A stretch of 64,000 bases of DNA from Miniimonas arenae (lineage in GTDB: Bacteria > Actinomycetota > Actinomycetes > Actinomycetales > Beutenbergiaceae): contig NZ_VENP01000002.1 in the NCBI RefSeq assembly GCF_006351005.1, positions 62,001-126,000 on the forward strand, given 5' to 3'. The notes beneath the pieces were generated by a model. It searched no databases, was not told the DNA's origin, and saw only the letters and a program-made list of their open reading frames with translations. Positions 1-64,000 of the stretch are shown piece by piece; within the stretch, counting starts at the first letter, position 1; every line of letters starts with the position of its first letter. The position numbers and the translations under genes are program-made.

Positions 1-174
1 TGTGACATCGGCTGATCGGGTCGACCGGACGGGCCCGGGCACCCGGCCGCCGGGCACCCGTCGGGCGCGCCTCGCGGCGACCGCGACCCGCGGCCGCGAG
101 GGAATGCCGCGCGCTCGGACGAGGTTCACCCAGGAGTGCCGTGGAAGCGCCGCGGCCCCACGAAGGGAGACACC

Positions 175-606
175 ATGCCCCGTCCCGTGATCAGCGAGGC
201 CAGCACGGTCTGGCACGGCGACCTGCTGAGCGGCTCCGGTCGCACCACCCCCGCCTCCGGCGCCTTCCCCACCGTCGACCTGGCGTGGAACTCCCGCGCC
301 GAGGGCGCCGGCGCCACGACCACGCCCGAGGAGCTCATCGCCGCCGCGCACGCCTCCTGCTACTCGATGGCGCTGTCGCACGAGCTCGCCGGCAAGGGCA
401 CCCCGCCCACGCGCGTCGAGACGTCCGCAGCGGTGACGTTCGTCGCCGGTGAGGGCATCACCGGGATCGTCCTCACGGTCGAGGCCGAGGTCCCCGGCAT
501 CACCGAGGAGGACTTCCTCGCGGTCGCCGACGGCGCCAAGACGGGCTGCCCCGTGAGCGCCGCCCTGGCCGCGGTGCCGATCACCCTCGAGGCCACGCTC
601 CGCTGA
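175..606 (+). CDS. OsmC family peroxiredoxin
   Basis: A 143-residue protein of the OsmC/Ohr fold, the usual family size, expected to reduce organic hydroperoxides in the cytoplasm using a cysteine pair. Both family cysteines are visible: Cys62 in 'AHASCYSMAL' and Cys125 in 'KTGCPVS'. The CPVS context fits the OsmC branch better than Ohr. The ATG at 175 is preferred over an in-frame ATG 39 bases upstream because AAGGGAGA (163-170) lies 4 bases before it, and the extra arginine-rich residues do not look like family sequence. It appears to be a single-gene unit, converging on coaE at a strong hairpin. Bases 1-174 before it show no convincing gene. Confidence 0.9.
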   Translation: MPRPVISEASTVWHGDLLSGSGRTTPASGAFPTVDLAWNSRAEGAGATTTPEELIAAAHASCYSMALSHELAGKGTPPTRVETSAAVTFVAGEGITGIVLTVEAEVPGITEEDFLAVADGAKTGCPVSAALAAVPITLEATLR

Positions 607-624
607 CCTCCGTCAGCACGGCGC

Positions 625-666
625 GCACTGGCGGCCGGCGCCCCTCAGGGCGCCGGCCGCCAGTGC
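625..666. terminator. Bidirectional hairpin terminator between OsmC gene and coaE
   Basis: A perfect 19-base-pair inverted repeat (625-643 with 648-666) with a four-base loop, CTCA. It lies 18 bases after the OsmC stop. On the other strand it contains the end of coaE: the coaE stop codon (645-647) sits in the loop. No T-tract follows, as is common for actinobacterial hairpin terminators. Confidence 0.75.
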
Positions 667-1790
667 GTACGACGCACCCAGTCGGCCAGGACGGGAGCGA
701 CCTCGGCGAACGAGGCGCTCGTCGTGGCCGGCGACGGCTCGGGCGGCGCGGCCCGCAGCCGGTCTCGCGCCGCCAGAGGCCACAACCAGCCCGCCGACCC
801 GGTCAGCCGCACGGCGATCTCGACGGCGCGACCCGGGTCCGCGGCCCCATGCGTCACGGTGAGCCAGTCCTGCGCCGCCTCCTCGAACCCCGGCAGCGCA
901 GCCGGGGTGTGGTGCAGCCGGAACTCCCCGACCCGCGGGAACCCCGCCCGCTCCAGCTGCTGCGTCAGCGCCCCGACGTCCCGCCACGACGCCACCCCCA
1001 CCTGCAGCTCGATCACGTCCGGGGCCGCCGCCCCGGGGACGGCCGTGAGCCCGACGTGCGCGACGTCGTGCACCAGCTCCCCGCCCGCCCGGCGCACCCG
1101 CGCCACGAGGCGAGCGGCCGCGGCGGACCAGCGATCGCCGTCGGGCTCCACGACGGCACCCGCGTGCTCCACCGCACGACGGTGGCGGACGTTCGCCTCG
1201 TACGGGACGAGCCGGTCCCGCCACAGCTGCTCGATCCGGGCGCGCATCGCGGCCACGGGCTCGGAGGTGTCCAGCACGACGTCCGCGACCGCGGCTCGCT
1301 CCTCGTCCGACGCCTGCGCCGCGACCCGCGCGAGGACCGCCTCCCGCGTCATCCCGCGCTCCTCGACCGCGCGCCGTACCCGCTCCTCGAGCCGCGCCCA
1401 CGTCACGAGGACGAGGTGGTAGCGGGGGGCGAGCCCGTTCTCGGTGAGCAGCGGGACGTCGTGCACCACGACGGCGTCCTCCCGCGCGCGGCGGACCCGC
1501 TCCTCGAACGCCGCCCCGACGGCCGGGTGCACAATCGCCTCGAGATCACGGCGCGCGGCGACGTCGTCGAACACGCGGGCAGCGAGCGCGGCGCGGTCCA
1601 GGCTGCCGTCCCCGGCCAGGACTCCGGACCCGAACCGCGCGACGACGGCCGCGAGTCCGGGCGTTCCGGGGTCGAGCACCTCGCGGGCGAGCACGTCGGC
1701 GTCGACCACGTCGGCGCCGAGCTCGGCGAGGGTGCGCGCCGCCGTCGACTTGCCCGAGGCGATGCCCCCGGTGAGCCCGACGATCAGCAC
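645..1790 (-). CDS. coaE: Dephospho-CoA kinase with C-terminal GrpB (UPF0157) domain
   Basis: Last step of coenzyme A synthesis: ATP-dependent phosphorylation of the 3' hydroxyl of dephospho-CoA. The 381-residue product opens with the P-loop 'GLTGGIASGKST' (Lys14), followed by the CoaE core with 'DADVLAREV' and the 'HPAV' segment. Residues from about 215 to the end match the GrpB/UPF0157 domain ('VAHVGLTAVPG', 'IELQVGV'), a fusion known from mycobacterial and other actinobacterial CoaE. Start is the GTG at 1790, two codons before the P-loop strand, overlapping the end of pcp by 7 bases, which implies translational coupling. Its neighbours rpsA and polA lie nearby, as in other actinobacteria. 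Confidence 0.93.
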   Translation of the reverse strand: MLIVGLTGGIASGKSTAARTLAELGADVVDADVLAREVLDPGTPGLAAVVARFGSGVLAGDGSLDRAALAARVFDDVAARRDLEAIVHPAVGAAFEERVRRAREDAVVVHDVPLLTENGLAPRYHLVLVTWARLEERVRRAVEERGMTREAVLARVAAQASDEERAAVADVVLDTSEPVAAMRARIEQLWRDRLVPYEANVRHRRAVEHAGAVVEPDGDRWSAAAARLVARVRRAGGELVHDVAHVGLTAVPGAAAPDVIELQVGVASWRDVGALTQQLERAGFPRVGEFRLHHTPAALPGFEEAAQDWLTVTHGAADPGRAVEIAVRLTGSAGWLWPLAARDRLRAAPPEPSPATTSASFAEVAPVLADWVRRTHWRPAP

Positions 1791-2497
1791 GTGGCCACTC
1801 CAGCGGTCGCGTCGAGCATCGCCCGCTCGGGCCCGGCGAGCGCAGTGAGCGTGCTGGCCAGCACCGCGCGGACGGCCGCCACGACGTCGTCGAGCGGCAC
1901 GAGGGGAACCGAGGCGGCGAGCGGGTCGTGGTCGGCGAGGGAGTCGGTGCCGGTCGCCGGCACGTGGACGAACCCGGCGACCGCGCCCGAGCCGGCCGTG
2001 AGGTCGAGCAGGTGGTACATCGTCGCGTTGCACACGTAGGCGCCGGCGGTGAGCGAGTCGGCGACGGCGAGGCCGCGCCCCCGGGCGTCCGCGAGGATCC
2101 GCGCGACCGGCAGGCGGGTGAAGAAGCCGTCCGGCCCGCCGGGACGCACGGCCTCCTCGCGCGGCGCGGCGCCGTCGTTGTCCGGGATGCGCGCGTGCGC
2201 GAGGTTGACCGCCACGCGCTCGACCTCGACACGGCCCCGGCCCGCCGCCAGCCCGAGCGAGAGCACGACGGCGGGCTCGACCTCCGCGATCGCGGCGGCC
2301 AGGGCGGGGCGCACCCCGCCGAACGTCACGGGCAGCCGTCGCGCCACGACGCGCGTGTCGAGCACACCGGGCTCGCGTCCGGGCACCTGGTCGTCGGCGC
2401 CGTCGCCCGCCAGCGCCTGCGCGACGTCCCACGAGGGGTTGCGCCGTGCGCCGCCGAACGGCTCGAAGCCCGTGACCAGGACGGTGCGAGCCGTCAC
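1784..2497 (-). CDS. pcp: Pyroglutamyl-peptidase I
   Basis: Cytoplasmic cysteine peptidase (family C15) that removes N-terminal pyroglutamate from peptides. At 237 residues it is slightly longer than the typical 215. Visible features are the N-terminal 'VLVTGFEPFGG', Glu93 in 'VERVAVN', the nucleophile Cys156 in 'AGAYVCNATMYH' and His178 in 'GFVHVPATG', which together form the family's Glu-Cys-His triad. It starts with an overlap of 4 bases with the upstream aldehyde dehydrogenase stop and ends inside the first codons of coaE, so it is probably cotranscribed with both. Confidence 0.93.
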   Translation of the reverse strand: MTARTVLVTGFEPFGGARRNPSWDVAQALAGDGADDQVPGREPGVLDTRVVARRLPVTFGGVRPALAAAIAEVEPAVVLSLGLAAGRGRVEVERVAVNLAHARIPDNDGAAPREEAVRPGGPDGFFTRLPVARILADARGRGLAVADSLTAGAYVCNATMYHLLDLTAGSGAVAGFVHVPATGTDSLADHDPLAASVPLVPLDDVVAAVRAVLASTLTALAGPERAMLDATAGVATC

Positions 2498-3927
2498 GCG
2501 TCGTCCTCGATCGCCGTCATCACGTGCTTGATCCGGGTGTAGTCCTCGAGCCCGAAGATCGACAGGTCCTTGCCGTACCCGGAGTCCTTGAACCCGCCGT
2601 GCGGCATCTCGGCGACGAGCGGGATGTGCGTGTTCACCCAGACGCAGCCCGCGTCGATCTCGGCCGCGAGCCGGCCGGCACGCGCCACGTCACGCGTCCA
2701 GACCGATGCCGCGAGCCCGTACCGGACCCCGTTGGCGAGCGCGAGCGCCTCGGCCTCGTCGGCGAACGGCTGCACCGTGAGCACCGGCCCGAAGGTCTCC
2801 TCCTGGACGATCGGGTCGTCCTGGCGCACGCCGGTGACGACCGTCGGCGCCACGAAGTAGCCCACGTCCCCGACCCGGGTGCCGCCCGTCTCGACCCGGG
2901 CGTGCGGCGGGAGGTCCGCGAGCACCCCGGTCACCTTGGCGAGGTGCGCCACGCTGTTGAGCGGGCCGTACAGGGCGTCCTCGTCGGTCGACGAGACCAC
3001 GAGCGCCTCGCTGGCGCGGACGAGCTCGGCGACCAGCGCGTCGTGCACGCCCTCCTGCACGAGCACCCGGGTGACCGCCGTGCAGTCCTGGCCCGCGTTG
3101 AAGAACGCCGCGCCGACGAGCGCGTCAGCGGTCGAGGCGAGCTCGACGTCGTCGAACACCACGGCCGGCGCCTTGCCGCCGAGCTCGAGGTGCGAGCGGC
3201 GCGGCCCGTCGGCGGCCGCGGCGGCGACGGCCCGGCCCGCGCGCACCGATCCGGTGATCGCGACGAGCCCGGGCGTGGGGTGGCGCGTGAGCAGCTCGCC
3301 GGTGGAGGCGTCCCCGAGGACGACGTTGAGCACCCCGACGGGCAGGATCCCGCTCGAGAGGCGGGCGAGGACGAGCGTGGACTCCGGGGTGGTGTCGCTC
3401 GGCTTGAGGACCACCGTGTTGCCCGCCGCCAGCGCCGGGGCGAGCTTCCAGATCGCCATCATGATCGGGTAGTTCCACGGCGTGACCTGGCCGACGACGC
3501 CGACCGGCTCGCGCCGCACGTACGAGGTGTGGCCCGGCATGAACTCCCCCGCCGCGGTACCTGCGAGCGTGCGCGCGGCGCCCGCGAAGAACCGCACGTG
3601 GTCCGCGCCGGTGAGGACCTCCTCCACCCGGATCGCCTCGCGGGGCTGACCGGTGTTGCGCCACTGCGCCTCGACGAGCTCGTCCGCCGCGGCCTCGATC
3701 GCGTCGGCCCACGCGAGCAGCGCCCGCTGCCGGTCCTTCGGGGTCGTGCGCCGCCACCCCGCCCGCGCCGCGTCCGCGGCGGCGTACGCCGCGTCGACGT
3801 CGTCGGCGTCGCTCACCGGCGAGGAGGCGACCACCTCCTCGGTCGCCGGGTTCACGACGTCGAGCCGGCCCGTGCCGTGGGCGGCGACGAACGCGCCGGC
3901 GATCCAGTTCTGCAGCTCGGTGACCAC
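2494..3927 (-). CDS. patD: Gamma-aminobutyraldehyde dehydrogenase (PatD-like)
   Basis: NAD(P)-dependent aldehyde dehydrogenase, 477 residues, probably oxidising 4-aminobutanal to 4-aminobutyrate (GABA) in putrescine breakdown. The catalytic Cys282 is in 'FFNAGQDCTAV' and the general base Glu248 is in 'LELGGKAP'. The 'FFAGAAR' and 'APWNYPxMM'-type region (here 'TPWNYPIMM') resembles E. coli PatD/YdcW closely. The adjacent gabT upstream, which would consume GABA, supports the substrate, although betaine aldehyde dehydrogenases are near relatives. Start is the GTG at 3927, preceded by a strong AGGAGGA. The 154 bases between gabT and this gene (3928-4081) hold nothing recognisable apart from this ribosome binding site. 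Confidence 0.85.
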   Translation of the reverse strand: MVTELQNWIAGAFVAAHGTGRLDVVNPATEEVVASSPVSDADDVDAAYAAADAARAGWRRTTPKDRQRALLAWADAIEAAADELVEAQWRNTGQPREAIRVEEVLTGADHVRFFAGAARTLAGTAAGEFMPGHTSYVRREPVGVVGQVTPWNYPIMMAIWKLAPALAAGNTVVLKPSDTTPESTLVLARLSSGILPVGVLNVVLGDASTGELLTRHPTPGLVAITGSVRAGRAVAAAAADGPRRSHLELGGKAPAVVFDDVELASTADALVGAAFFNAGQDCTAVTRVLVQEGVHDALVAELVRASEALVVSSTDEDALYGPLNSVAHLAKVTGVLADLPPHARVETGGTRVGDVGYFVAPTVVTGVRQDDPIVQEETFGPVLTVQPFADEAEALALANGVRYGLAASVWTRDVARAGRLAAEIDAGCVWVNTHIPLVAEMPHGGFKDSGYGKDLSIFGLEDYTRIKHVMTAIEDDA

Positions 3928-4081
3928 GTGTCCTCCTCGGTGCGGGTGGTGCTCGGGTTGTCGGTGGCGGGTGACGGTGCAGGTGCGGGTGCCGGGCGCT
4001 GGGCGGGGTCCGGAGCGGGTTCGGCGCGAGCCCGGGGTGGGCTCGTCGGGGGCTCGGCGCGGCGGGGCGTTCCCCCGCCGG

Positions 4082-5440
4082 TCAGCCCGGCTGGGCGGCG
4101 AGGGCGTCGAGCACGACGTCGAGGCCCTCGGCGAGCAGATCGGGCCCGATCGTGAGGGGCGGCAGCAGTCGCAGCACGTTGCCGTCCGTGCCGCAGGTCA
4201 GCACGATCACACCTGCGCGGTGCGCCGCTTGGGCCACCGCTCGCGTGAGCGCGGCGTCCGGCGCCCCGGTGATCGGGTCGACGATCTCGACGGCGAGCAT
4301 CGCCCCCCGGCCGCGCACGTCGCCGATCCGCGGGTCGCCGGCCTGCGCCGCACGCAGCCGGTCGAGGACGAGGCGCTCGATCGCGCGCGCCGCCCCGACG
4401 AGGTCGTCCTCCTCGTACGTGCGCAGCGCGGCCAGCGCCGCCGCGCACGCCAGCGGGTTGCCGCCGTAGGTGCCGCCGAGGCCGCCCGGCCCGACGGCGT
4501 CCATCAGCTCGGCGCGCCCGGTCATCGCCGACAGCGGCAGCCCGCCGGCGATGCCCTTCGCCATCGTCACGAGGTCGGGCACCACGCCCTCGTGCTCGCA
4601 CGCGAACATCGCGCCGGTCCGGGCGAACCCCGTCTGCACCTCGTCGGCGACGAGCAGCACACCGTGGTCACGGCACCACCGCGCGAGGCCGGCCAGGAAG
4701 CCAGGGGCGGGCACGATGAACCCGCCCTCACCCTGGATCGGCTCGATCACCACGGCGGCGACGTTGGCCGCGCCGACCTGCGTCGTGATCGTCGCGACCG
4801 TCCGCGCGAGCGCTTCCTCGCCGGTCAGTCCGTCCCGGAAGGGGTAGGACGCGCTCGCGCGGTACACCTCGGGCGCGAACGGGCCGAAGCCCTGCTTGTA
4901 CGGCGCCACCTTCGCCGTCATCGTCATCGTGAGCGTCGTGCGCCCGTGGTAGGCGTGGTCCACCACGACGACGGCGGGCCGACCGGTCGCGGCGCGGGCC
5001 ACCTTCACCGCGTTCTCCACGGCCTCCGCGCCCGACGTGAACAGCGCCGTGCGCTTGGCGTGGTCGCCCGGCGTCAGGCGGGCGAGCTCCTCGGCCACGG
5101 CGACGTACGACTCGTACGGCGTGACCATGAAGCACGTGTGCGTGAACGCCTCGACCTGCGCCCGCACGGCCTCGACGACGCGCGGCGCCGCGTTGCCGAC
5201 GCTCGTGACCGCGATGCCCGACCCGAGGTCGATGAGCACGTTGCCGTCGACGTCCTCGACGACCCCGCCGCCCGCACGCGCCGCGTACACCGGCATGGTC
5301 GAGGCGACCGCGGCGCTGACGGCTACGGCGCGCCGTTCGGCCAGCGCGAGCGACCGGGGGCCGGGGATCGCCGTGCGCAGGACCCGGCGCTGCGCCAGCG
5401 CCTCGTGCGCCGTGCTGGTGCTGGTGCTGGTGCTGACCAT
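4082..5440 (-). CDS. gabT: 4-aminobutyrate--2-oxoglutarate transaminase
   Basis: PLP-dependent class III aminotransferase, 452 residues, moving the amino group of GABA to 2-oxoglutarate to give succinate semialdehyde and glutamate. Asp266 in 'VADEVQTGF' and the Schiff-base Lys295 in 'TMAKGIAGG' are present, as is the 'GGTYGGNPLACAAAL' segment. The ATG at 5440 is chosen because AGGAGG lies 7 bases upstream and the following sequence is family-like after a short Ser-Thr repeat (residues 3-10). It is the first gene of a minus-strand unit with the PatD-like dehydrogenase, fitting a putrescine/GABA route. Confidence 0.92.
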   Translation of the reverse strand: MVSTSTSTSTAHEALAQRRVLRTAIPGPRSLALAERRAVAVSAAVASTMPVYAARAGGGVVEDVDGNVLIDLGSGIAVTSVGNAAPRVVEAVRAQVEAFTHTCFMVTPYESYVAVAEELARLTPGDHAKRTALFTSGAEAVENAVKVARAATGRPAVVVVDHAYHGRTTLTMTMTAKVAPYKQGFGPFAPEVYRASASYPFRDGLTGEEALARTVATITTQVGAANVAAVVIEPIQGEGGFIVPAPGFLAGLARWCRDHGVLLVADEVQTGFARTGAMFACEHEGVVPDLVTMAKGIAGGLPLSAMTGRAELMDAVGPGGLGGTYGGNPLACAAALAALRTYEEDDLVGAARAIERLVLDRLRAAQAGDPRIGDVRGRGAMLAVEIVDPITGAPDAALTRAVAQAAHRAGVIVLTCGTDGNVLRLLPPLTIGPDLLAEGLDVVLDALAAQPG

Positions 5441-5581
5441 CCGTGCCTCCTCGCTCGGCCGCGCCCGGTGCTGCTCGGTGTGGCGGCTCCCGTCACCGTA
5501 TCCCGCGCCGCCCCAGGACGTGTCGTGCGCCACGTCGGAACGCGTGGACGGCCTCCGCCACCAGGAGTACCTTTCCCGAGA

Positions 5582-5600
5582 GTAGGTAAGCCGAACCTTC
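5582..5600 (+). promoter_or_regulatory. Probable IdeR/DtxR iron box upstream of efeU
   Basis: The 19 bases GTAGGTAAGCCGAACCTTC match 14 of 19 positions of the IdeR/DtxR consensus TTAGGTTAGSCTAACCTAA. The site lies 30 bases before the efeU start, where a bound repressor would block transcription when iron is sufficient. A short inverted pair, TACCT (5568-5572) and AGGTA (5584-5588), overlaps it. The match is read directly; the regulator itself is not in this window. Confidence 0.6.
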
Positions 5601-5630
5601 CCGGTCCGGACACCGGACACCGGGAGCAGC

Positions 5631-6545
5631 ATGATCGCGGCATTTCTCATCGGACTGCGCGAGGGCCTCGAGGCCTCGCTCGTCGTCGGCATCCTCGTCG
5701 CCTACCTCCGCAAGACCGGCCGCAGCCACGCGCTGCCGCGCCTGTGGGCGGGGGTGGTGCTCGCCGTCGTGGGCTCCCTCGCGCTGGGCGCCGTCCTGAC
5801 GTTCGGTGCCTACGGGCTCACCTTCCAGGCGCAGGAGGCGATCGGCGGCCTGCTGTCGATCCTCACCGTCGGCCTCGTGACGTGGATGGTCTTCTGGATG
5901 GTGGGCGCGGCGCGCGGGCTCACGCACGACCTGCACGCCCAGCTCGACGCCGCGGGAGACTCCGCGTGGGGCGTCGTCGTGATCGGCTTCGTGTCCGTGG
6001 CGCGCGAGGGCCTGGAGACCACGCTGTTCCTGTGGTCGACGGTCCGCTCGTTCGGCGACGGCCCGGGCGCGGTGCTCGGCGCCGTCGCCGGCCTGCTCGC
6101 CGCCGTCGGCCTCGGCTGGGCGATCTACCGCGGGATGGTGCGCATCGACCTCGCGGTGTTCTTCCGCTGGACCGGCCTGGCGCTCGTCGTCGTGGCCGCC
6201 GGCGTGCTGGCCTACGGCGTGCACGACCTGCAGGAGGCCGGCTTCCTGCCCGGCCCGTTCACGACCGCGGCCCCGATCGACCCCACGACCGGCGCCGTCG
6301 CCGTCGGGCTCGGCGCGTGGCCGTTCGGGTGGGCGTTCCAGGTGTCCGACGTCGTGGCCCCCGACGGCTGGCTGGCTGCCCTGCTCAAGGGCACCGTCGG
6401 GTTCACCCCCGAGATGACCTGGCTCGAGATCACCGTCTGGGCCCTCTACCTCGGCGTCGTCGGCACCGTCTTCGTGCGTCGCGCCTTCCGTCCCCGTCCC
6501 CACACGCCGTCGGCGCCCGCTCGGGTGCCGGAAGGAGCAGCATGA
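5631..6545 (+). CDS. efeU: Iron uptake permease EfeU (FTR1 family)
   Basis: Integral membrane permease that carries iron across the cytoplasmic membrane. The 304-residue protein has about seven hydrophobic segments and both family iron-binding signatures: REGLE at residues 10-14 and again at 125-129. Start ATG at 5631 has GGAG 7 bases upstream. Its stop overlaps the efeO start as ATGA, so efeU-efeO-efeB form one operon. Probable control by an IdeR/DtxR-type repressor is suggested by the iron box at 5582-5600. Confidence 0.95.
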   Translation: MIAAFLIGLREGLEASLVVGILVAYLRKTGRSHALPRLWAGVVLAVVGSLALGAVLTFGAYGLTFQAQEAIGGLLSILTVGLVTWMVFWMVGAARGLTHDLHAQLDAAGDSAWGVVVIGFVSVAREGLETTLFLWSTVRSFGDGPGAVLGAVAGLLAAVGLGWAIYRGMVRIDLAVFFRWTGLALVVVAAGVLAYGVHDLQEAGFLPGPFTTAAPIDPTTGAVAVGLGAWPFGWAFQVSDVVAPDGWLAALLKGTVGFTPEMTWLEITVWALYLGVVGTVFVRRAFRPRPHTPSAPARVPEGAA

Positions 6546-7861
6546 TCACGCCGACAGGCACCTCCCCCACCGCCTCACCACGCACGGCACGCAGCGCCGC
6601 CCGCATCACGGCCCGCACCGGCGCGCGAGCCGGCGCCCCTGCGCTGCTCGTCCCCGCCCTCGCGCTCGCCCTCGCGGGCTGCGTGCCGAACACGCCGCAG
6701 GCCGATGCGAGCGGCGGCGCCGCCGGCGACACGTTCACGGTGAGCTCGACCGACACGGCGTGCGAGGTGAGCGGCGCCGAGGCGACCAGCGGCACGCTCG
6801 CGTTCGACGTGACGAACGACGGTGACCAGGTCACCGAGTTCTACCTCATGGCCTCGGACGGCCTGCGGATCGTCGGCGAGGTCGAGAACATCCCCCCGGG
6901 ATCCTCCCGCACGCTCACGGTCACCGCCCAGCCGGGTGACTACCTCACGCTGTGCAAGCCCGGCATGGTCGGCGCCGGCGTCGGCTCGACGCCGTTCTCC
7001 GTCACCGGCGACCGGGTGGAGCTCACCGGGCCCGACGCCGAGCTCAAGCAGCAGGCCGTCGACCTGTACGCCGCGTTCGTCAAGGACCAGGTCGCGCAGC
7101 TCCTGCCCCAGACCGAGGCGTTCGCGCAGCGGTACGTCGAGGGCGACGACGACGGCGCCCGCGCCGCGTTCCCGATCGTGCGCACGTACTACGAGCGCGT
7201 CGAGCCGGTCGCCGAGGCGCTCGGCGACCTCGACCCGCGGATCGACTACCGCGAGGTCGACGCCGTGGCCGAGGGCCTGGACTGGACCGGGTTCCACCGG
7301 ATCGAGAAGGACCTGTGGCTGCCCGCGCCCGGGTCGCTCAACTCCGACGGCGAGACGGACGCGTACGCGGACTGGACCCCCTCGACGCCCGACGAGCGCG
7401 CGGAGCTCGGCGGGCTGCTCGTCGACGACGTCACCGAGCTGTACGAGTACGTGCACTCCGACGACTTCACCGTCTTCCTCGACGACAAGGGTGCGGACTG
7501 GATCTCCAACGGCGCGATCGGGCTCCTCGACGAGGTCGCGACCGGCAAGATCACGGGCGAGGAGGACTGGTGGTCGGGCACCGACCTCTACGACTTCGCC
7601 GCCAACGTGGAGGGCTCGAAGATGGCGTTCTCGCTCGTCCAGGACCTCGCGTCGAGCTCGGGCGACGACGGCGAGGCCCTCGTCGCGCAGATCGAGACCG
7701 GGTACGCGGACCTCGAGGCCGCCCTCGCGGAGTACGGCTCGCTCGACACGGGCTTCCCGGCGTACTCGACGCTCACCGACGAGGACAAGAAGCAGCTGTC
7801 CGACCTCATCAACGCCCTGGCGGAGCCGCTGTCGCAGCTCACCACCACGGTGCTGTCCTGA
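6542..7861 (+). CDS. efeO: Iron uptake lipoprotein EfeO (cupredoxin plus M75 domain)
   Basis: Extracytoplasmic iron-binding partner of EfeU, 439 residues. A long basic N-terminus leads to a lipobox, 'LALALAGC', with Cys47 as the predicted lipidation site; Gram-negative EfeO proteins are usually soluble and periplasmic, so lipid anchoring suits a Gram-positive envelope. Residues of about 65-150 are the cupredoxin-like domain. The rest is the imelysin/peptidase M75 domain, with the HxxE-type motif in 'GFHRIEKDLW'. It starts inside the efeU stop (ATGA) and is followed 8 bases later by efeB. Confidence 0.93.
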   Translation: MITPTGTSPTASPRTARSAARITARTGARAGAPALLVPALALALAGCVPNTPQADASGGAAGDTFTVSSTDTACEVSGAEATSGTLAFDVTNDGDQVTEFYLMASDGLRIVGEVENIPPGSSRTLTVTAQPGDYLTLCKPGMVGAGVGSTPFSVTGDRVELTGPDAELKQQAVDLYAAFVKDQVAQLLPQTEAFAQRYVEGDDDGARAAFPIVRTYYERVEPVAEALGDLDPRIDYREVDAVAEGLDWTGFHRIEKDLWLPAPGSLNSDGETDAYADWTPSTPDERAELGGLLVDDVTELYEYVHSDDFTVFLDDKGADWISNGAIGLLDEVATGKITGEEDWWSGTDLYDFAANVEGSKMAFSLVQDLASSSGDDGEALVAQIETGYADLEAALAEYGSLDTGFPAYSTLTDEDKKQLSDLINALAEPLSQLTTTVLS

Positions 7862-7869
7862 GCGGTGCG

Positions 7870-9168
7870 ATGACGACGCCAGACCCTGACCCTCAGCCCG
7901 CGCCGCGCGGCACGTCGCGCCGGGGCCTGCTCGGCCTCGGCGCGGCCGGGCTCGTCGGCCTCGCGGGCGGCGCGGTGCTCGGCCGGGCGACCGCCGCGCA
8001 GGCGGGACCGCTCGCCGTCGGGTCGAGCGCCGTCGGGCCGAGCGCGTCGGAGGCACACGCGTTCTACGGGGCGCACCAGGCGGGCATCGCGACCCCGGTC
8101 CAGGACCACCTGCACTTCGCGGCGTACGACCTGTCGCCGCGCGCCACGCGCGAGGACCTCGTCGCCCTGCTGCAGGAGTGGAGCTACGCGGCCGCGCGCC
8201 TGACGCAGGGCCTGGACGTCTCGGCGACGGGCGCCGTCGGGGGCAACCCCGCGGCGCCGCCCGACGACACGGGCGAGGCGCTCGGGCTGCCGCCCGCGCA
8301 CCTGACGATCACGATCGGGCTCGGCTCGAGCCTGTTCAGCACGGGCGACTCGGCCGACTCCGACCGGTTCGGGCTGGCCGCGCAGCGCCCGGCGGGTCTC
8401 GCCCCGCTCCCGCCGTTCCTCGGCGACGCCCTGCAGGCGGAGTGGTCCCACGGCGACCTGTGCATCCAGGCGTGCGCCGACGATCCGCAGGTCGCGGTGC
8501 ACGCGGTGCGCAACCTGTCCCGGACGGCGTTCGGGCGCGCGTCGGTGCGCTGGTCGCAGATGGGCTTCGGCCGCACGTCCCGCACGTCCGCCGCGCAGGC
8601 GACGCCGCGCAACCTGTTCGGGTTCAAGGACGGCACGCGCAACGTGCTGGGCACCGAGGAGGACCGGCTCGCCGAGCACGTGTGGGTGGGCGAGGGCGAC
8701 GAGCCCGCGTGGCTGCGCGGTGGCTCCTACCTCGCGGTACGCAAGATCGAGATGCAGCTCGAGCCGTGGGACCGCACCTCGCTCGCCGAGCAGGAGCGGG
8801 TGCTCGGCCGCGACAAGGCCGAGGGTGCGCCGCTCTCGGGCGGCACCGAGTTCACCGAGCCGGACTTCGCGGCCGGCGCGATCGACGTCGCGTCCCACGT
8901 GGCCCTCGCACACCCCGACCACAACGGCGGCGCCACGCTGCTGCGCCGCGGCTACAACTTCGTCGACGGCACGAACGCGCTCGGCCGCCTCGACGCCGGG
9001 CTGTTCTTCCTCGCGTACGTGCGCGACCTCGAGCAGGTGATCACGGTGCAGCGCGCGCTCGCCACCGACCTCATGAACGAGTACGTGCGCCACATCGGCT
9101 CGGCGACGTTCGCGATCCCGCCCGGCGTCGCGCCGGGCGGCTGGGTGGGCGAGACGCTGCTCGCCTGA
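7870..9168 (+). CDS. efeB: EfeB, Tat-exported Dyp-type haem peroxidase
   Basis: Haem peroxidase of the DyP superfamily that completes the EfeUOB system, 432 residues. A twin-arginine signal, 'SRRGLLGLG' (Arg17-Arg18), predicts export of the folded haem protein. The DyP signature GxxDG appears in 'GFKDGTRN', and the distal part has 'LLRRGYNF', typical of EfeB. Its role in iron uptake (oxidation of Fe2+ or haem-derived iron release) is debated in the literature. Start ATG at 7870 lies 8 bases after efeO. It is followed by a convergent NUDIX gene. Confidence 0.93.
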   Translation: MTTPDPDPQPAPRGTSRRGLLGLGAAGLVGLAGGAVLGRATAAQAGPLAVGSSAVGPSASEAHAFYGAHQAGIATPVQDHLHFAAYDLSPRATREDLVALLQEWSYAAARLTQGLDVSATGAVGGNPAAPPDDTGEALGLPPAHLTITIGLGSSLFSTGDSADSDRFGLAAQRPAGLAPLPPFLGDALQAEWSHGDLCIQACADDPQVAVHAVRNLSRTAFGRASVRWSQMGFGRTSRTSAAQATPRNLFGFKDGTRNVLGTEEDRLAEHVWVGEGDEPAWLRGGSYLAVRKIEMQLEPWDRTSLAEQERVLGRDKAEGAPLSGGTEFTEPDFAAGAIDVASHVALAHPDHNGGATLLRRGYNFVDGTNALGRLDAGLFFLAYVRDLEQVITVQRALATDLMNEYVRHIGSATFAIPPGVAPGGWVGETLLA

Positions 9169-9215
9169 CGAGTCGCGCGGCGAGGCGAACCCCTCGACGG
9201 GGCGAGGCGCGGGGA

Positions 9216-9235
9216 CGACGGCGGGCTCGCCGTCG
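9216..9235. terminator. Hairpin terminator between efeB and NUDIX gene
   Basis: Perfect 8-base-pair stem CGACGGCG/CGCCGTCG with a four-base loop, placed between two convergent stop codons (efeB at 9168, NUDIX at 9248). It probably serves both strands. Confidence 0.5.
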
Positions 9236-9247
9236 GGCGAAGGCGGA

Positions 9248-9805
9248 TCAGCCCCAGCGGCCGAGCGCCACCGCGGCCGCCGTGAGGGCCGCCAGCGTCT
9301 CGCCGTCGCGGATCTCGCCCGCCGCGATCATGGCGCCGAGCTCGGACCACTCGACGCGCCGGACGGCGGTGATGCCCTCGGCCGCCGCGTCCGTGCCCTG
9401 GGCGTGCACGACGGCGAGCCCCTGCGCGAGCACGACGGTGCCGGGTGCGCGGCACACCCCGTTGAGCGACTCGACCCCGGCGGCGACCTGCCACCGCGTG
9501 GCGGTCAGTCCGGCCTCCTCGAGCAGCTCGCGGCGGCCCGCGGTCACGGGGTCCTCGCCGGGGTCGCACCCGCCGGCCGGCACTTCCCAGCCGGCGCCCG
9601 TCGTGTACCGGTCGACGTGGACGAGGACCACCTGGTCCTCGTCGTCCACGGCCACCACGAAGACGGCGGGTGCGCGGACGGTGACGACCCCGTAGACGCC
9701 GGGCTCGCCGTCGGGCCCGAGCACGTCGTCGTGCGACACGGTGATCCACCGGTTGCCGTAGACCTCCCGCGATCCGGTGGTGCGCCAGCGCGTCGGCGTC
9801 GTCAT
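9248..9805 (-). CDS. NUDIX hydrolase (ADP-ribose pyrophosphatase-like)
   Basis: A 185-residue NUDIX protein. The complete Nudix box is at residues 78-100 (G-x5-E-x7-REL-x-EE-x-GL, with 'RRELLEEAGL'), which binds metal and positions a nucleoside diphosphate derivative for hydrolysis. The N-terminal strand region and 'WEVPAGGCDPGE' resemble ADP-ribose pyrophosphatases, so that is the most likely substrate, but it cannot be fixed from sequence alone. The start ATG at 9805 is preceded by AGGGAGGA. It is transcribed alone, away from rpsA's end. Confidence 0.85.
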   Translation of the reverse strand: MTTPTRWRTTGSREVYGNRWITVSHDDVLGPDGEPGVYGVVTVRAPAVFVVAVDDEDQVVLVHVDRYTTGAGWEVPAGGCDPGEDPVTAGRRELLEEAGLTATRWQVAAGVESLNGVCRAPGTVVLAQGLAVVHAQGTDAAAEGITAVRRVEWSELGAMIAAGEIRDGETLAALTAAAVALGRWG

Positions 9806-9850
9806 GGCTGATCCTCCCTGTCCTCCCTGGTAGGGCGCCGGAGACGCACG

Positions 9851-9880
9851 ACGGCGCCCCCGCTGCTGCGGGGGCGCCGT
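9851..9880 (-). terminator. rpsA terminator hairpin
   Basis: A 13-base-pair perfect stem (9851-9863 with 9868-9880) around the loop TGCT, 45 bases downstream of the rpsA stop. An outer 8-base inverted repeat (9843-9850 with 9888-9895) could extend it. Confidence 0.75.
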
Positions 9881-9924
9881 CGTGGACCGTGCGTCGGGGC
9901 GAACGCCCCGGGCTCAGCTCCGGA

Positions 9925-11388
9925 TCAGTTCCCGGTGAGCTTCTCGCGCAGCGCCGCGAGGGCCTCGTCCGACGCGAGCGTGCCGCTCGGGCCGGCCGGA
10001 GCCGAGCTGTAGGAGGAGCCGCCGGCCTCGGCCGGAGCCTCGCCGTCGCCCTCGGTCTCGGCCTCGATGGCCGACGCGACCTGCTTCTTGTGGGCCTCCC
10101 AGCGCGACTGGGCCTCGGCGTACTGCCGCTCCCACTCCTCGCGCTGCGCGTCGAAGCCCTCGAGCCACTCGTTCGTCTCCGGGTCGAAGCCCTCGGGGTA
10201 CTTGTAGTTGCCCTGCTCGTCGTACTCCGCCGCCATGCCGTAGAGGCTCGGGTCGAAGTCGTCCGAGGACGGGTCGACACCCTCGTTGGCCTGCTTGAGG
10301 GAGAGCGAGATGCGGCGACGCTCGAGGTCGATGTCGATGACCTTGACGAAGACGTCCTCGCCGACCTTCGCGACCTGCTCGGGCACCTCGACGTGGCGCA
10401 CGGCCAGCTCGGAGATGTGCACGAGGCCCTCGATGCCGTCCTCGACGCGCACGAACGCACCGAACGGGACGAGCTTGGTGACCTTGCCGGGCACGACCTG
10501 GCCGATGGCGTGGGTCCGCGCGAACTGCTGCCACGGGTCCTCCTGCGTCGCCTTCAGCGACAGGGAGACGCGCTCGCGGTCCAGCTCGACGTCGAGCACC
10601 TCGACGGTGACCTCCTGGCCCACCTCGACGACCTCGGACGGGTGGTCGATGTGCTTCCAGGACAGCTCGGAGACGTGCACGAGGCCGTCCACGCCGCCGA
10701 GGTCGACGAATGCACCGAAGTTGACGATCGAGGACACGACACCGGGGCGGACCTGGCCCTTGGCGAGCGAGGACAGGAACGTGGAGCGGACCTCGGACTG
10801 GGTCTGCTCGAGCCACGCGCGGCGCGAGAGCACCACGTTGTTGCGGTTCTTGTCGAGCTCGATGATCTTCGCCTCGATCTCCTTGCCGACGTACGGCTGG
10901 AGGTCGCGGACGCGACGCATCTCCACGAGCGACGCCGGCAGGAAGCCGCGCAGGCCGATGTCGAGGATGAGACCACCCTTGACCACCTCGATGACGGTGC
11001 CGGTGACGACACCGTCCTCCTCCTTGATCTTCTCGATCGTGCCCCAGGCGCGCTCGTACTGCGCGCGCTTCTTGGACAGGAGCAGGCGACCCTCCTTGTC
11101 CTCCTTCTGGAGGACGAGCGCCTCGACGACCTCGCCGACGGACACGACGTCCTCGGGGTCGACGTCGTGCTTGATGGAGAGCTCGCGGGAGAGGATGACC
11201 CCCTCCGTCTTGTAGCCGATGTCGAGGAGGACCTCGTCGCGGTCGACCTTGACAATGGTGCCCTCGACGATGTCACCGTCGTTGAAGTACTTGATCGTCG
11301 CGTCGACGGCGGCGAGGAAGTCCTCGCTCGAGCCGATGTCGTTGACGGCGACCTGCGGGACGGTCGGGGCGGGGGTGGAGATGGTCAT
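9925..11388 (-). CDS. rpsA: 30S ribosomal protein S1
   Basis: Ribosomal protein S1, 487 residues with four S1 RNA-binding repeats (about 36-105, 123-187, 208-276 and 293-362) and an acidic, low-complexity tail. This is the actinobacterial form, shorter than the six-repeat E. coli protein. Each repeat shows the fold's 'G.V..I..FGAFVDL' type core, for example 'GVVSSIVNFGAFVDLGG'. The region before the ATG at 11388 has only GGAG 10 bases upstream, a weak Shine-Dalgarno signal. It is monocistronic: flanked by its own terminator downstream and a promoter-like element about 125 bases upstream. Confidence 0.97.
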   Translation of the reverse strand: MTISTPAPTVPQVAVNDIGSSEDFLAAVDATIKYFNDGDIVEGTIVKVDRDEVLLDIGYKTEGVILSRELSIKHDVDPEDVVSVGEVVEALVLQKEDKEGRLLLSKKRAQYERAWGTIEKIKEEDGVVTGTVIEVVKGGLILDIGLRGFLPASLVEMRRVRDLQPYVGKEIEAKIIELDKNRNNVVLSRRAWLEQTQSEVRSTFLSSLAKGQVRPGVVSSIVNFGAFVDLGGVDGLVHVSELSWKHIDHPSEVVEVGQEVTVEVLDVELDRERVSLSLKATQEDPWQQFARTHAIGQVVPGKVTKLVPFGAFVRVEDGIEGLVHISELAVRHVEVPEQVAKVGEDVFVKVIDIDLERRRISLSLKQANEGVDPSSDDFDPSLYGMAAEYDEQGNYKYPEGFDPETNEWLEGFDAQREEWERQYAEAQSRWEAHKKQVASAIEAETEGDGEAPAEAGGSSYSSAPAGPSGTLASDEALAALREKLTGN

Positions 11389-11511
11389 GAAGGAGGGACT
11401 CCGATGCGGACAGGGATCGTGCGAACAGGGACGGGACGCCGGGCCCCGCGCGCGAAAGGTCCGCGCTGGGAGGGCATGACGACAGGCGCACCTGACGGCG
11501 CACCTGCGGAA

Positions 11512-11541
11512 ATCCTACCTCCCGCGCACGGGAGGTAGCAA
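11512..11541 (-). promoter_or_regulatory. Candidate rpsA promoter with an inverted repeat filling its spacer
   Basis: On the minus strand TTGCTA (11541-11536) and TAGGAT (11517-11512) are 18 bases apart, a good fit to a housekeeping actinobacterial promoter. Transcription would start near 11505, giving a leader of about 115 bases before rpsA. The 24 bases 11515-11538, covering the spacer and the inner halves of both boxes, form a perfect inverted repeat. Confidence 0.55.
11515..11538 (-). terminator. Hairpin downstream of pfkA
   Basis: Perfect 10-base-pair stem, CTACCTCCCG/CGGGAGGTAG, with a four-base loop, 46 bases past the pfkA stop. It can act as the pfkA terminator. Because it coincides with the promoter-like element for rpsA it may instead be an operator. 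Confidence 0.45.
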
Positions 11542-11584
11542 AGCGGGCGCCGGCCGGCGGCCGGTCCGACGAGCAGGGTCGGCG

Positions 11585-12610
11585 TCAGGCCAGGGCCGCA
11601 GCGACGTCGAGCAGCGCCTGCGGCACGTGCTTGACCTTGCCGGCGATGTCCGCGAGCGGGACGAGCTCGACCTCGCCGGCCCGCAGCGCGGTCATCACGC
11701 CCGTCTCGCCGCGGGTGACGGCATCGATGGCGGCGACGCCGAACCGGGACGCGAGGATGCGGTCGGTCGGGGTGGGGGTGCCGCCGCGCTGGATGTGACC
11801 GAGCACGGTGACCCGGGTGTCGAACCCGGTGCGCTGCTCGATCTCCTGCTTGAGGCGCTCGCTGATCCCGCCCGCGACGATCTGGCCGAACTGGCCCAGC
11901 TGCATCTCGTACTGCATCGAGGTGCCCTCGGCGGGCATGGCGCCCTCGGCGACGACGATGATCGAGAACGACGCGTGCGCGCGGTGGCGGTGCTTGAGGA
12001 AGCGGACGATCTTGTCGATGTCGAACGGCTGCTCGGGCGCGAGCACGATCTCCGCGCCACCGGCGATGCCGGACGCCGCCGCGATCCAGCCCGCGTGCCG
12101 GCCCATCACCTCGACGAGCATGACGCGGTTGTGCGACTCCGCGGTGGTGTGGATCCGGTCCACGGCGTCCGTGGCGATCGTGACGGCGGTGTCGAAGCCG
12201 ATGGAGGCATCCGTGCCCCACACGTCGTTGTCGATCGTCTTCGGGATGGCCACGATCGGCACGCCGGCCTCGGCGATCTTGCTCGCCGCGTGGAGCGTGC
12301 CGTCGCCACCGATGCAGATGAGCGCGTCGACGTGCTCGTTCTCGACGGTCGCGAGCACGGCGTCCATGCCGTCCTCGGCGGAGTGCGGGTGGAACCGCGC
12401 GGTGCCCAGGAGGGTGCCGCCGATCGGCAGTACGTTGCGGATGTGGGACCGCGTCAACGGGACGATGTCGCCGTCGACGACACCCTTCCACCCGTTGCGG
12501 AAGCCGATGATGTGGTGCCCGTGCTGCCCCACCCCCCGCTTGACGACGGCCCGGATTGCTGCATTGAGGCCCGGGACGTCGCCGCCGCCGGTGAGGAGTC
12601 CGACTCGCAT
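11585..12610 (-). CDS. pfkA: 6-phosphofructokinase
   Basis: Glycolytic enzyme phosphorylating fructose 6-phosphate, 341 residues. Family motifs are 'GLLTGGGDVPGLNAAIR' at the N-terminus, 'CIGGDGTLHAA' and 'PKTIDNDVWGTDASIGF'. Numbering happens to coincide with E. coli: Gly104 and Lys124. Gly104 points to ATP, whereas Lys124 is the residue found in pyrophosphate-dependent enzymes; the G104/K124 combination occurs in actinobacterial ATP enzymes, so ATP is the likely donor. ATG at 12610 is chosen because the Rossmann strand starts at once and a TAGTGT box ends 7 bases before it, predicting a leaderless mRNA. Confidence 0.93.
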   Translation of the reverse strand: MRVGLLTGGGDVPGLNAAIRAVVKRGVGQHGHHIIGFRNGWKGVVDGDIVPLTRSHIRNVLPIGGTLLGTARFHPHSAEDGMDAVLATVENEHVDALICIGGDGTLHAASKIAEAGVPIVAIPKTIDNDVWGTDASIGFDTAVTIATDAVDRIHTTAESHNRVMLVEVMGRHAGWIAAASGIAGGAEIVLAPEQPFDIDKIVRFLKHRHRAHASFSIIVVAEGAMPAEGTSMQYEMQLGQFGQIVAGGISERLKQEIEQRTGFDTRVTVLGHIQRGGTPTPTDRILASRFGVAAIDAVTRGETGVMTALRAGEVELVPLADIAGKVKHVPQALLDVAAALA

Positions 12611-12617
12611 GAGAGCC

Positions 12618-12623
12618 ACACTA
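12618..12623 (-). promoter_or_regulatory. -10 box for leaderless pfkA
   Basis: TAGTGT on the minus strand, 7 bases before the pfkA ATG. It matches TANNNT and would place the transcript start at or next to the start codon. Confidence 0.5.
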
Positions 12624-12678
12624 TCCGGGTGAACCTCCGCAGTCGGTGCCACAGGTCCCACGTCGGGGTGACCGCCAC

Positions 12679-13524
12679 GTGAACGGCGGGCCACCGGCCG
12701 GTGACGTCGGCCTGCCCGCCCTCGGCGCGGCGGGGTACGAGGACTCCCCCGCGGGCGCCGGTGCGGCGGGCGTGGCGCGCACCTGGTGGGACGCGAACGC
12801 CGACGAGTACCAGGCCGAGCACGGCGACGCCCTGGGCGACGCGGACTTCGTCTGGGGCCCCGAGGGGCTGCGGGAGGCCGACGCGCACCTCCTCGGGGAC
12901 CTCGACGACCTCGCCCGGGCTCGGGTGCTCGAGGTCGGCGCCGGAGCGGCCCAGTGCTCGCGCTGGCTGCGGGGGCAGGGAGTCGACGTCGTGGCGACCG
13001 ACCTGTCCGGCGGCATGCTGGCGACCGGGCGCGCGCTCGACACCGCCACCGGGGTCGCGGTTCCCCTGGTCCAGGCCGACGCCCGGGCGCTGCCCTTCGC
13101 CAACGCCTCGTTCGACGTCGTCTTCACGTCCTACGGCGTCATCCCGTTCGTGCCCGACGCGCGCACGGTGCACCGCGAGGTCGCCCGCGTGCTGCGTCCG
13201 GGCGGCCGGTGGGTGTTCTCGACGTCGCACCCCGTGCGCTGGGCCTTCCCCGACGATCCCGGGCCCGACGGGCTCGTGGCCACCCGCAGCTACTTCGACG
13301 CGCGCGCGTACGTCGAGCGCGCCGACGACGGCTCACCGCTCTACGCGGAGTTCCACCGCACGCTCGCCACGCACGTCGCCGACGTCGTGGCGTGCGGCTT
13401 CGTGGTCGACGCCCTCACGGAGCCGGAGTGGTCCCGGGGCCGCGGGACGTGGGGCGGTTGGAGCGCGCAGCGCGGGGCCGTGCTGCCCGGCACGCTCGTG
13501 CTGGGCTGCCGGCTGGCGGGCTGA
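12679..13524 (+). CDS. SAM-dependent class I methyltransferase
   Basis: Methyltransferase with a Rossmann fold, about 281 residues. Motif I is 'VLEVGAGAAQCSRWL', followed by 'VVATDLSGGML', 'DARALPF' and 'HREVARVLRPGGRWVFS', the pattern of the UbiE/methyltransf_11 group. The segment 'TWWDANADEYQAEHG' is typical of an actinobacterial family of unknown substrate. The start is uncertain: GTG 12679 is used here, ATG 12646 and GTG 12772 are also in frame, and no clear Shine-Dalgarno site distinguishes them. It diverges from pfkA and converges on polA. Confidence 0.82.
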   Translation: MNGGPPAGDVGLPALGAAGYEDSPAGAGAAGVARTWWDANADEYQAEHGDALGDADFVWGPEGLREADAHLLGDLDDLARARVLEVGAGAAQCSRWLRGQGVDVVATDLSGGMLATGRALDTATGVAVPLVQADARALPFANASFDVVFTSYGVIPFVPDARTVHREVARVLRPGGRWVFSTSHPVRWAFPDDPGPDGLVATRSYFDARAYVERADDGSPLYAEFHRTLATHVADVVACGFVVDALTEPEWSRGRGTWGGWSAQRGAVLPGTLVLGCRLAG

Positions 13525-13545
13525 CCCGCCGTCGCGCGACGTGGC

Positions 13546-16236
13546 TCAGTGACCGGCCTCGCGCCAGGTCCGCCCGACTCCGACGCTCACCTCGAGCGGC
13601 ACCGACAGGTCCGCCGCCCCGGCCATCCGCTCGCGCACGAGCGCGCTGACCTCCTCGAGCTCGCCGTCGGCCACCTCGAGGACGAGCTCGTCGTGCACCT
13701 GGAGCAGCAGGCGCGAGGTGAGCCCGCGCGCGTTCAGCTCGCGGTGCACCCCGATCATCGCGACCTTGACGATGTCCGCGGCCGAACCCTGGATCGGCGC
13801 GTTGAGCGCCATCCGCTCGGCCATCTCGCGGCGCTGGCGGTTGTCGGACGTGAGGTCGGGCAGGTAGCGCCGGCGGCCGAGGATCGTCTCGGTGAAGCCG
13901 TCCTGGCGGGCGTCGTCGACGACGCCCGTGAGGTAGTCGCGGACGCCGCCGAAGCGCTCGAAGTAGTCGTCCATCAGGGCGCGCGCCTCGCCGACGTCGA
14001 TCGCGAGCTGGCGGGAGAGCCCGAACGCGCTGAGGCCGTAGGCGAGCCCGTAGGACATCGCCTTGATCTTGGCGCGCATCGCCGACGTGACGTCGGCGGG
14101 GGCCACGCCGAACACCCGCGAGCCCACGTACCGGTGCAGGTCCTCGCCGGACCGGAACGCCTCGATGAGCCCCGCGTCCCCGCTGAGGTGCGCCATGATC
14201 CGCATCTCGATCTGGGAGTAGTCGGCCGTGAGCAGCGTCGCGTACCCGGGGCCGACGACGAACCCCTCGCGGATCCTGTAGCCCTCCTCGGTCCGGATCG
14301 GGATGTTCTGCAGGTTCGGGTCGATCGACGACAGCCGCCCGGTGGCGGCCACCGTCTGCTGGAACGTGGTGTGGATCCGGCCGTCCGGCGCGACCGTGCG
14401 CAGCAGGCCCTCGACGGTCTGGCGCAGCCGGATCGCCTCGCGGTGCGCGAGCAGGTGCTCGAGGAACGGCTCGGGTCGCCGGGCGTACAGGTCCGCCAGG
14501 GCGTCCGCGTCGGTCGTGTAGCCCGTCTTCGTCCGCCGGGTCTTCGGCATGCCGAGCTGGTCGAACAGCACCTCCTGCAGCTGCTTGGGCGAGCCGAGGT
14601 TCACGGTGCGCCCGATCGCGTCGTAGGCGGCCGTGGCCGCACGCTCGACCGCGCCGTCGAACTCGCGCTCCAGCCCGCGCAGGTAGTCCACGGCCGCGGC
14701 GATCCCGGCGCGCTCCATCGCCACGAGCGTCGCCTGCACGGGGAGCTCGACGTCGCGCAGGAGCGCGGCGGCGCCGCGCTTCTCGACGTCGTCGGCGAGC
14801 GGGGTCACGAGCTCGCGCACCGCGACGGCGCGCGCGGCTGCCGCGCGCCCGCCGAACGAGTCGCCCTCGAGGCCGAGGTCGAGCATGCCCTGGCCGGCGT
14901 CCTGCGCGCCGGGCAGCTCGCGGTGCAGGTAGCGCACCGCGAGGTCGTCCAGGTCGTACGTGCGCTGATCGGGGTGGCACAGGTAGGCCGCGAGCAGCGT
15001 GTCGAACGTGACGCCCGCGAGCGAGTACCCGCGCGCGGCGAGCAGGTGCGTGGCGGCCTTCGCGTCGTGGGCCACGACGGCGCGGGCCGGGTCCGCGAGC
15101 CAGGCCCCGAGCGCGGCGTCGTCGGCCGGGTCGATCTCGGCCAGGTCCACCGCCACGCTCTCCCCCGCCGGGTCGGCGATCGCCAGCGCCCAGGCGTCCC
15201 CGGACCCCTGCTGCAGCCGACCGGTCACCTCGAGCCCGCACGCGCCGTCGGGCCGGGCGGCCAGCCACGCCCCGAGCTCGCCCGGGGCGAGCTCGCGGTG
15301 CGCGAGCGTGAGCCCCTCGACCTCCTGGCGCACCTCGTCCTCGGGCAGCAGCTGGAACAGCCGGTCCCGCAGCACCCGGAACTGCAGCGCGTCGAACACC
15401 TCGTGCACCGCGTCGCGGTCCACCGGGACGCGCTCGGTGTCCGCGAGCGTGATCGGCACGTCGACGTCGCGCAGCAGCTGGTTGACCTGCCGGTTGAGCA
15501 CCACCTGCGCGAGGTTGTCGCGCAGGCTCTGGCCGGCCTTGCCGGCGATGGCGTCCGCGTGGGCGATCACGCCGTCGAGCCCGTCGTAGGCGGTGATCCA
15601 CTTGGCGGCCGTCTTCGGGCCGACGCCGGGCACGCCCGGGAGGTTGTCGCTCGTCTCCCCGACGAGCGCGGCGAGGTCGGGGTAGCGCGCCGGCGGTACG
15701 CCGTACTTCTCCTCGACGTCGGCCGGGGTCATCCTGACCAGGTCCGACACGCCCTTGCGCGGGTACAGCACGGTCACGGCGTCGCTCACGAGCTGGAACG
15801 TGTCCCGGTCGCCGGAGCACAGGAGCACGCGGGCGCCCTCGGCCTCCGCGCGCACCGCCACCGTGGCCAGCACGTCGTCCGCCTCGACGCCCTCGACGCC
15901 GACGTGCGGGATGCGCAGCGCGCCGAGCACCTCCTGGATGAGCGGCACCTGGCCCCGGAACTCCTCCGGCGTCGCGCTGCGGGTGCCCTTGTACTCCGCA
16001 TAAGCCTGCGTGCGGAAGCTCGCCCGGGACACGTCCCAGGCCACCATGACGTGCGTCGGCTGCTCGTCGCGGATGAGGTTGATGAGCATCGAGGTGAACC
16101 CGTACACCGCGTTCGTGGGCTGGCCGTCCGTGGTCGCGAAGTTCTCCACGGGCAGGGCGAAGTACGCGCGGAACGCCATGGAGTGGCCGTCCACCAGCAG
16201 GACGGTCGGAGTGGTGCGCTGCGTCGGCTGGGTCAC
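13546..16236 (-). CDS. polA: DNA polymerase I (proofreading site degenerate)
   Basis: Repair and Okazaki-fragment polymerase, 896 residues. Residues of about 8-300 form the 5' nuclease domain ('LLVDGHSMAFRAYFALP', 'GVEGVEADDVLATVA'). Polymerase motifs are complete: 'TADYSQIEMRI' (A), 'KAMSYGLAYG' (B) and 'QVHDELVLEV' (C). The central 3'-5' exonuclease domain has lost its acidic residues: the ExoI position reads 'CGLEVTG' and the ExoII region 'HDAKAATHLL' lacks its aspartate, so no proofreading is expected, as in other actinobacteria. GTG at 16236 is used; a TAGGCT box ends 6 bases before it. A 6-base-pair stem near 13515-13530 at its 3' side is too weak to call. Confidence 0.96.
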   Translation of the reverse strand: MTQPTQRTTPTVLLVDGHSMAFRAYFALPVENFATTDGQPTNAVYGFTSMLINLIRDEQPTHVMVAWDVSRASFRTQAYAEYKGTRSATPEEFRGQVPLIQEVLGALRIPHVGVEGVEADDVLATVAVRAEAEGARVLLCSGDRDTFQLVSDAVTVLYPRKGVSDLVRMTPADVEEKYGVPPARYPDLAALVGETSDNLPGVPGVGPKTAAKWITAYDGLDGVIAHADAIAGKAGQSLRDNLAQVVLNRQVNQLLRDVDVPITLADTERVPVDRDAVHEVFDALQFRVLRDRLFQLLPEDEVRQEVEGLTLAHRELAPGELGAWLAARPDGACGLEVTGRLQQGSGDAWALAIADPAGESVAVDLAEIDPADDAALGAWLADPARAVVAHDAKAATHLLAARGYSLAGVTFDTLLAAYLCHPDQRTYDLDDLAVRYLHRELPGAQDAGQGMLDLGLEGDSFGGRAAAARAVAVRELVTPLADDVEKRGAAALLRDVELPVQATLVAMERAGIAAAVDYLRGLEREFDGAVERAATAAYDAIGRTVNLGSPKQLQEVLFDQLGMPKTRRTKTGYTTDADALADLYARRPEPFLEHLLAHREAIRLRQTVEGLLRTVAPDGRIHTTFQQTVAATGRLSSIDPNLQNIPIRTEEGYRIREGFVVGPGYATLLTADYSQIEMRIMAHLSGDAGLIEAFRSGEDLHRYVGSRVFGVAPADVTSAMRAKIKAMSYGLAYGLSAFGLSRQLAIDVGEARALMDDYFERFGGVRDYLTGVVDDARQDGFTETILGRRRYLPDLTSDNRQRREMAERMALNAPIQGSAADIVKVAMIGVHRELNARGLTSRLLLQVHDELVLEVADGELEEVSALVRERMAGAADLSVPLEVSVGVGRTWREAGH

Positions 16237-16242
16237 GGTGCC

Positions 16243-16248
16243 AGCCTA
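16243..16248 (-). promoter_or_regulatory. -10 box for leaderless polA
   Basis: TAGGCT on the minus strand, exactly 6 bases before the GTG of polA. No Shine-Dalgarno sequence lies between. It sits in the 18-base gap to the divergent thioesterase gene. Confidence 0.6.
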
Positions 16249-16254
16249 GGTCGC

Positions 16255-16689
16255 ATGTCCGACATCCCGACCGCGCCCGGCGCCCCGCGCGACCCCGTAC
16301 TGCCCGACTCGACCGGCACGCTGCTGGAGCGACTGGGCATCGCCGTCGTGAGCGTGTCCCCGAGCGAGTGCGTCGCGACCATGCCGGTGGCGGGCAACAC
16401 CCAGCCGTTCGGGCTGCTGCACGGCGGCGCCACCGCGGCACTGGCGGAGACCGTCGGCTCATTCGCCGCGCACGCGCACGCGGGTCCCGGGCGCGCGGCC
16501 GTCGGGCTGGAGCTGTCGATCACCCACCACCGCGCGGTGCGCGCCGGCGTCGTCACGGCGCGCGCGAGCGCGGTGCACCTCGGGCGGTCGACCGCCAGCT
16601 ATCTCGTCGAGGTGGTGGACGAGGCGGACCGACGCATCAGCTCCGCGCGCCTGACCTGCCTCGTGCTCGCGGAGTCGGGTCCCGCTTGA
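16255..16689 (+). CDS. PaaI-family hotdog thioesterase
   Basis: Hotdog-fold acyl-CoA thioesterase, 144 residues. The family signature is 'PFGLLHGGATAALAETVGS', with the HGG turn and the catalytic acidic residue on the following helix, and 'AVGLELSITHHRAVRAG' continues the fold. PaaI-type enzymes hydrolyse aromatic or medium-chain acyl-CoA; the natural substrate is not evident. It starts at ATG 16255, 18 bases from the divergent polA. Its last 91 bases overlap, tail to tail, the 3' end of the acetyltransferase on the other strand. Confidence 0.85.
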   Translation: MSDIPTAPGAPRDPVLPDSTGTLLERLGIAVVSVSPSECVATMPVAGNTQPFGLLHGGATAALAETVGSFAAHAHAGPGRAAVGLELSITHHRAVRAGVVTARASAVHLGRSTASYLVEVVDEADRRISSARLTCLVLAESGPA

Positions 16690-17423
16690 GCCAGGGCGGC
16701 CGTCGGGGTGCCGTCGGGCGCGTCGTCGTGCCCGTCGTCCAGGATCCGGCGCGCCTCGTCCCCGAGGTCGGCCGCCGGCCCGAGCGACGAGTCGGCTGCC
16801 CTGTCGTCCCGCCCGCCCCTCGAGCCGGCGGAGGCTGACTCGGGCGCGGCCGGGATGCCGTGCGCCGGCGTGGCCTCGCGCAGCACCCGGCGCCGCGCGA
16901 TGAGCGACTCGAGGCCGGACCGCTGGGGGTCCCCCTCCAGCCGGCGCTGCAGTGATCCGACGTCTGCGGTGCGGCGCGCACCCACCGGGGAGAATCCCAG
17001 ACGCGAGAGGAACCGCGCCTCGTGCCGCGAACCGGTGATCGGCTGCGTCACGATCCGGGACAGACCCTGCGCGACGGCGAACGCGAGCTGGTCCGCCAGC
17101 AGGGCTCGCCCGGCGCCGCGCCGGCGGCTGCCGGGTCGCACGTAGAGCACCTCGATCTGCAGCCAGGGGTCCTGGGAGAACAGGCCGGGACGCTGGGTCT
17201 GGCCGAGCGCGAGGCCGACGACCTCGCCCTCGATCGTGGCGACCGAGGCGTGCGAGGGGTAGTTCTCCAGGAACGCCCGCAGCCGCGCGAGGAGCACGTC
17301 GCGCGGGGTGGAGCCGATCGAGCCGCCCACGGGGTGGTCCAGCTGCACGTCGTCGAGCAGCACGGCCAGCCGCTCCAGGTCGGTGGGGTCGGCCGGTCCG
17401 ACCACGACTCCCGCTCGCGCCAC
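16599..17423 (-). CDS. GNAT family N-acetyltransferase
   Basis: An acetyl-CoA-dependent acetyltransferase, 274 residues. The GNAT core is residues 1-150: 'EVVGLALGQTQ' strand, 'IEVLYVRPGSRRRGAGRALL' with the acetyl-CoA binding loop RRRGAGRAL, and a C-terminal 'RFLSRLGFSPVG'. About 110 further residues are low-complexity and polar, with no recognisable domain. GTG 17423 is chosen because GGAGGGAG lies 7-8 bases upstream; upstream in-frame residues are not family-like. The low-complexity tail is the part that overlaps the convergent thioesterase gene, so the stop may have drifted. Substrate unknown. Confidence 0.82.
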   Translation of the reverse strand: MARAGVVVGPADPTDLERLAVLLDDVQLDHPVGGSIGSTPRDVLLARLRAFLENYPSHASVATIEGEVVGLALGQTQRPGLFSQDPWLQIEVLYVRPGSRRRGAGRALLADQLAFAVAQGLSRIVTQPITGSRHEARFLSRLGFSPVGARRTADVGSLQRRLEGDPQRSGLESLIARRRVLREATPAHGIPAAPESASAGSRGGRDDRAADSSLGPAADLGDEARRILDDGHDDAPDGTPTAALAQAGPDSASTRQVRRAELMRRSASSTTSTR

Positions 17424-17528
17424 AGCGCTACTCCCTCCGGCCCCCGCCGCCGAAATCCTACGACGACTCGGCCCCGGTGGAGAGTCCTGTCCGGCGCACG
17501 TTAACGTCCGTGACACACTGCGCTACCC

Positions 17529-17541
17529 GGATGTCACATCC
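17529..17541. promoter_or_regulatory. TGT-N-ACA palindrome upstream of livH
   Basis: GGATGTCACATCC is a perfect 13-base palindrome (arms GGATGT and ACATCC around one C), 122 bases before livH. A separate GTGACAC lies at 17510-17516. The core TGT-N-ACA and the word GTGACAC are both also present in the dyad upstream of livJ. Confidence 0.45.
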
Positions 17542-17663
17542 ACGACCTACGTTCACGCATCGTCGCGTGCATCGCGAGACCCGCGGTGCGCAGCCGTCCA
17601 GGCGTGCGCGCACCCCCGGTGATCCGGCGCCGCGCTCGCCACCGAACCGTTGAGGAGCTGCCC

Positions 17664-19118
17664 GTGCAGGTCATCGCACCACCAGGGGCGCACGTGCGCA
17701 GGCGGCTGGTCCTCCTTGTGCTCGCACTGCTCACCGCACTCGCGCTGCCGCTGCTCGCGAGCGGGGTGGCGCCCGCACGGGCCGACTCGGCGGGGCCGTG
17801 CACGCCCGCCGCGGATGTCGCGTGCATCGGCGGGACGATCCGGACCGCCGCCGGCGATCCGGCCGTCGGGGTCGTCCTGACGATCGAGGGTTCGGGCGAC
17901 CCGATCACCGCGACCACCGACGACACCGGCCGCTGGTCCGCGCAGGTCCCGGAGGCCGGGGAGTACACGGTGACCCTCGACGTCGCGACGCTGCCCGCCG
18001 GCGAGAGCCCGCGCGACGGCACCACGACGCGGACCGTGACCGCCGAGCTCGGCAAGACCAAGGGCGCGCTCTTCCCGCTCGGTGCCGCGGGCGCGGGCGG
18101 CGGGGCCACGTCGGGAGCCACCCCCACGGCGTCCGCCTCCACCGACGACTCGGCATCCGCCGACGCCTCCGCGGCGGCGACCGTGCCGCCGGGCAGCGCG
18201 ACGGACGAGACCGGCTCGGGCGAGACCGGTGGCGCCGGGACGAACCGGGTGCTCCAGCTCATCCTCGCCGGCATCATCTTCGGCACGCTGCTCGCGCTCG
18301 CCGCGGTCGGCGCCAACCTCATCTACGGGACGACCGGCCTGTCGAACTTCGCGCACGGCGACCTCGTGACCCTCGGTGGCCTCATCGCGTTCGCGAGCGT
18401 CCAGTGGTGGCACCTGCCCGTCGGGGTCGCGATCCTCGTCGCGGTGGTCGCGGGCGGGGCGGCCGGCTGGCTGCTCAACGCCGGGATCTTCGCGCCCCTG
18501 CGCCGCAAGCGGATCGGCATCACCCAGCAGATGATCGTGACGATCGGTCTCGCGCTCGCGCTGCTGAGCACCTACATGCTGTTCTTCGGCGCCAACCCGC
18601 TGCCCATCGTGCGGACGATCTCCACGCGGCTCACCATCGGGCCGGTCCAGATCTCCGAGCAGTCGCTCTGGTCGCTCCTCATCGCCGGGGTCGTCCTCGG
18701 CGCGGTCGCCTGGATTTTGCAGGGCACCCGGGTGGGGCGCGCCACGCGGGCGGTGGCCGACAACCCCGCGCTCGCTGCGGCGTCGGGCATCAAGGTGGAG
18801 TCGATCATCCGGGGGGTGTGGATCACCGCCGGCGCCCTGGCGGCGCTCGGCGGCGTGCTCGTGGGCCTGTACCTGAGCACGATCCGGTTCAACACCGGCT
18901 CGGCGCTGCTGCTGCTCATGTTCGCCGCGATCACCCTCGGCGGGCTCGGCTCGCCGCTCGGCGGCCTGATCGGCGCGCTCATCATCGGCCTCGTGGTCGA
19001 GCTGTCCACGCTCGTCCTGCCCAACGACATGCGCTACGCGAGCGCGCTGGTCATTCTCATCGTCGTCCTGCTGGTCCGGCCCCAGGGCATCCTGGGCCGA
19101 GCCGAGCGCATCGGTTAG
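17664..19118 (+). CDS. livH: Branched-chain amino acid ABC permease LivH with secreted N-terminal domain
   Basis: Inner-membrane permease of a LIV-type importer, 484 residues where the family is usually about 290-300. Residues of about 13-40 are a signal peptide ending near 'APARADS'. Residues of about 45-135 look like a small carboxypeptidase-regulatory/Ig-like beta domain ('CIGGTIRTAAGDPAVGVVL', 'TTDDTGRWSAQVPEAGEYTV'). Then comes a Ser/Thr/Ala/Gly linker to about 190, followed by the LivH permease with about eight membrane segments ('GLSNFAHGDLVTLGG', 'ITLGGLGSPLGG'). GTG 17664 is chosen because TGAGGAG lies 6 bases upstream. It is the first gene of livHMGF. Confidence 0.92.
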   Translation: MQVIAPPGAHVRRRLVLLVLALLTALALPLLASGVAPARADSAGPCTPAADVACIGGTIRTAAGDPAVGVVLTIEGSGDPITATTDDTGRWSAQVPEAGEYTVTLDVATLPAGESPRDGTTTRTVTAELGKTKGALFPLGAAGAGGGATSGATPTASASTDDSASADASAAATVPPGSATDETGSGETGGAGTNRVLQLILAGIIFGTLLALAAVGANLIYGTTGLSNFAHGDLVTLGGLIAFASVQWWHLPVGVAILVAVVAGGAAGWLLNAGIFAPLRRKRIGITQQMIVTIGLALALLSTYMLFFGANPLPIVRTISTRLTIGPVQISEQSLWSLLIAGVVLGAVAWILQGTRVGRATRAVADNPALAAASGIKVESIIRGVWITAGALAALGGVLVGLYLSTIRFNTGSALLLLMFAAITLGGLGSPLGGLIGALIIGLVVELSTLVLPNDMRYASALVILIVVLLVRPQGILGRAERIG

Positions 19119-19127
19119 GCGGTCGTC

Positions 19128-20114
19128 ATGGACTTCGGCTCCCTCTTCACCAACGTCGTCGCCGAGATGATCGGCCCGACGGCCATCGCCTACGCGCTCG
19201 CCGCGATCGGGCTCAACATCCACTTCGGTCTCACCGGACTCATCAACATGGGTCAGGCCGGCTTCATGCTGCTCGGCGCCTACGGCTTCGCGATCTCCAC
19301 GATCGCCGGCTGGCCCGTGTGGGCGGCCGTGCTCGTGGCGATCGCGGCCGCGGTGGTGTTTGCGCTCCTGCTGGGCATCCCGACCCTCAAGCTGCGCGGG
19401 GACTACCTCGCCATCGTCACCATCGCGGCCGCGGAGATCATCCGCATCGTCGGGAGATCGACGTCGCTGTCCTCGTTCACCGGCGGGTCCAACGGACTCC
19501 TGGGCAACTCGTTCAAGGAGAGCTTCTCGGGGGCCTCGCCGTTCCCGGACGGGCGCTTCTCGCTCGGCCCGTTCACCTACTCGATGAACGACTCGAACTC
19601 GTGGTGGCTGCGCATCGTGGGCTGGGCGCTCGTCGCCCTGGCCTGCCTGCTCGTCTACCTCCTCATGCGCAGCCCGTGGGGCCGCGTGCTCAAGGGGATC
19701 CGCGAGGACGAGGACGCGGTCCGCTCGCTCGGCAAGAACGTCTACGGCTACAAGCTGCAGGCGCTCGTGACCGGTGGCGTCCTGGGGGCGTTAGGCGGCA
19801 TCGTGTTCACGCTCGCGTCGTCGGTCCAGCCGGACTCGCTCGGCCGCCCCGTCACGTTCAACACCTGGACGATCCTGCTCCTGGGCGGCGCCGCGACGGT
19901 CTTCGGGCCGGTGCTGGGGTCGCTGCTGTTCTGGGGCGCGCTGATCCTCGTGCGCGGTCTGCTGCGCGGCCTCGTCCCGGAGACGATCCTGTCCACGCAG
20001 CAGGTCGAGCAGGCCGGCTGGGTGCTCGTGGGCATCACGCTCATGCTGCTCATCGTGTTCCGGCCACAAGGCCTGCTCGGCGACAAGAAGGAGCTGGCGA
20101 TCAATGTCCGCTGA
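19128..20114 (+). CDS. livM: Branched-chain amino acid ABC permease LivM
   Basis: Second permease subunit, 328 residues with about nine hydrophobic segments. Family features are 'IHFGLTGLINMGQAGFMLLGAYG' (split by the first membrane helices), 'LRGDYLAIVTIAAAEIIRI' and the EAA-like cytoplasmic loop 'LKGIREDEDAVRSLGKNVYGYK' that contacts the ATPases. It pairs with LivH to form the channel. ATG at 19128 is 9 bases after livH; its last 11 bases overlap livG. Confidence 0.95.
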   Translation: MDFGSLFTNVVAEMIGPTAIAYALAAIGLNIHFGLTGLINMGQAGFMLLGAYGFAISTIAGWPVWAAVLVAIAAAVVFALLLGIPTLKLRGDYLAIVTIAAAEIIRIVGRSTSLSSFTGGSNGLLGNSFKESFSGASPFPDGRFSLGPFTYSMNDSNSWWLRIVGWALVALACLLVYLLMRSPWGRVLKGIREDEDAVRSLGKNVYGYKLQALVTGGVLGALGGIVFTLASSVQPDSLGRPVTFNTWTILLLGGAATVFGPVLGSLLFWGALILVRGLLRGLVPETILSTQQVEQAGWVLVGITLMLLIVFRPQGLLGDKKELAINVR

Positions 20115-21063
20115 CCCGCAGCTCGCCGGGAGCCACGCGCTGCCCGAGGTCGCCGAGGCCCGCGCCGCGCTCGCCGCGCTGGACCAGGTGCCCGGCGTCG
20201 CCAAGCCCGACCCGATGCTCGTGGCCGACGGCGTGCAACGCACGTTCGGCGGTGTGCACGCCGTCGACGTCGCGCACCTCGAGGTGCAGCGGCACGTCAT
20301 CACGGCGCTCATCGGCCCGAACGGCGCCGGGAAGACCACCTTCTTCAACCTGATGACGGGCTTCGACAAGCCCGACTCCGGCCACTGGACTTTCGACGGC
20401 GTGAGCCTCGCGGGCGTGCCGGCCTCCCGGGTCTCCCGGTCCGGCATGGTGCGCACGTTCCAGCTCACCAAGGCCCTGTCCCGGATGACGGTGCTGGAGA
20501 ACATGCGCCTCGGCGCGGGCTCCCAGCCGGGCGAGCGCATGCTCACCGCCCTGGTGAGGCCGCTGTGGGTCGCGCGCGAGCGGGAGATCACCGACAAGGC
20601 GATGGACCTGCTCGCCCGGTTCAAGCTCGACACCAAGAAGGACGACTTCGCGGGCTCGCTCTCGGGCGGCCAGCGCAAGCTGCTGGAGATGGCCCGCGCG
20701 CTGATGTCCGACCCGAAGCTCGTCATGCTCGACGAGCCGATGGCAGGCGTGAACCCCGCGCTCACGCAGTCGCTGCTCGGCCACATCATCGAGCTGCGCG
20801 ACGAGGGCACCACGGTGCTCTTCGTCGAGCACGACATGCACATGGTCCGGCACATCTCCGACTGGGTCGTCGTGATGGCCCAGGGCAAGGTGGTCGCCGA
20901 GGGCCCGCCGAAGCAGGTGATGGACGACCAGGCGGTCATCGACGCCTACCTCGGCGCGCACCACGACACCGACCTCGGCGACGACAGCCTGCTCGACGAG
21001 GGCGGACGGATCGACGCCGAGGCGGACGCCGAGTCCGAGGCCGAGCTGGAGGAGCCGAAGTGA
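20104..21063 (+). CDS. livG: Branched-chain amino acid ABC transporter ATPase LivG
   Basis: One of the two ATPases of the LIV importer, 319 residues. Walker A 'GPNGAGKTTFFNL', signature 'LSGGQRKLLEMARAL', Walker B 'LVMLDEPMAGVNP' and switch 'FVEHDMHMV' are all intact. About 40 N-terminal residues precede the domain, and an acidic C-terminal tail of about 35 residues (rich in Asp, Glu and Ala) is longer than in typical LivG; its role is unknown. It overlaps livM by 11 bases and its stop overlaps the livF GTG. Confidence 0.94.
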   Translation: MSADPQLAGSHALPEVAEARAALAALDQVPGVAKPDPMLVADGVQRTFGGVHAVDVAHLEVQRHVITALIGPNGAGKTTFFNLMTGFDKPDSGHWTFDGVSLAGVPASRVSRSGMVRTFQLTKALSRMTVLENMRLGAGSQPGERMLTALVRPLWVAREREITDKAMDLLARFKLDTKKDDFAGSLSGGQRKLLEMARALMSDPKLVMLDEPMAGVNPALTQSLLGHIIELRDEGTTVLFVEHDMHMVRHISDWVVVMAQGKVVAEGPPKQVMDDQAVIDAYLGAHHDTDLGDDSLLDEGGRIDAEADAESEAELEEPK

Positions 21064-21896
21064 GCACCGTGATCGACCTCTCGATCGTGCATCGCGGCGC
21101 CCCCGGCGGTGAGCCGCTGCTGCGCGCCGACAACCTCGTGGCCGGCTATCTGCCCGGCGTCAACATCCTGCAGGGCTGCTCCCTCGTGCTGCACCCCGGG
21201 GAGCTCGTCGGGATCATCGGCCCCAACGGGGCGGGCAAGTCCACCCTGCTCAAGGCGCTGTTCGGGCTCGTCAACGTGCGGTCGGGGACCCTCACGCTGG
21301 ACGGCGAGGACATCACCAACCTGCGCGCCGACGTGCTCGTGCGGCGCGGGGTCGGGTTCGTCCCGCAGACGAACAACGTGTTCCCCACGCTCACCATCGA
21401 GGAGAACCTCCAGATGGGCGTCTACCAGACGCCCGCAGTCTTCAAGGAGCGGCTCGAGGTGGTGCTCGATCTCTTCCCCGAACTCACCAAACGCCGCAAG
21501 CAGGCCGCCGGCGCGCTCTCCGGGGGCGAGCGGCAGATGGTCGCGATGGCACGAGCCCTCATGCCCGAGCCGTCGGTCCTCCTGCTCGACGAGCCGTCGG
21601 CGGGCCTCTCCCCCGTGCGCCAGGACGAGGCGTTCCTGCGCACCCGGCGGATCAACCGGGCCGGGGTCTCGGTGGTGATCGTGGAGCAGAACGCCCGGCG
21701 CTGCCTGCAGATCTGCGACCGCGCCTACGTGCTCGACCAGGGCCGCAACGCCTACTCCGGTCCCGGCCGCGAGCTCATGAACGACCCGAAGGTCATCGAG
21801 CTCTACCTCGGGACGCTCGCCACCGACGTCGACGCCGCACGCGCGACGGCCGACGGCGACGGCGACTCGCATCCGACCGACGCCAAGGACGCCTGA
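21060..21896 (+). CDS. livF: Branched-chain amino acid ABC transporter ATPase LivF
   Basis: Second ATPase of the importer, 278 residues. Walker A 'GPNGAGKSTLLKALFG', signature 'LSGGERQMVAMARAL' and Walker B 'VLLLDEPSAGLSP' are intact; the switch region reads 'VIVEQNARRCLQI', as is typical for LivF. GTG at 21060 overlaps the livG stop (GTGA), so translation is probably coupled. Two hairpins follow the gene before the convergent livJ. Confidence 0.94.
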   Translation: MSTVIDLSIVHRGAPGGEPLLRADNLVAGYLPGVNILQGCSLVLHPGELVGIIGPNGAGKSTLLKALFGLVNVRSGTLTLDGEDITNLRADVLVRRGVGFVPQTNNVFPTLTIEENLQMGVYQTPAVFKERLEVVLDLFPELTKRRKQAAGALSGGERQMVAMARALMPEPSVLLLDEPSAGLSPVRQDEAFLRTRRINRAGVSVVIVEQNARRCLQICDRAYVLDQGRNAYSGPGRELMNDPKVIELYLGTLATDVDAARATADGDGDSHPTDAKDA

Positions 21897-21945
21897 GCCG
21901 GGGCCGGGTCGCGAGCCGGGAGAGCTCGGGTCTCACGTCGAGGCC

Positions 21946-21977
21946 ACGCCCGCGCAGCCACCACGCTGCGCGGGCGT
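21946..21977 (+). terminator. livF terminator hairpin
   Basis: A perfect 13-base-pair stem (21946-21958 with 21965-21977) with a six-base loop, 49 bases after the livF stop. Confidence 0.7.
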
Positions 21978-22031
21978 CGTGCTGCTCGCACGACCCGCTC
22001 CCCGGGGACCGCACGCCGTCGCGCACACGCG

Positions 22032-22066
22032 CGAGGGCCCCGGCGCCTGTGGCGCCGGGGCCCTCG
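22032..22066. terminator. Terminator hairpin between livF and livJ
   Basis: A perfect 16-base-pair stem (22032-22047 with 22051-22066) with loop TGT, 17 bases after the livJ stop on the minus strand. It is symmetric enough to serve both convergent units. Confidence 0.8.
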
Positions 22067-22083
22067 ACTCGAGGCAGTCCCGA

Positions 22084-23379
22084 TCAGCTGGCCGGGACCT
22101 CGCCCTCCTCGCTGCGGACGAACGTGTAGGTGTTGTCCTCACCGAACTGGTAGACGCCGATGAAGGCGGAGGACGGGTCGTTGGCTTCGTTGAACGGGCC
22201 GACGCCGGAGACCGCCTGGTAGGCGATGTCCTCGCCGTCCTCGATCAGGCCCGAGCACTCCTCCCACCCCGTGCACTCCGTGCCGCCGTCGGCGCCGGAG
22301 ACCGCCGCCATGTTGGCCTGGATCGCCTCACCCGTGGCCTCGCCGCCCTTGAGGGCCGCGAGAGCCGCCAGCATCGTCGCGTCGTAGGACTCCGGACCGT
22401 AGGAGAAGTCCTTGAGGTCCGGGTCGATGCCCTTCATCCGGTCCTGGAACTCCTGGGCCGGGAACGCGCCGGGCAGCGTGCCCTGCGCGCCGGTGAGCGT
22501 GCCGGCCGGGAAGCCGGTCTCGCCCTCGGTGCCGAAGTTCTGCAGGTTGCCGTCCACGAAGTACGTCTTGCTCATGTCCCAGCCCTGCGCCGCGAGCTCG
22601 CGCACGATGGTCGGGGTCTGGGTCGTGAACGTGAGGATCACGACGGCGTCCGGCTGGGTCGCGAGCGCGTCGCTCACGATCGTGCCGAAGTTCGTCTCGG
22701 TCGGGTCGAACTCCTGACCGGCGTTGCCGTAGGTGATCGCACCGCCCGCGTCCTCCACGACGCCCTGCACCACGTCGCGCAGCGAGATGCCGTAGGACTC
22801 GTTGAAGACGAGCACCGCGACATTGCTCGCGCCGTCGCCGACGATGAGGTTGCCGAGCACGTCGCCCTGGACCGTGTCCGGCGGGGCGGTGCGGAAGTAG
22901 AAGTCGGAGTAGCCCGACAGCGACGTGTCGGTGTTGGCCGGGGAGATCTGGACGATCCCGGCGCCCGTGATGTCGTCGACGACGTTCTTGGTCACCGACG
23001 ACGACGCTGCCCCGATGACGACCTGGACGTCGGCGTTGATGAGCTCCTGCGCCGCCGCGATGCCGACGGCCGCGTTGTCGGCGTCGGAGGAGTCGGTCTC
23101 GGTGAGCTCGATGTCGGACCCGAACACGCCGCCGGCCGAGTTGATCTCGTCGATCGCGAGCTTCACACCGGCGATCTCGGGCGGGCCCAGCTGGGCGAGA
23201 GACCCCGTGACGGGGAGGAACGTGCCGAAGTGGAGCTGACCGCCCTCGCCCGAACCACCGGCGCTGGTGCCGTCCGATCCCGCCGTGGACTCGCTGTCCC
23301 CGCCCCCGCTGCTGCAGGCGGCGAGGACCAGGGCGAGCGCCCCGGCAAGCGCCGCAACCCGCGCGACAGATCGCTTCAT
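22084..23379 (-). CDS. livJ: Branched-chain amino acid-binding lipoprotein LivJ
   Basis: Extracytoplasmic substrate-binding protein of the LIV importer, 431 residues. A signal peptide ends in the lipobox 'LVLAACSS' with Cys22 lipidated. The Leu/Ile/Val-binding fold is recognisable in 'LPVTGSLAQLGPPEIAGVKLA', 'AVGIAAAQELINADVQVVIG' and 'GYSDFYFRTAPPD'. ATG at 23379 has AAGGAG 9 bases upstream. It converges on livHMGF and so has its own promoter, which contains a long dyad at 23443-23473. Substrate could include amides or urea, but LivHMGF context favours branched-chain amino acids. Confidence 0.93.
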   Translation of the reverse strand: MKRSVARVAALAGALALVLAACSSGGGDSESTAGSDGTSAGGSGEGGQLHFGTFLPVTGSLAQLGPPEIAGVKLAIDEINSAGGVFGSDIELTETDSSDADNAAVGIAAAQELINADVQVVIGAASSSVTKNVVDDITGAGIVQISPANTDTSLSGYSDFYFRTAPPDTVQGDVLGNLIVGDGASNVAVLVFNESYGISLRDVVQGVVEDAGGAITYGNAGQEFDPTETNFGTIVSDALATQPDAVVILTFTTQTPTIVRELAAQGWDMSKTYFVDGNLQNFGTEGETGFPAGTLTGAQGTLPGAFPAQEFQDRMKGIDPDLKDFSYGPESYDATMLAALAALKGGEATGEAIQANMAAVSGADGGTECTGWEECSGLIEDGEDIAYQAVSGVGPFNEANDPSSAFIGVYQFGEDNTYTFVRSEEGEVPAS

Positions 23380-23442
23380 GTGGTGTCTCCTTCGCTTGGC
23401 CGCCCGGACGGGCGGTCGTCGTGGCAGTAGACCACCAGCGGC

Positions 23443-23473
23443 GTGTGTCGGACGTGTGACACGTCGGTCACAC
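23443..23473. promoter_or_regulatory. 31-base dyad operator candidate upstream of livJ
   Basis: Centred on G23458: inner arms GACGTGT (23451-23457) and ACACGTC (23459-23465) are perfect, and outer arms GTGTGTC (23443-23449) and GTCACAC (23467-23473) match except for one pair. In all, 26 of 31 positions are symmetric. It lies 63 bases before the livJ start, a position for an operator or activator site. Confidence 0.5.
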
Positions 23474-23506
23474 CACCATCACGATTCGCAACGATGTGGT
23501 AACGGC

Positions 23507-23546
23507 GCACCCCCCGCGCTCGAGACAACTCGGGCGCGGGGGGTGC
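23507..23546 (-). terminator. pdtaR terminator hairpin
   Basis: An 18-pair stem with one G-T pair (23507-23524 with 23529-23546) and loop ACAA, 35 bases after the pdtaR stop. Confidence 0.75.
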
Positions 23547-23581
23547 GGTGCCGTGCGTCGTGCGCAACGCCGACGGGAGGC

Positions 23582-24232
23582 TCAGTCCTCCGAGCCGCCG
23601 ACCTGGTCGATCACGGCGTCGGCGACCTCGCGCATCGTGAGGCGACGGTCCATCGACGTCTTCTGGATCCAGCGGAACGCCTCGGGCTCGGTGAGCCCCA
23701 TCCGGGTCATGAGCAGGCCCTTGGCCCGGTCGACGCGCTTGCGGGTCTCGAAGCGGTCCGCGAGGTCGGCGACCTCGTTCTCCAGGGCCACGATCTCGGC
23801 GTGCCGGTGCAACGCGATCTCGATCGCGGGCAGGAGGTCCGCCTGCGTGAACGGCTTGACGACGTAGGCCATGGCGCCGGCGTCGCGCGCCCGCTCCACG
23901 AGCTCGGTCTGCGAGAACGCCGTGAGGAGCACCACCGGGGCGATCCGGTCCCGGCCGATCCGCTCGGCGGCGGAGATCCCGTCCAGCACGGGCATCTTGA
24001 CGTCCATCACCACGAGGTCGGGGCGCAGGTCCGTGGCCAGTGCGACCGCGGTCTCGCCGTCGCCGGCCTCGCCGACGACGTCGAACCCGGCGTCCACGAG
24101 GGTCTCGACGACGTCCATCCGGATCAGCGCCTCGTCCTCGGCGACGACGACCCGACGGCCCCTGCCGATGCCCGGCGTCGAGGTCGACGTCTCGTCCTCG
24201 GGCTCCTGCTCGTTCTTCTTCGCTGTGCTCAC
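23582..24232 (-). CDS. pdtaR: ANTAR-domain response regulator (PdtaR family)
   Basis: A two-component response regulator whose output domain binds RNA and acts as an antiterminator. The 216-residue product has a receiver domain at about 27-140 (phospho-acceptor Asp77 in 'LVVMDVKMPVLDG', 'VVLLTAFSQ', Lys in 'VVKPF'). A helical linker and an ANTAR domain follow at about 155-210 ('RAKGLLMTRMGLTEPEAFRWIQ'). This matches mycobacterial PdtaR (Rv1626), which also lies near pyk, polA and rpsA. GTG 24232 is used: a TACGCT box ends 6 bases before it, predicting a leaderless mRNA. The partner kinase PdtaS is not in the window. Confidence 0.93.
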   Translation of the reverse strand: MSTAKKNEQEPEDETSTSTPGIGRGRRVVVAEDEALIRMDVVETLVDAGFDVVGEAGDGETAVALATDLRPDLVVMDVKMPVLDGISAAERIGRDRIAPVVLLTAFSQTELVERARDAGAMAYVVKPFTQADLLPAIEIALHRHAEIVALENEVADLADRFETRKRVDRAKGLLMTRMGLTEPEAFRWIQKTSMDRRLTMREVADAVIDQVGGSED

Positions 24233-24238
24233 CCCGGT

Positions 24239-24244
24239 AGCGTA
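24239..24244 (-). promoter_or_regulatory. -10 box for leaderless pdtaR, overlapping a tRNA promoter box
   Basis: TACGCT on the minus strand ends 6 bases before the pdtaR GTG. On the plus strand TAGCGT (24238-24243), shifted by one base, can serve as the -10 of the divergent tRNA gene starting at 24256. Confidence 0.55.
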
Positions 24245-24255
24245 GTGCCCCGCGC

Positions 24256-24329
24256 GCCCCGGTAGCCCAACTGGCAGAGGCAGTCGGCTCAAACCCGACC
24301 CAGTAAGGGTTCGAATCCCTTCCGGGGCA
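24256..24329 (+). tRNA. tRNA-Leu(CAA) with a short variable loop
   Basis: A 74-base cloverleaf. The acceptor stem is GCCCCGG/CCGGGGC, the anticodon stem is GTCGG/CCGAC and the T arm is AAGGG-TTCGAAT-CCCTT. The anticodon loop CTCAAAC puts CAA at 24290-24292, which reads the leucine codon TTG. The discriminator base is A24329, suitable for leucine; CCA is not encoded (CCCA follows). The variable region is only five bases (24300-24304), whereas bacterial tRNA-Leu normally has a long extra arm. The folding is unambiguous; the amino acid identity is inferred from the anticodon. Confidence 0.85.
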
Positions 24330-24417
24330 CCCACGCCTCGTCGAGTGGTGTGACCGTCGACATCGCGGGACGGCTCACCGGCGTCCGGGGACGTCGCCGG
24401 GCGGCTCGAGAAGCGAC

Positions 24418-25062
24418 TCACGACACCGTCACCGAGCCGATGAAGTCCTCGCACCCGGCCACGATCGTCGCCTCGTCGTCGACCCACTGGCAGTACAGGT
24501 GAGCCACCTGGCCGCGACCGAAGATCCAGTACCCGAGGTAGGAGTAGCCGGAGCCGGGCAGGTCCACCACCTCGCGGACCGCGGGCAGCCCCGCGACCGA
24601 CGTCTGGGTGGTCTCCTCGATCACCTCGGCGCCGTTGATCTCGTGGTACGTCGCGATCCGGTCGGTGATGTCGCGCCAGGAGATCATGTCGCACGTCACC
24701 GTGAGCGGCCCGAGGTCCATCTGCGGGTACACGAGCAGGTTGATGACGTCGAGCGACGCCTGCTGGTCGTCGGGTACCCAGTAGCGGGCGGTCCAGTCTC
24801 CCTCGACCGGGTTGTCCTCGTAGTATCCCGACGCCTCGTGGAAGCGCGGCGGGTCGGGCGCGGTGAGGGTGGTGAGGTCGACGTCGGCGACGAGCTCGCC
24901 GTCCTTCGGCGGTCGGCCGTCGCACTCGATGAAGCCGGGCGGGATCGAGCGGTGCGCCGTGGGCGCGCTCGCCGCGGTCGGATCGCCGTCGCCCTGCCCC
25001 CCGCCGTCGCCGTCGCCCCCGAACGGGACGCAGCCGGCGACGGCGAGCATCGTCACGAGCGC
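24418..25062 (-). CDS. Hypothetical lipoprotein
   Basis: I do not recognise this protein. It is about 214 residues with a lipobox, 'MLAVAGC', a Gly/Asp-rich linker, and then a globular part with several Trp and Tyr residues and four Cys after the lipobox, consistent with an extracytoplasmic domain. The start is a problem. GTG 25062 and ATG 25056 give signal peptides with no positive n-region. The in-frame codons just upstream encode an ideal one ('SHARRLLAALVTMLAVAGC') but contain no ATG, GTG or TTG before the pyk terminator. A CTG start (25110) or a sequence error is possible. The 88 bases to the tRNA hold nothing. Confidence 0.65.
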   Translation of the reverse strand, partial: ALVTMLAVAGCVPFGGDGDGGGQGDGDPTAASAPTAHRSIPPGFIECDGRPPKDGELVADVDLTTLTAPDPPRFHEASGYYEDNPVEGDWTARYWVPDDQQASLDVINLLVYPQMDLGPLTVTCDMISWRDITDRIATYHEINGAEVIEETTQTSVAGLPAVREVVDLPGSGYSYLGYWIFGRGQVAHLYCQWVDDEATIVAGCEDFIGSVTVS

Positions 25063-25108
25063 GGCCAGCAGCCTTCTCGCGTGGCTCGCCGTCGGCCCGG
25101 GACGCGCC

Positions 25109-25140
25109 AGGGCGCCGCGGTCCGAGGACCGCGGCGCCCT
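25109..25140 (-). terminator. pyk terminator hairpin
   Basis: A perfect 15-base inverted repeat (25109-25123 with 25126-25140) separated by two bases, 8 bases after the pyk stop. Its position limits how far upstream the lipoprotein gene can begin. Confidence 0.75.
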
Positions 25141-25148
25141 GTGCTGGT

Positions 25149-26588
25149 TCAGCCCTGCTCCGGCACGTGCCGGTCGGTGTCGTCACCGATCGTGTGCACC
25201 TGGATGAGGTTCGTCGTGCCGGCGTGCCCGACCGGGGCGCCGGAGACCACGACCACGCGGTCGCCGGGCACGGCCAGGCCGCGGCCCTGCAGGCAGCGGT
25301 CGACCTCGGCGACCATGGCGTCGGTGTGCGGGACCGTCGGCGTGACGATCGTCGTGACGCCCCACGACAGCGCGAGCTGACGGCGGGTGCGGGCGTCGGG
25401 CGAGAACGCGATGAGCGGCAGCTCCGAGCGCAGGCGGGACATCCGGCGGGCGGAGTCGCCGGACTGCGTGAACGTCACGAGGTAGCGCGCGTCGAGCGTC
25501 TTGCCGATGTGGTTCGCCGCCGCCGTGATGACGCCGCCGCGGGTGTGCGGGGTCCATGCGAACGCGGCGATCCGCTCCAGGCCGTGCTCCTCGGTGGCCT
25601 CGATGATGCGGGCCATCGTGCGCACGCACTCGATCGGGAACTGACCCACCGAGGTCTCGCCGGACAGCATGACCGCGTCCGCGCCGTCGAGCACGGCGTT
25701 GGCGCAGTCGGAGGTCTCCGCGCGGGTCGGGCGCGGGGAGCTGATCATCGACTCGAGCACCTGGGTGGCGACGATGACGGGCTTGGCGTTGCGCCGCGCG
25801 ATCGCGACGGCCTCCTTCTGCACGAGCGGCACGCGCTCGAGCGGGAGCTCCACGCCGAGGTCGCCACGGGCGACCATGATGCCGTCGAACGCGTCGACGA
25901 TCTCGGCGAGGTTCTCCACGGCCTGCGGCTTCTCGATCTTGGCGATGACCGGGACCTTGTAGCCCTCCTCGCGCATGATCGTGGCGACGTCGTCGTAGTC
26001 CTTCGCCGAACGCACGAACGACAGCGCGATGAAGTCGGTCTTGAGGCGCAGCGCCCAGCGCAGGTCCTCGATGTCCTTCTCGCTCATCGCGGGCACGGAG
26101 ACCGCGACGCCGGGCAGGTTGATGCCCTTGTTGTTGGAGACCGGACCGGGCACCTCGACACGGGTCACCACGTCGGTGTCGGTCACCTCGACGACGCGGA
26201 CCTGGACCTTGCCGTCGTCGATGAGGAGGACGTCGCCCGGCTTGCAGTCGCCCGGGAGGCCCTTGAACGTGGTGCCGACGAGCTCCTTGGTGCCCTCGAC
26301 GTCGCGCGTGGTGATGGTGAAGATGTCGCCCACGGCGAGGTCGTGCTTGCCCTCCTTGAACCGCTCGAGGCGGATCTTGGGGCCCTGCAGGTCGACCAGG
26401 ATGGCGACGGCGCGGCCGGAGTTCTCGGCGGCGGCGCGCACGTTCTCGATGACCGCGGCGTGCTCCTCCGGAGCACCGTGGCTGCGGTTGATCCGTGCGA
26501 CGTCCATGCCGGCGTCGACGAGCTCCTGGATCTTCTCGGGGGAGGCGGTCGCGGGACCGAGGGTGCAGACGATCTTTGCTCTACGCAT
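25149..26588 (-). CDS. pyk: Pyruvate kinase
   Basis: Last step of glycolysis, phosphoenolpyruvate to pyruvate with ATP formation, 479 residues. Family motifs are 'AKIVCTLGPATASPE', 'GMDVARINRSHG', the signature region 'VIAKIEKPQAVENL' with its catalytic Lys, 'IMVARGDLGVELP' and 'ATQVLESMI'. The usual 'MNFSHG' reads 'INRSHG' here. ATG at 26588 is used: a TAGGCT box ends 6 bases before it and there is no Shine-Dalgarno sequence, predicting a leaderless mRNA. Its terminator is at 25109-25140. Confidence 0.97.
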   Translation of the reverse strand: MRRAKIVCTLGPATASPEKIQELVDAGMDVARINRSHGAPEEHAAVIENVRAAAENSGRAVAILVDLQGPKIRLERFKEGKHDLAVGDIFTITTRDVEGTKELVGTTFKGLPGDCKPGDVLLIDDGKVQVRVVEVTDTDVVTRVEVPGPVSNNKGINLPGVAVSVPAMSEKDIEDLRWALRLKTDFIALSFVRSAKDYDDVATIMREEGYKVPVIAKIEKPQAVENLAEIVDAFDGIMVARGDLGVELPLERVPLVQKEAVAIARRNAKPVIVATQVLESMISSPRPTRAETSDCANAVLDGADAVMLSGETSVGQFPIECVRTMARIIEATEEHGLERIAAFAWTPHTRGGVITAAANHIGKTLDARYLVTFTQSGDSARRMSRLRSELPLIAFSPDARTRRQLALSWGVTTIVTPTVPHTDAMVAEVDRCLQGRGLAVPGDRVVVVSGAPVGHAGTTNLIQVHTIGDDTDRHVPEQG

Positions 26589-26594
26589 GAGTTC

Positions 26595-26600
26595 AGCCTA
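26595..26600 (-). promoter_or_regulatory. -10 box for leaderless pyk
   Basis: TAGGCT on the minus strand ends 6 bases before the pyk ATG. The rest of the 166-base gap to gltD shows no other clear element. Confidence 0.6.
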
Positions 26601-26754
26601 GTTGGGTCGAAGGGATGGACGGGAAGCCGGAGGTCCCACGGCGGCGCACGCCGGTGACCGGGGCGTGGCCGGTGGACGACGGCCAGGTGGCGCGCCGGTG
26701 CACCGCTCGTCTGCGCTCATCAGGGCACGGCGGGCAGGCGCGTCCGGCAAGGGG

Positions 26755-28207
26755 TCAGATCTGGAAGCCGCGGTCCTGCGGACGGACCGGGACGGGCAGC
26801 TCGGTCGCACCCGTGAGGTACTTGTCGACCTCGGCCGCGACGGCCCGACCCTCGGCGATGGCCCACACGATGAGCGACTGGCCGCGTCCGGCGTCGCCGG
26901 CCACGAAGACCCCCGGCACCGTGGTCGCGTAGTCCTCACCGCGCGCGATCGGCCCGCTCGGGGCGATCGAGACACCGAGCTGGTCCGACACGGCCGTGGC
27001 GTCGGGACCGGCGAAGCCCATCGCCACCAGCACGAGGTCCGCCGGGATCTCCTTCTCGGTGCCGACCTTGGGCACGCGCCGGCCGTCGGGCAGGTAGTCC
27101 GTCTCGGCGACCCGCAGGCCCTCGACGCGGTCGGTGCCGAGGATCTGCACGGTCGAGGCGAGGAACTTCCGCTCGCCGCCCTCCTCGTGCGAGGAGGACA
27201 TCTCCAGCACGCGGGGGGTGGTGGGCCAGGGCTGGTCCTGGGGTCGCTCGACGGGCGGCTGGTAGCCGATCGCGAGCGTCGTGACCGAGCGTGCGCCCTG
27301 GCGCAGCGCCGTCCCGAGGCAGTCCGAGCCGGTGTCGCCGCCGCCGATGATGATCACGTCCTTGTCCGTGGCCGTGATCTGGTCGGCCACCGTGCGGCCG
27401 GCCACCACGGCGTTGGACTGGCTGAGGTAGGTCATCGCGTTGACGACGCCCGGCAGGGCGCGCCCCTCGACCCGCAGGCTGCGCGGCAGGCTCGCGCCGA
27501 TCGCGATGACGACGGCGTCGAACCGCGCCCGCAGCTCGTCCCAGGTCGGGTCCTCGCCCACGGTCACGCCGGTGCGGAACCGGGTGCCCTCGGCCTCCAT
27601 CTGCGCCACGCGGCGGTCGATGTGGGCCTTCTCGAGCTTGAAGTCCGGCACGCCGTAGCGCAGCAGCCCGCCGATCGCGTCGTCCTTCTCGAACACCACG
27701 ACCGTGTGCCCGGCCCGGGTGAGCTGCTGCGCGACGGCGAGACCCGACGGCCCGGAGCCGACGACGGCGACCGTGGAGTCGGTGAGCCGGTCGGGCACGA
27801 CCGGGTGCACGAGACCGCGCTCCCAGGCCTCGTCGATGATCGAGACCTCGATGTTCTTGATCGTGACCGGCGGCTGGTTGATGCCGAGAACGCACGAGTT
27901 CTCGCACGGCGCGGGGCAGATGCGACCGGTGAACTCCGGGAAGTTGTTCGTGGCGTGCAGCCGCTCGATCGCCTCCTCCCACTGGCCGCGCCACACGAGG
28001 TCGTTCCACTCGGGGATGAGGTTCCCCAGCGGGCAGCCCTGGTGGCAGAACGGGATGCCGCAGTCCATGCAGCGCCCCGCCTGGCGCGTGAGGTAGGGGC
28101 TGTCGCCCACCCGGTGCTCGTGGACCTCCCGCCAGTCCTGCAGTCGCAGGGGCACGGGGCGGGACTCGGGCAGCTCCCGGTCCCTTGTCCGCAGGAACCC
28201 GCGTGGG

Positions 28208-28215
<8 letters not shown>
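26755..28215 (-). CDS. gltD: Glutamate synthase (NADPH) small subunit
   Basis: Electron-input subunit of GOGAT, 486 residues. Two N-terminal cysteine clusters for [4Fe-4S] centres are visible, '[14 protein letters not shown]' and '[12 protein letters not shown]'. They are followed by an FAD-binding '[16 protein letters not shown]' and an NADPH-binding '[13 protein letters not shown]', and a closing FAD motif, '[14 protein letters not shown]'. ATG 28215 overlaps the gltB stop by 8 bases, so the two subunits are translationally coupled. Confidence 0.97.
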
Positions 28216-32788
<4,573 letters not shown>

Positions 32789-32880
32789 ACGGCGACCGTC
32801 CCTCCCCCCGGTCCCAAGGCCGGGATCAACTCCTACTAGGTCGGGGACGCCGTCGGCCCTGGCGGCAGAATACCGGCCGA

Positions 32881-33966
32881 CTACCCGTGCGGCGTACCCC
32901 GTCCGCCCGATGGTCCGGGGGGCTCGACGGGGTCGCCCGGTGCCGCGACGTCAACGCTCCCCTGACGCTCCGCGGGGTCCGAGACGCCGACGCCGTGCGG
33001 GGTTGTGATCGACCCGTCCGTGGGCTCGCCGTCGGACGCCGAGTCCGGCTCACTGTCGGACGCCGAGTCGGGCTCACCGTCGGACGCCGAGTCGGGCTCG
33101 CCGTCGGACGCCGAGTCGGGCTCGTCGGGCTGCCGACCCGGCAGCCACACCGTCTCGTCCCGACCCGGGTGTCGGCGCGTGGTCACGAGGAAGGCGACGA
33201 GCGCCGTCGTGAACACGATGATCGCGGTCCACACGTTGAGCCGCAGGCCGAGGACGTGCTGCGCGTCGTCGACGCGCAGCATCTCGATCCAGCCGCGACC
33301 CGCGGTGTAGAGCATGACGTAGAGCCAGAAGACGCGGCCGTGGCCGAGGCGGAACCGTCGGTCCAGCCAGACGAGGAACGCCGCGGCCGCGAGGTTCCAC
33401 AGCAGCTCGTAGAGGAAGGTGGGGTGGAACAGCGTGCCGGCGGGAAAGCCGGCGGCCCGTGCGACAGCGTCGTCCACGCGCAGGCCCCAGGGCAGGGTGG
33501 TCGGGCTGCCGAACAGCTCCTGGTTGAACCAGTTCCCCAGCCGGCCCACGGCCTGCGCCACGAGCAGGCCGGGCGCGAGCGCGTCCGCGAACGGTGCGAA
33601 CCGCAGGCCCGCACGGCGCAGCCCGATCCACGCGCCCACCGCGCCGAGCGAGATCGCGCCCCAGATGCCGAGGCCGCCCTGCCAGATGTAGAGGATGCGG
33701 ACGAGGTCGCCGTCGGGGCCGAAGTAGGCCGCCGGGGAGGTGACGACGTGGTAGAGCCGCGCCCCGATGATGCCGAACACCACGGCCCACACCACGACGT
33801 CCGGGACCTCCTCGGCCGGTCCGCCGCGCGCGGCGTAGCGGCGCACGAGGATGCGGTAGGCGAGGAAGCCCCCGATGAGGATCGCGATGGCGTAGGCACG
33901 CAGCGGGAAGGGGCCGAGGTACCAGACCCCCTGCGACGGGCTCGGGATGCCGTCGGCGAGGATCAC
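32881..33966 (-). CDS. lgt: Prolipoprotein diacylglyceryl transferase
   Basis: Membrane enzyme that transfers diacylglycerol to the lipobox cysteine of prolipoproteins such as EfeO, LivJ and the FKBP protein encoded here. 361 residues with about seven membrane segments; the phosphatidylglycerol-binding signature reads '[14 protein letters not shown]'. The C-terminal 75 residues are a hydrophilic tail with an Asp-Ser-Ala-Ser-Asp-Gly-Glu-Pro repeat, beyond the catalytic body. GTG 33966 overlaps the trpA stop (GTGA). The trpA-lgt link is common in actinobacteria. Confidence 0.95.
33022..33124. repeat. 24-base tandem repeat inside lgt
   Basis: Four units of 24 bases (33022, 33046, 33070, 33094) plus seven further bases, keeping frame and encoding the eight-residue repeat DSASDGEP in the Lgt tail. 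Copies differ by only one to three bases, so the number of units may vary between strains. Confidence 0.85.
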
Positions 33967-34820
33967 CGGCGCACCCCGGCCGCCAGCGCGGCCGCCGTCT
34001 GCGCCACGGCGTCGACGCCGCCGTCGCGCAGCGACCGTACGAGCGCCGAGCCCACGATGACGCCGTCGGCGAAGGAGGCCACCTCGTGCGCCTGCTGGGG
34101 CGTCGAGACGCCGAGGCCCACGCAGACCCGCGGCGCGCCAGCCTCACGGGTGCGGCGCACGAGTTCGCCTGCGCCGGCACCCACGCTCGAGCGCGTGCCC
34201 GTGACGCCCATCGTGGACGCGGCGTAGACGAAGCCGCGGCTCGCGGCCACCGTGAGCGCGAGGCGCTCGGTGGTCGAGCTCGGCGCGACGAGGAACACCT
34301 TGTCCAGTCCGTGCCGGTCGGCGGCGACGATCCACTCGGCCGCCTCGTCCGGGATGAGGTCGGGGGTGATGAGGCCCGCTCCCCCGGCCGAGGCGAGGTC
34401 GCGCGCGAACGCGTCGACGCCGTAGCGCAGCACCGGGTTGAAGTAGGACATCACGAGCACCGGAGCGCCCTCGGCGGCGATCGCCTCGACGGCGCCCATC
34501 ACCTGTGCGACGCGCGTCCCGCCGCGCAGGGCGGTCTCGACGGCGGACTGGATGAGCGGGCCGTCCATCACCGGGTCGGAGTAGGGCAGCCCGAGCTCGA
34601 CGACGTCCACGCCGGCGCGCACCATCGCGCGCGCCGCGGCGACGCTCGTGGCCACGTCCGGGAACCCGAGCGGCAGGTAGCCGACGAGGACCGCGCGGTT
34701 CTCCGCGCGCGCCGCCTCGACCGTGGCGGCGCTCGTGACGCGCGCGACGACGTCGGCCGGGGCGGTGGTGCCGGCGGTGCTGGTGCTGGTGGTGGCGCTG
34801 CTCGCGCTGATGGCGGTCAT
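33963..34820 (-). CDS. trpA: Tryptophan synthase alpha chain
   Basis: Cleaves indole-3-glycerol phosphate to indole, which passes through a tunnel to TrpB. 285 residues; the catalytic Glu and Asp are in '[18 protein letters not shown]', with '[15 protein letters not shown]' and '[10 protein letters not shown]' following. The first 25 residues are a Ser/Thr/Ala-rich extension. ATG 34820 overlaps the trpB stop by 4 bases (ATGA). Confidence 0.96.
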
Positions 34821-36163
34821 CCCCGGCCCTCCTGGTTCTCGTCGACGCCCGAGTCCAGGACGTCGAACCAGCGGCCCGCGGTCGCGACGTCCTTGTCTCC
34901 CCGGCCGGACAGGTTGACGAGCACGATGGGGGGCTCGCCGTCGGGCCGCGGCGCGAGGGTGCGGCCCGCCCGCAGCGCGCCGGCGAGCGCGTGCGCGGAC
35001 TCGAGCGCCGGGATGATGCCCTCGGTGCGGCAGAGAATGCGGAACGCCTCCATCGCCTCGGTGTCGGTGACCGGCTCGTACGTGGCGCGGCCGGTGTCGT
35101 GCAGCCACGCGTGCTCCGGGCCGACGCTCGGGTAGTCCAGGCCGGCGGAGATGGAGTGGGTCGGCCGGGTCTGGCCGTCCGCGTCCTGCAGCAGGTAGGA
35201 GCGCGCACCGTGCAGGACGCCCGGCTCGCCGCCGGAGAACCGGGCGGCGTGCAGGCCGGTGGTCACGCCGTCGCCGCCGGCCTCGAGACCGAGGAGGGCG
35301 ACGCCGTCGTCGTCGAGGAACGCGTTGAAGATGCCCATCGCGTTCGAGCCGCCGCCCACGCACGCGGTGACGAGGTCGGGCAGGCGGCCGGTGCGCTCGA
35401 GCAGCTGCGCGCGGGCCTCGTCCCCGATCACCCGGTGGAAGTCGCGGACCATCTGCGGGAACGGGTGCGGCCCCGTCACGGTGCCGAGCAGGTAGTGGGT
35501 GTGCTCGACGTTGGCGACCCAGTCGCGCAGCGCCTCGTTGATCGCGTCCTTGAGGGTGCGCGAGCCGATCGTGACCGGCACGACCTCGGCACCGAGCAGG
35601 CGCATCCGCGCGACGTTGAGCGCCTGCCGCTCGGTGTCCTCCTCGCCCATGTAGACGGTGCACTCCAGGCCCATGAGCGCCGCGGCCGTCGCGGTGGCCA
35701 CACCGTGCTGACCGGCCCCGGTCTCCGCGATGACGCGCGTCTTGCCCATCCGCTTCACGAGGAGCGCCTGGCCCAGGACGTTGTTGATCTTGTGCGAGCC
35801 GGTGTGGTTGAGGTCCTCGCGCTTGAGGAAGACCCGGACGCCCGGCACGCCGTCGGCGGTGGCGACGTGCGCCGCGAACCGCGGCACCTCCGTGAGCGGC
35901 GAGGGGCGGCCGGTGTACTCGCGGTGCAGGCGGGCCAGCTCGACCTCGAACTCCGGGTCGGTCTTCGCCTTGGCGTACGCGTCGGCGAGCTCGTCGAGCG
36001 CGGCGATGAGCGCCTCGGGCACGAACCGACCCCCGAAGTCGCCGAAGTACGGGCCCTGCACGTCCGCGAGCGGGCGCGCGCCCTCGGGCGCGGTCGGTTC
36101 GGGCGCCGCGGTCTCGGGCGCCGCGGTGTCGGGCGCTGTGGCGCGCTCCTGCGGTGTGGTCAT
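34817..36163 (-). CDS. trpB: Tryptophan synthase beta chain
   Basis: PLP enzyme joining indole and serine to make tryptophan, 448 residues. The PLP lysine is in '[14 protein letters not shown]' and the phosphate loop in '[10 protein letters not shown]'. An Ala/Pro/Glu-rich stretch of about 32 residues precedes '[14 protein letters not shown]', where the family usually starts. ATG 36163 is used because GGAGGA lies 5 bases upstream; a GTG at 36238 with GAGAGGAG before it would add 25 residues in frame and cannot be excluded. The 148 bases to trpC hold only this leader. Confidence 0.96.
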
Positions 36164-36311
36164 CACGTTCCTCCGGTCCTGCGTGGTGCGGGCGCCCTCG
36201 TCGGGCGCCGTTCGTGGCGGGTGGTCGCGACGCGGCACACCCGCTCCTCTCACGCCCGCGCGGCGGGCGCGGCCGTGTCGTCCGAGCCGTGCGGCGCGGG
36301 CGTGGCCCGGT

Positions 36312-37124
36312 TCAGGGCCGCCGGGCGCGCAGCGCCGGGTGCGCGCCGACCGCCACGAGGTCGGCGACGGCGGCGCGGGGGTCCGCGGACCGGACGAGCG
36401 TCTCGCCGACGAGCACGGCATCGGCCCCGGCCTGGGCGTACTCGAGCACGTCGCGCGGGCCGCGGACGCCCGACTCCGCGACCCGGCAGGCCCAGTCCGG
36501 CAGCGCCTCGGCGACGCCGGCGAACGTGTCGCGGTCCACCTCGAGCGTGTGCAGGTTGCGCGCGTTCACGCCGATGATGCGCCCGCCCGCGTCGATCGCG
36601 CGGTGCGCCTCCTCGACGTCGTGCACCTCCACGAGGGCGGACATCCCGAGCGAGTGGACGCGCTCGACGAGCGACGTGAGCACGGTCTGCTCGAGGGCCG
36701 CGACGATGAGGAGCACGAGGTCGGCGCCGTGTGCCCGCGCCTCCCACACCTGGTAGGGCGAGACGATGAAGTCCTTACGCAGCACGGGGACGTCGACCGC
36801 GCCGCGCACCGCGTCCAGGTCCGCGAGGCTGCCGAGGAACCGACGCTCCTCGGTCAGCACCGAGATCACCGAGGCACCGCCGGCCTCGTACTGCTGCGCG
36901 AGCGCGGCGGGATCCGGGATCGGGGCGAGCGGGCCCTTGGACGGGCTCGCGCGCTTCACCTCGGCGATCACCGCGATCGCGGCCGGGTCCTTGAGCCGGT
37001 CGTGGCAGGAGCGTGCGCTCGGCTGCTGCTGCGCGAGGGCCTTGAGGTCGTCGAGGCTCGTCTGCGCCTGCCGGGTCGCGACGTCCTCGCGGACCCCGGC
37101 GACGATGTCCTCCAGCACTGTCAC
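36312..37124 (-). CDS. trpC: Indole-3-glycerol phosphate synthase
   Basis: TIM-barrel enzyme closing the indole ring, 270 residues. Signature '[13 protein letters not shown]' and '[12 protein letters not shown]' carry the catalytic lysines, and '[15 protein letters not shown]' and '[12 protein letters not shown]' complete the phosphate site. GTG 37124 is chosen because CGGGAGGAAC lies 6 bases upstream and the residues after it ('[15 protein letters not shown]') are family-like. Probably the first gene of trpCBA-lgt, with a promoter box at 37222-37227. Confidence 0.95.
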
Positions 37125-37221
37125 GCCGGCGTTCCTCCCGTGTACCCCTGCTGAGCACTGCTGACCGCTGCGTCCTGCCCCGGCGCCTGCGGCCGCCGAC
37201 CCGGCCCGGGCCGGCGCGCCA

Positions 37222-37227
37222 AGCCTA
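37222..37227 (-). promoter_or_regulatory. Candidate -10 box for trpC
   Basis: TAGGCT on the minus strand, about 98 bases before trpC. The resulting leader of about 90 bases has no tryptophan-rich leader peptide and no obvious attenuator. Confidence 0.4.
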
Positions 37228-37290
37228 GGCCAGCCGGAGGACCACTCCGGCCCACGTCCGTCGCCCGCCCGAACCACGGACACGCATCGA

Positions 37291-37406
37291 CGCGTGCGGA
37301 CGGCGGGCGTTCCGCGTGCGGACGGCGAACCTCAGGGACGGCGGTCGATCCGCGTGCGGACGGCGAACGTCAGTGACGGCGAACGTCAGCGGGCGGCGAA
37401 CCTCAG
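37291..37406. repeat. Interspersed short direct repeats upstream of trpC
   Basis: CGCGTGCGGACGGCG occurs at 37291, 37313 and 37351. The partly overlapping word GACGGCGAAC(C/G)TCAG occurs at 37321, 37359, 37375 and, with one change, 37392. The block fills most of the 278-base gap between the DUF2752 gene and trpC that is not leader. Confidence 0.8.
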
Positions 37407-37960
37407 GGGACGGCGAGCGGTCCAAGGTACGGCGTGAGGGCCGGGACGTTGCGCAGCACCCAGAATGCGAGGACGAGCCCGAGGCCGACCCAGGCCAGCC
37501 AGGCGGGTGGGCTCCAGGGCGGCCGGTCGGCGCGCGCGTCCGCGAACCAGCGGGCGGTGAGCGCGAGCACGAGCGGCAGCCCGACCACGACGAGCGGGTT
37601 GTACGACCACGCCGAGGCGACGTCGCCGTGCAGCAGGTCGGCCGTGGCCCGCATTCCCCCGCAGCCGGGGCACGCGATGCCGAGCAGCAGGCTCGGGCAG
37701 AACCCGTACGAGCCGGCCACGTGCGGGCTGCGCAGGACGAGCAGCACACCGCCGCCGACGGCGAGGGCCGCGATCGTGGTCGGCAGGGACCAGGAGCGCC
37801 CCGAGTCGCGCGCGGCCACCTGCGCGGGCCGGACGGTCGCCGCAGCTCCGGCCGGACCGGCCCCCGCGGCGAGGGATGCGCCGTCCGGCGACGGGCCGAC
37901 CCTGCCGGCGGACGCTGCGGTCCGTGCGGGCCCGCCGCGTCCCGGACGGGTGTCGGTCAT
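37403..37960 (-). CDS. DUF2752 membrane protein
   Basis: A 185-residue protein of unknown function with the DUF2752 signature: a first membrane helix, 'GFCPSLLLGIACPGCGGMRA', then 'LLHGDVASAWSYNP' and two more helices. The paired CPSxxxxxxCPGCGG cysteines are the family hallmark and suggest a metal or thiol role, not demonstrated. About 55 disordered Ala/Gly/Pro residues precede the domain. ATG 37960 has GGGAG 6 bases upstream. It lies in the minus-strand run between trpE and trpC, as often in actinobacteria. Confidence 0.85.
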   Translation of the reverse strand: MTDTRPGRGGPARTAASAGRVGPSPDGASLAAGAGPAGAAATVRPAQVAARDSGRSWSLPTTIAALAVGGGVLLVLRSPHVAGSYGFCPSLLLGIACPGCGGMRATADLLHGDVASAWSYNPLVVVGLPLVLALTARWFADARADRPPWSPPAWLAWVGLGLVLAFWVLRNVPALTPYLGPLAVP

Positions 37961-37991
37961 GGCAACTCCCGACGGGAGGGCTCCCGATCGC

Positions 37992-38624
37992 TCAGGAGAG
38001 CTGGTTCATGATGTCCTGGAACTCCGTGGAGTTCAGGACGACGACGAGCATGACGATGCCCAGCACGATGCCGACCGCGCCGGCGACGATCCCGACCATG
38101 CCGAGCCGGGAGTTCGTGGCCTGGCCCTTGCGACCCGCGCTGACCGAGACGGCCCCGGTGACGACGGCGGCGATGCCGAGAAGCACCGCGATCCAGTTCA
38201 TGCAGAACAGCACGACGCTCGCGATGCCCAGGCTCATGGCCACGACGCCGACGGCGTTGCGCGGCGGGCGCTGACCCTGCGTCGCGTACGGCGCGGCGTA
38301 CTGAGCCGGGGCGCCGTAGGGGCCGCCGGACTGTCCGTACCCGGGCTGCTGCGCGTAGGGGTCGAACGTGCCCTGCCCCGGCGCTCCGCCCTGCCCGCCC
38401 CAGGCGGACTGGGGCGGCTGGGTCGGGGGCGTCGGCGAGCCGTACGGGTTCGCTCCCGGTCCCGACTGGGGTCCCTGCGGGCTCTGCGCGCCCTGGCCGG
38501 CGGGCGCACCCGGTCCCGCGCTCCCCCACGCCGGCTGCGGCGCGGCGGGGCGCTGGTCCTCGGGCAGGCGGACGCCGTAGCGCGGCTCCTCGGGCGGGGT
38601 GGGCGGGGTCGGGGAGTAGCTCAT
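37992..38624 (-). CDS. DUF4190-like membrane protein
   Basis: A 210-residue protein with a long Pro/Gly/Gln/Tyr-rich N-terminal half (about 125 residues) and two C-terminal membrane helices joined by a short loop ('GIAAVVTGAVSVSAGRKG'), the DUF4190 arrangement. No catalytic residues are apparent. ATG 38624 follows a GGGAACGA sequence; further upstream residues look like non-coding frame. Part of the trpE-trpC intervening group of small membrane proteins. The 150-base gap to the next gene contains a 7-base-pair hairpin at 38655-38673. Confidence 0.75.
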   Translation of the reverse strand: MSYSPTPPTPPEEPRYGVRLPEDQRPAAPQPAWGSAGPGAPAGQGAQSPQGPQSGPGANPYGSPTPPTQPPQSAWGGQGGAPGQGTFDPYAQQPGYGQSGGPYGAPAQYAAPYATQGQRPPRNAVGVVAMSLGIASVVLFCMNWIAVLLGIAAVVTGAVSVSAGRKGQATNSRLGMVGIVAGAVGIVLGIVMLVVVLNSTEFQDIMNQLS

Positions 38625-38774
38625 CGTGTGGTGTCGTTCCCGTCGAACGGTCGGGACGCCCGGTCGGGGCGTCGGGATGCTGGGGCTGGTGTGCGGGTGC
38701 TGCAGGGTCCGTCTCGGGCCCGACGCGGGATCGACCACGTCCGGCCGGGCCGGGGCCCGTCCCGGGAGGGTGGC

Positions 38775-39041
38775 CTAGTCGCGCGAGCGCGCGTGCGGCT
38801 GACCGTGGCCCGCGGCGCGGAGCGCGGCGCTGCCGATCAGCGTCACCACCACCCCCACGAGCCCGGCGATCGTGAGCGGCATGACGTGCGCGATCAGCCC
38901 GGCGCCCACGAGGGCGGAGGTGATGATGAGGCCCCACGTGAGGAACCACCCGGCGAGCGTGCGACCCTCGTTGTGGAACGGTGACGCGGGCGGGAGCTTG
39001 TCGCCCTCGGGTGAGACGAGCTTGAGCTGGCGCTCGGTCAC
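38775..39041 (-). CDS. HGxxPAAW-type small membrane protein
   Basis: An 88-residue protein with two membrane helices (about 32-50 and 55-73). The segment 'HNEGRTLAGW' corresponds to the HGxxPAAW motif of a small actinobacterial family found in trp gene clusters; function unknown. GTG 39041 has GGAGGA 4 bases upstream. A TAGGGT box at 39163-39168 could drive it. Confidence 0.75.
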   Translation of the reverse strand: MTERQLKLVSPEGDKLPPASPFHNEGRTLAGWFLTWGLIITSALVGAGLIAHVMPLTIAGLVGVVVTLIGSAALRAAGHGQPHARSRD

Positions 39042-39162
39042 GGGGTCCTCCAGGAGTTCTCGGGCCAGGTGTCAGGCGAGGTCGCGGGCAGGTGTCGGGG
39101 CGATCACCGGCGGCTCGGTGGCGTCGACGACCGTCGACTCCCCGCGGGCGCCGGTACCCCTC

Positions 39163-39168
39163 ACCCTA
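39163..39168 (-). promoter_or_regulatory. Candidate -10 box upstream of the HGxxPAAW gene
   Basis: TAGGGT on the minus strand in the 131-base gap after the Trp-associated membrane protein gene; the leader would be about 115 bases. Confidence 0.3.
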
Positions 39169-39172
39169 CTGG

Positions 39173-39871
39173 TCAGCCCCGGGCGGACGGGTCCTCGCCC
39201 CGCGTCAGCGCGTCCCAGTCGTCCACGGCCGCGCGCGTCGCACGCGCGCGGTCGCTCGCCTCGGGCGGGCCGGCCGCCGTCGCCCGCCCGGTCGCGCCGG
39301 TCGCCCCGCGCGAGGCGACACCCTCGCCGTCGGGCGCCTCGCCGTCGGGCACGACGCCGTCGGGCACCTCCGCGACGGCGAGCGACGGCGCGGCGGCGCC
39401 GACGCGCTCGAACCGGTCACCCCGGACCGGCCGCGCCGGGGCGAGGGCGAGCAGCACGGCGCCCGCGAGGAGCAGCACCGAGCAGCCGACGGCGACGCCC
39501 GGCCACGGCGTCGCGCTCGGCTCCCCCGCGAGCACCGGGACGCCGGTCGCCTCCGCCGCCGCGGTCGCCAGCGCCGACTCGGCCCGGCCCGCGCCGGCCA
39601 CGAGCTGCTGGACGAGCCCGGCGGCCGCGAGCACGACGAGCCAGTCCACGATCCGCGCGAGCACGCCGCGCGCGAGCAGTCGCGCGACCACCCCGGCCGC
39701 GACGACGAGCAGCAGCGGGCCGGCGAGCGGCACCGCGGTGAGCCCGTCGGCCGACACCGTGGAGGACCCGACGGCGTCCACGGGCGCGGTCCACCAGGTC
39801 GCCGCCGCGGTGGCGAGGGTGCCGAGGGCGCCCGCGACGAGCAGGAGCACCCCGAGGCGACGGGTGCTCAT
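39173..39871 (-). CDS. Trp biosynthesis-associated membrane protein
   Basis: A 232-residue protein of the actinobacterial Trp-operon-associated membrane family. It has four hydrophobic segments, with 'ATWWTAPV' after the first and 'RGDRFERVG' before a disordered, charged tail. ATG 39871 overlaps the trpE stop by 4 bases (ATGA), strong evidence for cotranslation with trpE. Function unknown; a role linked to tryptophan or anthranilate is suggested only by its position. Confidence 0.85.
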   Translation of the reverse strand: MSTRRLGVLLLVAGALGTLATAAATWWTAPVDAVGSSTVSADGLTAVPLAGPLLLVVAAGVVARLLARGVLARIVDWLVVLAAAGLVQQLVAGAGRAESALATAAAEATGVPVLAGEPSATPWPGVAVGCSVLLLAGAVLLALAPARPVRGDRFERVGAAAPSLAVAEVPDGVVPDGEAPDGEGVASRGATGATGRATAAGPPEASDRARATRAAVDDWDALTRGEDPSARG

Positions 39872-41436
39872 GCCGGGTCCACGAGCCGCGCCGCGACCTC
39901 GATCGCGCGCAGCACCGCCGCGGCCTTGTTCCGGCACTCCTCGTGCTCGGCCTGCGGGCGCGAATCGGCGACGATCCCGGCGCCGGCCTGCACGTACGCG
40001 GTCCCGTCCTTGACCAGCGCCGTGCGGATGGCGATGGCCATGTCGAGGTTGCCCGCAAGGTCGAGGTACCCGATCGTGCCGCCGTACACCCCGCGCCGCG
40101 CCGGCTCCAGGTCGTCGATGATCTCCACCGCGCGCGGCTTCGGCGCACCGCTGAGAGTCCCGGCGGGGAACGTCGCGACGAGCGCGTCGAGCGCGCCGGC
40201 ACCCGGCCGCAGCGTGCCCGTCACGGTGGAGCAGAGGTGCATGATGTGGCTGAACCGCCGCACGTCCATGAACTCGCTCACGCGGACCGTGCGCGGGTCG
40301 GCGACCTTCGTGAGGTCGTTGCGGCCGAGGTCGACGAGCATGAGGTGCTCGGCGCGCTCCTTCGGGTCCGCGAGCAGCTCCTCCTGCAGCTCCACGTCCT
40401 GCGCGGCGTCCTTCCCGCGCGGTCGGGAGCCAGCGATCGGGTACGTCATCACCGCGTCGCCCGTCACCTGGGCGAGCGTCTCGGGACTGGAGCCGACGAC
40501 GGCGTAGGGCTCGCCGTCAGGCCCCGCGAGGTGCACGCAGTACATGTACGGACTGGGGTTGAGCGCGCGCAGCGCGCGGTAGACGTCGATCGGCTCGGCC
40601 GGGCAGTCCACGTCGAAGCGCTGGGACAGCACGACCTGGAAGACGTCGCCGTCGCGGATGTGCTCCTTGGCGCGCAGCACGGCCGCCTCGTACTCGGCGG
40701 GCGTGCTCCGCGCGCGCACCTCGAGGGGGGCGCCGCCCGCGGGACGCACCGCGTCGACGGCGGCCGGCACGTGCGCGAGTCCCGCGTGCATGGCGTCGAG
40801 CCGTGCGAGCGCCGCGGCATGCGCCTCGTCCACGCGCTCGTCGGTGCCGTCGCCGTTGATGGCGTTGGCGATGAGCCACACCGCGCCGTCGCGGTGGTCG
40901 ACCACGACGAGGTCCTGCACGAGCGCGAGCGAGACGTCGGGCACGCCGAGCTCGTCCGGTGAGGAGGGCACGAGCGTCGGCTCCCAGTACCGGATCGCGT
41001 CCCACCCGATCGACCCGACGAACCCGCTGGTCAGCGGCGGCAGGCCGGCGACCGGCTCGGTCCGCAGCAGGCGCAGCGCCTCCCCGAGCACGTGCACCGG
41101 GTCGCCCTGGGTCGGCAGGCCGGCGGGGACGTCACCGCGCCAGACCGCCTCGCCGTCGCGCGCCGTGAGGATCGCGCGCGAGGACACGCCGACGAACGAG
41201 TACCGGCTCCACGTGCCGTCCGCGGCCGCGGACTCGAGGATGAACGTGCCGGGCCGCGCGTCGGCCAGCGCGCGGTAGATCCCCACCGGCGTCAGCGAGT
41301 CGGCGAGCAGCTTGCGCACCACGGGGATGACGCGGTGGGTGGTCGCGAGGTGGCGGAACTCCGATCGACCCGGCCAGGTGCCGCCCCACTCGAGGTCGGC
41401 GGGCAGAGACACGCTCGCGTGGGTCGGGATCGTCAC
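39868..41436 (-). CDS. trpE: Anthranilate synthase component I
   Basis: Chorismate-using subunit that makes anthranilate, 522 residues. The N-terminal '[20 protein letters not shown]' region carries the tryptophan feedback site (LLES-type motif, here ILES). The C-terminal chorismate-binding domain has '[20 protein letters not shown]', 'LVDLGRNDL' and '[14 protein letters not shown]'. GTG 41436 overlaps the hisI stop (GTGA). The glutaminase subunit trpG and trpD are not in this window. Confidence 0.96.
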
Positions 41437-41798
41437 GGCGCGCTCCCGACGACGGCGCCGAGGTCGCCGCCGGCCTCGAAGCAGCTGCGCGAGCCGGTGT
41501 GGCACGCCGCCCCGACCTGCTCGACCCGCACGAGGAGCGCGTCGCCGTCGCAGTCCAACGCCACCGAGCGCACGTGCTGCGTGTGCCCCGACGTGTCGCC
41601 CTTGCGCCAGTACTCCTGGCGTGAGCGGCTCCAGAACGTCACGCGGCCGGTGGTGAGGGTGCGGCGGACCGCCTCGTCGTCCATCCAGCCGAGCATGAGG
41701 ACCTGCAGGGAGACGTCGTCCTGGACGATCGCGGCGACGAGGCCGTCGGCGTCCGGCTTGAGGCGCGCGGCGACGCCGGGGTCGAGCTGTTCGGTCAC
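41433..41798 (-). CDS. hisI: Phosphoribosyl-AMP cyclohydrolase
   Basis: Third step of histidine synthesis, 121 residues; it lacks the HisE pyrophosphohydrolase half. Metal-binding residues are in 'QVVxxDCDGDxLL'-type '[12 protein letters not shown]' and '[16 protein letters not shown]'. GTG 41798 is used because AAGGA lies 8 bases upstream; a longer in-frame ATG start upstream would add low-complexity residues encoded by tandem repeats. It is coupled by a 4-base overlap to trpE. Confidence 0.95.
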
Positions 41799-41845
41799 CG
41801 GATCATCCTTCCACGCGGGCGCGGGGCGGCCGGTGGCGTCGCGGT

Positions 41846-41943
41846 GGAGCGCGGGCGGGGCGCGGACGGAGCGCGGGCGGGGCGCGGGCGGAGCGCGGGC
41901 GGGGCGCGGGCATGGCGCGGCGGAGCGCAGGCGGGGCGCGGTC
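41846..41943. repeat. 22-base tandem repeat upstream of hisI
   Basis: Three contiguous 22-base units beginning GGAGCGCGGGCGG at 41846, 41868 and 41890, then a 10-base break and a fourth copy at 41922. It fills the middle of the 172-base gap between the divergent hisI and the TIGR03085 gene, where both promoters must lie. Confidence 0.85.
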
Positions 41944-41958
41944 GCGGCACGGGCGGGG

Positions 41959-41964
41959 CATGAT
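41959..41964 (+). promoter_or_regulatory. Possible -10 box for the TIGR03085 gene
   Basis: CATGAT, a CANNNT variant of the -10 box, ends exactly 6 bases before the ATG at 41971, the leaderless spacing seen at other genes here. Confidence 0.3.
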
Positions 41965-41970
41965 CGGGTC

Positions 41971-42672
41971 ATGAGCGACGCCCCCACCCTCGACGACGAC
42001 CTCACCACCGGCCCGCGCGGCACACTCGTCGCGGCGCTGCGTGGCGTCCCGCCCACGGCGCCCACGCTGTGCACCCTGTGGCAGGCGCGCCACCTCGCGG
42101 CGCACGTCGTGATGCGCGAGCGCTCGCCGCTGCGGATCGCCGGCGCGACCCTGCGCCACCGCGACGCCGCTCGTGAGCGCGGCGACGAGGTGGCGACCCT
42201 GGCCGACTACGAGCGGCTGATCGAGGACGTCGCCGCGGGTCCCTCACGACTCCTGCCGACCGCGTGGTTCCCGATGACGAACGTGCTCGAGTTCCACGTC
42301 CACGCGCTCGACGTCGTACGCGCACCCGCCGAGGACGCCGCGCCCGCCGCCTCCGCGCCGGTGCCGCTCGGCCCGCGCACGCGCGCGGCGATCTGGCGCT
42401 CGGTGTCGGGGATGGCCCGACTGCGGTACGGCCGCCCGGCGCCCCGGGGCGGCGTCGGCGTCGTGCTCGTCGTGCCCGGCGGTCCGCGCGCCGTCGTCGC
42501 GCGCGGGGACGCCTCGGTCGTGGTGACGGGCGAGGAGCTCGAGCTGGCGATGGTCGTCACCGGCCGCGAGCGTGCCAGCCTCGCGACGCTGTCGGGCCCG
42601 GACGACGCCGTCGCCGCGTTCCGCGCCGCGACCGGGTGGGACGCCCCCGGATCGGACGCCGCGGCGGGCTGA
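41971..42672 (+). CDS. TIGR03085-type DinB-fold metal-binding protein
   Basis: A 233-residue member of the mycothiol-dependent maleylpyruvate isomerase/DinB superfamily. The metal-binding helix appears as '[18 protein letters not shown]' and a second histidine pair as '[12 protein letters not shown]', close to the TIGR03085 family. Such proteins are four-helix bundles that may use mycothiol; no substrate is assigned. It is a lone plus-strand gene inside a long minus-strand run, between hisI and the ABC exporter. Confidence 0.75.
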
Positions 42673-42744
42673 CGAACGCGACCGAGCCCGGCGACGAGCC
42701 CGCACGCCGCGCTCGTCCCGGCCCGACTCGTCCCGTGCCGTCTC

Positions 42745-44523
42745 CTAGGTCGTCGACACCAGCCACGACCGGAACAGGTGCGCGTACACGCCGTCGGCGG
42801 CGACGAGCTCCTCGTGCGGCCCGACCTCCACGACCCGCCCGTGGTCGACCACCACGACGAGGTCGGCCTGCTGCGCCGTCGAGAGCCGGTGCGCGATCGT
42901 CACCGAGGTCCGGCCCGCGACGACGCGCGCGAGCGCGCGCGAGGTGCGCAGCTCGGTCGCGGGGTCGACGGCGGAGGTCGCCTCGTCGAGCACGAGCACC
43001 GGCGCACCCGCGAGGTGGGCGCGGGCGAGCGCGACGAGCTGCCGCTCCCCCGCCGAGAGCTGCTCGCCGCGCTGCCCCACGGGTGAGTCCAGCCCGAGCG
43101 GCAGGGTCTCGACCCAGTCGGTCAGGCCCAGCTCGGCGACGGCGCGCACCACGTCCTCTCGCGTCGCGTCGGGCCGCGCGTAGGCGACGTTGCGCGCGAG
43201 CGTCGTGTCGAACAGGAACCCCTCCTGCGTCACGGCGACGACGTGGGCCCGCAGATCCTCCTCCGCGACGTCGCGCAGGTCGACGCCGCCCACGCGCACC
43301 ACGCCGGCGGCGGGGTCCACGAGCCGGGTCAGCAGGCGCGCGATCGTCGTCTTGCCCGACCCGGTGCGGCCGACGACGGCGACGCGCGCCCCCGCGGGCA
43401 GGCGCACCGACACGTCGTGCAGCACGGGCGGGGAGTCCGGGTAGGCGTACGTCACGCCCGCCAGCTCGAGGTCGAGCGGGCCGTCGGGCAGCGGGCGGGG
43501 CCGCCGCGGCGGCGGCACCGCGAGCGGGGTCTCGAGCAGCGAGAGCACACGGCGCCAGCCGGCGACGGCGTTCTGCAGCTCGTTGAGCACCTCGGTCGCG
43601 TTCTGCACGGGGCCCACGAACAGCTGCACGAGGAACAGGACGGCGAGCAGGTCGCCGACGCTCAGCTCGCCCGCGATCCCGAGGAACGCGCCCGCGACCA
43701 CCACGACGGCGAGCGCCAGTCCGCTCAGCAGCACGCCGACGGAGAACGCGAGCGCGGCGAGCGTCTGGGCGCGCACGGCGGCGTCGCGGTGCTGCGCCAC
43801 CGCGTGGACCAGGCGGCGTGCGGTGCGGTCCGCGGCCCCGTACGCGCGGATGGTGTGCGCCCCGACCACGGCCTCGCTGACCGCCGAGAGCATCGCGCCG
43901 ACGCGCAGGCGGACCTGCCCGAAGGCCGCCGTGAGCCGGCGCTGCGCGCGCGGGGCCACGACCGCCATCGGCAGCAGGCACAGCCAGACGAGGGCCGCGA
44001 GCTGCCAGGAGTACCAGGCGATCGCGACCGTCGCCGCCGCGATCTGGAGCGAGGACAGGATCAGCGTGATCCCGCCCCACTGCACGAACATGCTGATGGT
44101 GTCGACGTCGGAGGTGACCCGGGACGTCAGCGAGCCGCGCCGCTCGGCGTGCTGGGTGAGCACGGCCAGGTCGTGCACGTGCCGGAACGCGGCGACGCGC
44201 AGCTGGGCCAGCCCCGCCTCGGTCGCGGCGAACAGCCGCGCGTTCGCGATGCCGGACAGGACCGAGGCGACGACGAGGACGAGCGCGGCCCACGCCGTCG
44301 TGCGCAGGACCACCCCGAGGTCGACGCCGCCCGCGGCGAGCAGACCGTGGTCGGTGGCGCGCTGCACGGAGAACGGGACGACGAGCCGCCCCAGGGTCGC
44401 GAGCGTCGCGAGCAGGAGCGTCACGCCGAGGCCGCGGCGCAGCGCCGGGGACTCGCGCAGGCCGCGCCGCACGGTGGCGAGCACGCCCAGCTCGGACGCC
44501 GGCGCGATCGTCGCGGCGCTCAC
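42745..44523 (-). CDS. ABC exporter subunit with canonical ATPase site
   Basis: Membrane-spanning half-transporter, 592 residues. About six membrane helices (20-320) are followed by an ATPase with Walker A 'GRTGSGKTTIARL', signature 'LSAGERQLVALARA' and Walker B 'VLVLDEATSAVD' containing the catalytic Glu. The signature departs from LSGGQ. With the preceding gene, whose Walker B is degenerate, it should form a heterodimeric multidrug-type exporter (TM287/288 or TmrAB type). GTG 44523 overlaps the upstream gene's stop (GTGA). Substrate unknown. Confidence 0.88.
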   Translation of the reverse strand: MSAATIAPASELGVLATVRRGLRESPALRRGLGVTLLLATLATLGRLVVPFSVQRATDHGLLAAGGVDLGVVLRTTAWAALVLVVASVLSGIANARLFAATEAGLAQLRVAAFRHVHDLAVLTQHAERRGSLTSRVTSDVDTISMFVQWGGITLILSSLQIAAATVAIAWYSWQLAALVWLCLLPMAVVAPRAQRRLTAAFGQVRLRVGAMLSAVSEAVVGAHTIRAYGAADRTARRLVHAVAQHRDAAVRAQTLAALAFSVGVLLSGLALAVVVVAGAFLGIAGELSVGDLLAVLFLVQLFVGPVQNATEVLNELQNAVAGWRRVLSLLETPLAVPPPRRPRPLPDGPLDLELAGVTYAYPDSPPVLHDVSVRLPAGARVAVVGRTGSGKTTIARLLTRLVDPAAGVVRVGGVDLRDVAEEDLRAHVVAVTQEGFLFDTTLARNVAYARPDATREDVVRAVAELGLTDWVETLPLGLDSPVGQRGEQLSAGERQLVALARAHLAGAPVLVLDEATSAVDPATELRTSRALARVVAGRTSVTIAHRLSTAQQADLVVVVDHGRVVEVGPHEELVAADGVYAHLFRSWLVSTT

Positions 44524-46493
44524 GAGCGGTCCCGGTCGTAGGCGGTGAGCAGCGCCTCGAAGCCCGCGTCGCGGGCGAGGAGCTCCGCGACGGTCCCGAC
44601 GTCGACGACGGCACCGGCCTCGAGGTGCACCACGACGTCCGCCTGGGCGATGGTCGCGGGCCGGTAGGCCGCCATCAGGACGGTGGGGCCGCCGTCGTGA
44701 GCTCCGTGCTGGTCGGGTGCGCCGTCAAAGGTCGCGAGCTCGGCGAGGATCGCGCGCTCGACCACCGGGTCGAGCGCGGACGTCGCATCGTCCAGCAGCA
44801 GCAGGCGGGGGCGGCGCAGCAGCGCGCGGGCGATCGCGAGCCGCTGGCGCTGACCGCCGCTCAGCGTGGTGCCGCGCTCCCCGAGCGGGCTGTCCAGGCC
44901 GAGCGGCAGCGCGCGGACGACGTCGTCGACGTGCGCACGCCGCAGCGCGTCCCACACGAGCGCATCGGGCACGGGTGCGTCCCCGGGCGCACTGAGCGTG
45001 ACGTTCTCGCGCACCGTGTCGTCGAAGACGAACGCCTCCTGCGCGACGTAGGCGACGTCGCGGGCGAGCCGGGTGCGAGGGATCGCGCGCACGTCCTCGC
45101 CGTCGAGCTGCACGACGCCCGACGTCGCGGGCGTGAGCCGGCCGACGAGGTCGAGCAGCGTGGACTTGCCCGACCCGGTCGGGCCGACGACGGCGACACG
45201 TGCGCCGGACGGCACGGCGAGCGTGACGTCGCGCACGAGGTCGAGCGGCCCGGCCGGGCCGGGCACGCGCAGCCCGACGCCGCGAAGCTCGAGCCGGGCG
45301 CCGCGGGGCCGGGCGCCGCGGGGCCGGGCGCCGCGGGGCCGGGAGGCCGAAGGAACGTCGACCGGGTCCCGCCGGGTGGGCACTGCCTCGGACACCGGGT
45401 CGGCGACTGTGTCGGGCTGGATGTCGGGCTCACGCGGCGCGTCCAGGACGCCGGCGATCCGGGCGTGCCCCACCAGCGAGCGCGGCAGGTCCCCGAGCAC
45501 GAACCCGATCGCGCGGACGGGGAACGTCATGACGCTGAGCAGGTAGGCGGCCGTCACCACACCGCCCGCCGCGACCCGGCCGACGTGCACGCCCTCCGCG
45601 CCGACCACGAGGACGAGCAGCGTGGCGAAGGCGGGGATCGCGTCGAGCACGGGGTCGAACACCGAGCGGATGCGGCCCACGCGCGTGTTGGCGTCGCGCA
45701 GCTGCTCGGTCGCGTCGCGGAAGAGCGCGACCTCGTGCGCCGCCGTGCCGAGCGTCTTGACCACGGACGCGGCCTCGAAGCTCGCGTGGGCCACGTCCGC
45801 CACGTGCGCGCGCTCGGCCTGCGCGCGCGAGACGGCCGGCGTCATCGCGCGGCGGTACACCGCGTTGGCGACGAGAACCGCGGGCAGCACGGCGATCCCG
45901 ATCACGCCGAGCCAGACGTCCGCGGCGAGCATCGCGCCCGCGGCCATGACGAGCATGACGGCCACGCCGATCGCGAGCGGGAGCGGGACGAACACCTCGC
46001 CGGCCGCCTCGGCGTCGGCGCTGGCGTGCGAGAGGAGTGCGCCCGTGGGGTGGCGGCGGTGCCACGCCATCGGCAGCTCGAGGTAGGCACGGGAGACCCG
46101 GCGGCGGTGGTCGGCCTGCACGTCGAACGCCGCGATCCCCGCATAGACGCGCCGCAGCGCGACGCACGCGGCGGTGACGAGGCCGACGATCAGGAGCGCG
46201 CCGCCGGCGAGCCAGATGTCACGGTCCGCGACGCCGTCGCCGGTGAGCGCGGGCACGATGACCCCGTCGGTGATCCGCCCGAGCAGCCAGCCGGCGGCCA
46301 CGGTCGCGCCGCCCCACAGCGCCGAGGCCGCGATGGCGACGGCGAACGCACGCGGGCTCGCGGCGATGCCGCGCCGCAGCAGCGTGAGGGAGCGGCGCAG
46401 GAAGCCACCGGTGATCGTCGCCGGCTGGCGAGACGGTTCGTGGGCAGCCCGATGCGTGGAGCCGGGCTCGGCCTCGGGGGTCGGGGCGGTCAC
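44520..46493 (-). CDS. ABC exporter subunit with degenerate ATPase site
   Basis: Partner half-transporter, about 657 residues. Six membrane helices lie in the first 350, then an 'ARPRG' repeat linker, then the ATPase with Walker A 'GPTGSGKSTLLDLVG' and signature 'LSGGQRQRLAIARAL'. Walker B reads 'LLLDDATSALD', with Asp replacing the catalytic Glu. That substitution marks the non-hydrolysing site of heterodimeric exporters. The start is uncertain: GTG 46493, 7 bases after hisF, is used, but GGGGA lies too close to it to be an ideal ribosome binding site. Confidence 0.86.
   Translation of the reverse strand: MTAPTPEAEPGSTHRAAHEPSRQPATITGGFLRRSLTLLRRGIAASPRAFAVAIAASALWGGATVAAGWLLGRITDGVIVPALTGDGVADRDIWLAGGALLIVGLVTAACVALRRVYAGIAAFDVQADHRRRVSRAYLELPMAWHRRHPTGALLSHASADAEAAGEVFVPLPLAIGVAVMLVMAAGAMLAADVWLGVIGIAVLPAVLVANAVYRRAMTPAVSRAQAERAHVADVAHASFEAASVVKTLGTAAHEVALFRDATEQLRDANTRVGRIRSVFDPVLDAIPAFATLLVLVVGAEGVHVGRVAAGGVVTAAYLLSVMTFPVRAIGFVLGDLPRSLVGHARIAGVLDAPREPDIQPDTVADPVSEAVPTRRDPVDVPSASRPRGARPRGARPRGARLELRGVGLRVPGPAGPLDLVRDVTLAVPSGARVAVVGPTGSGKSTLLDLVGRLTPATSGVVQLDGEDVRAIPRTRLARDVAYVAQEAFVFDDTVRENVTLSAPGDAPVPDALVWDALRRAHVDDVVRALPLGLDSPLGERGTTLSGGQRQRLAIARALLRRPRLLLLDDATSALDPVVERAILAELATFDGAPDQHGAHDGGPTVLMAAYRPATIAQADVVVHLEAGAVVDVGTVAELLARDAGFEALLTAYDRDRS
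45293..45344. repeat. 15-base tandem repeat in the ABC exporter gene
   Basis: Three copies of a 15-base unit (45293, 45308, 45323) plus a partial one, in frame, encoding repeated Gly-Ala-Arg-Pro-Arg in the linker before the ATPase domain. Confidence 0.8.
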
Positions 46494-46500
46494 TCCCCGG

Positions 46501-47271
46501 TCACCGGACGACGTGGCCGGCGGCGCGCAGCGCGTCCTTGACCTCGCCGACCGACAGCGTGCCGAAGTGGAAGACGCTCGCGGCGAGCACGGCGTCGACG
46601 CCGGTGGCCGCAGCCACGACGAAGTCCTCGACACGTCCGGCGCCGCCGCTCGCGACGAGCGGGACGTCGACGACGTCGCGCACCGCCGTGAGCATCTCGA
46701 CGTCGAACCCGGCGGTGGTGCCGTCCGCGTCGATCGAGTTGAGCAGGATCTCCCCCGCCCCGCGGTCGGCGGCCTCCGCGGCCCACGCGACGGCGTCGAG
46801 CCCGGTGCCCCGGCGTCCGCCGTGCGTGGTCACCTCGAAGCCCGACTCGGTGGGTGTGCCCGCCGGGCAGCGCCGCGCGTCCACCGACACCACGACGACC
46901 TGGGCGCCGAAGCGCCGCGCGATGTCGGTGATGAGCTCGGGTCGGGCGATCGCGGCGGTGTTGACGCCGACCTTGTCGGCGCCGGCGCGCAGCAGCGCCT
47001 CGACGTCGGCCACGCTGCGCACCCCGCCGCCCACGGTGAGCGGCACGAACACCTGCTCGGCCGCGGCCGTCACCGTCTCGAGCGTGGTCGCCCGGCCGTC
47101 GGAGGACGCCGAGACGTCGAGGAACGTGATCTCGTCGGCGCCCTCGGCGTCGTAGCGGCGGGCGAGCTCGACCGGGTCGCCCGCGTCCCGCAGGCCCTCG
47201 AACCGGACGCCCTTGACGACCCGCCCGGCGTCGACGTCGAGGCAGGGGATCACACGCAGGGCGACACTCAC
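46501..47271 (-). CDS. hisF: Imidazole glycerol phosphate synthase subunit HisF
   Basis: Cyclase subunit of the HisFH complex, a 256-residue TIM barrel. The catalytic Asp is in '[15 protein letters not shown]'; '[10 protein letters not shown]', '[14 protein letters not shown]' and '[14 protein letters not shown]' complete the phosphate sites. GTG 47271 is used and a TAGGGT box ends 6 bases before it, predicting a leaderless transcript that may continue into the ABC exporter genes. hisH and hisA are not in the window. Confidence 0.96.
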
Positions 47272-47277
47272 CCGTCC

Positions 47278-47283
47278 ACCCTA
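47278..47283 (-). promoter_or_regulatory. -10 box for leaderless hisF
   Basis: TAGGGT on the minus strand, 6 bases before the hisF GTG, in the 27-base gap after the FKBP gene. Confidence 0.55.
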
Positions 47284-47298
47284 ACGGGGCACGAGGGC

Positions 47299-48288
47299 CT
47301 ATCCGGTGGGTGCGTCGGTGGCGCCCGCGGTGGGGTCGCCACCGGGCTGGCCCTCGGTCCCGGACGGGCCGACCGCGACGTCGCCCGTGGCGAGGATGTC
47401 GGCGACGTAGACGAGCGTGTCCTGCCCGTTGCCGTCCGCCGGCGGCACGACGACGAGGACCTGCGAGCCCACCGTCTGCTCGACGAGCCCGGCCAGGAGG
47501 CCGGTCGGCAAGTCCGCGAGCGCCACGGCGCGCGGCGCCACGCCCCACGTCGAGTCCGCGACGGCGCCGTCGGACCAGCGCACCGCCACCAGCTGCAGCA
47601 CCACGGACTGGCCGAGCGTCACCTGGGGGCCCGCACCCTTGATGAGCACGGTCGAGGCGACGCTGACGGGCGGCGCGGCGTCGGGGATCGCGACGGTGGG
47701 CGCGCCGTCGTCGGCGAGCGTGACGGTCGGCATCGCCGGGAGCGGCTCGAGCGGCTCCCCCTGCGCACGCAGCGGGAGCAGGTCCAGGACCAGCACGTGG
47801 GGGTTCGGGTCGGCGTCGGTGCCGAGCTCCACGCGGAGCAGGCGCGAGCCGATCGTCGCGCCCTCGAGCAGGTCGTACAGCGGCTGGCCGAGGTCGTCGA
47901 CGCTGAACGTGCGGATCTCGGGCAGGCCCTCGTACGTGTCGGCGACCACCTCGCCCGTCGTGACGTTCTCGGCCAGGTAGTCCGCGAGGACGCTCTGACC
48001 GTCCACGAGGACCGGGCCGTCGCCCGTGACGAGCGTGGCGGTCGACGTCTCCCCCACCGTGAAGCCGTCCGGGATCGTGATCGTGGGCCGGATCCCGAAG
48101 TCCCCCGCCACCTCGATCGTCGGCGCCGCACCCGGCTCGGGCGCGGTCGTCGGCGTGCAGCCGGCGACGGCGAGCACGAGGGCGCCCAGCACCGCAAGTC
48201 CGCCCAGCGCACGCCGGCCGCGGCGCACCGACCGCGCACCCGGCGCGCCCGTGGAGCGGCCGCGCGGCGTCGCGACGGCGGCGCTCAC
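47299..48288 (-). CDS. FKBP-type peptidyl-prolyl isomerase lipoprotein
   Basis: A surface lipoprotein of 329 residues. The basic N-terminus runs into 'LVLAVAGC', with the Cys at about 44 as the lipidation site. Two FKBP-like modules follow: about 75-190 ('[18 protein letters not shown]') and about 200-300 ('[20 protein letters not shown]', '[14 protein letters not shown]'). FKBP domains isomerise prolyl bonds and help fold exported proteins. The tail is Gly/Ala/Thr-rich. GTG 48288 overlaps the pafA stop (GTGA). FKBP genes after pafA are common in actinobacteria. Confidence 0.86.
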
Positions 48289-49706
48289 GACCGCATGCTC
48301 TCGATGAGCCGGTCCACCCGCTCGTCGTGCGACCGGAACGGGTCGGCGCACAGCACCGTGCGCTGGGCCGCGTCGTTGAGCTTGAGGTGGACCCAGTCGA
48401 CCGTGTGGTCGCGCCGCGCCTCCTGCGCGGCGCGGACGAACGACCCGCGCAGGCGTGCCCGCGTGGTCTGCGGGGGCTCCTCGGTCGCCGTCTCGACCTC
48501 CTCGGGGGTGGTGAGGCGCCGCACGAGCCCGCGTGCCACGAGGGTCCCGAGCAGGCCGTCCGCGGGCGAGATGTCGTGATAGGCCAGCAGCAGCCGGGCG
48601 ATCCGCGGGTCGGTGAGGCCCACGCCGTGCCGCTCGGTGTAGCGGTGCACGAGGCGCTCCTTGATCGCCCAGTCCAGCTCGGTGTGCACGAGCGTGTGGT
48701 CGCCGGTCGCGACGGCGCGCAGACCCCGCTCCCACAGGTCCAGCACCCAGGCGGTGCTCGCCGAGTCGTCTCCCGTGCTCGCGACGAAGTCGCGCGCCTT
48801 GCCGAGCAGCTCGTCCTGGATGTCCAGCGCCGTGATCGTGCCGCCCCCGCCACGCGCGAGGCTCGCGCGCCCGGTGATGTCGTGGCTGATGTCGCGGATC
48901 GCCCGGACCGGGTTCTCCAGCGTGACGTCGCGCAGGTGCACGCCGTTCTCGAGCATCCGCAGGACGAGGTCGGTGGTGCCGAGCTTGAGCATCGTGGTGG
49001 GCTCGGCCATCGTCGAGTCCCCCACGATGACGTGCAGGCGGCGGTAGGCCTCGGCGTCGGCGTGCGGCTCGTCCCGGGTGTTGATGATGGGCCGGGACCG
49101 GGTGGTCGCCGAGGACACGGTCTCCCAGATGTGGTCGGCGCGCTGGGAGAAGCAGTACCGCGCCCCGCGCGGACCCTCCAGGACGTGCCCGGCACCGGTG
49201 AGCAGCTGCCGCGTGACGAAGAACGGCACGAGCACCTCGGCGGTGCGCGCGAAGTCCGAGCGCCGGCGCAGGAGGTAGTTCTCGTGGCACCCGAACGAGT
49301 TGCCCACCGAGTCCACGTTGTTGCGCAGCAGGTGCAGCCGCCCGGGCAGACCCTCGGCGGCCATCCGGTCGTTCGCGTCCTGGGCGAGGTCGGCGAGGAT
49401 CCGCACTCCGGCGGCGTCCTGCACGACCGCCTGGTGGATGTCGTCCGCCTCGGCCGTGGCGTACTCGGGATGGCTGCCGACGTCGAGGTAGAGGCGGGCG
49501 CCGTTGCGCAGGAACACGTTGCTGGACCGGCCCCACGCCACGACGGTGCGGAACAGGTAGCGGGCGGCCTCGTCGGCCGACATCCCGCGGTCGTCGGGGC
49601 TCGCGCAGGTGATCCCGTACTCCGTCTCGAGCCCGAAGATCCGCCGCGTCTGCACGCTCGGGCGAGCCACGCCGTCGGGAGCCGCCGCCGCGGCCGGCGC
49701 GCTCAC
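48285..49706 (-). CDS. pafA: Pup--protein ligase PafA
   Basis: Ligates the C-terminal glutamate of Pup to lysines of target proteins using ATP, 473 residues. The carboxylate-amine ligase fold is recognisable in '[13 protein letters not shown]', '[18 protein letters not shown]' with the catalytic Asp, '[18 protein letters not shown]' and '[13 protein letters not shown]'. It lacks the long Dop loop found after the first strand in the homologous Dop. GTG 49706 overlaps the prcA stop; a GTG 12 codons downstream is an alternative closer to the usual family start. Confidence 0.96.
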
Positions 49707-50419
49707 GCGAGGTCCTGCGACGTGCCCCGCGAGACACTTTGCAGCACCGGGTCGTGCGGGCCGAGGCGACGGAACGCCCGGCCGGGCACGCCGCGCTCGA
49801 GCACCGCGGCCTCGAGCTGCTGCGCCTCGATCGGCGCCGGCGCCTCGCCGTCGCGCGCCTCCAGCGCGGTGCGGGCCAGGGCGAACGCGTCCGCGAGGCT
49901 GAGCCCGGCACGCCAGCCCTCGCCCACGAGGCGCGTGCGCAGCTCGGCGTCGCCGCCGATCACCACGAACCCGGGCTCCTCGCCCAGCGCACCGTCGAAC
50001 GAGAGCCGGTAGAGCTGGTCGTCCGCGGGGGTCGGGCCGACCTCCGCGACGACGAGCTCGACCTCGTACGGCTTGGTCTCGGACGTGAACACCGAGCCGA
50101 GCGTCTGCGCGTAGGAGTTGGCGAGCGCGTGCACCGTGACGTCGGAGCGGTCGTAGGAGAAGCCGCGCAGGTCCGCGTAGCGGATGCCTGCCACCCGCAG
50201 CGACTCGAACTCGTGGTACTTGCCGACCGCGGCGAACGCGATCCGGTCGTAGATCTCCGAGATCTTGTGCAGCGCGCGGGAGGGGTTGTGGGTGAGGAAC
50301 AGGATCCCGGCGTCGTACGTGAGCACGACGACGGAGCGACCCCGCGCGATGCCCTTGCGCGCGTAGTCGGCCCGGTCCTTCATGAACTGCTCGGGCGAGA
50401 CGTAGAACGGCGTGCTCAT
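49703..50419 (-). CDS. prcA: 20S proteasome alpha subunit
   Basis: Forms the outer, gating rings of the 20S core particle, 238 residues. The alpha signature opens with '[25 protein letters not shown]' (residues 5-29), the start of the gating N-terminus and helix H0, followed by the core fold ('[19 protein letters not shown]'). It has no catalytic Thr, as expected. ATG 50419 has GGAG 9 bases upstream, 11 bases after prcB. Its stop overlaps pafA. Confidence 0.96.
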
Positions 50420-50430
50420 CGGGTCGCTCC

Positions 50431-51255
50431 TCAGTCCCGTCGCGCCTGGCTGCGCAGCGCCAGGATCCGTTCGACGTGCCCGGCGAGCTCGAGGTCGCCG
50501 ATGCGCCGGTACCCGCCCTCGTCCACGACGGCGACGACGGGGAAGATGCCGCGCACGAGGTCGACGCCCCCGGTCGCCGAGTCGTCGTCGGCGGCGTCCA
50601 GCAGGGACGCGACGGCGATCTCGACGCCCTCGGACTCGGTGAGGTGGGTGTGCCAGAGGTTCTTCAGCGTGCCGCGGGCGAAGATCGCGCCCGACCCGAT
50701 CGCGTGGTGGTTGCGCTCGGCGTAGCGCCCGCCGACCGCGTCGTAGGAGTACAGGCGGGCCGCGGCCGCCGCGGCGTCGAAGCCCGCGAGCAGCGGCAGG
50801 GCGAGCAGCCCGCGCGCCGCGAGCTCGAGGTTGGCGCGCACGAGGTGCGCGAGGCGGTTGGCCTTGCCCTCCAGCGACAGCGGGGTGCCGACGATCTTCT
50901 CGTAGTGCTCGAGCTCGAGCTGGAAGAGGCGGACGAGCTCGAGGCCGATGCCCGCGGTGCCCGCGATGCCGATGACGCAGGAGCGGTCGGCGGGGAACAC
51001 CTTCTCGATCTCCCGGTGCGCGATCATGCTGCCGGCCGTGGCGCGCCGGTCCCCCGCCATCACCACGCCGCCCGCGTAGGACAGCGCGACGATCGTGGTC
51101 GCGTGGGTCTGCTCCGGCGCCGGGGCGACGTCGAGCCGCGCACTCACGACGTCGGGCGCCACGACGCGGGCGAAGTCGAGGAACGACATGCCGGACACGT
51201 CGAGGTAGGCGGGTCCGAGCCCGCCGCGGGCGCCCGAGCCGTGACCGGCGGTCAC
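50431..51255 (-). CDS. prcB: 20S proteasome beta subunit
   Basis: Catalytic inner-ring subunit, 274 residues. A propeptide of about 52 residues ends at 'EQTHA', after which Thr53 becomes the N-terminal nucleophile ('[11 protein letters not shown]'). The propeptide usually ends in Gly just before the Thr; here that residue is Ala. The beta fold continues with '[24 protein letters not shown]' (the active-site Asp and Lys counterparts). GTG 51255 overlaps the pup stop (GTGA), coupling the two. Confidence 0.96.
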
Positions 51256-51431
51256 TGCCCGCCCTTCTGGACGAACCCTCGCACGAACGACTCCGCGTTC
51301 TGCTCGAGGACGTCGTCGATCTCGTCGAGCAGGTCGTCGACCGCCTGCGTGTTGGCCTGCACAGCCGCGGGGACCGGGGCGTCGGGCTCCTCGCCGTCGC
51401 CGCGGGCGGGGGTGTGGTGCTGCTGGGTCAT
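51252..51431 (-). CDS. pup: Prokaryotic ubiquitin-like protein Pup
   Basis: The 59-residue protein tag of the pupylation system, easily missed because of its size. It starts 'MTQQHHTPARGDGEE', is largely disordered, contains the Arc/Mpa-binding segment 'VDDLLDEIDDVLEQNAESF' that forms a coiled coil with the ATPase, and ends 'VQKGGQ'. The terminal Gln means Dop must deamidate it to Glu before PafA can use it. ATG 51431 has an AGGAGGAG 5-6 bases upstream, among the strongest ribosome binding sites in the window. It lies between dop and prcB, with 34 bases to dop. Confidence 0.97.
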   Translation of the reverse strand: MTQQHHTPARGDGEEPDAPVPAAVQANTQAVDDLLDEIDDVLEQNAESFVRGFVQKGGQ

Positions 51432-51465
51432 GGCCGTCTCCTCCTGCCGAACGGGCTCGTCGATC

Positions 51466-53157
51466 CTATGCCGAGGCGGGCGCGGCGGACGGGGGGATCG
51501 CCTCCGGCGTCGCGCCGGTGAGGCGCGCGAGCAGCGCTCCCGCGTCGGGCGAGGCGTCCAGGAGCGGCCCCAGCAGCGCGCGCGTGCCGCGGGTCGGGTC
51601 CGTCATCGGCACGCGCACCAGCGTGGGCTCGCTCGGCACGTCGAGCACGAGCCCGTTCCAGCCGGCGGCGGCCACGGCGTCGGGGTACCGGCGCACGGCC
51701 TCGCCGCGGAAGTAGGCGCGCGTGTCGACCGGGGGGTGCACGACGGCGTCGCTCACCTCCTGCTCGGTGGCGAGGGTCGCGACGGCGCCGGCGGCGCGCA
51801 GGCGGGCGTAGAGGCCGCGCTCGGGCCGCACGTCCGACCACTGCAGGTCCACGGCGGCGACCTTCGCGTGGTCCCACGCGAGGTGGTGCCGCGCCCGCAG
51901 GGCCTCGAGCACCTGGAGCTTGGCGAGCCACTCGACCTCGCGCGCGGCCGCCGGGCGGTCGCTGCGCAGGAGCCCGAGGAGCCGGTCCCAGGTCGCCACG
52001 ACGCGCGCCTCGTCCTCGTCCAGCCGGTCGGTCAGCACCTGGCGCACCCCGTCGAGGTAGGCGCGCTGGATCTCCCAGGCCGTCGCCGTGCCGCCGTCGG
52101 CCAGCTCGAGCCCCTCCTCGAGGGTGAGGTCGCGGCTGACCCGGTGCACGGCGTCGACCGGGTCGGCCAGCGCCAGGCCGGCCCACGCGTCGGGCACCGC
52201 GAGGACGCCGGGAGTGTCGCCGTCGGCGGCGGGGTCTGCCGAACCGCCCAGGACCGCGGCCTCGAGCACCCCGAGCACGAGCGACGTCATCCCGAGCTTG
52301 AGGTAGGTCGCCGTCTCGGAGCAGTTGGCGTCGCCGATGATGACGTGCAGGCGGCGGAACCGCTGCGGGTCGGCGTGCGGCTCGTCGCGGGTGTTGACGA
52401 TGGGGCGCCGCAGGGTCGTCTCGAGCCCGACGTGCGCCTCGATGTAGTCGGCCCGCTGCGAGAGCTGGAAGCCGGGCTCCTCCCCCGCCTGGCCCAGGCC
52501 CACCCGGCCCGCCCCCACGAGGATCGTGCGGGTGACGAGGAACGGGGTCAGGTAACGCACGAGCTCGTCGAACGGCACGTCGCGCCGCACGAGGAAGTTC
52601 TCGTGGGTGCCGTAGCTGGCGCCCTTGCCGTCCACGTTGTTCTTGTACAGGTGCACCTCGGGCGTGTGCGGGTTCGCCGCGAGCGTGCGCACGGCGGACA
52701 GCATGACCTCCTCGCCCGCGCGGTCCCACCGCACGCCGTCCAGGGCCGAGGCGACCTCGGGGCTGGAGTACTCGGGGTGGGCGTGGTCGACGTAGAGCCG
52801 TGCGCCGTTGGTGAGCAGCATGTTCGCCGCCGCGGGGTCGTCACGCTCGAGGTCCTGCGGCCGGTGCCGCCGCAGCAGAGGGCCGTCCAGGTGGCCCGGG
52901 TCCGCGTCGTCGCCGCTGGGCGCGGGCCGGTCCGGGTCGTCGGTGAGCTGGCTGGGGTGGGCCGCGGCGCCGTCCAGGCGCCACCCGCGCGCGTCGCTGA
53001 GCGGGTCCTCGCCCTCGTAGCTCCACCGCGTCCGGCTGCGCCGGCCGCTCGCCTGCGCGTACGCGGCCACGACGAGCGCCGAGAGCGCCATCGGGTTCTG
53101 CCGCACGCCGTCGCCGCCGAGGATGCCGTACTCGGTCTCGATTCCCATCACCCGCAC
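51466..53157 (-). CDS. dop: Pup deamidase/depupylase Dop
   Basis: Deamidates the C-terminal Gln of Pup and removes Pup from substrates, 563 residues. It shares the PafA fold ('VMGIETEYGILGG', 'GARLYVDHAHPEYSSPE' with the key Asp, 'NNVDGKGASYGTHENFLV', '[13 protein letters not shown]') but has the characteristic extra Dop loop near residues 35-90 ('RTRWSYEGEDPL'). GTG 53157 is used: a TAGCCT box ends 6 bases before it, so the dop-pup-prcBA-pafA unit probably starts as a leaderless transcript. Confidence 0.96.
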   Translation of the reverse strand: MRVMGIETEYGILGGDGVRQNPMALSALVVAAYAQASGRRSRTRWSYEGEDPLSDARGWRLDGAAAHPSQLTDDPDRPAPSGDDADPGHLDGPLLRRHRPQDLERDDPAAANMLLTNGARLYVDHAHPEYSSPEVASALDGVRWDRAGEEVMLSAVRTLAANPHTPEVHLYKNNVDGKGASYGTHENFLVRRDVPFDELVRYLTPFLVTRTILVGAGRVGLGQAGEEPGFQLSQRADYIEAHVGLETTLRRPIVNTRDEPHADPQRFRRLHVIIGDANCSETATYLKLGMTSLVLGVLEAAVLGGSADPAADGDTPGVLAVPDAWAGLALADPVDAVHRVSRDLTLEEGLELADGGTATAWEIQRAYLDGVRQVLTDRLDEDEARVVATWDRLLGLLRSDRPAAAREVEWLAKLQVLEALRARHHLAWDHAKVAAVDLQWSDVRPERGLYARLRAAGAVATLATEQEVSDAVVHPPVDTRAYFRGEAVRRYPDAVAAAGWNGLVLDVPSEPTLVRVPMTDPTRGTRALLGPLLDASPDAGALLARLTGATPEAIPPSAAPASA

Positions 53158-53163
53158 CCGACC

Positions 53164-53169
53164 AGGCTA
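53164..53169 (-). promoter_or_regulatory. -10 box for leaderless dop
   Basis: TAGCCT on the minus strand, 6 bases before the dop GTG, with no Shine-Dalgarno sequence between. It is the only promoter-like box before the proteasome genes in this 159-base gap. Confidence 0.55.
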
Positions 53170-53200
53170 CGTCTCCGCCGACACCGACCCTCCCGCTCGG

Positions 53201-53304
53201 GCGCGACGCCCTCGCGGAGCCGGCGCGACGCCCTCGCGGAGCGGCGCGACGCCCTCGCGGAGCCGGCGCGACGCCCTCGCGGAGCGGCGCAACGCCCTCG
53301 CGGA
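53201..53304. repeat. 21/22-base tandem repeat between arc and dop
   Basis: Five copies of a unit beginning GCGCGACGCCCTCGCGGAGC, at 53201, 53223, 53244, 53266 and 53287 (alternating 22 and 21 bases, the last truncated with one G-to-A change). The block starts 31 bases upstream of the dop -10 box and ends 12 bases before the arc stop. Confidence 0.88.
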
Positions 53305-53316
53305 CAGGGAGGAGGG

Positions 53317-54945
53317 TCAGAGGTACTGGCCGGGGTTCGCGATCGTCTCCACCGAGCGGGGCGCCGGCACGGCGGCCGAGCCCGCGATCTTCTGCACGAT
53401 GGTGCGCACGAAGACGATCCGCTCACCCTTGCGGCCCGAGACACGCGCCCAGTCGTCCGGGTTGGTGGTGTTCGGGAGGTCCTCGTTCTCGTGGAACTCC
53501 GCCGTCACCGCGGTGAGCAGGTGCTGCACCGAGACCCCGCGCGGAGCGCCCGCGAGCACGTCCTTGATGGCCGACTTCTTCGCGCGGTCCACGATGTTGC
53601 GCATCATGGCGCCGGACGCGAAGTCCTTGAAGTAGAGGACCTCCCGGTCCCCGCTCGCGTACGTGACCTCGAGGAACTCGTTCTCCGCGCCCGTGGAGTA
53701 CATCCGCTCGACGGTGGCGTCGATCATCGCGGCGACCGTGGCGTCGGCGTCGCCGCCGTGCCGCGCCAGGTCGTCCGGGTGCAGCGGCACGGTGGGCAGC
53801 AGGTACTTGGCGAGGATGTCGCGCGCGGCCTCGGCGTCGGGCCGCTCGATCTTGATCTTCACGTCGAGGCGCCCCGGGCGCAGGATCGCCGGGTCGATCA
53901 TGTCCTCGCGGTTGGAGGCGCCGATGACGATGACGTTGTCGAGGCGCTCCACGCCGTCGATCTCGGCGAGCAGCTGGGGCACGACCGTGGTCTCGACGTC
54001 GGAGGAGATGCCGGTGCCGCGGGTGCGGAAGAGCGACTCCATCTCGTCGAAGAAGACGACGACCGGCACGCCCTCGGCGGCGCGCTCGCGCGCCCGGGCG
54101 AAGATCAGCCGGATGTGCCGCTCGGTCTCGCCGACGAACTTGTTGAGCAGCTCGGGGCCCTTGACGTTGAGGAACGACGAGCGCACCGCGCCCTCGCCCG
54201 CCGCCGCCGAGACGGTGCGCGCGAGCGACGCCGCGACGGCCTTGGCGATGAGCGTCTTGCCGCACCCGGGCGGCCCGTACAGCAGCAGGCCCTTGGGCGG
54301 GGTGAGGCCGTGCTCGCGGAAGAGCTCGGGGTTGCCGAACGGCAGCTCGACGGCGTCGCGGATCGCCTCGATCTGGTCGGCGAGGCCGCCGATGTCGGTG
54401 AACTCGACGTCGGGCACCTCCTCCAGGACGAGCTCCTCGACCTCCGAGCGCGGGATCTTCTCCAGCACGAAGCCCGATCGCGTGTCGATCGTGAGGGCGT
54501 CGCCCACGCGCACGCCGGTCTCGGCGAGCTGTCCCGCGAGGCGGGCCACCCGCTCCTCGTCGGCGCGGCCGACGACGAGCACGCGGTCGGCGCCCATGAC
54601 CTCCTTGACGCTGACGATCTCGCCCACGTTGTCGAACCCGCCGACGGCGACGAGCGCCATCGCCTCGTTGAGGCGCACCTGGACGCCGGGCCTCAGCCGC
54701 GCGCGGTCGACGGCGGGTGAGACCTGGACGCGCATCGTGCGGCCCGCGGTGACCACGTCGGCGGAGGAGTCCTCGTTCGCGGTCAGCAGGACCGCGTAGC
54801 TGCCCGGCGGCGTGGTGAGCTTCTCGACCTGCTCCTTGAGGTCGACGAGCTCCTGGCGCGCCTTGACGAGCGAGGCGACGAGCCGCTCGTTCTTGGCCGC
54901 GATCGACGCGAGGTTACGCCTGGCCTGCTCGATGTCGTCCGACAC
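53317..54945 (-). CDS. arc: Proteasome-associated ATPase (Arc/Mpa)
   Basis: Hexameric AAA+ unfoldase that recruits pupylated proteins and feeds them to the 20S core, 542 residues. The order is an N-terminal coiled coil (about 5-50) that binds Pup, the tandem OB domains (about 55-190), and the AAA module with Walker A '[13 protein letters not shown]', Walker B '[12 protein letters not shown]' and '[20 protein letters not shown]'. A C-terminal 'GQYL' follows, whose Tyr docks on PrcA. GTG 54945 is chosen because GAGGAGAGG lies about 5 bases upstream. Confidence 0.97.
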
Positions 54946-55009
54946 GGACCTCTCCTCTCGGCTGGCGGTCAGGGCCTGCCTCCAGGGTAGGCCGACTCGC
55001 GCGGGGAGT

Positions 55010-56212
55010 TCAGTCGGTCTCGTCACCTGGGCGGGCCGTCGCGGCCGACCGGGCCGCTGCGGCCCGCAACGCCGCGCTCTCCCGGCCCGCCTTGCGCGCC
55101 TTCTTCTCGGTCACCACGGGCTCGCCGAAGTCGGCCGGGCTCCAGTCGTCCCCGATCTGGACCCGGGCCGCGTCGGCCGCGAGCTGCTCGGCGGCCGCGG
55201 CGTCCTCGGTCTGGGTGGCCTTCTGCGGGCGACGGCGCCGCAGCGGCGGCTCGACCCCGGGCGCCATCCGGCGCGCCGTGACGAGGAACCCGGTGTGCCC
55301 GACCATCCGGTGCTCCGGCCGCACGGCAAGCCCCTCGAGGTGCCAGCCGCGCACGAGGCTCTCCCACGCCGTCGGCTCGGTGAACCGGCCGTCGGCCTTG
55401 AGGTCCTCGGCGAACCGGGACAGCTGCGTGGCGGTGGCGACGTACGCGATCACCACCCCGCCGGGCGCCAGCGCGTCGGCGACGACGTCGATGTTCTCCC
55501 ACGGTGCGAGCATGTCGAGCACCACGCGGTCCACGCTGCCGGGCACGCGCAGGCGCGGCAGGACGTCGGCGAGGTCGCCCGTGGCGAGCTCCCACGCGGG
55601 GTGGTCGGCGCCGAAGAACGCCTCGACGTTGCCGCGCGCGATGACCGCGAAGTCCTCGCGGCGCTCGACCGACAGGAGCGAACCACCGTCGCCGACGGCG
55701 CGCAGCAGCGACATCGTCAGCGCACCCGAGCCGACGCCCGCCTCGACGACGCGGGCGCCCGGGTAGATGTCGGCCATCGCGACGATCTGGCCGGCGTCCT
55801 TGGGGTACACGACCGCGGCGCCGCGCGGCATCGACAGCACGTGGTCGGCGAGCAGAGGGCGCAGCGCGAGGTAGGCGACCCCGAGGGTCGTCTCGACGAC
55901 GGTGCCCTCGGGCCGGCCCACGAGGTCCTCGTGCCGGAAGTAGCCGCGGTGAGTTTGGAAGGACCCGCCCGGGGTGAGGGTGATCGTGGCGGGCCGGCCG
56001 CGCGGGTCGGTGACCTGCACGCGGTCTCCCCAGCGCAGCGGGCCGCGGCGCAGCGCGGCTCCGGTGGGCTCGGCGCGCGGCTCGCCGTCGTGCGCGGCGG
56101 CCGGCTCGCCGTCGTGCGCGGCGGCCGGCTCGCCGTCGTGCGCGGCGGTGGACGCGCCGTCGAGAAGGTCCACTGCCTCGTCGTCGTGCTGGTCGTCGCT
56201 CGGGTCGGTCAC
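55010..56212 (-). CDS. trmI: tRNA (adenine-58-N1)-methyltransferase
   Basis: Methylates A58 in the T-loop of tRNAs, about 400 residues. The core (about 65-330) has the N-terminal beta domain '[18 protein letters not shown]' and '[16 protein letters not shown]', the SAM-binding '[17 protein letters not shown]' and the catalytic '[13 protein letters not shown]'. Both ends are longer than the family: the N-terminus carries an Ala-Ala-His-Asp-Gly-Glu-Pro repeat and the C-terminus about 70 charged residues. GTG 56212 is used, 8 bases after a TAGGCT box. The position next to arc/mpa is conserved in actinobacteria. Confidence 0.93.
56079..56148. repeat. 24-base tandem repeat inside trmI
   Basis: Units at 56079, 56103 and 56127 (the last 22 bases), identical and in frame, encoding repeated AAAHDGEP in the disordered N-terminal extension of the methyltransferase. 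Confidence 0.85.
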
Positions 56213-56220
56213 GGGCGACG

Positions 56221-56226
56221 AGCCTA
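56221..56226 (-). promoter_or_regulatory. -10 box near trmI start
   Basis: TAGGCT on the minus strand, 8 bases before the GTG of trmI, slightly further than at the other leaderless candidates. Confidence 0.45.
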
Positions 56227-56353
56227 CGGGAGGCCTCCGGCGGCTCGAACGCGCACCTCGAGCACCCCACCCATTCTCGCGACGGGTGGGCGCTCGATCG
56301 AGCCACCCGATCAACGGTCCATCCGCTCATCCGTGCCGCGAAGGCGCTGCGCG

Positions 56354-57487
56354 CTACCGCCCCGGCGGCTGCAGCGCGGCGAGCAGGACGTCCCGCGGAA
56401 CCACGCCGAGCACGCCGTGCTCCGAGACGGCGACGAGCACGTCGCTCGCCCCGATCCCCCGCGCTACCTGGCCGAGCGCGGCCGATCCCTGCAGCGCCGT
56501 GACCACCGCGGTGGCCGGCAGCGCGCGCGCCACTGCGGTGAGCGGCGTGCTCGGCCGGACCGGCCCCGGGACCGCGGCGAGGGCAGCGGGATCCGCGACG
56601 CCCACGACGCTCCCCGCGGGGTCGACGAGCACGATCGCCGGCGGGGCCACGCCCCACGGCGCGGCCGGGACGGCGGCCACGCTGGCGCGCACGTCCACGA
56701 CCTGCGCGGGCCGCAGCAGAGGTCGCAGGTCGAACCCGGCGGCCGACCGACGCGCGCGGCCCAGCCGGATCGACTGCGAGGCGCCGCTCCAGACGAGGTA
56801 CCCGATCACGGCGGCCCACGCCGCGCCCATGAGAGTGGGCTGGCGACCCTGCGCTAGCGGCACGAGCAGGAACCACGCGACGATCACGCCGGCGAGCACG
56901 CGTCCGACCCAGCCGGCGCCGATGGCGCCGGTGTCCCGGTCGCCGGTGACCTTCCAGACGAGCGCCTCGAGAATGCGTCCGCCGTCCAGGGGGCTGCCCG
57001 GCAGGAGGTTGAACACCGCGACGATCGCGTTCGTGTAGGTCAGCGACGCGAGGATGACGGCGGGCAGGCCCGGCTCGACCACACGCAGCAGACCCCAGCC
57101 GACGACGGCGAGCACCCCGTTCGCCAGCGGTCCGGCGGCCGAGACCAGGGCCGAGACGCCCGGGGTGCGCAGGTCCGACCCGAAGCTCGTGTGACCGCCC
57201 CAGAACGTGAGCACGTACTCGCGCACCGGCAGCCCGAGCGCCTTCGCCGCCCCGCCGTGGGCGAGCTCGTGCGCGAGAACGGAGGCGAACAGCAGGATCG
57301 GGAAGCTCGTCGCGGCCAGCACGGCCACCGGGGTGGACAGCCGCGGCGCCGCGAGTTGCACGGTGGGCAGGAAGAGCAGCGTCAGGACGGCCGCGACGAG
57401 GAGCCAGCTGGGCGCGAGGTAGACGGGCGTGCCGCCCACGCTGCCCAGTCGCCAGCGTCGGGCGCCACCCCCACCGGCGATCGTCAC
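56354..57487 (-). CDS. Site-2 protease family protein with CBS domains
   Basis: Intramembrane metalloprotease of family M50, 377 residues. About six membrane helices; zinc ligands are in 'LAHELAHGGAAKAL' (His73, Glu74, His77), with the third ligand in 'NLLPGSPLDGGRILEAL'. The C-terminal 130 residues form a CBS pair ('VDVRASVAAVPAA', 'DVLVAVSEHGVLGVVPRDVLLAAL'), which usually senses adenine nucleotides. The substrate is unknown; the family cleaves anti-sigma factors or membrane proteins. GTG 57487 overlaps the HAD gene stop (GTGA). The 141 bases before trmI contain no gene. Confidence 0.92.
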   Translation of the reverse strand: MTIAGGGGARRWRLGSVGGTPVYLAPSWLLVAAVLTLLFLPTVQLAAPRLSTPVAVLAATSFPILLFASVLAHELAHGGAAKALGLPVREYVLTFWGGHTSFGSDLRTPGVSALVSAAGPLANGVLAVVGWGLLRVVEPGLPAVILASLTYTNAIVAVFNLLPGSPLDGGRILEALVWKVTGDRDTGAIGAGWVGRVLAGVIVAWFLLVPLAQGRQPTLMGAAWAAVIGYLVWSGASQSIRLGRARRSAAGFDLRPLLRPAQVVDVRASVAAVPAAPWGVAPPAIVLVDPAGSVVGVADPAALAAVPGPVRPSTPLTAVARALPATAVVTALQGSAALGQVARGIGASDVLVAVSEHGVLGVVPRDVLLAALQPPGR

Positions 57488-58236
57488 GAGAGCTCGGCGT
57501 GCGGGGTGCTGGGCTCGTCGGGAGCGTCCGCTGCGTCGCCTGCGTCTTCCGCGCCGGCGGCGGCCGCGCCGGCGGCGGCCGCGAGCAGCCCGGCCAGGTC
57601 AACGCCGTCCAGCGTGCTCAGCCGCGCGAGGCCGGGTCGGGCGGGTACGTCCACGAGGTAGGGCACCGCGACGGTGCGGGCGCCGGACGCGAACGCTGCC
57701 TGCACCCCGGTCGCCGAGTCCTCGACGGCGACGCAGTCCGTGATGGCGACCTCGAAGAGCTCCGCGGCCCTCAGGTACGCCTCGGGGTCGGGCTTGCCCC
57801 GGGTGACCATGTCCCCGGCGACGATCTCACCGATCGCACCCGCCGGCAGCACCGCGGCGACCACCTCGGCCTGCACGCGCCAGGACATCGTGACGATCGC
57901 CTGCGGGATCCCGGCAGCGTGTGCCTCCTCCACCAGGGATCGGGCGCCGGGGCGCCACACGGGCCCGTCTCGCTCGACCCTCGCGTTCACCTCGCCGACG
58001 AGCCGGCGGGCGATCTCGAGCGGGGGCAGGTCGACGCCCCGGTCGCGCATGATCTCGGCGCTGACGAGGAGGTCGTGGCCGACGAGGGTGAGCCCGTCCT
58101 CGTGGCTCCATGGCACGCCGTGCGAGGCCATGAAGTCCGTCTCCGCCTGGATCCAGATCGGTTCGGTGTCCACGAGAGTGCCGTCCAGGTCCCAGAGGAT
58201 CGCGGCCGGGCGGGGGGTGCGGAAGGCGTCGGTCAC
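57484..58236 (-). CDS. HAD superfamily phosphatase
   Basis: A 250-residue HAD hydrolase of the beta-phosphoglucomutase/CbbY-like group. Motif I is 'ILWDLDGTLVDTE' (nucleophile Asp16, acid Asp18), motif II the Thr in 'AIVTMSWR', motif III 'GKPDPEAYL' and motif IV 'CVAVEDSATGVQAA'. The C-terminal tail is Ala-rich. The substrate, probably a small sugar phosphate, cannot be told. GTG 58236 is used; GAGAAT ends 6 bases before it as a weak -10. It is coupled to the downstream site-2 protease. Confidence 0.88.
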   Translation of the reverse strand: MTDAFRTPRPAAILWDLDGTLVDTEPIWIQAETDFMASHGVPWSHEDGLTLVGHDLLVSAEIMRDRGVDLPPLEIARRLVGEVNARVERDGPVWRPGARSLVEEAHAAGIPQAIVTMSWRVQAEVVAAVLPAGAIGEIVAGDMVTRGKPDPEAYLRAAELFEVAITDCVAVEDSATGVQAAFASGARTVAVPYLVDVPARPGLARLSTLDGVDLAGLLAAAAGAAAAGAEDAGDAADAPDEPSTPHAELS

Positions 58237-58242
58237 CGGGCC

Positions 58243-58248
58243 ATTCTC
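58243..58248 (-). promoter_or_regulatory. Weak -10 box for the HAD gene
   Basis: GAGAAT on the minus strand keeps only the A2 and T6 of TANNNT but ends exactly 6 bases before the GTG start. Confidence 0.3.
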
Positions 58249-58290
58249 GCAGCCGCGCGGCGCCCTCCCCGAGCTCCGGGGACCGACTCG

Positions 58291-58296
58291 TACGCT
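58291..58296 (+). promoter_or_regulatory. -10 box for leaderless PAC2 gene
   Basis: TACGCT on the plus strand, 6 bases before the GTG at 58303, with no ribosome binding site between. Confidence 0.55.
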
Positions 58297-58302
58297 AGGC
58301 GG

Positions 58303-59145
58303 GTGACCGACCTGACGCCGATCCTCGTGCTCGCCGCCTTCGAGGGGTGGAACGACGCCGGGAACGCCGCGAGCGACGCCGTCGCCCTGGTGGCGACCGC
58401 CTGGGACGCCCGCACCGTGGCCACGCTCGACCCGGAGGACTACTACGACTTCCAGGTGAACCGGCCGATGGTGACGCGCGGCGACGCCGGGGCCGAGCTC
58501 GCCTGGCCGTCCACCCGCGTCTCGGTCGCCACCTCGCCCGTGACCGGCCGGCGGGTCCTGCTCGTCCAGGGCATCGAACCCTCCATGCGCTGGCGGCAGT
58601 ACACGGACGCGCTGCTCGACGTCGTCGCACAGTGGTCCGGCGAGGCGGCGGGCGTCCCGACCGTCGTCGGGGTCGGCGCGCTGCTGGCGGACGTCCCGCA
58701 CACCCGGCCGATCCCGGTGCAGAGCACCTCGGACGACCCGGCCGTGCAGGAGTCGCTCGGCCTGGACGCGTCGGAGTACGTCGGCCCGGTCGGGATCATC
58801 TCGGTGCTCACTCACCTCGCGGCGCAGCGCGGCATGCAGAGCCTGTCGGTCTGGGCCGCCGTGCCCCACTACGTGGCGCAGCCGCCCAGCCCCAAGGCCA
58901 CCCTCGCGATCGTGTCGGCGCTCGAGGAGGTCCTGTCCGAGCCGCTGCCGGTCGCCGACCTCGTCGACGAGGCGCGGGCGTGGCAGCGCGGCGTGGACGA
59001 GCTCGCCGAGGAGGATCCAGAGATCTCCGAGTACGTGCAGCAGCTCGAGGAGGCCAAGGACACGGCCGAGCTGCCCGAGGCGACCGGCGAGGCCATCGCC
59101 CGGGAGTTCGAGCGCTACCTGCGCCGCCGCGACCCCGGCCGCTGA
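58303..59145 (+). CDS. PAC2 family protein
   Basis: A 280-residue protein of the PAC2 (proteasome assembly chaperone 2-like) family. Conserved segments are 'LVLAAFEGWNDAGNAAS', 'YDFQVNRPMV', 'GIEPSMRWRQY' and 'LLADVPHTRPIPV'. The family is widespread in actinobacteria and sits near Pup-proteasome genes in several, but a chaperone role for the bacterial proteins is not established. GTG 58303 is used with a leaderless-type -10 box. It converges on mshC with only 9 bases between the stops. Confidence 0.88.
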   Translation: MTDLTPILVLAAFEGWNDAGNAASDAVALVATAWDARTVATLDPEDYYDFQVNRPMVTRGDAGAELAWPSTRVSVATSPVTGRRVLLVQGIEPSMRWRQYTDALLDVVAQWSGEAAGVPTVVGVGALLADVPHTRPIPVQSTSDDPAVQESLGLDASEYVGPVGIISVLTHLAAQRGMQSLSVWAAVPHYVAQPPSPKATLAIVSALEEVLSEPLPVADLVDEARAWQRGVDELAEEDPEISEYVQQLEEAKDTAELPEATGEAIAREFERYLRRRDPGR

Positions 59146-59154
59146 GCCGGTGCG

Positions 59155-60465
59155 CTAGAGCGCGACGCCGAGCAGCGCGTCCACGGCGTCGCGCACGAGC
59201 CGCGGGGCATCGGGGTCGACCGGCTCCCCGACCGCGGTCCCCATCCCCCCTGCCGACGGTCCCGTGACCTCGCCGACGACGGCGCAGCGCGCCCAGGCGT
59301 CCACCGCCACCAGCGCGCGGGGTGCGTCGAGGTCGTCCGCGAGCGCGGCGCGCACGGCGTCCAGGAGCGCGGCGCCGTCCGGACCGGAGGGCTGCGCGAC
59401 CGCGGCGCGCCAGAGCGCGAGCCGCTCGCGCGCCGCGACGAGGTCGCTGTCGGCGTACTCCCAGCCCTCGCGGTAGTGGTGCGCGAGCACGGCGAGGCGC
59501 ACGGCCATGGGGTCCTCGCCGTCGGCGACGAGCCGGGAGACCAGCACGAGGTTGCCGCGCGACTTGCTCATCTTGTGGCCCTCGTACGCGATGAGCCCGA
59601 CGTGCACGTGCGCGCGCACCGGCCGCGCCGCTCCGGTGAGCAGGCGCAGGTGGCTCACCGACATGGCGTGGTGCGGGAACGCGAGGTCGGCACCGCCGCC
59701 CTGGACGTCGAACGGCGCCCCGAGCGTGCGTGCGGCGATCGTCGCGCACTCGATGTGCCAGCCCGGCCGTCCCGCACCGAGGGCGTCCCCGTCCCAGGCG
59801 GGCTCGCCGTCGCGCTTCGTGCGCCACAGCAACGGGTCGAGCGCGTCGCGCTTGCCCGGCCGCTCGGGGTCCCCGCCGCGCTCGGCGAACTCGGCGAGCC
59901 GCTGCTCGCGCCGGGCGGGATCGGCGACGTCGAACGCCGGGTCCGCGGCGAGCGCGGCGTACACGTCGCCCTCCCCCGCGCCGTCGGCGGCGTCGGGCGG
60001 GGCGGGCACGGCGTACCCCGCGCCGTCGGCGACGAGCCGCTCGACCGCGCGCACGACGTCGGGAATCGTCTCGACCGCGCCGAGGTAGTCGGTGGGCGGG
60101 AGCACGCGCAGGTGCGTCATGTCGGAGCGGAAGAGGTCGGTCTCGCGCTCTGCGAGGGCGCGCCAGTCCTCGCCCGTGGCGGCGGCGCGCTCGAGCAGGG
60201 GGTCGTCGACGTCGGTGACGTTCTGGGTGTAGCGCACGTCGTAGCCCAGGTCGCGCCACGTGCGCACGAGCAGGTCGAACGTGAGGTAGGTGGCGGCGTG
60301 CCCCAGGTGCGTCGCGTCGTAGGGCGTGATGCCGCAGACGTAGAGGCTGGCCCGCTCGGGGCCACCGACCGGGAGGCTCGCGCCCGTGACGGTGTCGGTC
60401 ACGCGGACGGGCCGGGAGGGGCCGGCGGGCAGGACGGGGACGTCGGGGGTCGGCCAGGAACGCAC
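59155..60465 (-). CDS. mshC: Cysteine--GlcN-Ins ligase MshC (mycothiol synthesis)
   Basis: Joins cysteine to glucosaminyl-inositol, the third enzyme of mycothiol synthesis, 436 residues. It is a cysteinyl-tRNA synthetase relative: '[19 protein letters not shown]' carries the zinc Cys and the HIGH-type motif, '[10 protein letters not shown]' and '[11 protein letters not shown]' more zinc ligands, and '[12 protein letters not shown]' the KMSKS loop. The N-terminus '[13 protein letters not shown]' and the short C-terminus without an anticodon-binding domain distinguish it from CysS. GTG 60465 follows a TAGGGT box by 6 bases. Confidence 0.95.
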
Positions 60466-60471
60466 CGGAGA

Positions 60472-60477
60472 ACCCTA
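60472..60477 (-). promoter_or_regulatory. -10 box for leaderless mshC
   Basis: TAGGGT on the minus strand, 6 bases before the mshC GTG. Confidence 0.55.
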
Positions 60478-60538
60478 ACCGCGCGGCCGCGCCAGCTCCG
60501 CATCGCGGGTGCCGCGGGCCGCCACCTCGCGGATCGGC

Positions 60539-60573
60539 TGTGCGACCACGTGCGCGACCACGTGCGCGACCAC
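60539..60573. repeat. 12-base tandem repeat between mshC and corA
   Basis: Nearly three copies of TGCGCGACCACG (60539, 60551, 60563), whose junctions create CACGTG palindromes at 60547-60552 and 60559-60564. It lies in the middle of the 220-base divergent region. Confidence 0.75.
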
Positions 60574-60673
60574 CGGCATGGCCGCCCGCACGACGGCGGC
60601 GCCCCGTCCGTGCCGAGCCGAGCGCCTCTGCGCGTCGCGCGCGGCGGCGCACACCGCCGGTCGCCGCCGGGCG

Positions 60674-60679
60674 CACAAT
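60674..60679 (+). promoter_or_regulatory. Possible -10 box for leaderless corA-like gene
   Basis: CACAAT on the plus strand, one base from TACAAT, ends 6 bases before the GTG at 60686. Confidence 0.4.
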
Positions 60680-60685
60680 GACCCC

Positions 60686-61675
60686 GTGCGCACCGAGTAC
60701 CGACTGACCGACGAGGGTGAGCTCCTCGACCCGCGCACCACGCCGCCGGAGGTCTTCGCCGCGGCGCGGCGCCGGTGGATCGTCGAGCTCCTGCCCACGG
60801 ACCCCGGTCGGTGGCGCTCGATCCAGACGGACGCGCTCAGGGAGTGCGGCATCAGCACCGATGCCGGGATGTCGCTCAAGCACCTCGCGGACACCGTCCT
60901 GGGCGCGCACGTGCCCGCGTCGATGCCCGACGACGTGATCGCCATGCGGGTCGCGATGCCGAAGCTGTCCGACGGCGTCTCGCCCGTGAAGGCGCCGATC
61001 GTGAACATCATCACGCAGCGCGACCGCGCCGTGACGTCCTCGACCGACTCCGGCGCGCTCAAGAAGCTCGTGGAACGCGTGCGCAGCCTGCCGCCGGCGC
61101 GCCGGCGGGGCGCGTTCGTCGTCGTCCGCTCGCTGCTGTCGCTGTCCCTCGAGCACGCGACCGACGTCGCCGACCGCGTCACCGCGCGCACGGCCGAGCT
61201 CGAGGACCAGGTGTTCTCCGACGTCGACGACGACGACGTCACCACCGACATCTACCGCCTCAAGCGCGCGATCGCCGACGGTCGCCGTCGCCTGCTGCCG
61301 GTCATCAACCGGCTCAGCCTCGTCACGGAGGTGGACGACGCCGAGCTCGGCGAGGACGCCGTGGCCCACCTCGAGCGCATCGAGGCCGGGTTCCGCCGGG
61401 TGGCCGACGCGCTCGACACCGACGACCGCCTGCTCGGGGACATGCTCACCGCGCAGATGACGCTCGTACAGGTGCAGCAGAACGGCGACATGCGCCGCAT
61501 CTCCGCCTACGCCGCGCTCATCACGGTGCCGACGCTGATCGCCGGGATCTACGGGATGAACTTCGACCACATGCCCGAGCTGCACTGGCTGCTGGGCTAC
61601 CCGGCCTCGCTCGCGCTCATGCTGGTCGTGGTGCTCCTGCTGCGGCGCGCGTTCCGCCGGTCCGGCTGGCTGTAG
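60686..61675 (+). CDS. CorA-family divalent cation transporter
   Basis: A 329-residue CorA-type magnesium or related cation channel. The large N-terminal cytoplasmic domain is alpha/beta and helical ('SLEHATDVADRVTARTAELE'), with a long stalk helix. Two C-terminal membrane helices follow, the first closed by the family's selectivity motif Gly-Met-Asn in 'IAGIYGMNFDHMPE'. The basic C-terminus 'RRAFRRSGWL' is cytoplasmic. GTG 60686 is used; it diverges from mshC. The preferred metal (Mg, Co or Zn) cannot be told from sequence. Confidence 0.9.
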   Translation: MRTEYRLTDEGELLDPRTTPPEVFAAARRRWIVELLPTDPGRWRSIQTDALRECGISTDAGMSLKHLADTVLGAHVPASMPDDVIAMRVAMPKLSDGVSPVKAPIVNIITQRDRAVTSSTDSGALKKLVERVRSLPPARRRGAFVVVRSLLSLSLEHATDVADRVTARTAELEDQVFSDVDDDDVTTDIYRLKRAIADGRRRLLPVINRLSLVTEVDDAELGEDAVAHLERIEAGFRRVADALDTDDRLLGDMLTAQMTLVQVQQNGDMRRISAYAALITVPTLIAGIYGMNFDHMPELHWLLGYPASLALMLVVVLLLRRAFRRSGWL

Positions 61676-61682
61676 CGCGCCT

Positions 61683-61705
61683 CGACGCCGGGCCGCCCGG
61701 CGTCG
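61683..61705. terminator. Bidirectional terminator between corA-like gene and uppP
   Basis: Perfect 10-base-pair stem CGACGCCGGG/CCCGGCGTCG with loop CCG, filling the 34-base gap between two convergent stops. Confidence 0.7.
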
Positions 61706-61709
61706 TGCC

Positions 61710-62585
61710 TCAGCTCCCCGCGGTCGGCGTGAGCGCCCCCGTGAGCAGGAGCAGGACGATGAAGCCCGCGAGCGCGAACCGGTAGACCGCGAACGGCACG
61801 TAGCTGCGGGTGGAGACGAAGCGCAGGAACCACACGATGACCGCGAAGCCGACCACGAACGCCACGATCGTCGCGAGCAGGGTGGCTCCGCCGCTCACCG
61901 CGAGCGTGGTGTCGGTGTGCCCGCCGAGCGCCTTCGCCAGCTGGTACAGGCCCGAGCCGAGCACCGCGGGGATCGCGAGGAGGAACGAGTACCGCGCGGC
62001 CGCCTCGCGGGTGTAGCCCATCGCGAGGCCGGCGGTGATGGTGCCGCCGGACCGGGACACACCGGGGATCAGCGCCATCGCCTGCGCGAAGCCGTAGAGG
62101 ATGCCGTCCCGGCCGTCGAGCGCCGTGAGGTCCTTCGTCTGGCGCCCCCACCGGTCGGCCAGCCACAGCAGCGCACCGAAGAACGCGAGCGTGAACGCGG
62201 TGAAGCGCAGGTCGCGCAGCGCGCCCTCGATCGCGTCCTGGAAGAGCACGCCGAGCACGACGATCGGGATCGAGCCGGCGATGATCAGCCAGCCCATCCG
62301 GGCGTCCGGGTCCTCGAGGCGGAAGGGGCTGCGCCAGCCGTCGGGACCGCGCAGCTCGCGCAGCGTCTGGAACCAGCGCGTGAGGATCCGCCAGATCGTG
62401 TACCGGAAGTAGACGATGACCGCCAGCTCCGTGCCGATCTGGGTCACCGCGGTGAACGTGGCGCCCACGTCCTGCCCGTCGAGCATGAGGGCCCCGACGA
62501 TGCGCAGGTGCGCCGACGAGGAGATGGGGAGGAACTCCGTCAGGCCTTGCACCAGGCCGAGCACGACTGCTTGCCACCACGTCAC
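61710..62585 (-). CDS. uppP: Undecaprenyl-diphosphate phosphatase
   Basis: Membrane enzyme that recycles the undecaprenyl carrier of cell wall synthesis and can confer bacitracin resistance (BacA family), 291 residues with about eight hydrophobic segments. The two signatures are 'GLTEFLPISSSAHL' near the N-terminus and 'PGVSRSGGTITAGLAMG' in the middle, each carrying catalytic residues. GTG 62585 follows a TACCCT box by 6 bases. It diverges from the aldo/keto reductase with a 33-base gap. Confidence 0.96.
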   Translation of the reverse strand: MTWWQAVVLGLVQGLTEFLPISSSAHLRIVGALMLDGQDVGATFTAVTQIGTELAVIVYFRYTIWRILTRWFQTLRELRGPDGWRSPFRLEDPDARMGWLIIAGSIPIVVLGVLFQDAIEGALRDLRFTAFTLAFFGALLWLADRWGRQTKDLTALDGRDGILYGFAQAMALIPGVSRSGGTITAGLAMGYTREAAARYSFLLAIPAVLGSGLYQLAKALGGHTDTTLAVSGGATLLATIVAFVVGFAVIVWFLRFVSTRSYVPFAVYRFALAGFIVLLLLTGALTPTAGS

Positions 62586-62591
62586 CCGGTC

Positions 62592-62597
62592 AGGGTA
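62592..62597 (-). promoter_or_regulatory. -10 box for leaderless uppP
   Basis: TACCCT on the minus strand ends 6 bases before the uppP GTG; it is 9 bases from the -10 box of the divergent reductase gene. Confidence 0.55.
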
Positions 62598-62606
62598 GGG
62601 GTCTCG

Positions 62607-62612
62607 TAGGCT
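62607..62612 (+). promoter_or_regulatory. -10 box for leaderless aldo/keto reductase gene
   Basis: TAGGCT on the plus strand ends 6 bases before the ATG at 62619. Confidence 0.6.
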
Positions 62613-62618
62613 CCAGGG

Positions 62619-63584
62619 ATGCAGCCACGGCGATCAGGATCCAGTGGGCTGAGTCTCTCCCCCGTCGGCCTCGGCACCATGACCTGGGGCCGCGACACCG
62701 ACGTGCACGAGGCTCGGGCCCTGCTCGAGGCCTACCTGGACGCGGGCGGAAAGCTCCTGGACACGGCCGCCGGCTACGGCGAGGGGCGCGCCGAGGCGAC
62801 CGTCGGCGAGCTGCTGGGCGACGTGGTCGCCCGGCGCGACGTCGTGCTGTGCAGCAAGGCGGGCGTGCGCACCACGCGAGACGGGGTGCGGATCGACGCG
62901 GGCCGCGGAGCGCTGCTGGACGACCTTGACACCACCCTGGCGCGCCTGCGCACCGACCACCTGGACCTCTGGCTGGTCCAGGCGCCCGACCCGCGCACTC
63001 CGGCGGAGGAGACGGTCGGCGCGCTCGTGCACGCCGTCGCCACGGGGCGCACCCGGTACGTCGGCCTGTCCAACCACCCGGGCTGGGCGACGGCGCAGCT
63101 CGCCACCCTCGCACGCGCCGCGGGCGTGCCGTTGGCGGGGGTGGAGGTGGAGTACTCGCTGCTCGAGCGCGGCATCGAGCGGGAGGTGCTCCCCGCGGCG
63201 GACGCGCTGGGGCTAGGGGTGCTCGCCTGGTCGGCGCTGGGGCGCGGGGTCCTCACCGCCAAGTACCGGCGGGTGCGCCCCGCCGACTCGCGCGCGGCGT
63301 CCGCGCACCTGCGTGCGTTCGTGGAGCCCTACCTCACCGAGCGCGCCGCGCGCGTCGTCGAGGCGGTCGCGACAGCGGCGTCCGGGCTCGGGCGCAGTCC
63401 CGCCCAGGTGGCGCTGGCGTGGGTGCGCGACGCGCCCGGGGTGACGTCCGCCCTGGTCGGGCCGCGCACCGCGGCCCAGCTGGCGGACGTCGTCGACGCG
63501 GCCGACCTGGTGCTGCCCGAGGAGATCCGGGCGGTGCTGGACGAGGTGACCGCGCCGCCCGCGGGGTACCCCGAGCGTCGCTGA
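62619..63584 (+). CDS. Aldo/keto reductase
   Basis: NADPH-dependent oxidoreductase with a TIM barrel, 321 residues. Of the catalytic tetrad, Asp48 and Tyr53 are in 'KLLDTAAGYGEG' and Lys80 in 'VVLCSKAG'. The fourth residue, normally His at the end of 'DLWxxH', is Gln121 in 'DLWLVQAPD'. Cofactor segments 'SALVGPRTAAQLAD' and 'VGLSNHPGWATAQL' are normal. Loss of His usually lowers carbonyl reduction, so the substrate or activity may be altered. ATG 62619 follows a TAGGCT box by 6 bases. Confidence 0.88.
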   Translation: MQPRRSGSSGLSLSPVGLGTMTWGRDTDVHEARALLEAYLDAGGKLLDTAAGYGEGRAEATVGELLGDVVARRDVVLCSKAGVRTTRDGVRIDAGRGALLDDLDTTLARLRTDHLDLWLVQAPDPRTPAEETVGALVHAVATGRTRYVGLSNHPGWATAQLATLARAAGVPLAGVEVEYSLLERGIEREVLPAADALGLGVLAWSALGRGVLTAKYRRVRPADSRAASAHLRAFVEPYLTERAARVVEAVATAASGLGRSPAQVALAWVRDAPGVTSALVGPRTAAQLADVVDAADLVLPEEIRAVLDEVTAPPAGYPERR

Positions 63585-63614
63585 CGCGTCGTCGCGAGGA
63601 CGAACGGCGGGGCG

Positions 63615-63908
63615 TCAGGCCTCGTCGCCGTCGAAGTCCTCGTCGTCGTAGTCCTCGTCCGAGTCGCCGTCCTCGTCCTCGTCACCCTCGTCGTCGTCCT
63701 CCTCCTCGTCGTCGTAGACGTCAAAGGGGGTGTCCACCCCGTAGGCGGTGAACAGCGCGTCGTCGTAGGTGTCGAAGGCGTCGGCGAGGGTGCCGGCGGT
63801 GGTGAGGACGGGTTCGGCGTCGGGATCCCGGTTGATGCGGGCCGCCTCCAGGTGTGCCTCGAAAGCGGCGACGAGGCGGTCGAGGGCGGCGCGCGGGTCC
63901 GTAGCCAT
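63615..63908 (-). CDS. Small acidic protein of unknown function
   Basis: A 97-residue protein I cannot assign. The first 65 residues form a likely helical domain ('LDRLVAAFEAHLEAARINRD', 'AFDTYDDALFTAYGVDTPFDVY'); the last 32 are almost all Asp and Glu. The pattern of a short helical domain with an acidic tail is seen in conserved actinobacterial proteins sometimes labelled as primosomal, without evidence. ATG 63908 follows a TAGGGT box by 6 bases, which supports it as a real gene despite its composition. Confidence 0.7.
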   Translation of the reverse strand: MATDPRAALDRLVAAFEAHLEAARINRDPDAEPVLTTAGTLADAFDTYDDALFTAYGVDTPFDVYDDEEEDDDEGDEDEDGDSDEDYDDEDFDGDEA

Positions 63909-63914
63909 GCCACA

Positions 63915-63920
63915 ACCCTA
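63915..63920 (-). promoter_or_regulatory. -10 box for the small acidic protein gene
   Basis: TAGGGT on the minus strand, 6 bases before the ATG. Confidence 0.55.
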
Positions 63921-63971
63921 TCGGTCCGTCCGGCACAATGGCACGACCACGACCCCGCGGGAGGAGCCACC

Positions 63972-64000
63972 TTGGACGCAGTGCCCACGACCTCGTCACG
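63972..64000 (+). CDS. 5' end of an unidentified gene
   Basis: GGGAGGAG (63959-63966) lies 5 bases before a TTG at 63972, from which an open frame (LDAVPTTSS) runs off the window; a GTG in the same frame is at 63981. The ribosome binding site is the main support. Nothing can be said about the product. Confidence 0.4.

Follow-up and report, generated by a model that had tools for sequence, protein, structure and literature searches.

The window, by which we mean the whole 64-kb stretch of DNA analyzed here, contains a single tRNA gene as detected by ARAGORN, which identifies it as tRNA-Leu(CAA) and places it at 24256-24331. The Rfam tRNA model (RF00005) matches 24256-24329 on the forward strand with a score of 55.5 bits (E = 3e-9). 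The gene lacks the full CCA, the sequence after A73 running CCC. The elements of the tRNA and its neighborhood, which includes the pdtaR gene, are collected in Table 1.

Table 1. Features of the tRNA-Leu(CAA) gene and its surroundings, in window coordinates
Feature	Position	Strand	Remarks
tRNA-Leu(CAA), class I body	24256-24329	+	74 nt to A73; ARAGORN, Rfam
Leucine-type D-arm	24265-24281	+	3-bp stem GCC/GGC, C13.A22 mismatch, A14 A15, G18G19, A20a
Anticodon CAA (reads UUG), followed by A37	24290-24292	+	
5-nt variable loop CCAGT	24300-24304	+	positions 44-48; U48 pairs with A15
Discriminator A73	24329	+	A in the window gene
pdtaR, response regulator with ANTAR domain (PF00072, PF03861)	23582-24232	-	divergent neighbor; start codon 24 bp from the tRNA
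TAGCGTA, symmetric -10-like element	24238-24244		read from the sequence, between tRNA and pdtaR

In textbooks and reviews a long variable arm is the mark of the bacterial leucine tRNA. An earlier note on this DNA had described a CAA anticodon combined with a five-base variable loop in a perfect cloverleaf. ARAGORN, Rfam and direct reading bear out the anticodon and the loop, which at 5 nt falls short of the variable arm of 10 nt or more that defines class II. The cloverleaf is likewise present, but it is not perfect, given that the D-stem has only 3 bp with a C13.A22 mismatch, as is typical of leucine tRNAs. Together with an 11-nt D-loop (CAACTGGCAGA) this stem forms a layout that the genome's class II leucine tRNAs share but that none of its other class I tRNAs has; indeed, within the genome a 3/11 D-arm with A15 and A20a is restricted to leucine tRNAs. 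The free-energy folding z-scores are -2.5 for the CAA tRNA and -0.8 for the UAA tRNA.

An alignment of 44 distinct class I Leu(CAA) sequences showed compensatory double changes at 17 of 20 stem pairs, 3.9% non-canonical cells and an invariant A73, indicating that the structure in the window is no chance fold; comparable changes affect 16 of 20 stem pairs in 89 class I Leu(UAA) sequences. Across 173 class I UUR sequences C12-G23, C13.A22 and A73 are universal and U48 is present in 170, with the qualification that for loci L159-L277 the search pattern partly set positions 18-26, where conservation is not independent evidence, and left positions 9, 12-15, 46-48 and 73 free. In contrast, 77 of 81 class II UUR sequences have G12-C23, a difference which implies that the split between the classes involves the core in addition to the arm. 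We propose that the window tRNA is a member of a class I tRNA-Leu lineage that is widespread and has a conserved core of its own, consisting of C12-G23, C13.A22 and usually A46-G47-U48.

Leucine decoding in the source genome

The leucine identity elements established in E. coli, namely A73, the trans-Levitt pair A15-U48, G18G19 and A20a, are all present in the window tRNA. Leucylation in E. coli requires these elements, with the long arm being dispensable and truncated tRNAs without it still active (PMC9976931). Hence, the premise of the earlier note that recognition depends on the long arm fails for E. coli LeuRS, and its remark that the discriminator suits leucine agrees with the identity role of A73 in E. 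coli (PMC9976931) and with the presence of this base in 44 of 44 class I CAA sequences.

The source genome, a 3.40 Mb draft in 148 contigs that is 99.7% complete, yielded 44 tRNA matches, including leucine tRNAs with five anticodons. Leu(UAG), Leu(CAG) and Leu(GAG) are class II (85-86 nt including the 3' end), and the two remaining ones, Leu(UAA) and Leu(CAA), belong to class I. No class II UUR tRNA, and thus no second, class II tRNA-Leu(CAA) such as the earlier note had suggested looking for, was recovered by a pattern search of this draft assembly, which also lacks tRNA-Ser(GCU). The latter absence from the tRNA set is probably an assembly gap. A CAA anticodon turned up on no other gene of the genome, and the window gene appears to be its only CAA tRNA. 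All reading of UUR codons in this genome thus seems to rest on class I bodies, and wobble could allow Leu(UAA) to read UUG as well. A similar picture, with two class I matches and no class II UUR match, is seen in G217 and G287, mycobacterium-like genomes that each consist of a single contig.

With 2 occurrences among about 4,800 codons in ten genes of the window, and none in the leuS of the source genome, UUG is too rare in this genome for its meaning to be assessed there, and relatives were used instead; UUA is similarly very rare in the genes of the window. In 30 related leuS genes, 128 of 147 UUG codons occupy columns with a leucine majority, similar to CUG (1203/1436) and CUC (449/564). 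When the count is restricted to genomes from families having class I UUR tRNAs, the corresponding figure for UUG is 39 of 45.

These data bear on the suggestion of the earlier note that the tRNA might be charged with another amino acid, and on the related possibility that it arose by remodelling of a tRNA from another family. Its nearest relative in the genome outside leucine is tRNA-Met(CAU), at 78% identity, and the missing arm of the human mitochondrial tRNA-Leu(UUR) is explained by its recent derivation from a Met tRNA (PMC8450103), which lends such a remodelling some plausibility. However, the nearest tRNA overall is Leu(UAA), at 84%, and the Met, Thr and Lys tRNAs of the genome have 4-bp D-stems with loops of 7-9 nt instead of the leucine 3/11 arrangement. 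Furthermore, the form in the window is maintained with compensatory changes over many families, its anticodon is not duplicated on any other gene found, and the relatives place UUG at leucine columns. We consider remodelling from another family extremely improbable, and the leucine D-arm, A15-U48, A20a and A73 lend no support to an amino acid other than leucine.

One LeuRS gene was found in the source genome. Given that the identity elements are present and the genome has this one enzyme, we infer that the tRNA is leucylated. Overall, we hold with high confidence that the gene would be expressed as a functional class I elongator tRNA-Leu(CAA), which decodes UUG and is charged by the single LeuRS of the cell. 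The enzyme would recognize A73 and the elbow of the leucine-type D-arm (A15-U48, G18G19 and A20a) rather than the variable arm.

LeuRS in the order falls into two diverged groups, one sharing about 65-75% and the other about 50-54% identity with the source enzyme, and both are mixed among its families, even inside the family of the source organism. We rejected the type of LeuRS as the cause of the class I tRNA, as the latter is found with both kinds.

The tRNA beside pdtaR

The earlier note had also drawn attention to the placement next to pdtaR and proposed an alignment with the tRNAs beside its orthologs. We surveyed 80 pdtaR loci across the phylum, collected by the protein and not by the tRNA, and sought tRNAs within about 2.5 kb. 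A tRNA is present near pdtaR in 61 loci and is Leu(CAA) in every one of them, class II in 50 and class I in 11; no tRNA was found within this distance in the other 19. The adjacency of pdtaR and the tRNA is an old synteny, and the class I and class II Leu(CAA) genes found there are positional orthologs. In genus g66 (probably Streptomyces) genes of both classes share an upstream element and a downstream hairpin.

The element between the two genes in the window could, as read from the sequence, serve both the tRNA (TAGCGT on the forward strand) and a leaderless pdtaR (TACGCT on the reverse strand). The GTG start of pdtaR lies 6 bases past TACGCT, and a shared bidirectional promoter with a leaderless pdtaR is possible. 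A TAGCCTA-like heptamer occupies the same location in many relatives. A scan of this promoter region with the sigma-70 consensus gave no match.

An adjacency kept across the phylum and a possibly shared symmetric -10 element are features that might be expected of a regulatory tRNA-like RNA tied to pdtaR, a job which the earlier note had entertained. However, pdtaR adjoins either class, with an ordinary class II tRNA-Leu(CAA) in the same place in 50 of the 61 loci, and both the orientation of the tRNA and its distance from pdtaR vary widely, and none lies within about 2.5 kb in 19 loci. UUG in pdtaR is neither enriched nor conserved in position, and its share of the leucine codons of pdtaR is alike with the two forms of the tRNA (6.4% and 5.9%). 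A regulatory role is accordingly very hard to sustain, and we retain the reading as an elongator tRNA. Also considered and discarded was a bldA-like regulatory UUG codon in pdtaR: the pdtaR of the window contains a single TTG, but such codons do not keep a conserved location, and their use is independent of tRNA class.

Distribution and origin of the short form

Within the order, BLAST searches detected matches to the tRNA in 123 of 149 genomes, and all 30 loci examined among these encode class I Leu(CAA) or Leu(UAA). At the level of the phylum (296 genomes), 88 genomes match a class I UUR pattern and 244 a class II UUR pattern, with some chance matches in each count. The result is a mosaic, in which the two UUR tRNAs may both be class I or both class II, or may differ in class, with either UAA or CAA being the class I form, and the combination differs even inside one family (f45). 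Among the matches listed, class I forms occur in Mycobacterium, Mycolicibacterium, Nocardia, Rhodococcus, Gordonia, Corynebacterium, Dietzia, Microbacterium, relatives of Arthrobacter, Nocardioides, Amycolatopsis, Blastococcus, Streptosporangium and Acidimicrobiales, as well as in metagenome-assembled genomes labelled Planctomycetota, Rokuibacteriota, Deltaproteobacteria, Acidobacteria and Chloroflexaceae. Matching tRNA-Leu genes are also carried by phages of Mycobacterium, Gordonia, Streptomyces, Corynebacterium, Enterococcus, Citrobacter and cyanobacteria; the four phage genes examined are all class I, and phage UAA genes reach up to 90% identity over the matched part among the matches listed. 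A search of plasmids returned few matches, mostly actinobacterial.

Four loci (L250, L271, L215 and L191) are tRNA clusters, which may belong to phages or mobile elements. In the first three, class I also extends to some of the leucine tRNAs that read CUN (CAG, GAG), and L250 holds four class I leucine tRNAs. At four further loci, outside Actinomycetota (L172, L192, L169 and L241), class I Leu(UAA) adjoins tRNA-Cys, accompanied in L172 by tRNA-Gly, an arrangement that resembles the glyW-cysT-leuZ order of E. coli. In the latter order leuZ is class II.

Class I and class II tRNAs alternate at one locus, even inside one genus. On a PdtaR tree of 121 loci parsimony places 19 class changes, at least 8 of which are forced by supported branches, these counts being rough since the protein is short and the branches are long. 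In 16 of 18 comparisons restricted to the acceptor, anticodon and T arms, and thus excluding the variable loop and the D-arm, class I genes are closer to class I of other families than to class II of the same family, with mean best identities of 0.83 and 0.75, respectively. This cross-family resemblance, along with the close phage relatives, favors replacement by a class I lineage over deletion of the arm, and the alternation at the pdtaR-linked locus probably reflects such gene replacement.

The same function could have been preserved had the short form arisen repeatedly and independently by deletion of the arm in place, an alternative that concerns only the origin. Within one genus, genes of the two classes do share locus, promoter and terminator, and the class II genes L278, L317 and L312, with D-stems resembling those of class I, could be intermediates. 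However, the better match of the class I arms to those of other families, the identical core signature everywhere, the close phage-borne relatives and the direct repeats around some streptomycete class I genes speak against it, and we regard deletion in place as rather unlikely. The resemblance in the three class II Leu(CAA) genes consists of C12-G23 and, in L278 and L317, a GCC/GGC D-stem.

Streptomycete-like class I genes (L143-L145, L286-L289) tend to have short flanking direct repeats (CCTTcGATTCcAAGG-like), which are absent around class II genes at the same locus and, compared with shuffled sequences, are clear in some cases (L143, L145) and not in all. They could be the scar of gene insertion. 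With regard to replacement, we tentatively raise the possibility that class I tRNA-Leu is a separate phage-borne mobile lineage which has repeatedly replaced class II tRNA-Leu(UUR) at fixed loci in Actinomycetota and beyond. A possible driver is that an armless tRNA escapes toxins or nucleases that read the arm, to which LeuRS would be indifferent.

The window tRNA is very probably a working leucine tRNA without the long extra arm. The earlier note's first suggestion, an atypical leucine tRNA, was right as to leucine; it is atypical only against the textbook picture, as the form recurs in many actinobacteria and beyond. Its patchy recurrence in mycobacteria, other actinobacteria, some other bacteria and phages indicates that a leucine tRNA is not defined by the arm. 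The mosaic of class I and class II leucine tRNAs is the broader result. The arm is missing from UUR-reading leucine tRNAs of many actinobacteria (mycobacteria, Nocardia, Corynebacterium, Nocardioides), some other phyla and phages. This affects tRNA annotation by isotype model; moreover, the alternating presence and absence of the arm at one syntenic locus is a natural experiment on what LeuRS reads, and the mosaic makes the swapping of tRNA genes by mobile elements testable.

Comparison with known leucine tRNAs

In the open-access literature, with subscription journals outside the scope of the search, we found no paper naming a class I, type I or short-arm form of bacterial chromosomal tRNA-Leu. 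The class mosaic and the switching at a locus seem to be undescribed in that literature; the short form itself is visible in existing annotation. In M. tuberculosis a long variable loop is named for tRNA-Leu-2, -3 and -5 (PMC11541572), and since only these are so named the other tRNA-Leu of this organism are by implication short, a form neither identified nor discussed there. A tRNA-Leu(UAG) with a short variable loop is known from a mycobacterial tRNA cluster (PMC6582537); this and the phage tRNA-Leu are class I like the window tRNA, but they are accessory copies.

The human mitochondrial tRNA-Leu(UUR) is likewise class I, reads UUR and is charged by LeuRS without a long arm (PMC9976931). It has a relaxed structure, whereas the window tRNA is tightly conserved and encoded on a bacterial chromosome. 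With bacterial class II tRNA-Leu, such as those of E. coli, the window tRNA shares A73, A14, A15-U48, G18G19 and A20a, the 3-bp D-stem with a mismatch at 13.22, the leucine-box anticodon and often the same chromosomal locus. Unlike them, class I tRNAs lack the variable arm of 13-17 nt, have C12-G23 and C13.A22 in place of G12-C23 and G13.A22, and usually carry A9 and A26 where class II has G9 and G26.
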